Source of the DNA: Antitrichia curtipendula
Taxonomy: Eukaryota; Streptophyta; Bryopsida; Hypnales; Leucodontaceae
Direction: 5' to 3'
Assembly: GCA_951230915.1 (NCBI GenBank)
Contig: OX579638.1
Coordinates: 30,336,696 to 30,400,695 of the forward strand
Length of the DNA stretch: 64,000 nt
Made by a program: the position numbers and the translations under genes. A model generated the notes under the pieces. It made no database searches and had not been told where the DNA came from. It saw only the letters and a list, made by a program, of their open reading frames with translations. This document shows, one piece after another, positions 1 through 64,000 of the stretch. Each line of letters begins with the position of its first letter. The stretch's first letter is position 1.

Positions 1-285
1 TTTTTAAATCACATTATTTATAGAATATTAACCATGGTGATTTAAACTTTTTTCAAATCAAAAAATTACTTGAGATTCTTGAAATTCAAAATTAACAAAA
101 AAGTGTTGATTTTTTTGTTGATTTAGAGTTGCAGAGTTGCAGTATCCAAATCAATAGAAAAAATTGTTGATTTTGGTAATTTTTACCAAAATCAACAAAA
201 AATTGTTCAAATGGACGATACAATATCAAAATCAACACTTTTGTGTTGATGTTTTGTTGATTTGGTCATTGTTTTTCTACTAGTG
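1..285. mobile_element. Right end of a CACTA-type MITE-like repeat
   Basis: The stretch ends at 285 with TCTACTAGTG, the reverse complement of the CACTAGTAGA terminus typical of CACTA (En/Spm) elements. Around 152-208 lies a near-perfect palindrome centred near 181 with ATTGTTGATTTTGGTAA-type arms. Nearby blocks such as TGTTGATTTTTTTGTTGATT at 103-123 and TGTTGATGTTTTGTTGATTT at 244-263 repeat the same words. The left terminus is not visible and may lie outside the window. No coding capacity is seen. A related terminus lies at 13597. Confidence 0.5.
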
Positions 286-499
286 AAAGAAGGAGTATTG
301 TCCTTTGTGGTAGTTTTCTTCACCATCTTTATTGTAGTCTTCTTCTCCTTTGTCTTGTGCCCCTTCTTCACTGGTGCAACCTCTTCATGCTCCTCTTCAT
401 CTAAAAACTTCTCTTATGTGGCAGTTTTGGAATGATTTATAGCGGTCTCTTTCTCAGGTCCCTCAAGCGTTGGAGCAAAAATCCTTGAACACTTGAGGT

Positions 500-2520
500 A
501 CCAATGACAAGCTTAGAGTTCTTGAACAGACCCCTCCCGTTGTTGAGTCAAGGTGAACATACAATCTTTCAAAGACGTGTCAAGCCACCCTCTACAAAGC
601 TTGGGCATGAATTTTCTCACAATCCCATCTTTAGGATCAACTCTTGCTTGAAATATCTGAAATTTTAAAATAGGGGTGATTGTTGCAATGACAAAGATAC
701 AAATGCAATTATTTTGTGGATTTGATAAGGAAGTCATATTTATATAAATAAATATAATTGAAGTAAAACATATACTTGTATAGAACCCTCTTTAATGCAA
801 CATTTGTACTGTCTTGATCTTTGAAAGGAGCAGACCTCAAATATGAAGAGTCCTTCTTGGAGAGTCACCAAAAAGCATGATCCTGGCATAACATAATGCG
901 CCATGTCTCCACATAATCTCTAATCTTGTCTAACTCATTGTTGGCACTCCAATAAACCTCAATATTCTCAAATTTAATGATGCTTGTGAATTTTGCTTTG
1001 GCTGCCTCTTCCAACTACAAAGAATTCAAGAAATATAAGTATGAAGACATTGTTAAGGCAAAGTAAATCATGGAAAAACCATAAGATAAAAATATAAATA
1101 TTTATAAACTTATAAAATATAAGTATGGAATATGTAAATGGAAGAAAATGTTGATAACATACCTTAGCCTAGAAAACAACTTTAATGAGCCATGTCTCTA
1201 TGGTCAATGTATTGAAACCAAGGGTTGGAAATTTGAAGCCATCCTAGAGGTCTTGCTGGAATTCGACCACCAAAGCCATGAAACCTTGTGGTTTGGTTGA
1301 ACTACACATGAAGATATCCTTTGAAGTTTCTTCAATGACATCTTAGGCTTCTCGTTAGTGCTGTAATGCAAATTAATCTGAAATTTCAAAAGCCAAAACC
1401 TTAGTAAAATCCAAACCAAAAATAATTATGAAAGTCATTCATTTAAAAGTAGATAGAATTATATACCTTTTCTAGAAATCCAACGCCATTTTTTAGATTT
1501 GCAATGGTTGACTACTTATCAAACTTTGTTCGAAATCCTTTGATAGCTGTAGTAGCGGATTGGATCATGGCATTGTGAACTTTTTTTGGAGTTCGATCTT
1601 GTAGTTGTATTTTCTCATAATACGATCACACTATTGCATTTGAAACAACAACAATTTCTTGCTACACATAAAAAATAGGAATGTTAAATGAATACAAAAG
1701 AAATTCTACAAATTACCACAAATGAATAAATAAAATTGTAAACAAAAGACACTCACCTTATGAAGTAATTATGTAAAGACATTCAACGTCAATGGATACC
1801 AATCACCTGGTAATTTTTTATTTTTGCATTTCTTGTAATCCTCATCGTTTAAAAGACCCTTGAAGTCTTCTAGTTTTAAGTTGCTATAGGTACTCATCTT
1901 GTGCAATTGCTGAGCCAAGTTGCTCTTGACATGAGAATGCTCCGTAGACCTGCAAATACCAATGGAAATAGAATGTAAGATAAATGAATCTAAAAGCTTG
2001 GAATACAACAACATACCAAAAGTAGTGAAGTACAAAAGAGCTCATTTTATCAAAAATGGAAACTTACCAATTAATGTTGTTCATAGCCTCTAATAGAATG
2101 CACGACCTTATGATACCAAAAGCATACAATCGATGGGCATATGCCACGAGCACTCATGACGATGCATCTTGTGAATGTAATCATACCTAGCCACCAGCCT
2201 ATGATTGCCATCCCATACAAATAACATATGGTTTGTCAAATGTGAGATGGATGGCTTTGACTTCAACCAACATTCAAATTGTTCACTCTCTTGTAACCAA
2301 CATTCATCTCATATCTCCACGATCTTGGGCGTGACTAATTTGCAAAGCCCCTTGTCATTTTTTGTCGACACATAGAATACACTATCACTTAGTCGATATC
2401 CACGAACAAAGTCTGCCTCCAATTGTTTCACCTAACTCTGAAGAAGAGGATGTACCAATAGAAGTCCAATATTTTGATTGTCATTGATGGTGGGAGCCTA
2501 CAATGAATAAGATATTGAAA
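500..2520 (-). pseudogene. Decayed repeat-family protein with WDGNHR motif
   Basis: Read on the minus strand from about 2480, the sequence encodes protein-like segments broken by stops and frame changes. One matches QLEADFVRGYRLSDSVFYVS and is followed by an LFVWDGNHRLVARYDYIHKM block. A WHMPIDC segment and an EAMNNIN segment come next. A later piece at 2035-1769 reads HKMSTYSNLKLEDFKGLL and GDWYPLTL. Weaker pieces continue to about 500. I recognise the style from uncharacterised multi-copy proteins in seed-free plants, from memory only. DGNHR resembles the conserved box of ParB/sulfiredoxin-like folds, but that link is inference. In-frame stops after KIVEI, in LVS-stop-GRAFY and elsewhere make it non-functional. 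Confidence 0.5.
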
Positions 2521-2595
2521 AAAAATTATAGTTAATAGTAAAAGAGTCATTGAAAACTGAAGCAAATTGAATCATAACTATGATACAAGAACAAT

Positions 2596-2726
2596 CACTA
2601 GTAGAAATCAAGCTATCAATGACTGTCCTAAATGATTGGAAATTGTCCACAATGACTATAAATGAGTCATTGTGGACAGTTTTTAGTCATTTAGGACAGT
2701 CATTGATAGCTTGTTTTCTACTAGTG
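2596..2726. mobile_element. 131-bp CACTA-type MITE with 3-bp target duplication
   Basis: The element begins CACTAGTAGAAATCAAGC at 2596 and ends with the inverted partner GCTTGTTTTCTACTAGTG at 2726. The two arms, about 60 bp each, are nearly perfect inverted repeats, so the element folds into one long hairpin. It is flanked by AAT on both sides (2593-2595 and 2727-2729), the 3-bp duplication expected of CACTA transposases. It is non-coding and depends on an autonomous partner not seen here. The well-matched arms suggest fairly recent insertion. Confidence 0.85.
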
Positions 2727-2925
2727 AATCGATGCAACATCCATACAAAGATAATTAAAAATGTATCTAACCTTAGGAATGCTAATCACAAGCTCAAAAT
2801 CATTGTTGATGACGAGTTCCAACCACTCCACTTGTGTAAGCCCTCCATCAACGTCCATGAAGCTCTATTTTCAAAAATTGATAAGATGCACTTGTTACAT
2901 TTTCCTTTCAAAATAGCCCAAAATT

Positions 2926-3640
2926 GACACCTTGTCAACAAGGCCATGAAATTCAACCCAAACCAATAATTCCAAACTAGAAGTAGAAACATGCATCTTG
3001 AACTTGTATCATTGAAGTGAGACCCTAGAAAGTTCAAAATTGACACCTCGTCAACGAGGTCAAGAAACTCAACTCCAATCAACAATTTTAAATCAAAATT
3101 AGAAACGTGCATCATGAACTTGTATTGCCCAAGTGAGACCTTAAATAGTTCAAAAATGACACCTTGTTAACAAGGCTATGAAATTCAACCGAAATCAACA
3201 ATCCAAAATAAAACTAAAAATGTGCGTTCTCAACTGGTATTGTCCAATTGAAATCCTAAACAATTCAAACATTGACACCTCGTTAACGAGGCTATGTTGT
3301 ACAATCTAAACTAGCAATTGAAAAATGAATTGGAAATATGCACCTTAAAATTGTGCCATGTGAGTAAGACCCTAGAAAGCCCAAAATTAATACTTCATTA
3401 ATGACGCAGTGTTTGATAGCCCAAGCGAACACCCCAAAAAATATTTGAAAACGTGCACTATAGACTTCTACCATTGAAATGAGACACAAAATGGCCTGAG
3501 AATGACACCTCGTTGATGAGGCCATATTCTACAATGCAAAAAAGGAATCAATTTTTTTTTATAAACATGCACCAAAACCTACAACATTCCAATGAGACAA
3601 AATAGTCCAAAACTAACGCCTTGTCAATGAGGCGTTAATC
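2926..3640. repeat. 116-bp tandem minisatellite, about six to seven degenerate units
   Basis: The anchor block GACACCTCGTCAACGAGG recurs in degenerate form at about 2926, 3042, 3158, 3274, 3389, 3504 and 3615, a period of 111-116 bp. Each anchor is itself a short palindrome, CCTCGTyAACGAGG. Each unit also carries an AAACGTGCA-like block and a GTGAGACCCTA-like block at fixed spacing. Units diverge gradually towards the right. No reading frame spans the array, because the period is not a multiple of three and stops occur. Confidence 0.8.
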
Positions 3641-5900
3641 TTTAGCGGAAAAGAGTAATGTACAAGACTAGAAAATGATACTTGATGGAAAATTCTAGCT
3701 GCTTCAATTTCCAAACTGTGAACACCTTTGATGCATTCAGGGACACCCTCCCCAACTTTGCCGCACTCCTCTCCATCCTTCCGCAACAAGGCACTTTTTA
3801 AATTTATAGTGGAAGCAAAAGCAAGCAAAGCACACCAAACTCAATAATACAAAACAAAGAAGACTATGCAAAAGCAACCCTTGACCTAGCCAACAAGTTC
3901 TTCATTAGTTAGGAAATTTGTTTTTTGGTAGATTTAGGAAAATGGAATCTCCTTAATAGCTTCTGTGTTTTTGAAGATTTTTAGTCCAAATTTTGTTTAC
4001 ACATAGATTATAACCTCGCAAGTCGCTTTTATTTTTTCCAATTTTTTTTGACTCAGGACCAATTTTATAAAAATCCGCAAAGTCCTCTAAAAGCTCCACA
4101 AACAAGATTTGGCCTTAAAATTTGCTTGCTCTAAACATTTTAGACCACATTCTAATATGCTAAATTTATTTTTAGGCTGTAAAACATTCAAAAAGCATTA
4201 CATGACTACATGAATTTTAGCCCCTGGAGAGGGCTGCAAGTTCCCTAGGGCTCCCAATCCTCGGAAGTGCATCGCAGCAGCTGCCTGACGTGGCAAAGTG
4301 ACTACTATGTCATATTTTTGAATTTTTTTAGAAAAAATTTAAAAAACAATTTTATTTTTTTTTCATTTTAAGATTAAAATTTAAAAACAAAACAAACAAA
4401 CACTCTGACAACGACAATCTTTAACTCCCAAAGGAACAACACGAGAACGAGCCTAAAATGGCCCTCCCAGCCTTCCAAATCTCATGTAATGGTGTCCGTT
4501 TTTTAGGTGCTATAGACTGTTGGAATCTTCTTCTTGAGCTACACGATAAGATGTATGCAGCTCTAAGAAAAAAATGTGTATATAAATTGAACTCCTAACA
4601 ATCTATTCATTATATTTCTACAAATAAATACATGAATTTACCAACTCTATGTTTCTTAGCAACATGCTATTCTCTGATGGGATTCATTGGTGTACATCTT
4701 CTTCAATTTCATCCATACTATTTAGCTTGACAATATTTGCTCCTTCACTATTTGGGATCAAACTATCCCTTGCTTGAAAATGTCCAACTTCAACAGTATG
4801 ATCCTCATAGGACAAGGTCCAAACAATGCTACTAATCTCACCGCCATTGGCCTTCTGCAAGCGTCTAAGCATCTTCAATTTCTCTAACTATTTCTTACTA
4901 AAAAAAAGAGAAGACCTGCCTTATGTCTCTTCCTACAATAACCTTCTGGCATCCTTCCAATGGAAAACACTATAAGAAAACAAACTCTACTTATTTGTTG
5001 CCAACTCTGCAATCTCTTCAATATATAACATTTTTGGAATGATGAAATTATTCTCATCTAGTTAATTAGAACTTCTCTAGCTAAAACAACATCTACAATT
5101 TACCAAAATGTAAACGATCATTAAAATCACCATTTCTTCTTTCTACAAGATAGTAAGTGCATCCCATATTTTTGAACGCTTTACATGTTTTATGAATTTG
5201 GAATTGTTCTCTTTTATGAGTTAGGTAAGCTTCATTGATTGCTTTAAAAGCAATCTACCTTAAGAAAGATTTGAGCGGCTATTTAAGATGCACCATATTT
5301 GGGGCAATTGACAGTACTGTAGTCTGACAAGTAACGATAACACTATGTTCCTATCTTTATGAATTCAATTTATAGAACAATCTCATGCCCTTATATTTTC
5401 TAATTTTGAACACCTTCATCCTTTTGATCTTTGTATTCTACATGATTTATGTCATTTTCCTTTGATTTCAAATGTATCCTTTGTTTATGCATCAATGGCA
5501 TCTAATGAAGTAGATGGCTATGAAATTCCACTAATCCTCCCTCTTGGAGAAGAAGGATATGTTATATTGTCTTCACACATTTTTTATGTTTGATTCAAAA
5601 TTGTCCAATCCAATATCTACGTTGAAGAAGAGGTCATGTCCTGATGTCCGAGTCTAACCACTTGAAAGAGTTTGTTTATATGCTGAAGTTAGCAGTCCAA
5701 GATGGTCGTGTTTGGCACCTTTGTCTTGGGCGTTATTGAGCTTATGGTTTGTCTTTCCTTATTATGGATGCTTCTAATGATATCTTACCTCGTCAATCAA
5801 ACTATTCTACAATGGACATGCCTTTTAATCAACATGATATTAGGAATTCTACAAAACATGAGCGCATCCTAATACTAGTATTTTTGTTCAACTTGTTTGT
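3641..5900. other. AT-rich intergenic DNA, no supported gene
   Basis: This interval shows only short unconnected reading frames. A minus-strand open stretch at 4684-4878 has no recognisable motif. Part of 5600-5900 may be a decayed extension of the transposon-derived gene to its right, but I cannot support it. No RNA gene or promoter was recognised. Confidence 0.4.
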
Positions 5901-6289
5901 ATGAAGCAAGAAGTTCTTGATCCTATCAGAGATATATCATTCTAGCAAGTCAAAGGGAGAATGCCCTAGTGAACCAAGTCTGCAGACACCCCTTTCTAAT
6001 AGAGTCCCAAACGATGTCCTCAAGCCAACTTCAATTTATTATGGCATGCCTTCAACTAGTCCTATTCTATCCGCTTACTCTCGTCCACCAACTAAGTCCA
6101 ATAGTACAACCATGTTAGTATCGTCAGTTGCCTTTGCAAGCTAGCATCTATTCATGGATCCAAGAACGAAGTTGTTGCACTAGAATATGATTCAATCATA
6201 CATTAAAAGGTGCAGTACCTTCCTCTAGACTTTGACAAAAATAGATATTTGAGTTGCCTTTTCTTCATGCTTCATCTTCAACATTCGTT

Positions 6290-7261
6290 GCAAAAAACCT
6301 CCATGGCATGGATAAACAATACAACGGCCATGCATGGTGTCAGACAATGACATCCAATATCAACAAGTGAACCAAGATGGTTTCAAATTTAGGAAATCTT
6401 CTTGTGTAGGCCATCTGGTATGTAACAACTCTAACAGTGACTACTTCAAGCGTTTGTCAAACTAAGTGCAACGAGATTGAGTGGTGTGGTTATACTTCTA
6501 TTTCATTCCATATTGGCGCAACCCCTCCAAAAGATTCCACTATTCTTTGTAAGATATGCAAAATTCCACCCCATTGTATTGGTGTCTGTGATACTAGAAT
6601 ATATTATGTTTTCAATGATACTATCCTGATGACTAGAGAATGCATTCATTCAGGAAATTACATGCATCATATTGCCCTTGGCATATACAAAGAATCTTTA
6701 GATACTATTTCTAGGCATTGCAGGTAAGGTTTCGAAAACCCGTAATGCCACTAACTCTGCCATCGCCCTTATAGCTAGTAAGTAATTCTAGATAATCATC
6801 TCATACACAATGGCGAAGGACCTAAAGAGATTTTGCGTAGGAAATCACTTGAGGATGTTATGGATAGGTTCCAAATATTAAGTTCTCCCAACATCTATAA
6901 GACTATTTCCTCTTTTTGTAGCACAAACAAAAGTTGGGTCATAGATAACATCATGTATATGAAACAAAATTTAAAGTTTGAATACATTTATAATATCATT
7001 TTTCCTGGGCAAGAAAACGAGAAGGTATACTTGTTTAAAATTTTGGTTGAAGGACTTGGTAGTAGAGTGAACTTAGTGAAGCGCATATAACCCAGAGGAG
7101 ATTTAGAGAACACATGGCTCATGTTTGACCACGTAAAACACTTAAAGGATTGGACAACCATGGCCTACCACTTATATGACACAAGATGTAGGATGGTCAT
7201 AACAATTGCTATTTGCAACATGCAATTTGAAGGCACAAAAGTTCAATGCATTATGTGGAGG
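6290..7261 (+). pseudogene. 5' half of a MULE-like transposon protein remnant
   Basis: Plus-strand segments give GHAWCQTMTSNI and VGHLVCNN, then the cysteine-rich stretch CKICKIPPHCIGVCDTRIYY (6437-6727 frame). Next comes KSLEDVMDRFQILSSPN, then FPGQENEKVYLFKILVEGLG (6833-7090 frame), and after a stop GDLENTWLMFDHVKHLKDWT. I recognise this order from uncharacterised multi-copy proteins with MULE-transposase-like regions in seed-free plants, from memory only. Frameshifts and stops, such as VKRI-stop at 7090, show decay. The reading frame is cut at 7261 by the 7262-12157 insertion and resumes at 12163. Confidence 0.6.
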
Positions 7262-10200
7262 TGTAAGCGTTTCTAACTCCACCCTTGAGTCAGAAAGTTA
7301 CACACAGGTTCTAGCAGCTGTTTTGATGGAGATTTACTCTGGGTTGGGTGATTCCTAGTTAAGTGTTTGCCTTCAAGCAATGGACACTTTTTGTGATTGG
7401 TAATCCCATAAAATTTCACTAATTCTAAGAAACGCTAATTGTTAAAGGGTTAAAATGTTACGATTAAATCAAATGAAGGAGAAAAAATTTAATCTAATCT
7501 AATCTAATTGTATCAAAGCAAAGTAGTAGAATATAACTTCTTCTTTCCAGAATGGTAAAGAAAATTAGATTATGAGATTCCCAGCAAAAGTTACTAAGGG
7601 TCAAATTTCAACCTTTTACTTGTACTATGAACTCATTCACTGATTTGAAATAGCAAGTCAATTCAAACTAATTCCAAATTTTAAGGTTAGATTATTAATT
7701 TTTTTAATTTGTGGATTCTTAAGTTTAATTCTAATTTTGGCCTATTTAGATGTTTTTCATCCAAACTTAGTTTCAACCCTCATCCAAGACTTTATTCTTC
7801 AAAAATAAAGTATTATTTAAGAGTAAATGAGATTTGGGAATCTTTACAGATTTTTTGGTTGATTTTGACCTAAAAGATTCCTTAATAATTTATGTGGATG
7901 AAAGTCTTAAATTCTCATCCAACTTATGGCTAAGGTCAATTGTTAGTAACTTCTTCGTTCTTTGATTAATTCTTAAGTGTGAGTTGGTTTCGTAAACCTC
8001 TAAAAATTACCTATTAGTTCCTAAATTCTAATCTAAATCTAAATTCCTAAATTCTAATCTAAAACTTTGATCTAAGACTAACTTCTAAAAGCAACAATTC
8101 TAACTTCAATTTAAAAGTGAAAACAATTCAAAAGGCAAAATGAATATAAAATAAAATAAAAACACAACTAACATACCTATGTGTCCATAGTAGCCACAGT
8201 CCCGTCATCGCATATCACCAACATGATGGATTCGTAATATCTGTCGTCCTCTGTCACGTGCATTCGTCCTCTTTTCACGCAAATTCGAGAATTAGAATGT
8301 TTTGAAAATCTTCTTTTCTACATTCTTCCTGGCTAATTCCTACAAGATGTTGTTAGTTAAAGTATTTAACGTAATTCCATAAGTTTAGGAATTTAAATTA
8401 AACACTTAAGTGTTTATAGTTGGTTTCTAATTAATTCTTTTGAATAAAATGAACTTCAAGGCCCTATCTCCAAGTACCTTGAAGATTTATTCAATTTAAA
8501 AATTATTTTTAAAGGTTAGTATTATCCAATTCTAATAAATATTCCAATGAATAGTTAAGTTTGTTTGTTATCCATTAGTTTATTAGTTTCATTGGATTAA
8601 TTTAATCTTTTTGTTGACTTTTGTTTATATCTATTTGGCTTATTAGACTTAATAAAACAAAACTTAAAACAACATTCAACCAACTAATTTGCATCGGAAT
8701 CCTAATTAATGACTAAAAAACAAATTCTTCAATAGTAAAAAGAACAAAATAAAGTATCATTCTTAATGAATAGTAGATGAATAGGAAAAAGAGAATAAAA
8801 AACAACAACCAAGGCCCACATGAATAGTTAGATGAATAGAAAAAGGGAATGAAATCAAGAACAATTCCCACGTCAATAGTTAGATTCCTAAGAAATATTG
8901 GTTTTTTAATCCAAATTCCTTCTTGGAGCCGCCACCTTCTTCTTCTTCTTCCTTAATTGTGTTCAATTTGGTTGTTGATTGTCATTTGGAACTATGGATA
9001 TAGAATGTTGAGAGTTGTGAACTTGCATATGTTTAGTGAGTTTGAGTTTCAAAGGTGACAAGCAAAATTTAGGAAAAAAAGGACAAAATTTGGGTGGCGT
9101 GGCTAGCAACGGCCTAACCTTAGTTATTTTATCCTTTGTTTTGATGCATCCCAACTTTGCACTGGACTTGTCTTTGCATTCCCCAAACTCCCCAACCTCT
9201 GGCTCACTCGCCCTTGGACTCTTAGCCTCTCAGACTTACTCCCTGACTCCCCAAAGCTCTCAGCCTCTCAACCTCACTCCCCAACCCCCCAGTCGCTCAC
9301 CCCAGCCCTCTGGTCCAGTCTTCCAGGCCCCTAGCTTGCTCTCTCGATCCCTTGGCTCGCTCTTCCCGGCCCTCTGGTCCAGTCTTCCCGACCCCCAATC
9401 ACTCACCCTCATGGCTCCGATTTTTGGTTGGGGGTTTGGTTTTGGTTTCCTAATCTAAGCAAAACTAATTTGGAAGGAAATTAGATTAAACTAGCGAAAT
9501 AAGTCTAACTAATTATTTGGGTTTGGGGATAATAACTAGCAGCAAATCTAACTAAGTTTTTGGATTTTTGGGATAATAACTAGCAAAGCAAATCTAACTA
9601 AGTTTTTGGTTTTGGGGGATAATAACTAGCAAAGCAAATCTAACTAAGTTTTTGGTTTTTTGGGATAACAACTAGTAAAGCAAATCTAACTAAGTCTTTG
9701 GATCTCAATTGAAGGGAATTTCTTCTAAAACAAACTACTTCTATCAGAGACTAAACTATCAATCTAAACTAAACAAGGATTAAGACTAAAATCCATTACA
9801 TTGGCAAATTAGCACAACAAGGCAGATGATGCAATTTCAAATGAAACGGAAAGGGCAAATCTTGGTGTTAGTGTTGGGCTTAAATAGCCTTTGACCAGTC
9901 AAAGCTTGGCAAATGCTAATTTTTCTTCCCAAGTCTCTAAGGTAAATTGTTTTCAAGGTCAAAGCTTCACCGTATGGGGGCAACACCAGGCTAAACTTAC
10001 GTATATCGGTCTCAACTTGTTCCGAAAGTATTTTAATTATTGACTGAAGTACACATGGCAATGTTTAAACCAAAAATCGAGGATTAAAGTGTGTTTCCAA
10101 GTATCCAAGAGTTTAAGTCCTAAATGAGGTACACATGACAATATTTAAACTGAAAATTAGGAGTTAATCAAACCAACTTTTGTTATACAGCAAAGTGTTG

Positions 10201-12157
10201 GTTGGGTTTTGAAATTAGAATCTTCTGGTAAAGTCAAGCTTCACCGCCTTAAGGTTCTAACTCAAATTCTGCTGCAATCACAAATTATTAGTATCTTATA
10301 AAAAGTATCAAGTGTTGGGGGACTAAACCTCTCAATGGTACGTTTTTAGTGTGGTTTGTTGGTTGTAAAGGGAACCCCGCGTCCTCTAACCAAATCCTCC
10401 ACTAAAAGAAAGCAAAAGTGAGCAAAAATTGGCCGTATCTTGGCCTCAATAGATAATTCTGACAAAGTCGGTCAAGCAAATTGAAGTGTGGGTCTTTCAC
10501 ACTCTAGCAGAGTAATGATAATCAGAAAATAGTTTTGGGGGTCTTGGAAAACTTTGGAGGGAGGCCTTATATACTCTCTAGAAGGCTCCACCACCTCATT
10601 TTATCAATAAATATTATATCTTTTATTCAAAACTAACCTTAAACTAAATCCTAATCTATCCTAAGATATTTGCTAAATAATCTTTGTTTAATCTTAAGAA
10701 TTTTCTAGAACAAGCCTTAATTAGCAAGGAAATCTTGCCCAAACAAAATCTAAGATTTTTCCCAAAGATATTTAGGAAATTAACGTAATCGACCTTGAGT
10801 TAACTTGTGAATAACCTTAAGATACTTCCAAATATTCTTAGTTTAATCTAAATTGGCTTTTAAAGGAAAAATTTGAAATCTTAACTAAATCCAATCTTCA
10901 ATTGCCACAAAGATATTTTGCAAATTAATCCCCAATTATCACTAATTACTCTAAAAAAGTCAAACCTATGGCTGAACTCTTCCTATCTTCTTGAGAACAA
11001 TTTGAAATTGAAAACCAACCATGCCATCACGTTCAAAAGACCCCAATTAGTCTAGAGGACCCCTTACTCCCTTCCTTCAGGCTGTAAATACTCGTAAAAT
11101 CCACTAATGGTAATTCCAAAGAAAAGTCAAAATCCCAACTATTAGACGTTGCAATTTTCAAAGAAAATAACTAGCTAGGGTTGCTTGGAAGGTTCATGAG
11201 AGAAAGAAAAGACTCCTTATTTGCAACATTCAGACACCGTAAGCTCCTGATTCGCCAGTCAACCCGCCGTCATGTTGTAAATTCTTGTTAAATTCGATGT
11301 CATTGCCGATTCTAGTACTTCTGACTATCAAAAAGTCTTCAAACTTAACAAGTTGGTTATTTGGCACACAAAACTCTAATCTAATTTTTAGTGAGATTTT
11401 ATCGCATTCTGGGTAATTTCTATGAAATTACCATCAATTTAAAAGGCAGTTGACTTCTCATGGAGTCATTGTGGAGTTTTGTAAAATCCCGAAACTTTTG
11501 AGAAAACCTCCAAGAATTTTTCTAAAGCTATGGAAAAAAACAAATCTCCAATTGCATTATGTATAAGGAGACTAACATTAGTAACTCCTTGTTAATTTCC
11601 ACCCGAGGGGGAAATCATTTGGTATTGGGGGTTGTCGTGGATGATTAGCTCTGATGTTGACCTCTTGGCATGCTTTTTCCTAAAAGCATCTTTTTGTATG
11701 CTCCAATCACCTTGTCCTTCGTCTACTTTGCATTCGGATTTGTATCTTGAATACTTGCAAGACTTTCATAAACTGACCCAAATTCTCTGTAAATTGGATC
11801 TAAGACTTCTAAATCTATGAATTGAACTCTTAAACTTTAGCCAAGCTGTCACATGCACTTTGCAGGCATAGTTTCACATGAACAAGACACTAGAACTAGC
11901 TACTTCTCATATCCTCACTTCTTTTAGAACTACTAATCTAAACTCTCAAACTCTTAACTAGGTCCTAAAATATAGATAAGCAAAGTATTTGTGCTTTCCC
12001 CAATTTTAAGAAGACTCCTCACTAATGTAGTAGGGACTACTACCAAATTCCTCTCAACTAACTAATTCATGTTATTTTGCATGAATTGACACTAAAAAAC
12101 AACAATAAATTGCGAAAATTAATCCCAAAGCTCCAAGTGCTAACTTGAGGGCTCACA
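7262..12157. mobile_element. 4.9-kb insertion with TG...CA ends and 5-bp flanking repeat
   Basis: The insert starts TGTAAGCG at 7262 and ends GCTCACA at 12157. It is flanked by GGAGG (7257-7261) and TGAGG (12158-12162), matching at four of five bases. Deleting it with one flank restores the host frame, giving IMWRSLNDIMRCNGV across the junction. TG...CA ends with a 5-bp duplication suggest an LTR-type element, yet I found no long terminal repeats and no gag or pol. The ends also show a weak inverted match, TGTAAGC against TGTGAGC. Inside are TATA-like CTTATATACTCTC at about 10565 and several GTCAAGCTTCACC-like blocks, also seen near 15290. A proline/leucine-rich open frame at 9036-9458 looks like low-complexity DNA. 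Confidence 0.65.
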
Positions 12158-13590
12158 TGAGGTCACTAAATGATATCATGAGATGCAACGGCGTGGAAAA
12201 TCCAAAGTTTAAGGGCTTTATGGCAAATAGTGCACAAGCGAATTGGAATATTGTTTTACCAATGGGGAAGCTTCATGCAGATGGTAAATTTCACCTTGTC
12301 ATTTTCATTTTAATGCCTTTACTTGGAACCATATTCAGTTTTGAATGTTTAAATTAATTGCTCAGCAAATATTATAAAAGATAAATTATTTGATCAAACT
12401 AGAAATGAGATGTCTTACCTCTCAAGGTTGAAAAGAGCCTTAGCTACTTCTTGGAAAGATCAAAATTGTAGCATCCGAAAAAGGCAAAACTTGTATCAAT
12501 TTCTAAAGTTTTGTTAACTAGTATAGTATACTAGGCCTCATCACACTTTTTTCCTTTGTAGAAGCTAAGTATTGAAGAGATGGCAGACATGTCATCATGC
12601 AATTTATCCAAAACAATCCATAACAAATGGTTGCAGCAATCAGGTAATCAAGGCAATGATTTGTTTGTTACCACTTCTGATAACTTTATTCGAGCTTTCA
12701 TGCAAATGACAAATTACCAAGCATTCTTAAACGGCAAAGCATCAAGGTCGGGGCCATCTAAAGAAGAGCTGAAGTTAAGAGGTGCTAGACGAAGCGGAGA
12801 TCTAAAGAAGATTGCGAAGGCATTGAATGTCCTTCCTGGAGCAGTTGATGTTGCAACACATATTTTGCATTTGGAAGGCAAAGAAGTGTTTGGTAGCAGT
12901 AAGCGCAAGTTTGACCTTCCATTGAGTCAGATGGTGACTCCCATCGGCCAAATAACGTCAATTTTTCTCAGCCACTAGTCATAACCTGATCTACATGCAC
13001 ATCCACGGAAGGCGGAGGCCTTCAAGGAAGTAGATGTAATTGCTAATTTTGAACACGTACCACATGTCACAACTGCATTGGAGAGTGATTGTAACACTTC
13101 GCAATGACATATTACAAAACTGTCCTATAATTCCAATTGTAAATGTCACGTCCAATAACAAAGATCAAACATTTGTTGTGTTGCCAAAATTGCAAAAGGA
13201 TCTAAAGGCACTTTAGCTCTAACATATCATGGTAGAAAGAAACAATACAACAGAAATAAGGATATCGTGACAGATTTTTTATTTTGTCTAGATGATATTG
13301 AACAATGTGTTTAAGGCTCTAAACATGCTTAGATAATTGATTGGCCTCAAGTTTCAAACTTGTGGCCCGTACTGACAGGCATTAGTTTGGCTCGGCAAGA
13401 AACACTTCTTTTGCAAGAGGCCGACTTTCAGCTCCAAAAACAACCACTTGTGTCACCTCAACAATTATTCACAATGTCCAATATTTTTGAGGCGGTCTTT
13501 TATGATCCCCCTAGCCATTTGCATGCAGACACACATCTATCCAACAACTTGAAGGAGCAAGCCCATTCGACATATTGCAAATGTTCCTAC
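12158..13590 (+). pseudogene. 3' half of the MULE-like transposon protein remnant
   Basis: The frame interrupted at 7261 resumes with SLNDIMRCNGV, then PKFKGFMANSAQANWN (12163-12250). After a decayed stretch an open frame at 12580-12978 (132 codons) reads CNLSKTIHNKWLQQSGN, then DNFIRAFMQMTNYQAFL and SGPSKEELKLRGARRSGDLK. A third piece at 13360-13596 has WPVLTGISLARQE and QLQKQPLVSPQQLF. The pieces follow one another in an order consistent with a single ancestral protein. Family recognition is from memory and no biochemical role is known to me. The gene is broken by the insertion, stops and frame changes. Confidence 0.6.
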
Positions 13591-13596
13591 TACTAA

Positions 13597-13790
13597 CACT
13601 ACTAGAAAATCAATGACTAGATTAACAAAAAATCAACAATTTTTTGTTAACTTAGGTACTATAATATCCATTTTCACAATTTTTGCTAATTTTGCCCAAA
13701 TTAACAAAAAAAATCACATTATTTTTGTTAATTTGGATAGTGCAACGACAAGATCAACAAACTTTTGTTAAACTTTTTGGAATCTTTTGG
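13597..13790. mobile_element. Truncated CACTA-type repeat
   Basis: CACTACTAGAAAATCAATGA at 13597 is a CACTA-like terminus. It is followed by palindromic words built on GATTAACAAAAAATCAACA and TTTTTGTTAATTTGG, the same vocabulary as the repeat at 1-285. No matching right terminus is found, so the copy is truncated or badly decayed. Confidence 0.5.
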
Positions 13791-16700
13791 AATCTTTTGA
13801 GGTTTGAAGTTTTACATTGAACATAATTTATGCGTTTTGACAATGAGTGGTCAAGCTCTCATCTTCAAATTTGGTCCTATATCCTTTGAGGATTCATGAT
13901 GGACATAAATTTCATTATAAGAACAACCTCTCCACCCTTTATTTTCATGAAACGTAAATGAAATAATTCTTTTTATTTCTTAGGAAATAAATTTTGATAA
14001 TAGATGGTCAAATAATAGACGAGTATATGATTCAAAGAATTTATACTATATTCTTTATATTTTCGGCAAATCATCTTTATATTTATTAGTAGACTTGGTT
14101 GTGTAGTCCTGAAGTTAGTAGAGATATTTGTTTCTTTAAAAAAAAAAATAAAGCCAAACTTGCTATCCAAGTATGGTACTATTAAAATACTAAGTTTGAA
14201 TTTGGATGGACAAATCTCCTTAAGTTCATTCATTCTTCATTCTAAACTTCATCCTATATTATCTCCATCGGTTTTAATTGATTTTTGAAGTTTGAATTAG
14301 TTCTAAACTTCCCTAATCTTATTGTATGTAGGTTAAATAAAGACGGTGGATAAAGTTTGAATTAGTTCTGGTACTTCAAACTTCATCCAACGTTTACAAT
14401 TAACCTACAATTCAAAACTAACTTCAAATTTTGTTTTTAAGGTTTGAATTATTTCTAATTTTTAAGTTTCTAATCTTGTTCCTTCTAGACAAAATTGAAT
14501 CATTTTCATCCACTTTAACTCTTAAACTTCATTTGCTTGTATCTTACTCATTTTGACTCTATAATTTTCTAAGTGTCTTATGTTTTTGGAAACCTCTACT
14601 ATAGGATTATAAATTAAATTTAGATCTACACCTAATCTTTTTTTATTTCCAACCTCCCAACTTCTAAAGCACCACTTCTTTCTATTATTCTCAATTTGCC
14701 TTTGTTTGTGAGTTTGAGAGTTTTTACATTTGATACAAGTATGAAAGTTGTAAGGATGCTTCTAAATGAGTTGGTATTCTTTTTTTTAAATTTATAATGA
14801 TACTTCTATCCCTCCTTCTTTTGTCAATCAATAGACACTAACTCCTCCTATTTTGCTTGTAATTTGAGACCTTTAAATAAGCCTATTTCCCTCTAATTGG
14901 CCTTAGAGCCTCAAAATCAGCCCTATAGAGCTCTAAATCAGCCTTGGGAGCATTGGAGGCTTGACCACAATTGGGAACCCTAGCCCCAATGAATTGAATA
15001 GGGGTACTAATCCAAATTTTGGTTCTATCACATGGTCAGCTAGGTTTTTTCTTTATGTTGTAATACTAATAAATTTTTGAAAAACTAGTTGGGAGAGGAA
15101 TGGAATAAATTTTGAGACTTAAATGGATATTTGAAAATTAAGCTTGGCTTAAAATCTAGTGGTTTTAAACTAACTCAATGATCCAAACTTGAGGGATTTC
15201 TTGTAGGACTTTCCTATAGCACCTATGGTCAAAGCTTTGTTGTTTAGGTAAGTGTTATAAACATAACCACCACTTCCAAGACTTGGAAAGTCAAAGCTTC
15301 ACCATCTAGGGGGGAAGTGGAAAGCTAAAGACCAAGCTTAGATAATAATTAGTACACACAAGATAGTACAATGTGGGTTAGCAAAATAACATGTGGTACA
15401 ACCACATTAGTACAACACAAATTAGCACAATTTGAGTTAGTACAACTAAGTTAATAGAAAACACAATTCACGCAACACTAAAGGTTCCACTAAGCAACAT
15501 TGCCAAGGTACGGAGGGAGAGAACTCTAAGATTAATATAGTTTTAAAAAATCAATAAAAAAATCTAATGCAAAGAGACTCCAATGTCCTTCAAAGGATAC
15601 TCAAGAAACAACAGAATGAAGCATAAAAGCTCAAAAAAACAATTGTTTGGTATTCTGGCTAAAAAATGATCAAAATCCAACTAAATGAACCTAAAAGAGT
15701 CAAAGTAATAGCAAAAGGTGCTTTTGAAAGGGGAATGGGTGCCCTTATATACTGTTCCAAGGGCTCCCCCCCTCCTCTCATTTTTCTAGTGGTAAACTTA
15801 TCAATTAGAAATTTCATCCTAATCTTTTGATTTTGATTTTCTATATTGATTCTTAATTCTAACTTTTAGAGAAAGACTTCAAACCACAAATAGATTGTGC
15901 CATTGGTTTTAGAATGCCATTTTTATGTTGTAGTAACCCCCTTATTCCTTTCCTTCCCCAAAAAATTATCATAACCTAGCGCCAACTTAAAACTAAAAAT
16001 GGATTAAAAAATCATTTTTTTGAGTTCACCTTTTTAGAATAAAGAAATTGGCCTACGCTATTTGAAAGATATAAGGACAAAAAAAGCCCTCGCTTTGACG
16101 GCATTCCGATTTCATATATTCCCAAACATTGGTCAACTTCACAAATCATCTTCAATTTTGCCAATTTTGAAGAATTTTTCTGGTTATGATACTTCTGGAT
16201 ATTGGAATGCCATGAAACTTGTCAGAGCATGTTATTAGTGAAATTTTAATGCAATTTCAAGGAATTTTCCATCATAGGCTTGGGCCATTGACCATTTGGA
16301 AATTATCTTCTGCAAATCAAAAAAATTTGGAAATTTTTATGGAGCCCCTCATGAAATTTCACAAAAAACACCACATTTCAATTGTAGATTTCTTCCACTG
16401 GTCCATGTTGAGTTCATATCACCCAAAGGCTAACAATTGGGATTTCTATTCTTTCTCAAAATCGACTAGGAAACTAAAACCTATCCTTGGAAATTGAGTT
16501 ACAATAGGAATCTTATTGAGGTTCCCGTAGACCATTTTAGCCAAATTAAGTCACATGCATGGAGGATATAAGTAGTGTGGACATTATTCACCCACTATTC
16601 ACAATTTTTCAATTTCTAGCCTATTTACATGTGGAATTTTGGATTATTTAAGATATAACACTCTATTTTGGACCAAATGCCATATTGGCATGTAACATAC

Positions 16701-17000
16701 ATAATTTGGTGTAACACTCTTTCATATTTTTTTTGTGTAATAAACTTAAATTAGATTGTACAAAAAATAATAATAAAACTATGAGTCCCAAGTGACAATG
16801 TGGAAGCTTACATTATACCAAGAGTAATTATAGTGGTAATTGTAGGAATTAATCAAGCAAACTTTGTTGATCGATTGCCTACGACATAGATTCTATTATA
16901 CCATGTTCAAGTTTTAGGTAGAGCCACAATATAATCTAGTCATAGACTCCAATTTAAAATTTGAGACTCCAAATGGTAACAACAATCTAAGAGTTTTTAA
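13791..17000. other. AT-rich transposon-derived DNA
   Basis: No gene is supported. At 15285-15320 the words AAGTCAAAGCTTCACC and, at about 15745, CCTTATATACTG followed by AGGGCTCCCCCCCTCCTCTC echo blocks in the 7262-12157 insertion (GTCAAGCTTCACC near 10233, CCTTATATACTCTCTAGAAGGCTCC near 10566). This suggests a second related element, possibly its promoter or terminal-repeat part. An open frame at 16219-16497 has no recognised motif. Confidence 0.4.
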
Positions 17001-17004
17001 TTTG

Positions 17005-18620
17005 TTAAAGCTTTGAAATTTGCCACTTTAAACATCTCTCCACATATTTTTTAAAGTCATTTTTCATTCCTTGCCAATAATAGTGGTATTCAATAGCCAT
17101 ATAGGCTTTTTGAAAACTTGAATGGTCTGCAATAGGTATGTCAAGAAGATCATGCATGACATTGAATCTAAAGTGTCCGTATTTGGGATTGCAAATTCTT
17201 GCATTATAACATAAGACATTGTCCTTTAAGACATATGCTTTAAATTTTTTCATCTTTTCAATCAACTTAGATTCTTTACTTAAACTTTCATGTAGATATT
17301 AGAAAATTCATTGGCATAATGTGGTTTAATCTCATCTATCAAAGAGTTTCTAGTATATGAGATTGCACTTGCAAACTGTTGTCTACAAAAAGCATCAACA
17401 ATAACATTTTCTTTTCCTTCAATATACTCAATCTCAAAATCAAACTCTTACATCAATTCCACCCATCTACATTCATTTGTTTTCTACTCAAATTAATTTG
17501 TTTTGTCAATTAACTCAATGATTGATGATCAATTTAAAATTTAAATTTCATTCCTAATAAATAGTGTCTTCAAATTTTTTAAGCATGAATGATTACCAAC
17601 AATTTTTTTTCATCCATGAATTAGATAATTTGACTCCGGAGTATTTAACTTTTGAGATTCAAAGGCAATCACTTGTATATTTTACATTAAAACAACTCCA
17701 ATTGCTAAATCATTAATGTCAATGCATAGACTATATTTTCCTTTGAAAGATCAATAATAGTCAAAATAGGTGTATGTGTTAAAGTTGAATTTAAAATAGA
17801 AAAATTCAAATCACATTCATTTTTTCAATCAAATAATCAAGTCAGACTTACCTTTCAAAAAAACAGTCATAAGGGTGGCTACTTTGGAGAATCATTTCAT
17901 GAATCTCCTATAATAAGTAGCAAGACCTAAGAAACTTCTAAATTCAATCTTGTCTTTGGATACTATTCAATCCTTAATCTTTTTTACCTTTTGAGGGCCA
18001 ACCAAATTTCCATCTTCAAGGATTTTAAAAACTCATACTTCTTCATAGTAGCAAAAATATTATTAGTACTTAAAATTGTAAACATCTTTCTAAAGTGTTC
18101 TTTGTATTCTTCCATTGTCTTAGATTATATCACTATATCATTTATGGACAAAGACAGAAATTTATCCAAGTGTTGAAGAAAAAAGTTCATCAAAGTTATA
18201 AATGTGGCAAGAGCATTTTTAAGTCCAAAATAGACATTTTCAACATACCTATAGTGGCCTAATTGGGATCGAAATGAAGCCTTTTCAATATCAAATTCTC
18301 TTATTCTAATGTGATGATGGCCATTCTTTAAATCAATCATAGTAAATATTTTTGCCCCATGCAAATGATCAAACAAACCATTGACCTTAATTAAAGGATA
18401 TTTATTTTTAACTGTTAATTTATTTTGCACTCTATAATCCATACAAAGTCTTAATGTTTTGTCCCTCTTTTTCACAAAGAAGACAAGTGCACCCTAAGGA
18501 GATTTACTTGCTTTGATGAATTCCTTATATAACAAATCATTCAAGTGATTCTCTAGCACAATGTTTTGAACTAATGAAAGCCAATAAGTTGCTTTAGCTA
18601 TTGGAGCTGCATTAGCTTCA
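17005..18620 (-). mobile_element. Ty3/gypsy retrotransposon pol remnant
   Basis: The minus strand carries pol domains in the Ty3/gypsy order. Reverse transcriptase lies at about 18610-18125: ASKSP, then KKRDKTLRLCMDYRVQNKL, TMIDLKNGHHHIRIRE and a degraded catalytic box, IND in place of the usual DD pair. The expected SPW is SP followed by a TAG stop. RNase H-type sequence at about 17500-17330 includes an EFDFEIEYIEGKENV-like stretch. An integrase zinc-binding region at 17265-17005 reads YWQGMKNDFKKYVERCLKWQ, with the second cysteine of the pair replaced by Trp. No LTR or gag was found. The element is dead. Confidence 0.85.
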
Positions 18621-19580
18621 AGAGTGAAAGTACACTATGGTTGTACAAAATTGTAATTACAATAGATTTCTATATAAGATTGATGAATGTTTGGAGTCAA
18701 TTTTACTACATACTTGGTTACATTTTGTAAAAAAAGAAAATGAGTCGTAATCTTACATCTTGAGTATATTGAAAATTGCATAGTAAGAAGTAAATTGCAC
18801 ATATTATAATATCATGAATTCTAAACTAAATTTCAAAGCAAGTCATAAAAGACACCTTTGACAAAACAAACTTGATAAATGAATAATACATTTGTGAAGT
18901 TACACTCAAAAAGATTTACTATAAATACCTTACAATAAAAAATATTTAACACTTTAAAAATTGACTCCAAAACTAGTTATATGATGGTACAATTGAATAA
19001 ACAAAATAATCAAAATAAAATATTTTTAGAGCTACACAAGTTGAGACCATCACTCATTCACCTCATAAGTCTATAACTCCCAAGCCAGATTAGACAAACT
19101 ACAATCAAACCTCTTTGTCATGACCCTAGCAACAATGACATTCTTGACTCTGTTGCAGACGTCAGACATTCAAAGTATGGTGTAGTGAAAATTTGATATC
19201 CCAAGTAGTCAAGTGCACCAGAAAGGCAAAAGTTTCTTCCAAAAATATTTAAAAAACACACAGATTTTTGACATTTTGATTGTTTGCCTCAAAAATGCAA
19301 AACCCCAAAATGGGTTTTCAATCCATCAGGGGTTTAACCCAGTGAAGTTGCAGAGGAGTCAAAGTGTCCAATGAATGATTCCTGTATAAACAAGGATTGT
19401 GCAGTTGTTTATGCTGTTCATCTTGTGAGGATAATTTTTGACCCTAAGACCCTGATAATGAGGGTGATGGGCTTGCCGGTTCAGGATTACCAAGAGGATC
19501 TTGGACAGGGTTCAAGACGAGCGATTCTCCTTCAAAAATTGCACAAATGTACAACGAATCTGAAATCCAAGCTGGCTTTC
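18621..19580. other. Intergenic, no supported gene
   Basis: AT-rich DNA lies between the retrotransposon remnant and the 3' end of the nocturnin-type gene. A short plus-strand frame at 19371-19583 lies opposite the probable 3' flank of that gene and shows no domain. No other signal was recognised. Confidence 0.4.
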
Positions 19581-19585
19581 TGAGA

Positions 19586-22500
19586 TTATACAGATCCAGA
19601 AACTTTCCACGTAAACTCACACATTAGTGACAAATGGTCAGATGGATAGAAAGCAGATGGTAGAGCATTTGCACCAACGGTAGTTTGACTTGGAAGTGCC
19701 CACCGCTTACTTGGCACCAACTTGTTCCGAACGTTGTACCAAATGTAATCAATTGTTCGGCGTTTCTCGGCTTCGTTGAACCTAAAAATTGGAAAGAAAA
19801 AGAAAAAGAAGGTAGCTTCACTGAGAGACATGTTGCAGGGATATCCATTTGAGGATAAAAAATCGTGTACAAAATATTTCGGAACCAATTACACACAGTC
19901 TACAGGGTAATGGACAATTTGATGGTGTAAAGATTGAAGCTTTCTGAAGTCTCACACGCAAGGACCTGTTCAGAACCGCAACGATGCAGATCATCACACA
20001 AGGGCTTGAAGAGAGCGCATGAACGTACCTAAATTTCCAGGTTGTAAACAAAGGCTCCGCCTGTGCACCGCTATTGCTTACGGCATTGCAATACTCGATC
20101 ACTCCAAACTCATCCGCAGGGTGAGGAGCCTCACAAGGGCATGTCAGACCGTACACACTCACCAAACTTTCACGAACAATGTTGTAAGTCTTTGAAAGAG
20201 GATCCGCGTTCAGATCTCCACAAAATATTGTTGCCATGGATGATCCTTTTGTCAAGTCACTTAACCGCTGTTTCATCAACACAGGGAGTTGGTGAGTCTC
20301 ACCGCTGATAATTCACTAAGGCTGTTAAAACTTTGATAGTGCTCATCTAACACTACAAGGGACAGACATTGTGGTAAAATAAAACCCCTTTCTTCTCAGG
20401 AGGCAACCGCTCTCAGAGAACAACGTAAAACGCATTTATTCGTGATAAACAAGGAAAACTGGTTACAATTCGAACAACTTACAATCTCTGATTTCAAGTA
20501 TTAACAGTAATAAAAAAAGCTGACACCTGAATTAATTGCCGTATTTCTGTAACCCGCAAGTTCTCATTGACATCTCCGTCTTTGGCCTGATTCGGAATCA
20601 AAGATAAATACCAGAAAAGAATCACTTCCAAACAAAAAGTACTCGAAATTGATAACGTAGACAGAGTCACCAGTGAAGTATGGCATGAAAGCAAATTTCG
20701 CAAATTAGGGTGGTCTGAATCTGAAGAAATTCCAAATAGATTGTCCATACCTTAAGATGTGTGTTGACGATTACAAAATCTTCATTCGCGAGCAAATCAT
20801 TAAATCGACAAATTTGTCCTCCCTGTCTTCAAATCAAATGGCAGTGTATTCAGAACAAATCAGTGATGAATTGTAGAGTTGCACACTAGGTCTTATATTG
20901 CCTAAGGTCTTGAGCAGAAGTAAAAATAAAAAATTTCGCTCATCAAATCAGGACTAGAAAGCTCCACCGGAGCCGAGTCGGAAAAACCAGTTAACCAGAC
21001 TCTTATAAAAATTGAGATGAATCGTTTCGATAAAACCTAAATGACGTCCAGACTATATCGAATACGTGGATCCCTTACTCGTGTGGTGTTCTCTATTTCT
21101 ACTATTAGCTTTACTTGCTACTACCTGATTCAGCTTGGCTCCAGTAGAGTCCTCGTATCGGATTGTATTACTCTCTGATGTTCCACACATTATCCACCAA
21201 AACCATGATATTGCGACAAATCAGATTCTCGATTTCTCAGCATCCATCTCGGGGAACGCCTCTTTAGCAACAATAGAAATACATGAGATGCTATAGTATG
21301 GTCAACAGACAGCACATGCTAATAACAAAGCTACTCAAGATCGTGCTAATTGTTTCACCCCATACTTCATTAATTTGCAGCAAACAAAAAACAAAATTTT
21401 TAAAGACGCAGAAATATGGCAATTCTAATTTCTCAGGATGTGACCAGCCAACCAGCCGGCCGCTGCAGTTTTATACCATGAGTATGCAAAAGAGACTGCC
21501 GAAAGAACACCCTGCCAACCATCTGAAAGCATACCTAGAAGCTCCAGTCGAGATGTTTTGTAGAATATTGCACAACCATCCATGGGATACTCCGATTTCT
21601 ACACAACGATGGTCAAACACAGTGATATCGTAATTAGGAATAAACTAAACTGATACGATATGCGTACCAAGGGAAAGTTCACGCAGGACTTCGTTTACTT
21701 CGTTAGTTACTTATTTTTCCATAACCCCTCTGATGCATCACATACATCATTCATGCAAAGAGTAAGAGGCTCCCTAAGCCATCCCTACATGTTCAAACTG
21801 AGAATATCTCCCTGAAGCATATTCAAAGCGATGGACAAACTTGTACAAAAAAATACCTCCACACGGAGTTTCCGTCCCATTCTTAAAACCAACAAAATGT
21901 CTCGCCCATGATGTCAACTGGCGATCTAGCTACACGACCAGAAAGTATCAAAGCTTATCTTCTCCATCCCCTCTCCGCATATACTATTTGGCACTCACAT
22001 AGTACCGGAGCCTTCGGGGCTCGCATCCATCCTTAACCCTTAAAAAGTCACAATTTTTGAAAAGATAAAGAAAATAAAGCCCGAGGGGCTGCTGTGACGT
22101 TTTAAGGGCACACGCAGGCACACATAGGGCTGCGGTAAGAATGGGGCTGATCAGCTCGTACGTGGCAAAATGCCCCAAACTGATCGCTTCCATATATAGA
22201 GGAGTTGATATTCATCACTTAGAACGCTTCAAGGAAGTTTAGCAAAAGATTAGCGAAAGTTCAAGACCTGTGCTCTGAGAACGGAGGCAACTTGCGCAAG
22301 ACTTTTTGAATCTCTAAAGTGGGCCAGTACTTTGGGACAAGATTTTAGGGCAAACTTGCAGAGGGCTGGAAACAAAAGACGGAATTGCAAACTCAAGACA
22401 CATACCATATCGCGGACCAACGCTACGTAAATGCCTGTCTGGATACATTCTCCAGATGTGTCACACTGAAGGTCCGTGATAATGCATTCTATGCAAATAT

Positions 22501-23534
22501 GTTTTCGAAGTCACTATAATATCCACTTAGCCGAAAGATTAGATGTATGATGAAAGATGGGTCTATTCTCCAAGCTCAGTTTGTAGTTGAGTAGGCCTCT
22601 AAAATGCCTGGGTAGGACTCCTAAGGGTAATGTGAGTCTGCAAGTCCCATATTCGAATTCCAAATTTCCAAAATAGCCAGAGGATGACCAAAATGGAAAA
22701 CCCGAAAATCAAGCTTCTTCCAAAATAGAAGCTGGATCAGAAAAGGACCCACGGTTCATCCAGTGTCTAACTGGAGGCATAAGTTTCCAAAGTGGAGACT
22801 AGGCAAGGCCTTAATTATTAATCTATCAAGAAATCTTTGACAATTTTGGAACTGTAAGAGTACTGTACATAATACCGCAAGAATGGGGTGGTGATGGAAA
22901 GAAGATATACCTTTGAAACAACGCCGGGTTTCTGCCAAAACTCCCCATCGTATCCGTGCCGTTTCAGTTCCGGGAGGAAGTAGTCGTCTGCCCTGCACAA
23001 CTCATTTCACTAGTCAGGTGTTTCACAATCTGAGATTCCATTTCATCGTCATATCGCAATGCGCTCCACAAATTCTCGTTCCACTGGGCCATTCCAGCAG
23101 CAGCAATGCAGTACGCCTCACAGGTGATACCTAGACCTGCAATTGAACCTAGCTGAGGAAAACGCGACTCTCACCAAAATGGTTGAGCTCTTGCAGGCAC
23201 ATGACGTGGGGCTGGTCCTTGAGAATCATGTTGAGCAAGCGAGGGGCACGATAGCTCCACTCGAGATATTCCTTGTTGACCTTCCACCACCAGCAAGGAA
23301 GGGTGAATTCGGAGCTTCCATGCACACAAATAAGAAGATCACTGAGCACAGAGGAAATGCATTTCTGGTGCAATCATCGGAAGAGTAGTGAGAAAGGAGT
23401 GGTACTCGAGAAAAGCTGCCAGTCTGCGCAAGGCCGTCAGCCAGAACATTCCATTGCAACACGCGGAGCCCCGGAGTCGCAGAGCAGCACGGGGTGTGGG
23501 GCGTCACCCCTGGAGAGACAGTGACTAGATCCAT
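19586..23534 (-). CDS. NOCT: Nocturnin-type EEP-family phosphatase/nuclease, nine exons
   Basis: Exons (minus) are 23534-23406, 23280-23175, 22987-22911, 21598-21535, 21174-21125, 20822-20751, 20586-20527, 20267-20029 and 19781-19586. All junctions are GT-AG and phases agree, predicting 330 aa. The endonuclease/exonuclease/phosphatase fold is complete: RVLQWNVLA (Asn29), CLQELNHF (Glu74), DGCAIFYK, VNTHLK (His164), IFCGDLNADP (Asp204, Asn206), TIDYIWY (Asp277) and YPSDHLSL (Asp314, His315). The YPSDHLSLMCEF end and FTTWKFR stretch fit animal nocturnin better than the Arabidopsis CCR4-like proteins as I remember them. Nocturnin was described as a deadenylase and more recently as an NADP(H) 2'-phosphatase; which applies here is unknown. 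The start is the first ATG in frame before RVLQW; a short N-terminus gives no clear organelle signal. Intron 3 (about 1.3 kb) is the longest. The first donor (GTACCA) is weak. Confidence 0.85.
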
Positions 23535-23634
23535 GGCTAGGGCAAGAGAAGAGAACGCTGCTTCGACAATACCCAACAGAGCATGTGAGAAGGTTTAGGG
23601 TTTGGTACAAGAGAGAGAGACTGGAGCCTTGCCT

Positions 23635-23650
23635 GCCCGCCCGCCCGCCC
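23635..23650. repeat. Short GCCC tandem repeat upstream of the nocturnin-type gene
   Basis: About four GCCC units lie roughly 100 bp upstream of the predicted start codon of the minus-strand gene, so probably in its promoter or leader. A GAGAGAGAGA run lies at 23611-23620. I see no defined promoter element. Confidence 0.5.
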
Positions 23651-23899
23651 TCCGTTGCCACGAAGGCTACGACGAAGAAGACCACCACTCAATTTCTCCA
23701 AGAAAACAGCGTGAAGGAAGAGTTCTGCTGTTCCCCCCAGCGCTTGACGACCAAGTCCACACTGAAGGTAAACTTAGGCAGACCCATTACGGACCCAATC
23801 CAAGTAAGGTGGGTACACCCAAAACCGCCACTTTTTGCTACTGAGCCTAGTTACTACTATTAGACTGGTCAAATTTTCATATATTCTAATATTTTCATA

Positions 23900-26800
23900 T
23901 ATTCTTGTTGGCAAATGAAAGGAGGTTTCAACGCACCAAAGAACGTGGCATTTGGACACCGTATGCAAAAGTTATGAAGGGTCAAAGTTTGTTTTTGAAA
24001 GCTCTCCATCCAAATAGGTACATAACTGATTTTGGAAATGTACACAACCTGTAGATGGCACTTTAAGGTCAGGTGCCATTTTGGGGGTGCCTACCTTACA
24101 ATGCATCTTCGATTGATCTGAAAATTTTACCACACAAACTAGAAGAGAGAATGCAAATTTCTCAACAAGTTTTATTGAATTCAGACATTGGATGCAAAAG
24201 TTACAACATTTTGAATTGGACTTGAAATTATGTGAGGACATTGTTGGTCCCCTTCAATTGGTTGTTTCATTTAGAGGTTAGACCCCTAGACTCATGCACT
24301 CATGCACAAATTTCACTCTCTTGCATCCTAATGTAGTACTCCACTAGTATCAGGGTTGCATATAAAAAATTTGGGATTTAGGAGCAATGCATGTGTGAGA
24401 AGAGAATGCAAAGTCAAACAACTATTTTTTTTTGTATTATCCAAGCTTTTGACAATGCCAAGTTTTCAAGCCCGAAAACTCAAATTTCCTTTGTAAGAAT
24501 GATCTAAAGACTTCAGATTCTAATATAGCATTACATCCTCAAGATAGGAAGAAGTATGCAAATTTTCATAGCAAACTAATGTTCCTCTCCCCTTGCTCAA
24601 GTTGGGACTCAAAACAAAACAAACACATTATATCATTTTGTAACCATTGGATTTCAAAATTTTAGAATTTTTAGAAGTTTGTTCATTTGAGCAAAAAGAC
24701 TACAAGTAAAAATCAAAATCTTCACTTCATATTAGATGCCTCTAGGATGCTCCAAACACCTAAACACTATTTCAACATTAACATTTTTTATTTTCAATGA
24801 AATTTTTATTTATATTCAAAACAAAAATTACTTTTTTATCTTTTATTGAAAAATTGAAAAATTAAAAACCTTTAATGGATATATGTTTTTATAAATAGAA
24901 GTAATAACATTTTGAATAGATATATAAATTTATGAGTTTTTTGGCACTACATTCCATTTTTTCATTGCCTTGAATTGAATTTATTTTTCAATTAAATTTT
25001 TTTCATTGCATTAAATTTTTTCAATTGTATATTTCTTAAAGACTTGAATAGTTTATACTTGTGTAGATTATATGGTCTTAGAACCTTAGAATGATGTCTA
25101 AATTCTTATTTGAATTTACGGTGAAAACGTGGGTAAATATCTGAATAAAAAAAACTCTTAGTTCATAATGATAAATGTTGATGTATATTTAATTCAACAT
25201 ATTATTATTTAATAGTTTATATATTTTATTATGTATTAAGGTCCTTAAGGTCCCCGTCCAAGAAAGGTGATGCTCCCTTGAAGGAGAACTTTGGCACTAA
25301 GGCAACGCAATCTGGGAACACCAAGAACAAACGCAGTACAAGGAATGAATGTTTGTCTGACTCAGTGATTTTGTTTCTCATACAAGATAGCCTGCAAAGT
25401 TTGGGAATTCTCAACATCAACACAATGGTCACTTAATTGGCGTCGAGGTTTCAAATAGAGATTTTGCGTCGGTAGAGGTTTACAGAGCCTTCTACATCTT
25501 GACATTTTAGCGGAAAAAATTTAGGTTTCTTGGGGATTTTGACAATACATATAGCGACATCAAGAAGAGAAGAATGCATTGAATCCGAGCATTAGGTGTG
25601 CTTTTCTTGTAAAATTCAGTGAGTTGTCTGTATGCAAGCTGTGGAATGATTCAATGTTGGTAAAATTAGATCTTTCCATTGTTGTATGAGATTTAGGACT
25701 TATTGCAGTTTTAACGATGGGAGTAGTTTATAGTTGTTGCCAAGGGAATTGTTAAAGGAATTGCCTACTATTGAATTGCACATGGTTGTCGCATAACAAC
25801 AACACAACAAAAGTGAAGAGGCGGTTGAAACAAGTTACATGTGTTAGAATTGAGGTTTCTTTGGAATCCTAATCGTGGTGAGCGACTATAGCTTGAACAA
25901 TAGCATGCGAGAGGGTTTTAAAGGAGCTTGGGGCAATATAAGCAATCATAATGTGATCAATCACATCAAATATAACCAAGAATCAAGTATATATCTTGAG
26001 CTAATATGTTCAAGATTTTGAATTGTAACTCATACAAGAGTACGTTCCTTTTTAGTGTTGTTAATTTGTAGTTCTAGAGTCTGTCACAATATGATTCATG
26101 GGGTGGGCTTCAAGTTGTTTGCACTCTGCAAAATTATGTTGTACACGGTGACTCAAATATTGATTTGCTGGAAAACAGTACATGTTGAGCCACGGAAGTG
26201 GCCAATAGATTTCTTGTCTCCAACTTTGAATTTGTTAGATTCAATTAGAGTGTTATGATGTGGTGATCCAATGCTGGAAAAAAATGTTTAGGCTGTAGGA
26301 GAGTAGTCGTGGAGCATAACCACTTCTAAACACTTGCAATTTTTTTAACTAATATAACAAAAGTGCTTGTGCTACAATACTAGCATGTGGGATGGAAAGG
26401 CAAGAGTTTATGCAAAATAACCTTTGAGTGTCTAGCCAATCAAATTTTCATACATTATTAAGAGGGCTTAGAAGAGATTATGATTTATTAATGAGCTCTT
26501 CTTCTTGAATAGAAACTAAAAAGAAGGGATTGCTTATGGCTTATCCATCAACTCATCTTCTTGAAATGGTACCTAACACTTGTAGTTTAGAAGGACTAGT
26601 TGAAATTATGTGTGAAATTAGCTACTAAAATGCAATGAGATTATGATTCAATTGGTATCTGCAAGAATTAAAATTGTTTTGTGTCACAATTTGGTCAATT
26701 TTGAAGTTGGGATACAAGATCCAACGCACAAGATATTGTGGATAGATGTCTAGGTGATCCTGAATGCATACAAGACAAAAAAAAATTGAAAAGGTAGATT

Positions 26801-28840
26801 TGATGCTCATGTAAACTTGCATATTTCCAATTGTTTGAATTTACATCTCTGTGAAGAGATCATTTTGGATATATGAGTCAAACTCTCTTGAGATAAAATA
26901 TTTTCATCTCTATTTATGAGTTTTCTATAAAATCATTGAAAGTTGGAGGTTGCATAGAACTAGAAGTGATAGTAGAGAAGCCCATTTCCATTCAAAGTTG
27001 AGTGATTATTTAGCTAGTCATGCTTAGGATACTTTCAAATAAGTCCAACCTTAAGTCCTAGATGGATTTATGAGTATATTAATGGATTAGTTGTTGTTGG
27101 TAATGAAGACAATATAGGAGATGGAACCAACTCTCATGGACTGCTATTTTCCTTGCACCTTAGTTCTTGTCGGTAAGAGGGTATAGCATTGAGTCTATAC
27201 GGAGAGTATGCTATGTTTTTGAGACTAAAGCGGTTCTGAATTCAAGTTTTGAAATTTAATGATAGTTATGTTGGATAGGGAAATAACTGTCAGTAGAGTT
27301 GCATGCTATAAAGTTGACCTAATGTGATTTTTTATTTATAGAGTTGCAATTCAATTTTGTTCTAGTTTTGCAAGGTTCAACTCTTTTCTTATTTAAATGT
27401 ATTTTGAATAATTCGTGTAAACCTATGCACTGCATGTAACAATCTATGGCTTTTGTATAGATTGCTACACTAAGGCCATTGCTCATAATATTTCAAACCC
27501 GTTGCACAAAATGACCTAATGTGGTTTTCTATAGTAGTAGCAGAGAAGAGTTTTAGTCTAATGCTCTCACTAAATGGAAGTATGTTGAGATCAAGGTATA
27601 AAACTTTGAATAATATTTCTTGTCAACTCTAGGATTTCAGTTTTGCACACAAATTTCAATTTGCACTTCAATTCAGTTTTTAGTTGTCCTCATTACACAA
27701 GACAAATTGGTCTGTTGAAAGCTTCTCATAACTACAAATTTTTCACGTCTATTACTTCACATTTACTAGGACAAATTTTTTTTTCATCTAGTGATGTATC
27801 ATTGCATCGTGCGATAGATAAGAGACTTTTTGTTTATAGAGTTCCAATTCAATTTTGTTCTAGTTTTGCAACCTTGGTTCAACTCTTTTCTTGCTTAAAT
27901 GTGTTGTAAATAATTTGTGTCTATCTATGTGTTGTATATTGCAGGATGAAGGAAGCAAATTTGTCTTCTTACTAGCACCAAGATATGATGCAATTTGTCT
28001 GCTTGTTTGGTTTAATTGATGATTGAGCGTTCTTGCAATTTTGAGTGCAAATGCCAACACGTTGATCAAATCCTAATTGTACATTTCCTCAATTTTCAAC
28101 TTATGTTATAAATTAAATATATAATATTATTATTTTAGGTGATTCTTTGGGGACTACACGTCTTGTTATTTATCCTAAATACATAATATTATTGAAAGTT
28201 GTTTTTTACTTTCTTTTGCATGATGTTGCTTTTACATTTTATATAATTATACTTCTCAGTTTTAAAAGTAAAATCTCTAAGTTACATGTCTTTGAAGTTA
28301 CTAGTATAGCCTTGTGCCATTGGCCCAAAGTAAAAGATATTGATCCCCCATTGTTTTCAAAGTAAAAAATTTCATTCTATTTTTAATTATAAAACAACTC
28401 AAAATTTCATAATGCCTCAAACAAATTTGTGCATCCCTACTCACGTTCTAGCATTACCAAGAATGCAACCAACTAACGCATGATCCAAAAGATCCATAAT
28501 TTAGCATAATTTAAGATCCAAAAATAACTAAAATAATCCATAACTTTCACACTGTAGATCCAAATGTCACGAAACAACATCCATGCATCCCTTCCACAAA
28601 AAGCCTTCCAAGGGTACCAAGAACATAATTGGTGAACGCACGGTCTGTAAGATCTCACTATAAAAAAAAATAGACAAACAACCTAACTTAAGGTATATAT
28701 GCATAGAAATACATTGAATGTCCAATTGAGGTTCAAAATTCAAAGGGGTGACATTGGATTGAAAACCCACCATTTTATGAACCTAATGATATCAACATGT
28801 AACGTTGCCACATGGCAAAGATTCATACATTGTTCCACCG
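23900..28840. other. AT-rich intergenic DNA
   Basis: There is no gene I can support across this interval. Open frames are short and lack motifs. A slightly GC-richer stretch at 25240-25440 has a 67-codon minus-strand frame without recognisable domains. Confidence 0.4.
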
Positions 28841-28845
28841 TTTAA

Positions 28846-28988
28846 CTGTTAAAGGACATGGGTCCTCATAACCAAGGTAGTCACCAAATTTTGCTTTGAT
28901 TATTGGACCAATAGGTGCATTATTTGTTTTTACATTTAGCAATGAAGTCATCCATCAACCACTTTTTAGCCTCAAAGTCCTTTAAGGG
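28846..28988. mobile_element. 143-bp TTAA-flanked MITE
   Basis: The element is bounded by TTAA at 28842-28845 and 28989-28992. Its ends are CTGTTAAAGGAC on the left and, reverse-complemented, CCCTTAAAGGAC on the right, a 12-bp inverted repeat with two mismatches. The ends resemble those of the larger TTAA-flanked elements at 49.3 and 59.7-62.8 kb. It is non-coding. Confidence 0.5.
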
Positions 28989-28999
28989 TTAAAGGGACA

Positions 29000-31900
29000 C
29001 TTTGGAATCACCATTGGAACCATGTAAGAATTAAGAGAATTACATTAGCATCCAAAAGAATAGGAATAGTTTATGCCTAGGGTTTAAAATAGAAAGCTGT
29101 GTGATTTTGCTTTGAATGCCTGCAATGCATATTTTCTTCTCCAAATAGATGTTGAATGAATGTAAAATGTTTTTTAATTTTCCATTCTATTGCTTCAAAA
29201 ATGCAAAACCAAAATGTATAATTATGCACAATGACCTAAGGATTCACAATGGGCATCCTATCTTAAAGTTAATTAAATCCCAATCTACCCATGCTTCTTC
29301 TTCAAAAGGCCCCTATAAAAATGGGAGAAAAAATCATACAGAGTTCCTTGAAATCAATGGTCTTTTTACCACAAGGAGCTTTGTTTATATGCATGTATGA
29401 TGTACTATATAAACAAGTCCATTGTACTACAAGAGTCTTCATAAATAAAGTAGTTTGCCAAATTGCCTCTAAGTAGCTTTTTCGGGACAAGGCATCCTTC
29501 CTTTTGGATAAAGATGCATAAAGTTGTAAGAATGTTGGTTTTAGAAGAAAAAAATTGTCTTTTAACAAAGGAGTAGAGGATCCAAACTTTAGTAAGCTAC
29601 CAATGGAAGGGATGTTGCTTCATAAATTGAAAGAACCCTTTTTTTATAGTCCCTTTCCAAAATTGAAGAGACTCTTGTTATTTCTACTAATTTTACTTTG
29701 TAAAACTTGCTATTTACCACCACTAATCACATATATATAATTAAAATTCATAATTATAATTAGAGACCCTTAGTTACTTGGGGCAAGTGAAGGAAAACAA
29801 AACAAAGGCAAAATTCTACATCTATCTTTGATTGGGTAGAAAATAGGCACTTCATCTAAATTTTGAAAAAGAACTTAGTGCATTGACTTTCATGTAGAAT
29901 AATATAAAGTTATTTTGGGTGGGCTATTATGAGACAAATTTTATTATCATATAGTAATCACAACATTAGATGTTTTTCAACTACATTGGAGGGGTGTTTC
30001 AAGCCCGTTCCTCATGCTAGAAACCAACCACTAATGTCCAGAATTTTAAATATATTTTTAAAATTTTAAATATAAATAAATAAATAAATAAATATAAATA
30101 TTATTATCTAACATGGCAATAGTTTTGTCATATCATGCTTCTGATTTGGGTCTAATTTGGAGCAATTACTACGTTTCCAACAGTCCACAAACTTGTGGCC
30201 CTTTACAACCCCAAAATTTTATGCAATGCATTCTTTAATTTGAAAGTTGGAGGCATATTTTGTATCATACCATATCATACTATAGGTATACCTTAGATAG
30301 AATAATTTTAAACCTCAGGGTCCAAACATTCAAATTTTGAACTATGGATGAATGCAAAGACATTCCAAGTTCATAAAAATGCATTTTTTCATCCATCATT
30401 TTTTTTTAAACATTCTCGTGTTAGTTCTTCAACATTTATACAATATACACTCTAAAGACTTTGCCTTGCAAATATTCTATAATGCAAAGGATATAAGTAG
30501 GTCTGGCCTCAAAAAGTAACTTTTTAGTTTTAAAAATGACCTTAAAATGACTTGAATAAAAAAAATCCAAAAAAAAATTCAAAAATCACTATGATTAGAA
30601 CTTAATATTCTTAGCTTTTAAAAAATCTTTTGAAAATCACAAAAATTCAATCCATAATTGATTTTTAAGAAGCCCTTTAATTTTTGGCTTCAAATTTATT
30701 GAAAAATATTGGATAGTGTACTAATGGATTTAACCTATGTCTAGATATGATCTATGGACCATATTTTACAACTCTTGTTTGTTTAATCACTTTTTAATAC
30801 TAATATCTTCAGACTTTTGAAAATCTAGACTAGATCTAGTCTTAAATCCCTTGAGGACCAAGTGAACAAAATTTGTCCTCTTCAAATTTTCAATGGCAAA
30901 CTCTCGATACATTGAAACAAAGTTCAATATTTTGTAAACTATGATCTTGTAGAGTAATAAGTTGATATACTTGTTGCATTTTTTTATTTCTAAAATTTGA
31001 ATGTGAAAAGTATTTAAAATCTTGTCAAGAAAACAAAGTCTAATCTAGGGGAGGTCACTCTCACTACATTTGGGGTACCCATGTGTGAAGGAGTGATTTT
31101 TTAACCCCTATTTACTTTTGAATAAACTATAATTTCATCCTAAAATTTTGAGCTTTGTTTAACAATGACTAAAGGTTTCTATTGACAAAATTTTCAATTC
31201 CAAATAACATAAGATATATTGTCTAGAAAGGGTTGAAAAATGAACTAAATGGCATGTTCTCCAACTAAAATATTTATAGAGCTCACATGAAAATGACTAT
31301 TGCATCAATATTCAACCAAAATAAACTTTCAATAGAAAGCTATTCTACAAAAAAAAAAAGTTCATTTTTCAATTTTTTTTTTATATAATATAGAGGTGTG
31401 AAAGTTATTTTTAGCTTTACAGTGTATCTTTTTTTTTAAAATTTATAACTAATTACTTTTAGCATAAAAAAATACCAATAATTCAAAACATAAACTTTTA
31501 AAGTAGTAAAATCCATCCATAGTTTTTTTTTGGAAAAAAAATTAAATTTTAAGATGTAGTACGATTAAAAATACAAAATAATTACAATGATCCCCAAAAA
31601 ATTGAAGATGTTCCAAACAATATGTTAATAATATTAATTATTAAAATTTAAAAATTGATGCATATGAAAAATAAAATAAAATTGTAGGATCCAATCTGGT
31701 CAATTTTAGCATTCTGCTCTTTTTGTTTGAAAATGTGTACAAATTTGAGAGAATATTTTAATTTTAAAATTTAAAATTTAAATTTGCCTTTGATTCCAAT
31801 ACAATTTTTTTTTTCTTTTAGGGGTGTGTGGGTAACAAAAAAGAATTATTCATCTTCTTATAATATTTCTTCGACTAAAGCTACATTTTTTGCCTATAAA

Positions 31901-33140
31901 TTTGATCAACCAAAATTGTTACAATCTAAAAATTCAATGGTCTTAATTTTCCACAATTAATTCCACGCATATTAGACAAAGCAATTTTTACTTTTGTATG
32001 GTTAAAATTAAAAATTTCAAGCACATCCATGTGCAAAAGAATATCAACGTGGGACAATTAATTGAAAACTCTTATTGTCAAAAAGTTATTAGGCCCTGAG
32101 GGGTTGAGGGGCAAAAATTGCAATGTAGACAAGTTTTGACTTTGAAACATGTTTTGATCATATATTTGTAGTGAGTTATATTAGTAGAATTGTAGTTTAT
32201 TCTTCTTAATGTGAGTAATGTCATATATCAATGAAGCTAAATGGTCCAAACCTCTTGCATTCAAATAGCTTAATAAATTTTTTTGGGTTCAATGGATTTT
32301 TAAAAATGGATGACATTTTAGAGCTTTATAGGATAATAAAATATAGATTTTTTAATGATTTTGTGTCTAGAACTTTACTATTGATGTATCCATATTGTTG
32401 AATTTAGTTTAATTATATTATTTATGTTCTAATTTATACAAGGGATTGTTTCAAAAATTTGCCATGTAACATAATATATTTTAGCATTTTGACTTCTTAT
32501 TCTTAAATTTGATTTTCATATTCAAGGTGTTTCATTTCGTTTTAGTGAAAAAAATATCAATTTTAAAGTTTCCCACGACGGACTCAAATTATGCCTTAAC
32601 AACTTCTAAAAAATCCTAAAAATTAAGATTTTTTGCAATTTAGAAATCAAAGTCTACAACCATATTTTTAAATATAGAATGAAATATAAGTGCTTTTGTA
32701 CTATGAAGTTCCACACTATAATATACATCTATGCTGAATTTTTCAAATTTTAATATTATATTTTGCGATAGATGTAAATTTCTTTTACCTTTATCTTCAA
32801 AATTCAAGACACATTTTTATCTACATAAAAATAAAACTCAATTTTTTAAAAATTATAGAAGATATGAAGTTGCCTTATAAAATTAAAATTAAAAATTAGT
32901 TTATATTTAATGGCAAAAAAGAAGATATAGTTTGTAGGCCCATCTTTTTAGTATTAATGATATTATATATTTAAATATACAAGAGAATAGAATGTTGTCA
33001 AATGTGTTAATCCAATACAAAATAAGGGAGCAATTTTGAAATGGGACTACACTATATAACATGCCATTTAAGGAAATGTGCTTGCACGTACTTTTGTCCC
33101 AACACAAGAAAATTTCTTAAATACAATTTCATTGACTCTA
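29000..33140. other. Very AT-rich DNA, no supported gene
   Basis: Long A- and T-runs and only short random reading frames are seen. The texture is like the repeat-filled 40-46 kb and 60-64 kb intervals. Older, unalignable copies of the same repeats are likely, but I cannot delimit them. Confidence 0.4.
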
Positions 33141-33151
33141 GAAACACACAC

Positions 33152-34016
33152 CCATTTTAAAGGACCAACAAACCCACTTTGGACTTTCTGAAAACTTGGG
33201 CAAGCTCTATCGACTTCATATTTTGAAATTTTTGCATTAATTTTTAGGATAGATGCTACTCATCACAATCTATGTGTGAAGCTTTGTTTCTTGTCATTCC
33301 AATCAATATTGCAAAAGTTAAAAGTTTTTTTTCAAATTCAATGTCACAACGTGTACCAAAAAATATATTCCAAAATAATATCAATCATTTTTTGGAAATT
33401 TTATAGATTGATACCTATTCAGAAACATTTGAATAATTTAATTCCATATAATGAGGTAAAAGTTATTAGGAGTTTTATTTTGTGGGCAATGAAGGTGTAA
33501 AAAAACTATATAAAGTCGTCTTTTGCTTTCAATTTTAAAAAATTTCAAATAAAAACAAAAGCAAAAGACGTTAATTATTTTTTAAAACATTCTCACCACT
33601 GGGATAAACAATCCTCAATTTCTTGTAAGAATTATTAGTAGATTAGTTTTTATCTTTTAGCAATAACCACCTTCTACTTTACAATTTTTAAAAGATGAGT
33701 ATGAAAGTTTTTTTGGTTAAAACTTTTAGCACATTTTTCAACCCATTTCCCAATATATTGACTAAATGCTCAAGTTATAGGACGTACAATTTTTTTTCTA
33801 AAATGTTAAAATAACAAACTTTATCTTTTGAAAGGACTTGAAAAAACTACATTTTGAAGTTTTGGCTAATTGAACTTGCAATCTATAGGGATATTCACTT
33901 CAAATTTTTGGAACAATTTAACTATTGAACAAGTTAACCAAAGGATCTTACAATTGGATTTGATCAAATAAAAAAAAAATAATAATAATAAATAATAAAT
34001 AATAAATAATAAATAA

Positions 34017-34048
<32 letters not shown>

Positions 34049-34164
34049 TAAAAATAAAAAAATAAAAAAAATAAAAAATATTGATGAAGATTTTGACCTT
34101 GCTTTGGGGACAAGTACTTTGAAGCAACTTTGGGCCTAATATAAACACGTTGGTCCTTTAGGGG
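33152..34164. mobile_element. Probable ~1-kb member of the TTAA-flanked repeat family
   Basis: The right end reads GGTCCTTTAGGGG followed by TTAA at 34165-34168. The left end, TTTTAAAGGACCAAC near 33154, shares the 12-base TAAAGGACCAAC with the reverse complement of the right end. Internal blocks (CTCACCACTGGGATAAAC at about 33593, AAAAGTTATTAGGAG at about 33457) have diverged counterparts at 44.46-44.65 kb. No flanking TTAA is preserved on the left, so the left boundary is uncertain. Confidence 0.4.
33969..34080. repeat. A-rich (AATAAAA)n low-complexity tract
   Basis: About 110 bases consist only of A and T, running from AATAATAATAAATAATAAAT to AATAAAAATAAAAAAATAAA words. It lies inside the probable element ending at 34164. 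Confidence 0.85.
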
Positions 34165-35134
34165 TTAAGCAATGATTCCCACGGTACTGAAAAGGATGAT
34201 TTCTATGGTGGTTAGTCCCTCCTTTCAAGGTTAAAATGACAATCTCAAAAAAGAAAGTGTACTACTTTTGCTAAGCTTTCACACCTTAAATTAGGGTGTT
34301 TGTTTTGTTTTGTTTTGTTTATCTTGTTTTGTTTGTCTTGTTTGTTACGATGAGATCCCCTAAACCGTTCACGTTTTTAGTATTGTTGAAAAGCTCTCAG
34401 CAAGGACGAGTGCATGGGCTTTGTTTCTTGGTGCTTGGACCTATGATGTGAATTTCGAAATTTCTATGATTGAAAAATAATTACTTTTACTTTTATTTTG
34501 GTTGTGGCAATGGCCGGCCACATCAGTAGTTCTGAAAGGAAAATAAATAAATCTCATCTCGCCCTGGCGACAGAGCAAGGGGCTCGCATCCCTGGGCAGG
34601 GAAGCAATGGGCGGGGGGCACGGGGCAGACGGAATGAGTGCCACATGGGAACACGCCAGCACTCGCAGCCCGGCAGTCGCCACTCCATAGAAGCCTCTAT
34701 CGGTCTTCCTCTTCCTCCCAGTCCTGCTCTTCGCATTCTCGCATTCTGCTCTCACACCCTTCAATCGTCTTCCGATCCTTCCGCTTCTTCTCGATCTCAG
34801 GTATGGTACTGGAAGCCGTCCTTGTGGACGGTGGTCATGATGTCAGATCTCTTGCTCACTTTCTGCGTTAGGTTTCCAGCTGCTAGGTTTGTCTAATGGG
34901 AGCCAGGTTGTGGCAATAGTCACTTGCGGGGGGGTTGAGGGAGAAGTTGGGAACCATTTCTTCTGTCCATGTGGTTTCTACTGTCAGAACTGGCCTGGGT
35001 GGATTCTTCGGGGGTAATTGTGCAGAGGTTCTTGATTTGGGGTTTGGGTTCGGCAAGGGGTTTGGAGCTTCCCTTTGACTTAGTTTGCCAATGTGTGGCT
35101 GAAGTGTGGTGATTGGAAAGTGCAGATATTCAAG

Positions 35135-35804
35135 ATGACGGCTCGCGTGCACGCGTCCGTGGACACTCCCCACGCAGAGTTCTTGGTCGACTTGGGTCAC
35201 CCATTGTTGAACCGTGTTGTGGACGGATTGGTGAAGGTTGGAGGAGTGGGCGCTTTGCATGCCGCTTCTCAAGACACCTACAAATTTCTGCTGCAAGGTA
35301 ATTCGTTCTCGGTGTATTGTATGTCTTATCTACCCTTGTGCGGTACGTGTTTATCAAGTGTGGTTGATGTGGGAAGGTTTTGCTGACTTTGTGTTTCGAA
35401 ATACGCAGAGGAGACTAGTAAGAAGTCATTGGAGAAGACCGCCCAGCGCATGGGCAAGGAGGCTGTGCAGTGGGGTCTTGTAGCGGGCGTTTACACCGGC
35501 ATGACATACGGCATGCAGGAAGCTCGTGGCGTGCACGATTGGGTAAGTTTTTTTCCATTCTTGAGGGCGTTTGAAAATGTGCGGTTTTGACCTTGGGGTT
35601 TGGTGTCTGATTGATATGCTGTTCGCGAGTACTGACATGCCTTGGAATTGACGGTTGCAGAAAAACGCGTTGCTGGGAGGAGCCCTGACCGGCGCTGCTT
35701 TGTCTTTGACGGAGCCGAACCCTAGGAGTGACCGAATTGTGCGTGGAGCCATCACGGGTGGTGCAATCGCCACTGCCGCTGAGTTCTTGCGCAGCCTTAC
35801 CTAG
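35135..35804 (+). CDS. OEP16: Outer envelope pore protein 16 (OEP16-1-like)
   Basis: Coding exons are 35135-35297, 35409-35542 and 35661-35804, all GT-AG, encoding 146 aa, close to the usual 144-150. OEP16 is a four-helix preprotein/amino-acid-selective channel of the chloroplast outer envelope in the Tim17/Tim22/Tim23 (PRAT) superfamily. Exon 1 has FLVDLGHPLLNRVVDGLVK, matching the VDMGNPFLN-type start of OEP16-1. Exon 2 has GLVAGVYTGMTYGMQEARG, and exon 3 LLGGALTGAALSL and GAITGGAIATAAEF; these glycine-rich helices are typical PRAT signatures. A leader intron, 34801-35125, is likely (CAG/GTATGG donor, TGCAG acceptor), making 35135 the start; an in-frame ATG at 35093 would fall inside that intron. 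No cleavable signal is seen, as expected for the outer envelope. It converges with the GDSL gene. Confidence 0.9.
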
Positions 35805-36687
35805 ATTAGACTACACTGAGATGATGGAAAGCACATTTTTTGTGTGATACTGCATTTGAGTCATCATTTTATTCTATTACTTTGGGAGTTACTGAGCGGA
35901 AATATATTTGATGCCTATCCAGTTAGCATTCGTATGACATGTTGAAATGCAGATTCACGTTTTAATTTGATTATTTCTCATAAGGTAAATGGTATATCAT
36001 CTCTTGTACGTACCGTGTGCACTATGTGTAGTTGTGGCCACTTTTGTTAGTTTAACTTTGTTGCCAGACTGAAATAGTCATCAGCCGCCCGTTCTTTCGT
36101 ACTCGATACTTAAATGTGAACATTCTGTTCAATTTCGATATGATAATAGAGGTCATATCATTAGACATCGTAAAATTGTAAAATACTCTCTTCCCTACTG
36201 CAAAATGTATTGTAAACAAATTTACGCAAAATTGCAAATCGTACTGGTCATCTAAATTATTTCGATCAGAATGCACCCTAATTCAACGTAAAGTATCCAG
36301 CCGTATGATGTTCAAAGATAGACAGATAAGTGGAAAAGTTTTGCAATGGAAAAAGCTGTGGGTGTACAAAAAGCAATTTTTGACAAAAGTGAATAACGTC
36401 CACTATTCAAAATGGATGGAAACTCTTCAACAATCTTTACACAATTAATAAGTGGTAGAAGAATAAATGAGGAAGAAACTCCCAACTAAATAATGTCAAC
36501 CCCATAAACCTAACTTCCATCCTGCAAACGACATTCTCCCAACATCCTGCACAAATTAATGAAACCAGCCCCGTACATAATCATTTGAATGTCTTGAATG
36601 TCGAAAAGCATTATGTAACATTTGATCAGTAACAGTGAAAGGAATGTTTTGAGACCTGTTTGCAGTCAAGTATTTCGAAGTTGAGGT

Positions 36688-39225
36688 TCAAAGCGCAAGA
36701 ACCGCGAGTTGTTGTATGTTGATCGGAGATATGTCGCTAGGAGGCCCTTCAAATGACCGTCTTCCAATAATCTCATTCACAGCTTCAGTGGGATGATAAG
36801 GATCCCAAAAAACGAACTGATCTCGGTTTGGACACAAAGTGTCGACAAGAGGCAAACAAGGGACTTGACCTTTGTACTTTCCTCCTCCACAACAACCTAT
36901 GTTCGCCACGGTGAAACCTGCCACAACATTGGCAGACACTTGAATTGGCATGAAAGGGAAGCCTCTCCTTTCTCAAAGATGAGCTCAATTTGAGTTCCAA
37001 GTGAGAGCTCTTGAAACCAATTGAGCCATTGTCATTTCATATGACCGTATGGTAGCCAGAGCTTACTGTTAATTTTGATTGGTTTTCACTGATTTGGCAT
37101 GACTTTAAACTGCTACTCAAAAATGCTAAGAATGTATGACTCAACTATTAGCGTCTTCAAGCTTGGACCTCTTACCTTGAGCACCAGGGTTCTCGATGGT
37201 GTCCAGAACTCCATCATATACGTTTCCAAATAAGAAGAGAGAGCCTGGCAGCGTTTGAGTGAGCTCCAGTAGAAGAGACTTCAAAGCCGCATTGAAGCCC
37301 ACCACCATCGCATTTTCAGATGCAACGCAGCGGCCATCAGGACTTCCTATTGCTAGGCGTGAAGGAATGCATCCCACAGGACCCACGGCAGACACCAATA
37401 CCTTCCGGGCACCCAAGTGGTAGACGCTCTGCAACATGAACAAACTCGACCATATAGAAAAATTCTGGGTGCACAATAAATTTTGACAATACATATGCAA
37501 GGAACACTCTCAGCCGAGAAATTCAATTTACTTTAAGCGACTTGTAACGATTATTAATTGGGGATTATATTTAACCTTATCATCCTACTTCAACTGTATG
37601 TTCTATCTTCCATAGTGTTTCTAGAAAGTAGAGACCAGCCAAATCACATGAAGAAGTGTGGCATTCTGACAAGGTGGAAATTTTTTGCAACTGATTGATC
37701 AGCCTAACCGTACCGACAGTTGAGTCTTGAACGTGATCATGAGAAGCTGCACAAATTGGGATGGCGTGTATCGGTTCCTCGTTGCATTGTTGTTGGTTAG
37801 TAGATAGTTGTTGATGTAGTCATTGCTCCCATGGACGACTGCAAATAAAGACTTTTGGAGTAAATTAGCGGCGCCTGCATCCCCCAGCAGAGCGTTCAGT
37901 TCGAGAACGGTTTGTTGGAATAGCGTAATCTGCTTGTTGAATGACAGTCGATCAACCTGCAACATGTCATTCTCAGCATCATCAATCTGAGCCCAACTGC
38001 ATCACTTCTGGTTCGAAGGACATTTCATGTGGCTTCAAAAGGAAATCACTGACTGAAGGTGAAGGGATGTAAGGATACTGTAGGAAATCACAAACAAGTT
38101 CCGATGTAGGCAGCTAATCCCTAAAAATGGTGAAGTGCATGTAAAATCAACATGGTCATATTCGCCAAATTGGAGGAATTCCAAGAAATTGGCTCCCATG
38201 GTGCAATGTAACAACAACAAGAAACTGGGGCACTATTGAGTTTCCCAAATATAATCTCGAATCCTCTGGCTTCAGCATAATTTACAGGTTTGAGAAGTGT
38301 GGACACTGAAATGCGACATTCTTGGCACTATGAAAAGTGCCATCTTAAAAGAAAAAGAAAAATTCCTTATCGAGGTTTTGGACGATCGACCGCACTCTGA
38401 AAGAAATGCACCAATCTAAAGAGTCTGAGGTTCAACCGTGGGAAAATTAACTCACATAGTTTGCGCCAGTTGCATCAAGAATCCCTCCTGCACCAGAGGC
38501 ATAGCTCAATCCCTTCAAAATAGCAGAGCCTGTGCTTGTAGGTGCCAAGGATGGGGGCGGATATGGTAGACCTATGTAATCACCTGCCACTCAGACAATT
38601 CTTGTTAATGCATGCTCTGTTACATACACTGTGAAAGTCTAATGAATCAGTTACGATACAACTGGAAACCGAAGAGAAGGCATATACAGTATTTTCTGCA
38701 GAGCCAAGTCTAGAGCCTGTACCAGATTCAATGGGATACAAGAAGTACACTCTAACTCCCTTAATGCGACTGCTAGGGTCAGATAAAAAACGTCTGAGTG
38801 TACATAATCCCCATTGGTCAAGATAACTTGCCTCTCTGAAATTTAAAAAAAAAAAAAAATCTAGTGCGTTAGAGCCGTAGCCCCGCAAACAAAGCTCAAA
38901 AACTTGAACGTGAGCCTCCAGATGAACAATACCAGTGGCCCGCATTACGACTGAAACGAAATGAGATAGAAGACTTACTCAAAACATCGAGAGTGTGCTT
39001 GCCATTGCAGAAGCGACCTGTGGGCTTCTCGGCTGGAAAATCGATCCCGTTTGGGGGGAGATTAGCTCGAGCAAGAGCCAAAGTGATGTAGTTGTTTTGT
39101 CCACTGTCCACCAAGGAGTCCCCGAAAATAAAGAAAGCCGGAAACAACGGTTGCGTAGCCACACTCAGTTGCGAGTAGTACTGCAACAGAACGATCACCA
39201 TCAGAAGATGACGAAGCCCAGCCAT
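36688..39225 (-). CDS. Secreted GDSL esterase/lipase, five exons
   Basis: Exons (minus) are 39225-38979, 38583-38456, 37956-37714, 37428-37176 and 36917-36688, all GT-AG with matching phases, encoding 366 aa (family usually 350-380). Plant GDSL lipases (SGNH hydrolases) cleave acyl esters in the apoplast. A hydrophobic signal peptide occupies about residues 1-24. Block I is FIFGDSLVDSGQNN with nucleophile Ser37. Block II is SYASGAGGILD with oxyanion Gly near 113. Block III is VHGSNDYINNY with Gly168 and Asn170. Block V is FWDPYHPTE with Asp329 and His332. GCC-rich end blocks (IGCCGGG) are also typical. An upstream in-frame ATG at 39270 would put a non-hydrophobic extension before the signal peptide, so 39225 is preferred. 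The substrate is unknown. Confidence 0.93.
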
Positions 39226-39752
39226 TGCTAACCAGCTCGCCGATCGAACTAGCAGATCTCCGGCCACCACCTCCTCGATCGATACCAGACTACGAAACTG
39301 ACTTCAGCAAAGCCAGAAGCAGAGTACAGAGTGGCACTCCAATGTGGCCATGGTGTGTCTCCACTCCTGAGACACAGTACTTAAGCCAATTCTCTTTGGA
39401 CCTAGCTACGCTGCGCTGCGTACTGACGTTACGTTATGCCAACCACTTCAATCCAAGCTAACTTACATGTCCGCAGTTAAAGCCAACGCGGAAAAGGGAA
39501 TGCGAAGAAGTTCTGCCCATTTGAGTGGTTGCGCGCACATGCATCACCCAAACAGCTCCTGAAAGACAGTTAACACGACTTTAATGGCAGCTCAGAGCGA
39601 TATTAATTGATCAGGCTTCGTACACAGAGTCACACTGGGTTGGGGCGATTGAAGCTTCAGTGACATACATTGTCAGAAACTAATTAAGTTAGGAGATGAT
39701 GGAATACATTGAATGGGCATTCAGAATTTCAGAGTTGAGACGCACTGATGAG

Positions 39753-39857
39753 AGCCCTTGCCTTGCCTTGCCTTGCCTTAGAGCATCTCCAACAGTCTGC
39801 GCGAGATGGACGCGCCAGAGTGCCAGACTGTTGGAGACCCTTGCCTTGCCTTGCCCA
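39753..39857. repeat. Hairpin framed by CCTTG pentanucleotide repeats
   Basis: CTCCAACAGTCTG (39787-39799) pairs with CAGACTGTTGGAG (39824-39836) around a 24-base loop. On the left are four CCTTG units and on the right three. GAGCATCTCCAACAG resembles the terminus of small plant MITEs as I remember them. It lies about 0.55 kb upstream of the GDSL start codon. Confidence 0.6.
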
Positions 39858-39899
39858 ACGCCGCGCGCGCACTGCCTTGTCACTTTGATTAATTAATGC

Positions 39900-41030
39900 T
39901 GTAAATACCTTCAATGCATTCAGCCTGCACCAGCATGTCCACATGTCATTGAATTCGAAAACTGTCAGGTACAAATTAATTCAGCCGAGTAATTGCCGGT
40001 AGGTCGTGATCATCAGTGACCTTCAAAGTGATCCGTTCCAAGTTCCTCAAGACTTCCTTAACCCTTAAACGCCTCAATCCCTTTTCGAATTTTGGCACAT
40101 TTTTGCTTCTATCTTTGGACCGGAATATCATTTACTGTAATTTCATGAAAGTGGCCATTAAGGAAGGTTGTCTTTTCAACATTCAAGTATTAAATTGGAT
40201 GAATGAGAAGTTACATAGTTGGATTAAACAATGTCTACAAGCCCTCTATTCATTGTCCGAAACATGGATGTCTGAGCGCTTAAGAATCAAGTTGAACATG
40301 ACTGTGTCCAATCCATGAACGGAAACAAGGACAATACCCAAGTTTTCAAGTGGAGGGAAGTGGACCTCGTTGAGTTTTGGTGACTTTAAAAAAAAATCAC
40401 CCAATGCAAAGCCAACAAACTTCAAGTGGACTTTTCCGCATTATAAAAAAGAGAAGAAAAGATTTAAAATTATTAATTTTTTTTTCTAAAGTATATAAAA
40501 CCGAGATTCTACGTTACAAAAAGACTTTTCATTGCAATAAAAAGAAGGTCTGATTTATTGGCACACATAACAATGCTTGAAAAGGTCATCAAAGAAAAAG
40601 TTGAGCCTCTAAAGGATTGCTCCAGGGCCTTAAGAGGATCTTGATTCTTATATTTGATCAAATACTTTTATTGGTTTTTTTCTTATTGTTGCTTACATTA
40701 TATTGAAAAGTCGGATTATTGTTAGTGAATGGAGTGGCTCATAAACGGAGTATAAGAGGTTCAATTTATTATTTAACATCTTGAAAGTTCATGCACCGTG
40801 CACTCTAACACAGTTATCAAAAAATAAAAAAATGTCAATAAAGTAAGTCTTTCTCATTGTCATCTAAAAAATCCATCAAGAAGTTTTTTGATGGCAACCT
40901 GAAAGACTTATTTCATTGGCATTTGGTGAGAAAGAAGGTTGAAGATGTTGTTTTTATAATAAAATCAATTGTCCATTATGAATCCTCAAAAGGATGGGAT
41001 AAATTTGAAGTTGAGAACTTGACCACTCAT
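39900..41030. other. AT-rich intergenic DNA with a TTAACCCTTAAAC repeat end
   Basis: No gene is supported. TTAACCCTTAAACGCC at 40058 matches the terminal motif of the TTAA-flanked family but no partner end was located. A 74-codon plus-strand frame at 40857-41081 runs into the foldback and has no motif. Confidence 0.35.
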
Positions 41031-41038
41031 TGTCAAAA

Positions 41039-41407
41039 CGCAAGAATCATGCTTAAAATAGATTTTCAAACCTCATTTTAGCATAGTAGAATATCTTCTT
41101 TATTTAAACTCTGAACTAGAAAAACGTTTGAAAATCGCTTTAGTTTTATCTCCAAAAATCAGTTTGATGTTTTGACACTCCATCTAAAAATTATGAACAA
41201 ATTTCAGAGAGGGTATTTGAAAATGTCAAAAAAAATGTTCCCTTCCAACCCCTCTTTGAAATTTGTTCATGACTTTTATATGGAGTGTCAAAACCTTAAA
41301 GTGATTTTTGGAGATAAACTTTTTTCTAGTTCAAATATTTTTGAAAAAATATATTCTACAATGCTAAAATGAAGTCTAAAAATCTACTTTGAACACAATT
41401 CTTGCAT
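41039..41407. mobile_element. Foldback (inverted-repeat) element, ~370 bp
   Basis: Left arm about 41039-41213 and right arm about 41250-41407 are reverse complements with modest divergence. For example TTTTGACACTCCATCTAAAAA pairs with the complement of TTTTATATGGAGTGTCAAAA, and CATTTTAGCATAGTAGAATAT with the complement of ATATTCTACAATGCTAAAATG. The spacer is about 36 bp. No clear target duplication was identified. Confidence 0.75.
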
Positions 41408-44400
41408 TTATGGGGAATTTCATTAAAATGGCGGTATTTCGTATGTCATTTTCAGACCGCATGATCTTAAATGTAAAGGTGATATCTAGTACTGGTATAG
41501 ATTTCAAAAATTTAGGACTTTTATATATTTCAAAATTCTAGGATTGGTATGGCTTTCAGATCGTGTAATTGAATTGTGAAAGTGGCATAAATGATAGGTG
41601 TAGATTTTAGACATCTAGGAATGATTTAGATTTCAAACACTTAAGGTTATTGTACATTTCAGACCCCCCCGTCTTAACTGTAAAAAATCTGCCAAAGTTA
41701 TCGAATTTTGTCATTTTAACAAAATTGCCCATGTTTTTATTTACTATGAGCGGTTGAGCTCCTATTAGGTGTAATTTGCATATTCTACATGGATTATTTT
41801 ACCTCCCACTACTCCACTTGTATAAAAAGCTCCTTTTCTTATTTCCAAACTCACCAAATTATGTGGCTTCTAATTTGGAGCTAGTTGCCAATCGAACTCA
41901 AATGATTTTGGCAACTAGCTTGAAATTGAAAGCAACTTAATTTAATTAACTTCAATGATTATTAATCAATCAGATTAAGGGTTGAATATTAAATATTACC
42001 TTCCTTGCACCTTAACTAACATGGCTTGACTACTTTCATGGAAATTAGATGTTGCAAACTCTCAAATTTTGTACGGTTAGGTGTGATGTTCAAATCCTTA
42101 AGGACGTCACTGCGTGGCAGCCCACACTAGAATTTTTTTTTCTCTAATATATGACAATTACAAATCTTCCTATTATGAACCAAGTTGCAAGCACTTCATA
42201 TTTGGACAATTTGTTAGGTTTGAAAAGAAGAATGGTGGGCCCAAGAATAAAGAAAGACCAATATTGACTACATTGGGAAGTATTTTTTGAAGTTGCCATG
42301 TCATTATGGCATTAGTGTGGTGGTTTTCGGTTGAATTGGGGCAATTCTTAGGTTGTCCGCAATGTGGTAGTTTGACATAGCTACCCCGTCAAAAATAACT
42401 TTAATTTTTCACTGCATTGTAATTAGAATGTGATTTGAGAACTAAAATTTATTTCTTGGGGGACAATTGTATGCCATATTTTATTAGTTACATATATGCC
42501 AAATTTCAAAAGCCAACAAAGTTTTAGCAAAAGATGCCCAAATTGCCAAGTCTAAAAAAAGTTAAGAGCAACATAATTCTTTATTCGACTCCCAATAAAA
42601 AAATCATATTCTAACTAAAGGGATATATGTTTACACCTTATTTTAAAATTTCATCAACATCTTACCCAAATTGATTGTGTAATAACCTACACGTATTTTT
42701 TCTTTGTCTTATGTCTAAATTTGAGTTTTCTTGTACCTATTCAAAGTACTTTTGAATGCACTTCCAATGATAGAAATTTCAATTATTTTATTACAAAGTA
42801 GTGAAAAGATAGAGATATATTTGGTGTACCTATGTATAGGTCCTATTAAATATACATAAACCTTTACTAACATTTGAGAGCATAAAGTTTGAATGACAAA
42901 GTTTGTGACAATGTAATTTGTCCCAAATTTTTTGCTTCTTCTATTTTGTGACTAAATTTGATTGAAAATCATTTTGTTTTATTTTCCAAAGATGAAATCA
43001 CATGCCTTCTAAAAGTTGTAAAATTTTCAAATTTTTTGGTGACAATTTAAAATTATCATGATTTTTTGAAGAAAAAGTGAAAGAAATTAATATCTTTTAC
43101 AAAATTAACTCAATTTCTTTCTATAAATTTTACTATAAAGATATATTATATTGAAAAATATTAATATTATTCATTTATATTACTATAATGTGATATTTTA
43201 TAAATAAAAATTTAATAGACAATGATTAGAGGCCCAATGTCCAAATTGTAATAAAATAATTATTCTTTGGAGTTTTGAAATTTTCAAACTAGAATTAAAA
43301 CTTGACTTGGTGAGCTTCATTTTATTTTTTTGAATCAAATTCAAGAAAAGATCATATTCATTGGTAAATTTAGATCTAATGTAAGAGGTTTGAAGTTGTC
43401 AATTACACTACAAGGGCATTCGTCGCACACATACCTAAATTCATACAAAAATATGCAACATCCATGTTGAAACTTTTCAGCAAATAATAAGTGGAAAGAA
43501 CAAAGTAGATCCTACAAAGCACATGCAAAGAGAATTTACAATCTTTTTTTTTAACCTAAAGTTTGAAGGCCTTTTTTAGTCAAAACCACTCAAAACCACC
43601 ATTTCTATTGCATTGAGGCAAGAAAATAGAAAAATGAAAATTTTGGGTATTGAAAAATATAATCTACCACTAAAAATACATTTAAATACAAGGTAAAATT
43701 TTCATGAAGTTTGACTACATAGATTGGAAGACACGACCGTAAATTTAGGGCAAAGATGGTACCTCTCTATTGAATATGTATTTTTTCCAAAAAATAAAGT
43801 TCGGCAAATATTCAAGATAGAATCTAATTTCAATATCTTTTTTTACTATAGAATTTTTATTTAAAAAAAGAAAATCCCCTAAAATTTTGGCATCTATTTT
43901 TAGAATTATTTTCCGCCAACCTGCCCTATGATAGCGTATGAAGTGAAAAATTCCTTTGGAATGTTGCCACATTAGATAATAAGACTTTGAATCTTTTTAA
44001 GTTCAATTATTTTCACTATAGATTTTGATTTAAAAAAATTATGGTAAAGAATTAAGTTTAAAGTCTTTAAAAAAGCAATCCGACAAAATAAACTTGATTT
44101 TCTTCTTTTAAAAGATTGTTAAGTATATGTAGGGTAGAGATGGAAAGAAAATTAAAACATTAATAGTTCTAAGATGGAATTAATCCTCAAAAATAGGAAT
44201 CTGTTTGAAAGGACACTTAGGATTTAGAAAGGACACTTAGATTTCTGTCACCTAAATTTTTGACATGATTTTTTGAAAACTCTTTTGAAGATGGAAAAAC
44301 ACATTAGCTTTATAAAAATATAATTTTTATTTCAATCAATGAATGGGAGTAAAAATTATGCTATTATAAGCCTTTAAAACAATAGCAAGGTAGAAAAAAT

Positions 44401-46130
44401 GGTTTAAAATTTTTTTAAATAAAAAAATATTTTTCCATAGATTACATTTTTGTCAATATAAAAAGTTCTAATTCATTCCATTTGAATTAGTACCATGAAA
44501 GTTATGGAGCTTCATTTTTGTAGGCAATTATAGCATTATCTTGAATAATAACTTACTAGATTTGTTTTTGAACTCAATTTTCACAATTTTCTATAAAAAT
44601 ATTTCACAAGGTTCATTTTGCTTGCTAAAACAATCTCACCGTTGGGATTAGAGTGTTTCACTTACATTTTAGAGCTATCAACGTGAGTTTAGTTTTTCCT
44701 TCTATTTGGTATCTACTTAACAATTTTTTTAAGAATGAAAATCAATTTTTTTTTTGAGTTATTTTTCCTAGATTCTCAACTCAAATTTTCAATAATTTAA
44801 TAAAAAATCAACAATTATAGTAGCAAAAGATTTAAGTTAAGAAGGTTTCAAGTCTTATATTCTAATCACACAAGGTGCAAAAGATATATTTTTCTTCATT
44901 TTAAACATTGATATCTTGCAATCTATTTGGTCAAGGTTTCTAAACTTTTTTACATACATTTTTATACTACTCTAGTGCAATATCCTAGGATTAAATATGC
45001 AAAAAAATTCTTCAAGAAAGTTTTATTTTTGCAATAGATTTGGTAGTTCTGAGTTAATTTTGATTAAAAAAAATTGTAGGAACTCAAGCTTGGAAGGACA
45101 ATAAAAGCTTGGAAGGACTCCCAAGGACAATAAAAGCAAGGATTGAATGACCCCCTCAATGACCCCATTGGATTGGATGGGGGCTATGTTCTTGAGGGAT
45201 GTTTCCAAAGGCCACTTTTTTCCACCATTTTTGTCATTTCTATTTATAAATCTTAGAATAAATATTCTTCATCTATCAACTATCAAGTTTGATCTATAAA
45301 TGAGTCCCTCATCCTTAGATATGTAACGGAACAACAACTCTTCAACCAATACCCGTCACTTATACAAAAATTGAAAGAAATCTTTGTCTCAATCTTATTT
45401 TCAAAGGCAATATCCATCAAATTGAATGACACAATTAAAAGGTCATGCCTAGTTGATATCTTAAGTCCATACTTTACATTTATTGTAGAAAAAGTGGCCA
45501 TCGAGAACAATTTTCAAGACTGGAGTTGCGGGAATGCTGATTCTTGGGAGTGGAAGGTATGGTCCCCATCCATTCCTTGTCTATCCTAATGGGAATAGTG
45601 GAGGGGGCTTTCAACCTTGACCTATAAAGTGTCCAATCGAAGACTTTCTTTGATGCTATAGAAATATATAATACACCTAAGGATTCAAAAATTGAAATAT
45701 TTTTGAATACATACCTATTAGTGAAGCACCATTCTTTTAGGATAAAATTCATGAATGCCAACGGTTAGACTTTTCAAATAAATATCCCTTGTATACCATT
45801 TTTTGGAAGAATTGTGATAATTGAATTACAAATTGAAGCCAATAGAATATTTTTTCACAAAATATTCTAAATGCTCACAAAACAAAATGTTTTATAATTT
45901 TTTCATCATTATTCATATAGAATGAACCAAAGATTTCCAAATAGAAGAAATATATTTTATTTGTAATTAATTTTGATTTTTTATAATTTTATATGTTACT
46001 TGAACTTGACTTTTTTTAGATTTGATGCCATAACTTTTGCTCTCAAACACATATTGAGATGAAAATTATATTCTTAGGAAGCTAATTTATTTTTCTATGT
46101 TGAGGAGAAGCTTCAAAATATCTCTTAAAA
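41408..46130. other. AT-rich repeat-filled DNA
   Basis: No gene is supported. At 41490-41670 a loose repetition of TATAGATTTCAAAAATTTAGGA-like words occurs. At 44460-45010 blocks such as ATTCATTCCATTTGAATTAG and ATATCTTGCAATCTATTTGG match blocks in the TTAA-flanked elements at 49.6 and 62.3 kb, so another diverged family member is present without clear ends. Confidence 0.4.
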
Positions 46131-46139
46131 AAAAATGAA

Positions 46140-47540
46140 ATTATGCAAGCCTACCCAAATTCCCATTTGTCCCCGGATGGGACTTCGGGACTTTAGGGTT
46201 TCAAAGTTTGAGTTTTTTCGGCGTCCGCAATGGGAGGCTGGCATGTAGGGCCGCAGTTTGCAATTACCAAGGGCCAGGTCGCGTCTTCGAAAGGGCTCCT
46301 GCTGTCTTGCCAATTGCGTGGAGTTGTGGACCTACTGTACGTCTCCAAACTAAACGGAACCTGCGGCCCAATCCTTGAGTTATGGAGTTGTAAAGAGTTG
46401 TTTTAGTAGATGTGAATCGTTTTTTGGAGTTTGGCACTCCAAAGTAATGGCGCATGAAAATGTTGCCCTCAGACAATCGTGAACTGTTGCGGGCTCTGGA
46501 AAACTCCAGCGAGTGCCTGTCCAGGAGCTCAAGATGCAGCGGCCGCGAGAGCAGCACCGGACATGTTGAGGCGCTTTTTAGAAGCCAGGTCTGGAGAGGG
46601 ACCACCTGTTGAGTACCGGTGCAGGGCCTGGGTGACACTCCGATTGAGGACGTTCTTGTGTCAGCCTGGTAGAAGTTAGGATCAGTCAACTGCTTTTCTG
46701 GGTGTTGTAACTTGCTTTGAACATGGAGTGAGTTAAGAAAGCTTATGAAACTGGCATTAGTCACGGTCTCGTCCGAGTTAATGCAGTTCGCATGCATACT
46801 TTATGTGCAAGTGGTTTAGAGGTTACGTGAGCCGCCTGCCAGTTATGCACGCCACGACCTCACGGTATTAAGATCGAATAGAACGAAGTAGTCCTTCACG
46901 AGATCTCCGTCTCTGGCTTCGAAGACAAAAATCATCCATCCATCCACTTCGTCTCTCTCATTGTGAACTTGAGCTCCCGCCACAAAAATCTTGCCGGGCA
47001 AGCATCACAAATCTGCCGTGCATTTTATGTGAAACTCGTCTGAATTAGGTTTGATCTTTTGTCAGGTTTTCGACTTAGGTGTGAGGGGAATTCGGAGAGA
47101 AGATTGAGTAAGCATAGTGCTGGAGCGGGACGAGATGGTGCTGTTGCGTATGGAGAAGGGGGAGCAGCTGGTGGAGGGTTGCTGAAGGCGAACGATGTGG
47201 ATGGCAGAGACCGAGTCCTGGCGTTTCTCTGGAGTTGGCTGTCGGTGAGGGACGTCAGCTTGTAATGATTCCTTGAGAATTCATTATGGAGTTCAGTATG
47301 TTCATTATGGAGTTCAGTATGTTAATCTCCTGTTCAATCTTATGATATGTTGGTGGACAATGGTGGGTTCCGATCTACATGTACTGGAACCCGTTTTATT
47401 CCGTTCTCCGATTTCTGGTGCAGTAATAATTTCACCGTTTTTAACTGATTTCAAGTTTCGGATGTGTACTTCGAGATTCAGAACAGAGTCTTTTGAATCA
47501 GAAATTAACTCAAAAAACGCACACGAAGGCAAACAAGAAC
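46140..47540. other. GC-richer island, possible promoter or degenerate gene
   Basis: Base composition rises sharply here compared with both sides. A 177-codon minus-strand open frame (46797-46264) and shorter plus-strand frames (46479-46679, 47059-47265) are present. None shows a domain, signal peptide or plausible splice partner I recognise. TTCATTATGGAGTTCAGTATG occurs twice in tandem at 47279-47320. The island probably represents the promoter/leader of the small gene model to its right or an unrecognised gene remnant. Confidence 0.3.
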
Positions 47541-47549
47541 GCAATAAAA

Positions 47550-48318
47550 ATGGAGAGTATCCAAGATTCTGTTTCCGTTGACGAAGTTCAGCAACTGAAG
47601 CAGGAGAAGTTCTACAAATTGCAGAGCATGCGTATCGTTACTTATAAGGAGGGCTCTTAAATAGATACCCAATTTGGTACTCTAAAGTTGCTGGGGTCCT
47701 CCTTGAATTTGTGCAGGAAATTCCAACTACCTCCTGGACAACATCTGTCCTTCTGTCTTGAAATGAATTTTGACTCCTTGTCGGCTAGTTTTACTATCTG
47801 GTTCTGTTGTCTTGAATTTTTCAACATTGAACAACAGGTCCTGAAATAGTTGAAAATGTCATGCTGGACGAATCATGATTAGCGGAGCGCGATGAATTTA
47901 CTGAGACGGTACGGTGCTAATACCAACTTTTTCTTAAAATTTCACCGAAGGTTCCAAGTGATATCTTGAAATGGTATCCAATTTTTATACATGTTTCTTC
48001 AGAATTTTTTCATAAATAATTATATGCTTGAAGGAGGTAATTCAACTATCATAGTCAAGTTGTTGGTGCTTTTCTTCATTGATTGACATAGTCAGGATCA
48101 GTTATTAGTACGCTGATTTTTGTCTGTTCATTTTCCTATTCAGCACAAAATTTTAGGCGTGGTTATACCTTTAGTTCTTAGCTTAAAGGTCTTTCTCGTG
48201 TTTCTTCAGATAGTATCTTCAACTTCTGGAGAATAAGTTCAGGACTATCTTGGCCACCACCGACTTTGCAAGTGATCGAGGAGATGAGATGCACACGTAC
48301 AGCGTAGATGAGCTTTGA
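47550..48318 (+). CDS. Possible small charged helical protein, unrecognised
   Basis: A tentative three-exon model uses exons 47550-47631, 47883-47908 and 48214-48318, with GT-AG junctions in consistent phase, giving about 70 aa. Exon 1 starts in good context (AAAAATGG) and encodes a charged, helix-prone segment, DEVQQLKQEKFYKLQS. Exon 3 encodes LQLLENKFRTILATTDF and ends MHTYSVDEL. Composition looks protein-like rather than random, but I do not recognise a family. The 26-nt middle exon and the TAG acceptor of exon 3, just after a stronger CAG, are weak points. It could instead be part of a larger gene or non-coding. Confidence 0.3.
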
Positions 48319-48849
48319 GTGTAGCAGGTACGATCAGCCTGTTTGGTTGTGAATAGAATCAATTTGGGGAAGTGAGATGTAGAGACAGACCGTCATTCTC
48401 AGTGCAGGGAAGCTGCACTTCTAGGAGCTTCTAGTGCAGTTGTATCCGGTGGGAATAACGTTGTGACCACTAACAGCTTCATATTGAAATTCTTAGGCAT
48501 GGTTCCAGTTGAAAGTAAATCTAGCCAAAGTTTGGCCTTGTATGAAGGCATTCTACTACTTTAGAAAATTGAACAGGCTAAGATGTTTGCAGGCAAGTTC
48601 AGATTATGAAAAATCCACAAACCACTGTTTCAGTAAAGTCGTTCGAATCCCCAAAGCCGAAGCTCATCCATTTCTTTCTTTACTGAGAAGAAGCTCGGCT
48701 TTGTATAGACTCTGAAAATTCTACGGTGTTGTTTCTGGTTACGTAGAGTGGTCAAATTTTTAGATCCATGCTTATTGGGCAACTAAATGCTCTAATTCAC
48801 AGATTACAGTAGCTGATGCAGGTAGGTGTACAATGCTTCTCGGCTTGTA

Positions 48850-48915
48850 GGAATAGGGCTGAATTCCCGGTGAATTCCCGGGAATTTTGACACTCACCGG
48901 GAATTAACACCGGGA
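48850..48915. repeat. GAATTCCCGG direct and inverted repeats
   Basis: GAATTCCCGG occurs twice directly, then appears inverted as CCGGGAATT three times within about 60 bp, so the segment can form alternative hairpins. No function is evident. Confidence 0.6.
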
Positions 48916-49027
48916 ACGCGATATGAACTCCCTGTAGAAGTCCACCGGAACATGTGTCCGATATATGATGCCAGAAATTGAATTTAATGCCAGAAATTAC
49001 TCTGCTAGAAGCTCGCTTAACCCTTAA

Positions 49028-49249
49028 CCCTTGAAGGACGGACCGGTAGCCGTGGAAATCATGTATTTTGATTCCGTGTGACATCATCTACTTTGAAAAA
49101 GCCTAATATATTCTTTGGAAGTTAAAGAACTGTTAAAGATCTTTCCTTTCCACTCCTAATACTGAAGATGAAAAGTTGCACTCCTGTCCTGTAGGGAAAG
49201 ATTCTTTGTCATTCAAAGGACGCAGAACGTCCTCGTCGACATTCAAGGG
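49028..49249. mobile_element. 222-bp TTAA-flanked MITE, uninterrupted copy
   Basis: It is bounded by TTAA at 49024-49027 and 49250-49253, with terminal inverted repeat CCCTTGAA. Internally it aligns with the copy at 49254-50269 (shared CCGTGTGA, TTGGAAGT, TCGTCGAC/GTGTCGAC and ATTCAAGGG/GTTCAAGAG blocks). An extra TTAACCC precedes it at 49017. It is non-coding and serves as an empty-site reference for the insertion in the next copy. Confidence 0.75.
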
Positions 49250-49253
49250 TTAA

Positions 49254-50269
49254 AGGACGAGGGGGTGACCTTAAAAATCATTTGTTTTCATTACCGTGTG
49301 AATCATTGGCTTAACTCCTAAAACCCCGCTTGTCCCCTCGGGGGACAATTTGGGTCTGGGTAGGTTCTTATTGTCTCAATTTGAAGTTAAATTTTTTGAG
49401 ATTTTTTGAGGTTGTATAGCTTTGCAAGAGCTTTGTGGATATATAATTTTGTTTCAATCGGATGCCGGATGAAAAAGTTATGGCACAATGAGCAAGTAAT
49501 GGAGATTAGCGGGCAGCCCAAAAAAATTACAAAAAGTCAAAATAATTTTTTTCCTAAAAGATTATGTTTTTACCTATACGTGAAGCTTTGATTCATTCTA
49601 TTTGGACTAGGGATGAGAAAGTTATGGACAATCTTAGTTTTTCGGGCAATTTAAGCATCTTCTTGAAAAAAAACTTTTTGTTCAACTTTGAATGCTAATA
49701 TCTTCCAATCCGTACGGTGAAATTTGATGAAATTTTTACTACATGATCTCAGACAAGTTAAGTACAAGATCCTATGATTAAATTTCCAAAAAAACAAAAA
49801 ATGCTTTTTCTTATGTGAATACAATAGAAGTGGTGCATTAGATGAGAAATCAGCCCTGTGGAAGGTTGCGTGTTCCCAACTTGTGAGAACTCGGGGCCGC
49901 CGACGTGGCCGAGCGATGACCACGTCGGAAAAAAATGAATTTTTTTTTCAAAAAAAAAATGATTTTTTTTTTTTTTCTTCGGGAACAGCCGTTCTCTGAA
50001 ATTGCGGGGGGACCAACGTCGGCCCGAAACAGGCTCGAAACGGCCCTCTCGACCCCCAAAAACTCATCTAATGGTTTTGAGTGGTTTTTGGCAAAAAACA
50101 CCCTTGGAGTTTTAGGGGTTAAGAAATAGCAAAAGCACTCATTGGAAGTCAAACTACTATAAAAGACTTCCCCTTTTCACAACAAAAATATGAGGATGAA
50201 TAGTTGTACTTTTGTCCTACTAGAGTGATTCCCTGTCATCCTCTGGACGTCCGTGTCGACGTTCAAGAG
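49254..50269. mobile_element. Second MITE copy, interrupted by a TTAA insertion
   Basis: The copy starts after the shared TTAA (49250-49253) with AGGACGAGGGGGTGACC and ends GTTCAAGAG before TTAA at 50270-50273. Its two halves, 49254-49310 and 50123-50269, align with the left and right parts of the 49028-49249 copy. An 804-bp element sits between them at a TTAA. Confidence 0.75.
49315..50118. mobile_element. 804-bp TTAA-inserted element with CCYCTAAAAC-like ends
   Basis: It is flanked by TTAA at 49311-49314 and 50119-50122. Ends are CTCCTAAAACCCC and, reverse-complemented, CCCCTAAAACTCC. It interrupts the MITE copy at 49254-50269, and the neighbouring copy shows the uninterrupted site. Internal blocks (GATTCATTCTATTTGGACTAG at 49590, GCTAATATCTTCCAATCC at 49694) match the elements at 60.9-62.5 kb in the same order. 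No open reading frame of transposase size is present, so it is non-autonomous. TTAA target plus CCC-type ends resembles piggyBac. Confidence 0.75.
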
Positions 50270-50289
50270 TTAAGTGGTAGTTCCTCACT

Positions 50290-52000
50290 AATAAGGGACT
50301 CAATTGATCAAACCCTTTCAAGAACTTTTTGACAGAGTGCCAAGATGGCGATCACTTAAAGTTTGGTGTGAAGCATTGAATTTGTACATTTGTCCATGAT
50401 CTTTTGGACCAAAAAACACTTTTCAATCATATTCATGCACTTTTTCATCCGAATTTTGCAATTTCATCCACATTTTAAATAGAAATGAGAAATTCTCTGG
50501 CAAAAAAAGGATTACTTTTATCTGGCAAAAAAGTAAACATTTATTTTGAAATGTGCCAAACAATAAAAAAAAAAGGGGTCTGCTACTGATTGAAATTGTT
50601 GACGAACATATAGCTCCCTTGCAGAAATGGAGTCTACTTTTATGAATACTTTTTTAATTTAATCATTGGTCACACCTCTGCGTACCAGTCGTACAGTTGA
50701 GGATATGGGATTGAATGGTACAGGCCTGCTAGTAAATTTTTTTCTATGGTCGGTAAGAGAATTTAGATATGCTATCCAATCTGAACCACTAATTGGTTGA
50801 AGTTGTTGACATTCTGCAAACCTCAGGACATTTATCTTCCTGAAGTTTCACTTGGAGCGATTGACGCGAATCGAATTGTAACGATCCAGAAGAATTTTTC
50901 TTGCAAGCGAAGCTATGACTCAGTCTTCACAGGTAAGATCGCCTGTCCCATGATTCTGCATAGCTTAAGAAGTACGTACAAGAGCCGGCAGCAGGTTGAG
51001 TATCAATGCATCACGCAACCTCTATTCTCGGTGGATATCAACAGGCCTACCTTTAATGTGGAATCAGTGCTCTAATCACTATGTAAATCTAAGTTTGCCT
51101 ACTGATGATTCAACATATCAAGACTCAAGAGAGGTGGTTCCATTCAGCTACATGAATCGATGAAATTAGAATTTTTAGCTTGAGCACTGTCTCACTAATT
51201 GTATAATTATATGGGTTATCTTTGATGCCTCAAACAGATCATGTGGATCACATTAAGCAATGGAAGATCTGGGCCGGCTATGTTGTCAAGTAGAAGTAGC
51301 CGGCCCACTTCGCAGGCCGTGCTTTTTGGCTGACCACGAACTGATGATGATTTGCGCAGAGCCCACCACATTTCCCCCTTGTCGCACAGGACAACGGGCG
51401 CTTCACTAATGAAAATGAGTATTCCCATAGAAGTCACGGGACTTGAATCCGTGAGCGACAAGTAGTTCACTTCAGGTACTATCACCAACATTTTAATTCA
51501 GTTTCACCGAGGCGTCATTGTCGATCCATTCAGTAGAAAATTTTGACCACATTTCACAATTAACTTACTTTATAGTAGAAGCGGGCTTTGTCAGAATAGC
51601 TGAAATGAAATGCTTTTAATGAGTAGAAAGACTAGTTACAGGCTCTTTGGAAATCGTGCAGGCAGCATCACTGACCGGAACGGAACTGACCGGTAGTGGT
51701 GGGGATTTGCATCACCAGATGATGTCTTTGGTAATTGGTACTACTAGGTCTACTTAGTTTGAATTCGTATATAATTGTTTTTTCATTCACCTTGTGCTTC
51801 CTAAGACTTCCTCTGGAGTCCCCACCCACCCACCCACCCGCCCACCCATGACGCCGGTCTGCTCTACCTGCACACTCCTTCTTATGAACATGGGCACCAC
51901 ATTCACGAGAATGTGGGCGCCTCTCTTCTTATTTGCAGTTTGTATTCTTCCTCTGATTTTCGTGCAGCAAGTTCTTCTTTGCTTTCGCACAAGCATCCGA
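50290..52000. other. Intergenic; two unrecognised open frames and a CCCA repeat
   Basis: Plus-strand 50797-51075 (92 codons) and minus-strand 51491-51216 (91 codons) are open, of balanced composition and slightly protein-like, but no domain, start context or splice partner is convincing. A CCCA/CCCG tandem run lies at 51821-51848. No promoter was identified with confidence. Confidence 0.35.
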
Positions 52001-52217
52001 GGCGACCGTGTTTGATTTGATAATGCCATATTCATTCTAGCACTTTCAGGAATAGTCTAATTCGACGTACGTATATACAGATCGCACTGCTGTAAAAATC
52101 TTGTCCTCTCACTCCCTCACGCTACTAGCTAGCGTTCCGTGTTTTGAGTATTAGGAAGTACTTAAGTCTAGTCGTGAAAGTCGCCTCGATCGATCGTTCC
52201 GAGTTTCTCAGAGCGCT

Positions 52218-55041
52218 ATGTCTGACGGTGAGTTTAGAGACAGATTTTTTGCAAGTTTGGGTTATGACGATCTGACTCGACAATGGGACGTTTTTCTGGC
52301 CGAGCTAGCCCTTCATTGGTCTGGCCGAGAGTTGGCGAATCCAGAAATGGTCTTCATGTCGAAATTGAGTTGAATCTTGAATGTCGCAGTTGTGCCGAAC
52401 GTTTGAAATTGAGTTGGAATGCTTCTGAATGTAAGTTAGTAGTTAGTAATTGTCCTAAGTTCAGAAATGGCGATTTGCTCAAGTAACGGAAACTGGTGAC
52501 TTGGTCGGATTCAGTAGTGGCTATGTACGTAGTTCTTGCTCCAGATTTAGTTCATCTTCCAGGAAATTTATTAAGTTTTCAAGCAATCAGCGACTCAATC
52601 CTGTTGCTACTGGAGGCTTGTGGTTGATTCAGCTGGAGATTGGATACTGGAAGCTGCTCATGCAGTTGGAATCTTCTTCAACCTGGAGAATAAAAAGAAG
52701 TCGAGTGTGCCATCCGAAATGACGGAGGTCTACCTTCTCCCTCTGCTTGAGTTCTCCTTTACTTGTGTAGTAAGACAGCAATGCGTTTGGTGTTTTGGAG
52801 GCTTCAGTCTAGCTTTCGAGAGCTCCGAACTGGATATATATTGTAACTGAGCGTTGGAATTAAGATTTTCGAAAGTCCTGAAAATTTGTAATGGAATTTG
52901 AAACACACTGAGCTAATTGGGATCTCCTCCCATTCGTGTTCGGCATCTATGATGTGGGGCTCTGATCAAACGGATTCTTAGTTCACGCCGTTTTGTGCAG
53001 AGAACCGGAGTTCTTTCTCTCTCTCTCTTGTTGTTGTACTGCACTTGAGAGGAGATGATAAGAACATGAACAATTGGGGTGTCCTGAGGATGCACATCAG
53101 GCCGGCCGGCACTTGTTCCAATGCGTACTGGGCCTAAGCCACCCGATAACCGAGTCCAAATTTTCTATCGTTTTTGTGAGAGACCGTGCCTAGTTTGACC
53201 GTCGCTAACATTTCATTAGACTTAGTATTAAGTTAGCCCCAGTCAGATTGGCAGGCTTGGTCACAGGATTGCGCTCCTAGGTACTCTTTTTAATCCAATT
53301 TAAAAGACATTTCAGGACATCGTATCAAGTCTCAATCTCTCAATGCATCTGTCTCTTTCCTACAGGACTGCACGTGAGATGTTTGTAGTGGAACAGTTGT
53401 TGGAACACCATTCCTGAAGATGTTGGGATATTAGTACGTCTTAACTGAATTTTAGCCAGCAGCGTATTTATCATTAGGTTCCCTGATTTTGTCATTAGAC
53501 TCCCTGCAAAATGCACACTATAACTAAATGACAAGGTTTCCATTTTTTTCAGGTCGTGGAATTGAGTGTGGTCATGCACTGTGAAGGGTGTGCTGGAAGT
53601 GTGAGAAAAACCCTCAAAAAAATTCCCGGTATTTGTTCCTTCTCAAGACTTTTGCTCATGAGTTCGATGAAGTGTTCGATAAAGTGGAGCAGCAAGCGTA
53701 AGTTGTTTGTGTGAAGATCCTCTGAGTGTTCAGACCTTTTGTAATTAGCAAATACCTTCGACACTCATGAATGGAAATGGCACTCCAAAGTCCATATGAC
53801 AGCACGGATGGGGAATTGATTAATAATTGAATAATTTCTGTGCAGGCTTGATCATTTTGTATTGCTATATACCCGCTCTGTTTTAAGATACTCACCAACA
53901 AGCTGCTTTGATTCCGTCTGGAACTCTGCCCAAGCTCTAGTATTTGCCAATGAGATTGGAAATGTAGTCCGGTGTACACAGAATTGAGAAGCCTGATTGT
54001 GGCACGTCTTTATTATGTGCAGGTGCCGTTTCTTGCACAGTAGATTTTGAAACACAGAGAGCAACTGTAGTAGGAAATGTGGATCGAGTGGATGTATTGC
54101 GCCGTCTTCACAAGTCCGGAAAGTTAGCAAGTTTGATTCCTAAGCCGCTGCCACCCCCGCCACCCCCACCCCCGGAGCCACCCAAGGAAGAGCCGAAGAA
54201 GGAGGAGCCAAAGGCCGAAGAGAAGAAAGAGGAACCGAAGAAAGAGGAGGAAAAGAAAGAAGAAGCCAAGCCCGAGGAAAAGAAAGAAGAAGAAAAGAAG
54301 GAAGAGCCCAAGGCTGAGGAGACGAAAGAAGAAAAGAAGGAGGAGACGAAAGCTGAGGAGAAGAAGGAAGAGGCCAAAGCTGAAGAAAAGAAAGAAGAAC
54401 CAAAGCCGGAGGTTTGTTCTCTTCGCCATTTATGCCGGGAGTTCGTGACTCAAAGTCTGTACTGTACAACTGAGAAAGCATTGGACGACATCCTGTAGAG
54501 CTCAATCATGTGATGCGCAGCCCAAATTCTCTACGTTTCAGTCTCTAAATTCCAATACTTGCTTCTATCGAGCCACAGTGAACAGAAGCCACGTCGATCA
54601 ATCGATGAAAACAGGTTCACCTACAGGGCATGAAGCGGTATAGACCATGTTGACCAGAAAAGCATAGTTTGAGGGCAGCAACATGAATTGTGAGCGCATT
54701 GAACATCGCAATAGTAAGCAGCAAGTGGATTACCTCATCAGTTTATAAATTGGGCTTAAGAATTAGTCAAAATGTATGCCATTTGTCAGGAAGCTAAGGC
54801 AGAGGAGAAGAAAGAAGAAACTACGGAGGAAAAGAAAGACGAGAAGAAAGAAGAAAAGGCAGAGGAGAAAAAGGACGAGGGAAAAGCGGAGGAAAAGAAA
54901 GAGGAAGCAAAACCAGAGGAGAAGAAGGAAGAGGCCAAACCTGAAGAGCCTCCCAAGCCTAAGCCATGGACTCCCGACTTCATCAAGGCACCCTTCTACA
55001 CTCTCACCTACCCATCTTATTACGACACCAAGGCTCCTTGA
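52218..55041 (+). CDS. HMA-domain metal-binding protein with Lys/Glu-rich tail
   Basis: Firm exons are 53553-53628, 54023-54411 and 54790-55041 (GT-AG, phases agree). They encode an HMA domain, VVELSVVMHCEGCAGSVRK with CxxC, then AVSCTVDFETQ and NVDRVDVLRRL. An eight-proline run follows, then about 150 residues of EEKKEE/KAEE repeats and a conserved-looking end, WTPDFIKAPFYTLTYPSYYD, then TKAP. This is the heavy-metal-associated plant protein (HPP/HIPP) pattern; such proteins bind Cu, Zn or Cd. The last residues lack a CaaX box, so it is not isoprenylated. The 5' part is tentative: exon 52218-52227 (ATGTCTGACG/GTGAGT), then 52666-52727, which fits the phases and gives KKKSSVPSEMTE before the HMA; the total would be 262 aa. 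A candidate alternative HMA half-exon lies at about 52353-52430. Confidence 0.8.
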
Positions 55042-55059
55042 TCCCATCTGACTTTCAGA

Positions 55060-55960
55060 ACATAATTTATACAGGACAATTAGATCGTCTCGAAGCGTGA
55101 GTCTATTAAGCTTAACTTTCTGTAGTTTAGGAGCAAGCGTACTTGAAAATCTTCATGTAGCGCTAGGGTTGTAGAGAATGATGGGAAGTCAGTCTTGTTA
55201 TGCATCAGTTGGTCTCATGATCTGTGTCCAGAGGGACCCTGGCTCTGAGTTTGCAGCTCTGAAAATATACTTTTTGCTGGCACATGGTCTTTTCCTATCT
55301 CCTCCAGTCTCGGTGATGAAGTTCTCAGCTCTCCTGTTTGTTACCTTCGACTACGCTCCCTGACCTGAGATGACACTGCGTCAGAGAGACATGCCATGCG
55401 CACACTCACAGCTTCGAAGATTGACCCTTCTCAGCCTGAATAGAGGGGTCACATACCTGGCATGGCCAGCTTCGCAGCTAGAATAAAAAAAATCCGAGGG
55501 TCTCAGAATTGAATCAAACAAGCGATGTGAGCATGGTGAGGAACAATCCAGGTTCTGAGATGCACATCCCAACACTCGGGTAGGAGCCAAATGCTGAAAC
55601 AGACGCTGCAAGGGACGCCCAATTCGGGTTGTGTGTCTGTACAGAGACTTTCAGTCGTGGTACAGACCATGTCAAGCATCGTGAAATCAATGAAACTTAC
55701 ATTGGAATAATATATCCTGCCGGACGCCAATATTGATGAATCACGAAACTTATTACATTGGTATATCCTGCAGACTGAAGCTATGTGTCGGAGAAGCATG
55801 CATACGGTAAGTTATTGCTAATTAAATCACAGCCTTTGGACCACAGCCCTCTACGCGTCAATGGACGGACCTATTTTTAAATTTCCTTCATCTCTGCCGG
55901 TGTATGTCGCTAGCACTCGTTCAGGAGCGTCGGTCGTCACAAAAGGATTTCCGTACCAGG
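55060..55960. other. Flank between HMA gene and receptor kinase
   Basis: These two genes are convergent, so the interval should hold both 3' untranslated regions. Short frames here carry no motif. I see no additional gene. Confidence 0.4.
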
Positions 55961-55972
55961 AAATCGCTGTGG

Positions 55973-58294
55973 CTATCGAGAGGGATCGCCGGAGGTCGAG
56001 CCCACGGATCGATGCCTCGCGAGTCCCAGGCTGCTGAGAGCGGTGTAATTTTCCACGACGGGCTTCTTTTCAGGCAGCTCCGGAGCTGGGGCTCTCCCGA
56101 TGAGGATTTGCCACACCAATGCCATGTTGGGGCGCATGCTGGGATCCGGGTGCGCGCACGCCAGGCCGATGTGCAGCAGCGTGGTCATCTGTTTCTGCGT
56201 GTACGTATGATTCCCCAGGCGGTGGTCGACGGTTCGCTGAACCTCGCCTTCCTCATACCCCCGCCACACGGCGTCGAGCAGCACGCGGTCCTCCTGGGGC
56301 CCCTCCCAGTCCAGCGGGAGGCGCCCGCAGGCCAGCGCCAGCGTGAGAATACCGAAGCTGAAGACGTCGGACTTCACGGTGGGTTTGCCCGTGAATGGGA
56401 TCTCCGGTGCCATGTATCCGAGCGTCCCGTCCATTACGGTGGACTCCGCCAGCGTGTTGTGATCCACCAGCGACGCGTGGCTGAAGTTGCCCAGGTGAGC
56501 ATTGCCGGCCGCGTCCAGGAGGACATTACTGGGCTTCACGTCGCGGTGCAGCACACACTGCTCCCACTCCTCGTGCAGGTACGTCAACCCTGCGGCCACG
56601 CCCATGAGGACTCGGTGCCTGTCATGAAAGCTAAGAAAACCCTCGACGTCGCTGCTCAAGAGCAGTAGCTTGTCCAGGCTCCCCCCGGGCATGTAGTCGT
56701 ACACCAGGTACAGCTTGCTCTTCTCCGGGCATTTGCACCAGCCCAGCAGCTGCACGAGATTCGGGTGGCGAATGCGCCCGAGCACCATCGCCTTGTTCAA
56801 AAACTCACTGCTGATATTGTCCAGCGTGAGCTCCTTGACGGCCACGAGAGCCCCGTTGTCACGCAGCACTCCCATATACACGGGTCGCCTCTCGAGCGTC
56901 CCGCCGATCACCTGTTTCTCGCTGAAATTCTTCGTGGCTTGGGCGAGCTCCTTCAGAGAGAACAGCACGGGTTCGTTGTAGTCTCGCTTGGGCTTCGTCG
57001 TCGGCACACAGCACATGACAACCTTCCCCTCTGCATTTCGGTTCACAGGCTCTGCCACCGGCACCGGCACCGACTTGGGCTCCATAGCTTGCTCTGGAAT
57101 TGGATTCATGCCATTTTTCTCTTTTGTTTTGTTATATACCGGCAGATCAATTTCGGCTGGAGTTGGCGGTTTCTGCACAGGTGGAGCTTCGACATCGGAC
57201 GCTTTCACAAGTTTGTTCGCGACAAGAGCAGCAGCGCCCTTCGCAGACACCGGCCCCGAGTTCGACTTACTCTCGACTACTGCGTATTCTGAGGCGCTCG
57301 GCTTCTTTCTGCAGTAGCAGCAATAAACGCAGATAAGCAGGGCGACGATGGCGCTGCCGCCGATTGCTGCTGGAATCCCGATCACCAAAGCTCTGTAGCT
57401 CGCGCAACCATCAAATCGGTAGCACTTGTACGAGACGTGAGGTGGTGCTGGCCCTGGCGAGTCTCCTCCCGCGTCGGAGGACGATCGAGAGGTACTGAAC
57501 CCCCATGAATAAATCTCGGTAGTCTGGTTGCACATCACTCCGCTGCTCCCTGAAAATCCCACGAACATGTAATCCTGGAACACCGGCTGCAGGGACACGT
57601 TCTGTATTGTCCATTTCGCAATCGTAGTATTCACACTCGTCGCATTCCGGAGATCCACCTGCAAGCTGTCTACTGTTCCGTTGTACGTGATCTTCGTGAG
57701 AAACGTCCCCTTGTTGACGAGGCTGGTGCAATTCGAAGCAGATGGGCACAAGTCGTACATGGAGGTGGACTTCACGCTGTTGAGATCCACTCCCATGTGC
57801 GAACCACTGGGATCGCCAACATCTATGTCCAGGGAAGTGTCAAACTCCACTGCAAAAAGGGAATTCGTTCGTGCCCCATCATTCGTTGCAGTTGTTAGTC
57901 CCAGGTACTCCCCACTCTGCCCAACCGAGCGGTTATCCTGCCCAATTTGAAAAGCGAAACCGCCGCATCCTGCAGTGAGACTGGCATTGCCCAGATTGAT
58001 GATGGCGAACGTGAAGTTAGTGGAGAAGGAAGCGAAGGAGCGTGTGCTGGCTTCCTTGAACTGCACTGGTTTGGAATACACGGCTCGACCCACAGTTGCC
58101 ACACCGGTCATGGAGTTCAGCACCAATCTTGGTGGTCCAGTGGTGTTGACAATCGAGGCATCTTCCAAGAGGCTCACGATGGGTACAGCGGAACTGAAGT
58201 TGGCAAAGTTCCACTTCGTGATCTGCCCTTCCACTAACGTCGTTGCAGAAAGCAGAACTAAGAGCAAGATGCTCCATCCACATGTCTTCGACAT
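55973..58294 (-). CDS. L-type lectin receptor-like kinase, probably a pseudokinase
   Basis: An intronless 773-aa frame. A signal peptide spans about residues 1-23. A legume-lectin domain covers about 24-270, with SFSTNFTF-like and VEFDTSLDID segments (Glu150, Asp152) and GVDLNSVKS. A transmembrane helix lies at about 303-325. A Pro/Lys-rich juxtamembrane region precedes the kinase domain (about 445-735). The ATP lysine (VAVKEL, Lys487), HRD (583-585), KPSNVLLD, APE (629-631) and SDVFSFG are present. The glycine loop is lost (IGGTLERRPVY), the alpha-C glutamate is Lys501 (EFLNKAM), and DFG is NFS (603-605). LecRKs sense extracellular ligands at the plasma membrane; this one is probably catalytically weak or dead and may act by scaffolding. 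Several N-glycosylation sequons lie in the ectodomain. The start is the only Met giving a signal peptide. Confidence 0.93.
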   Translation of the reverse strand: MSKTCGWSILLLVLLSATTLVEGQITKWNFANFSSAVPIVSLLEDASIVNTTGPPRLVLNSMTGVATVGRAVYSKPVQFKEASTRSFASFSTNFTFAIINLGNASLTAGCGGFAFQIGQDNRSVGQSGEYLGLTTATNDGARTNSLFAVEFDTSLDIDVGDPSGSHMGVDLNSVKSTSMYDLCPSASNCTSLVNKGTFLTKITYNGTVDSLQVDLRNATSVNTTIAKWTIQNVSLQPVFQDYMFVGFSGSSGVMCNQTTEIYSWGFSTSRSSSDAGGDSPGPAPPHVSYKCYRFDGCASYRALVIGIPAAIGGSAIVALLICVYCCYCRKKPSASEYAVVESKSNSGPVSAKGAAALVANKLVKASDVEAPPVQKPPTPAEIDLPVYNKTKEKNGMNPIPEQAMEPKSVPVPVAEPVNRNAEGKVVMCCVPTTKPKRDYNEPVLFSLKELAQATKNFSEKQVIGGTLERRPVYMGVLRDNGALVAVKELTLDNISSEFLNKAMVLGRIRHPNLVQLLGWCKCPEKSKLYLVYDYMPGGSLDKLLLLSSDVEGFLSFHDRHRVLMGVAAGLTYLHEEWEQCVLHRDVKPSNVLLDAAGNAHLGNFSHASLVDHNTLAESTVMDGTLGYMAPEIPFTGKPTVKSDVFSFGILTLALACGRLPLDWEGPQEDRVLLDAVWRGYEEGEVQRTVDHRLGNHTYTQKQMTTLLHIGLACAHPDPSMRPNMALVWQILIGRAPAPELPEKKPVVENYTALSSLGLARHRSVGSTSGDPSR

Positions 58295-58299
58295 ACTTC

Positions 58300-59670
58300 G
58301 ACCATGTGAATATATACCGACTCCTACACGAAGCTAGGTCTATCATCAACCGATCAAATCATCTGCCTCCTTCGTCTGATGCCCGGTGCAGCTTCGGGAC
58401 GAATTGTGCACTCATACTCCTCGGCATGAGCAGAGTCTCTCTAATTACTCCGAATAACCGTCCATCCCCAATCAGGAGAGCAGAAGTTTGACACGTTGGA
58501 ATCGGCAAGTCAACTTCATCCTCTAGCTCTAGCAACCAAACTCTGGCTTCACAGAAGCTTGCGTACCGACAATACGAGCTTGAGGATAAGAAAGCGGTAA
58601 ATCACTCGAAGCCGATCGGAATTGCACTCCGTCCACACCGATCTCAATCTACTACGAAGAGCCCGGTTTGATCAAATCATTGAAACTAATCTAGAAAACA
58701 GGGATTTCAGAATGCCTGCCTGCATTACCGGAGCACTGAATACCAGCAACTTGACAACTTGTGTTGACAACTGACGAGGCAACAAGGGAGAAGGCGTCGG
58801 TCCATGCGGAAGAGAAACCCTGTTGCCCACCCAGAAGATTCTCTCTTCCCAAAGCATCAATCAATAGTTAAATAACCTTATTGGGAGCATGCTTGCCGAA
58901 AACCCTCCTTACCTTTCCTTTTCGTGGAAATGACACCGAAGTCAACGTCAATTTCGTAGTTACCGCCAAGTAGGTTTTACAGATCAGCTGGTGTCAATTT
59001 GCAGACGATAGTATAGCAGACAGTTGTTTCCAAGCGAAGCACTCACTCCTTGCTTAGACTGAGCATTGCCGCGTTGTATTGGTTCGAGCGAGCGACGTAC
59101 AGTAGTGTTGGAATTTTGAACTTAGCATGTTCTGTTAAACTAATTATCCGCTGAAGGGAGAGTCGGTTGGTGAAACAACGACGGAGAAGACGGAGAGTTC
59201 TGCAAAAGATAAGCTTGCTTTACTTTGCCAGGGCCGGCAGTCCAGTCCGGCACTGCGTGATGGGTACGACCTTTACCGTCACGAGGTGCAGACTTTTGTG
59301 CCCCGGTGACTATGATAAGAAGTCCTACCGCCAGAATGGAATGGCTGGAGGAGGAGATGCTCACTAGTGGGCAGAGATGCTCACTCGATCCCTACCTGGC
59401 ATTGCACGTCTCCTCACTCAAAATGGTTGGAGACCCTCAACTCCTACCACCAAGGCACCAATTGCTCAGAACTCCGTTGGACTCTGCACAGTACAGTACA
59501 GTACAGTACGGTCCTTTACAAGACTTGTATGAGACGGAGTGTGGAAAAAAATTTAGACACTAGTTCAGTCGACAGTGCAGATTGTATGATAGTAGTGTTC
59601 AAGGAAAAAATAATTTTTCTTTTCCCTCATTACTTAACTAGGTTTCCAGACTGTGACTCCTCCTAACTTG
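58300..59670. other. Upstream flank of the receptor kinase
   Basis: No gene is supported. GTATATATTC lies about 15-25 bp before the start codon, too close to act as its TATA box. A short (AGTAC)n run, about four units, is at 59488-59509. The repeat-rich zone begins at 59679. Confidence 0.4.
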
Positions 59671-59897
59671 GACTCCTCTTAACCCCTAAAGTTCCTCGAC
59701 TAGGTTTTCACCAAAAAATCCCGCTCCCAAACTGCTATTTTTAGTGTTAGTACCAACTTTTAAATAAAAAAATCATTTTCGGACACATGTAACTGTAGGA
59801 TCTTGTAGTATGCTAGTTTGAGGAAACATAAAAAAAAATTCAAAATTTTCACCGGGTAGATTGCACAATATTAGCATTTGAAGTGACAAACAAAAAT

Positions 59898-60471
59898 CCC
59901 TGGGTACGCAACTCTTGTATTATACACTGGGGTCATCGGCATTAAAACGGCTTAGAGGACAACTTTTGTAAAAATTATATCAAATTAAAAAGACCAAAAA
60001 ATTGGGTGAAGATCAAATTAAAAAAAATTAAATGCAAAAAACGTTGGGTTGCATAAATATTAGAAAAAAACTTGCAGTATATATAAAGAATTGAAAAACC
60101 AATGCATAGTTAAAAAATTCTATACAAGAAGTTCCCTCCAATTAAAATTAAAATTCATTTTCAATGTGTGATTTATAATAAAAAATCTTAAATCTTAAAA
60201 ATCTTAAATTTTTATTAGAAAGCCCCCAAAGTTGGGTAGCTCGGCCTATGATACATGTTTTAAAAAAAAATCTCATATAATTAGGTTTTCAATGCTATTA
60301 TTGTCCTCAAAAATACTCATTTAACGTAAATAATTACATTTTTGGATTCCTTGTTGAAAGGGCTACAAGAGTTTTCTACATTAAAACAAATTATGTTCCT
60401 TGAGATTGGATTAAAATGCATTATAAGTGATTATAATGAGGGCCATATAATACGGGAGTTGCGTACCCGGG
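59898..60471. mobile_element. 574-bp nested MITE with GGGTACGCAACTC termini
   Basis: Ends are CCCTGGGTACGCAACTC and, reverse-complemented, CCCGGGTACGCAACTC, continuing as a ~25-bp inverted repeat through GTATTATA. CAAAAAT flanks both sides (59891-59897 and 60472-60478). The paralogous arm of the host repeat near 62295 has this segment uninterrupted with one CAAAAAT, a natural empty site. The 7-bp duplication does not fit a standard superfamily exactly. It is non-coding. Confidence 0.75.
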
Positions 60472-60890
60472 CAAAAATATTTTTGTTAGCCCTACAAAAA
60501 ATAGGGTAGTTCCAATTCACAAGGTCACATTTGTATGAAAAAATGTCTATGTTGTTGGTACTTTTTTGGATTCATTTTTCAAGGCAAGTTGGCTATATGC
60601 TTGAAATTTTTTAGATCATCTAGAATTGTACAACATATAGGAAAAAAATAGTAAGTAGAAATGTGTAGAAAATGATTGAAAATACTAAATTGTTAAGACT
60701 TCAATTACGGAATTTAAAAATGACAATTTCAATGGTTGTAAGGCTATAATAAACAATGTACATCCATGATTTTATTTGTTTCTAAAAATATTGAAAATTG
60801 AATTAAATAAAGGACTTCAAAGTTTATTTTAGAATAGATAATCTATAATTGCTTGCAAATTGAAACTCCTAGTAACTTTCATCTTATTAA

Positions 60891-62496
60891 TTCCTAAAGG
60901 ACCAAAGTGCATTTTTTGACAACATAGCATTTTTGGACAGCTCACTACAAATGGAATTTTTGTTTTTTTTCTTTGAAATTTTAACACAACATTTTTCTAA
61001 GTTTTAGCTTTAATGCCCAACAATTTTCATAAATTTTGACTAAATTGTCAAAAAGTTATTGAATGATATGTAGTTTTCATTGCTTGGCGGGCAGCTTGGG
61101 CAGCAAACAATACTTCTTTAAAAAACATTTTTTTGAAAAATAAAAATTTGAAATTATTTTTTTGGATTTCTATATAAAAAACTCTGAGTCATTCCATTTT
61201 GATTAACCCCTAAATGCCCAAGGCCTATTTTGAGCATCTTAAAATTTGCTCTAAATTGAACAAAAAGACAACATTTTGATAAGTTGTATCTTTTTTTTTC
61301 AAATTGTAACCATACACATTCAAACTAGACATGTTAGAGATCTCATAGGAAAAGAAAATACAACAATATCACATATGGAGTGAAAGATTATAATGTTTGA
61401 CCATGAGGGTGTTAAAACTATAAAAGTGATGTGAAGTCTTTCAATCCTCTTTTCACAAATCAAATCTAAAAAGTTGGTGACCAAAAAAATATGAGGTTAA
61501 AGGGCCTAACATGTATAATCCCATTCAATTTATGTCTTCTTAAAATCTCTTTTACAGGTTTTTTGAATGAATTTTAAATGTGATTTTTTTCCCAAGATCT
61601 AATATATTTGAGGCTCATTTTTAAGAGCTCTCAACACTATGAGAAGTCAAGATTGCAATGGGTACCCTTGCACAAAATTTTGAATAAAAAAATCACTATA
61701 ATTTATTTTCCAGATCAAATTTTTGATGCTAAAACTAAACTTCAAGAAGAACTTCAAAATATAAAATACTAAAATTAGCAACTTGGTTAGGTTTTATTTA
61801 AGTATTTAACTTCAAAATTTGGCAAACACCAGATTTGGGTGCCTTGAGATTTTTGGGGCTAATGAGATGAAAGTTATAAGGAGTTTTAGTTGAGGGTAGT
61901 TCACAAGTAGTTATGAAATCTCTATTCTAAAATAAACTTCGAAGTCCTTTATTTTACTCAATTTTCAATATTTTTGGAAAATAAAATAAAACATTAGGTT
62001 TAGATTGTTTATTTTAACATTAAAACCATTGGGATTGTTTGATTGGAATTTTCAATTTCACAAATAAATGGTTAACAATTTAGTATTTTTAATCATTTTC
62101 TACTTCTTTCTACTTACATTTTGTTCCCTATATGTTGTACAATTCCAAATGATCTAAAGTTTTTCAAGCATGTAGCCAACTTGCCTTGAAGAATGAATCC
62201 AAAGAGTTATAAGCATTTTGGAAACTTTTTTTATAAAGATCTGACCTTGTGAAGTGCAGCTGCCCGATTTTTTGCAGGGGCAAAATAATGATTTTTGTCA
62301 CTTCAAACACTAATATCTTGCAATCTACACGGTGGAGTTTTCTGAAATTTTTTCTACATCTTTTCAAACTAGTGTACTACAAGACCCTATGGTTACATTT
62401 GTAAAAATGTTTTTATTCCAAAATTTAGTACTTGTATTAAAAATGGCAGTTTGGGAGCGTTTTTGGTGAAAACATAGTCAAAAATCTTTAGGGGGG
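60891..62496 (+). mobile_element. Middle TTAA-flanked element, inserted in the outer copy
   Basis: It is flanked by TTAA at 60887-60890 and 62497-62500. Ends are TTCCTAAAGGACC and, reverse-complemented, CCCCCCTAAAG. It is homologous along its length to the outer element but in opposite orientation. Its own centre is interrupted at a TTAA by a third element (61207-61858). Without that insertion it is about 950 bp. No open frame of transposase size is present. Confidence 0.75.
61207..61858. mobile_element. Innermost TTAA-inserted element, 652 bp
   Basis: It is bounded by TTAA (61203-61206) and CTAA (61859-61862), taken as a mutated TTAA. Ends are CCCCTAAATGCCCAAGGC and, reverse-complemented, CCCCAAAAATCTCAAGGC, matching at 13-14 of 18 positions. 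Removing it rejoins the two halves of the middle element as in the outer copy. It is diverged from the other two and non-coding. Confidence 0.65.
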
Positions 62497-62808
62497 TTAA
62501 TCAAAATGGAATGATTCAAAGTTTTCTACATATGTGTAAGTTTAGAAAACCAATTTCAAATTTTTGATTCTGAAAAAAGTAATTTTTTATTTTTTTTCTT
62601 CTTTGCCTAGATTGCCTAGTTGAGGAAAAAAATACATATCATACAATAATTTTTTAATCATGTTGTCAAAAGTTATGATTATTGTTGGGCTTTAAAAAAA
62701 CTTGATCTCCATATTGTGTAAAATTTCAAAGAAAAAAATAAAAAATCCCATATGCTACCCAAAATTGCTATGTTGCCAAAAAATACATTTTGGTCCTTCA
62801 GGGATTAA

Positions 62809-64000
62809 TATTTTGCACTATAGAGTTTTGAGTTTTTTATCTTTATGGTTTGGAGTTGAGCACTTTTTTTTTTTTTTTTTAATGAAGAGCGAAAGGGGTG
62901 ATATATAGATGTTATAGTGGTGCTCCAAATTTCAACATTCATCCACATATTGGATAGAAAATATCACATCAATACATATGTATCATATGTTCAAACTTAT
63001 GTTTTCATCCACAATCGAGTGATTTTATCCTAGATTTTTTGAATTTGAAGTTTCATGGTAATAAAAAACTTCATGGTTTGTTGCCACTTTTAGCCAAATT
63101 ATTTTTCTAGTGCAATTTGGCACTATTTCACCTCCAAAAAATCTCAAGAATTGAAATGCAACTCCAGAGAATAAAATTCAAATTTTCTTTCAATAATTTT
63201 CATTCTTAAAATAATTTTTAGGTACTAGATGAAGTAATAAGATGGGAAAAAATTTATATCATTAATATATCTAAAATAAAATATGCCAACCCTTATGATT
63301 AAGTTGTTGTAGCAAGTAATCTACTCTCCATACTCCATAGATGGCTTAGTTTTGAAAAATTGAAAAAATTAAGTTTGAAAATGAATCTTATACACTTTTT
63401 TTTCGGAAGATGTCCTAATTGCCTATAAAATAAGACCCTTCATAACTTTCACGTCACTTATCCAAGAGGAATGAACCAATTTTGTTCAAAAATATATAGA
63501 TATATTCATTAAGAAATTTTATAAAAAAACTAATTTCAAGTTTTTTCATTTTATGGTTACCAAAGGCAAGGATTTTGTACTTAGGAAGGCATAACTTTTT
63601 CTTGCAAGCACCAAATGAAATAAAAATTATACTCCCTAGGATCTAGTTTTAAAATAGGATTTTTGATCCTTAAAATAGACTTTAAAGTATATTAACTAAA
63701 AACTAAAACACTGAAAATAATATTTTGGTAAGACTTTATTGAATTTCAAAGTTTAGTTGACACCAAAATATGGTGCCTTTGACATTTAGGAGCTAAAGAA
63801 TTAAGGCACATTTTGGGCATAAATTGTGAAAAAATGTCACTTTTAGGGCACTAAGAAAAAAATGAAAAGAAATGTTAATTTTTCAAAATTCAACCGTAGA
63901 TATTTGTACTAGACTAGTATGGAAATGTGTGGAAAAAAATTCAAAAACTTAGACTATATAAATTGAAAGATTATAACATTAGAAGTTAGAAAGAAAAAAA
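62809..64000. other. AT-rich repeat DNA to window end
   Basis: No gene is supported. At 63885-63985 an inverted, diverged match to the ATATCTTGCAATCT...ACTAGTGTACTACAAGA block of the TTAA family is visible, so another copy probably runs off the window end. A 15-20-base T-run lies at 62863-62880. Confidence 0.4.

What the first reader, a model, noticed from the sequence alone, without database searches (positions are those of the whole stretch)
59679..62808. Three TTAA-flanked elements nested inside one another at central TTAA sites
The interval resolves into a minus-oriented ~0.93-kb element (59683-62804). It is split at its central TTAA by a plus-oriented ~0.95-kb relative (60891-62496), itself split at its central TTAA by a 652-bp element (61207-61858). 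Every level is bounded by TTAA (one copy now CTAA) and has CCCCTAAAG-like ends. Removing inner layers leaves matching central sequence (TTTTGATTAATGAGATGAAAG and its counterpart) in both homologues. TTAA duplication with CCC ends is the hallmark of piggyBac, a superfamily I know mainly from animals and would not expect to be abundant in a plant. The repeated use of the same central TTAA suggests a preferred landing site within the family.
Basis: partly seen in the sequence, partly recalled or inferred. Interest (0 to 1): 0.88.

Follow-up and report, generated by a model that had tools for sequence, protein, structure and literature searches.

The report
Nested piggyBac miniature transposons in moss
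A stretch of moss DNA holds small jumping elements inserted inside one another at TTAA sites, and they belong to the piggyBac kind known mainly from animals, which this moss carries in very many copies, some with the enzyme that moves them.

Summary
The nest is real. Excising the 652-bp inner element rejoins a 950-bp middle element. The host is a moss-like 400-Mb genome. There, 38 of 38 fetched copies of the family have identical 4-bp flanks: 35 TTAA, 2 TTAT, 1 ATAA. Of 1713 exact copies of one end, 1593 follow TTAA. PF13843 transposases abound: 116 of 907 candidates were scored, all over the cut-off. Of 11 such loci fetched at length, 7 have TTAA-CCC ends on both sides. One 6,990-bp element with a 967-aa transposase frame has both ends homologous (69-71%) to the two ends of this family. 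The preferred central landing site is not supported: chance is about 1 in 7 to 1 in 9, with one counter-example. The surprise is taxonomic: a review lists six plant TIR superfamilies without piggyBac.

The parts
59679..59682 (.). TTAA, left target duplication of the outer element
59683..60886 (-). outer ~0.93-kb element, first block (interrupted by the 574-bp insert)
   Evidence: homology to the middle element and to genome copies
59898..60471 (.). further 574-bp insert with inverted ends CCC(T/G)GGGTACGCAACTC and CAAAAAT on both sides; not a TTAA element
60887..60890 (.). TTAA, left target duplication of the middle element (the central TTAA of the outer one)
60891..61202 (+). middle ~0.95-kb element, first block
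61203..61206 (.). TTAA, left target duplication of the inner element
61207..61858 (+). inner 652-bp element, a different family from the other two; 39 other places at 90-91% listed
61859..61862 (.). CTAA, right target duplication of the inner element, one base changed
61863..62496 (+). middle element, second block
62497..62500 (.). TTAA, right target duplication of the middle element
62501..62804 (-). outer element, second block
62805..62808 (.). TTAA, right target duplication of the outer element

Best explanation
The three layers are non-coding, non-autonomous piggyBac elements: two members of one ~946-bp family and one of a ~647-bp family. They were cut and pasted into TTAA sites by piggyBac transposases encoded elsewhere in the same moss genome, and each insertion duplicated the four target bases. 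The outer copy came first, the middle one landed in its central TTAA, and the inner one landed in the homologous TTAA of the middle one. Shown: ends, target duplications, order of nesting, large copy number, and transposase-bearing elements with homologous ends. Inferred: that those transposases moved these copies, and that the chemistry is that of piggyBac (hairpin ends, seamless excision).
For: Identical 4-bp flanks in 38 of 38 copies, with non-palindromic TTAT (2) and ATAA (1) proving a 4-bp duplication. 1593 of 1713 exact ends follow TTAA. Of 8 inner-family copies, 7 have TTAA on both sides and 1 has TCAA and TTAA. 116 scored PF13843 domains, all over cut-off. 7 of 11 transposase loci fetched at length have TTAA-CCC ends on both sides. 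The element C1:4387183-4394172 is homologous to the ~946-bp family at both ends in the expected orientation (E 1.7e-36 and 1.3e-12) and carries a 967-aa frame with the piggyBac aspartates and matches to 9c0f and 6x67.
Against: The ends of the autonomous relative are only 69-71% identical to the small family, and the family's bases 381-830 have no detected counterpart in it, so this copy is not the direct source. No autonomous partner was found for the inner family; L078 shares only CCCCTAAATG with it. Of the 11 loci, 3 showed one end and 1 showed none. 120 of the 1713 ends do not follow an exact TTAA and were not examined. Movement itself was not observed.
Confidence: 0.93

Rival explanations
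1. The elements are moved by another superfamily with 4-bp or TTAA duplications, such as Kolobok or Sola, and only look like piggyBac elements.
For: Kolobok also duplicates TTAA (PMC9587614 passage). Sola is listed for the moss Physcomitrella (PMC9033089 table); that Sola duplicates 4 bp is recalled.
Against: Kolobok ends are 5'-RR and YY-3' but these ends are CC and GG. piggyBac elements with the same TTAA-CCCC ends and homologous end regions are present.
Confidence: 0.04
2. The central TTAA is a preferred landing site of the family, so that members home into each other (an addition to the main explanation).
For: The homologous central TTAA was used in both outer and middle elements. In the small 49-kb family the 49311-50122 element and the copy at L018 chose the same TTAA.
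Against: Chance is about 1 in 7 to 1 in 9 in the nest and 1 in 2 in the small family, which has two internal TTAAs. At L023 the insertion lies elsewhere with the centre intact. The intact centre occurs 4184 times when 2 mismatches are allowed, a count that also admits the TTTA form.
Confidence: 0.12
3. The pattern is a rearrangement (tandem inversion) or chance TTAAs in AT-rich sequence.
For: The window has 504 TTAAs, and middle and outer elements lie in opposite orientation.
Against: Excision restores two end-to-end homologues. The same ends and flanks recur at 38 fetched places.
Confidence: 0.01

Closest known systems
piggyBac superfamily and its MITEs (solved relatives: piggyBac 6x67, piggyBat 9c0f)
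   Same: TTAA duplication, CCC ends, DDD transposase of PF13843 with a Cys-rich tail in the autonomous relative.
   Different: Land-plant host; very many copies and several lineages in one genome; frames up to 1261 aa. In the tree they group apart from three named animal PGBD4-like proteins.
Kolobok
   Same: TTAA duplication.
   Different: Kolobok ends are RR and YY; these are CC and GG.
Sola (Sola1 is listed for Physcomitrella)
   Same: 4-bp duplication (recalled); occurs in a moss.
   Different: Different transposase (recalled). Ends and transposase were not compared here.
Plant MITEs of the Tourist and Stowaway type (PIF-Harbinger, Tc1-Mariner)
   Same: Short, non-coding, AT-rich, high copy number, nested.
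   Different: Duplications of 3 bp or TA (recalled) against 4 bp here.

Membership tests
piggyBac | 4-bp target duplication, nearly always TTAA | tested here: met
   35 of 38 TTAA, 2 TTAT, 1 ATAA, identical on both sides in all 38; 1593 of 1713 ends
piggyBac | short inverted ends starting with CC, mostly CCC | tested here: met
   CCCCTAAAGG at both ends of the consensus; CCCC or CCCT at the ends of transposase-bearing elements. That CCC is usual: passage of PMC10813416
piggyBac | DDE_Tnp_1_7 transposase with three catalytic aspartates, in an element with the same ends | tested here: met
   P0121 within C1:4387183-4394172: PF13843 1.6e-77, D619, D708, D825; ends homologous at 69-71%. The window's own elements are non-coding
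piggyBac | Cys-rich C-terminal domain | tested here: inconclusive
   Cysteine-rich tail visible in P0121; no Pfam match to that part and its fold was not tested
piggyBac | seamless excision restoring TTAA | not testable with these tools
   needs a transposition test or population data
Kolobok | ends 5'-RR and YY-3' beside TTAA | tested here: not met
   ends are CC and GG in all 38 copies; Kolobok rule from a passage of PMC9587614
Sola | Sola transposase in an element with the same ends | not tested
   no Sola profile was searched
Tc1-Mariner or PIF-Harbinger | TA or 3-bp duplication (recalled) | tested here: not met
   TTAT/TTAT and ATAA/ATAA copies show a 4-bp duplication

The most novel reading that the evidence does not exclude
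Mosses hold a long-resident, diversified and recently active piggyBac lineage, separate from the animal PGBD lineages, that has produced thousands of non-autonomous copies and built repeat nests in a land-plant genome, in a superfamily that a review does not list for plants.
Probability: 0.55. Interest if true: 0.72.

Novelty: new member of a known kind. Interest (0 to 1): 0.62.

Why it matters
It places a transposon superfamily known mainly from animals, and widely used as a genetic tool, in a land plant at high copy number and with signs of recent activity (a 5.5-kb pair 99.5% identical at two sites). That makes two questions testable: whether moss piggyBacs were inherited or acquired sideways, and whether a native plant piggyBac could serve as a seamless insertion tool in plants. 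It also suggests that plant repeat annotation that does not expect piggyBac will leave such small elements unclassified.

Tried and rejected
Tandem inversion or rearrangement: rejected, since the excised elements align end to end. A TA or 3-bp duplication: rejected by the TTAT and ATAA sites. Kolobok: rejected on its ends. Contamination: judged unlikely, since the places lie on many contigs, among them large ones such as the 56-Mb C1.

Looking for element ends within 1.5 kb of the transposase domain gave no inverted pair in any of 20 loci; longer stretches were needed. The copy at L071 showed only a left end, L074 and L075 only a right end, L077 none. A paper search for statements that piggyBac is absent from plants returned unrelated papers. 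No named plant protein appeared among 30 and 42 transposase hits, but that search needs shared short words, so this is weak. In the tree 17 of 20 moss loci were used (L058, L061 and L066 dropped for short frames) and 51 of the 71 proteins P0122-P0192 (the rest dropped by length); its root is a midpoint and several long branches are unsure. In one search five minus-strand loci were translated in the wrong strand; one search corrected this.

Full report
OBSERVATION. Inverted similarity between its halves and BLAST of each block against the window show two homologous elements in opposite orientation, one inside the other. After excision of the inner element and of a further insert in the outer one, middle and outer elements are collinear from TTAA to TTAA: 722 identical of 923 aligned columns, 78%. 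The joined site ATTCCATTTTGATTAAT(G/A)AGATGAAAGTTA is restored in both. The further insert (59898-60471, 574 bp by my reading; the script cut it a base or two differently) has its own inverted ends and a 7-bp CAAAAAT repeat and is not a TTAA element.

OTHER TTAA ELEMENTS IN THE WINDOW. A scan for TTAA pairs bounding inverted ends gave 9 pairs from 504 TTAAs, 35 per million possible pairs; twelve control 4-mers gave 0 to 10 per million. Two of the nine come from the nest itself and some others may be chance. Two are convincing complete elements: 49311-50122 and 49024-49253. A second copy of the small 49024 element (49250-50273) is split by the 49311-50122 element, a second nest in the window (67% identity of the two small copies). 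A profile of the outer/middle family matches further old pieces at 33.4, 44.4, 49.5-49.8, 59.5, 63.3 and 63.9 kb, and a profile of the inner family one at 63.6 kb.

HOST. The window lies in a 400-Mb genome (303 contigs; G000:C6:30336696-30400695). A lectin receptor kinase at 55976-58333 has its best named hit in the moss Physcomitrium patens (61% over 95% of the query).

GENOME-WIDE COPIES. The query 59683-60000, which leaves out the TTAA, gave 40 scored places of 2716 first-look candidates, all beginning at query base 1. Of the 39 places other than the window I fetched 38 (the one on C296 was not fetched). All 38 have both ends, and the four flanking bases are identical on the two sides: TTAA in 35, TTAT in 2, ATAA in 1. 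L009 and L017 share flanks and so count as one event. TTAT and ATAA are not palindromes, so the duplication is 4 bp and not TA. The 38 copies are 937-948 bp long. The first 20 are 96.7% identical on average, and their consensus ends in CCCCTAAAGG on both sides with no open stretch over 90 aa. The exact 18-mer of one end occurs 1713 times (reversed control 0), and 1593 of these follow TTAA (93.0%). The inner family gave 4290 first-look candidates; the 39 other best places span the query nearly end to end at 90-91%. Of 8 fetched, 7 have TTAA on both sides (for L087 the script set the end one base off and I read it by eye), and L088 has TCAA and TTAA. First-look numbers are candidates, not verified counts.

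TRANSPOSASES. PF13843 gave 907 candidates; 116 were scored, all over the cut-off, E 5.1e-80 to 1.1e-69; 0 of 14 control genomes matched. Many frames have no stop, the longest 1261 aa. Of the 116 I fetched 11 at length: 7 show TTAA-CCC ends on both sides (L069, L070, L072, L073, L076 with L080, L078, L079), 3 on one side (L071, L074, L075), 1 on neither (L077). L069 and L070 are 99.5% identical over 5.5 kb with different flanks that begin at the TTAA, on the right after three further shared bases: recent movement.

PARTNER ELEMENT. C1:4387183-4394172 (6,990 bp) begins TTAACCCCTAAAGGACCAG and at its other end, read inward, has TTAACCCCTAAAGTTCCTTCACTATG. The 946-bp consensus matches its left end (bases 831-954, 71%, E 1.3e-12) and its right end (bases 1-380, 69%, E 1.7e-36) in the orientation expected if the small element is an internal-deletion derivative of this lineage. 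Bases 381-830 have no detected counterpart within it. Between the ends lies a 967-aa frame with PF13843 at 1.6e-77 and matches to piggyBat 9c0f (1.1e-21) and piggyBac 6x67 (2.9e-20). The aspartates align at D619, D708 and D825 (with D828). In 15 aligned relatives they are invariant but for one N in a manatee protein. The tail is cysteine-rich, though Pfam reports no domain there.

RELATIVES. Hits for this transposase are mostly unnamed; the named ones are animal PGBD4-like proteins at 30-31%. A profile search gave 42 hits, none with a plant name. In a tree of 68 rows the 17 moss sequences and 32 unnamed ones form one group (100/100) apart from 3 named animal proteins, and moss lineages are interleaved with unnamed ones. 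This suggests several lineages in the moss and not one recent arrival; the origin of the unnamed rows is unknown.

LANDING SITE. Middle and outer elements have 9 and 7 internal TTAAs, so using the homologous site twice has a chance of about 1 in 9 to 1 in 7. Of the 38 copies, 3 sit inside another known family member (L018, L023, L033). L023 landed at a TTAT of a family member whose central TTAA is intact. L018 and the window's 49311-50122 element chose the same TTAA of the small family, one of two internal ones. The intact centre, with 2 mismatches allowed and so including the TTTA form, occurs 4184 times (control 0). The count of filled centres did not complete. The claim stays open and unsupported.

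LITERATURE. From passages: PMC9033089 says plant TIR transposons fall into six superfamilies, and its table lists Tc1-Mariner, hAT, Sola, MuDR, PIF-Harbinger and CACTA. PMC6890710 tabulates 1230 PiggyBac pieces, 122 kb, in the fern Ceratopteris, so the label has been given to a plant at trace level. PMC10813416's summary says piggyBac has been isolated from organisms including plants, without detail in the passages seen. PMC7466625 passages on Physcomitrium name Mariner-like DNA transposons and hold no TTAA. From listings: piggyBac with mosses and DNA transposons, 0 papers; piggyBac with Physcomitrium patens, 5 papers, none about moss piggyBac by title, one checked meaning piggybacking; searches show none in the titles listed. 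Only open-licence papers are held, and Repbase and Dfam could not be checked, so a deposited but unpublished moss piggyBac is possible.

VERDICT. An ordinary mechanism in an unexpected host. The piggyBac reading is well supported, the landing-site reading is not.

Noticed in passing
59898-60471: 574-bp insert with 26-bp inverted ends (CCC-GGGTACGCAACTC type) and a 7-bp CAAAAAT repeat, inside the outer element; probably another MITE superfamily.
   Followed up: no
49024-50273: A second TTAA nest: a ~230-bp element, then a second copy of it split by an ~0.8-kb TTAA element (49311-50122) distantly related to the outer/middle family.
   Followed up: partly
28842-28992: TTAA-bounded 147-bp candidate with ends CTGTTAAAGGACAT / CCCTTAAAGGACTT.
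   Followed up: no
59503-59627 and 63278-63544: Old pieces of the outer/middle family in the same orientation on both sides of the nest; the outer element may itself sit in a still older copy (a fourth level).
   Followed up: partly
L009 and L017 (C1 at 19.13 and 19.08 Mb): Two 946-bp copies with the same flanks about 50 kb apart, suggesting a segmental duplication.
   Followed up: no
L074:1076-1734: An inner-family copy (77%) lies close upstream of a piggyBac transposase domain.
   Followed up: no
55976-58333 (-): Open frame for a lectin receptor kinase (786 aa, legume lectin plus kinase domains), 61% to Physcomitrium.
   Followed up: partly
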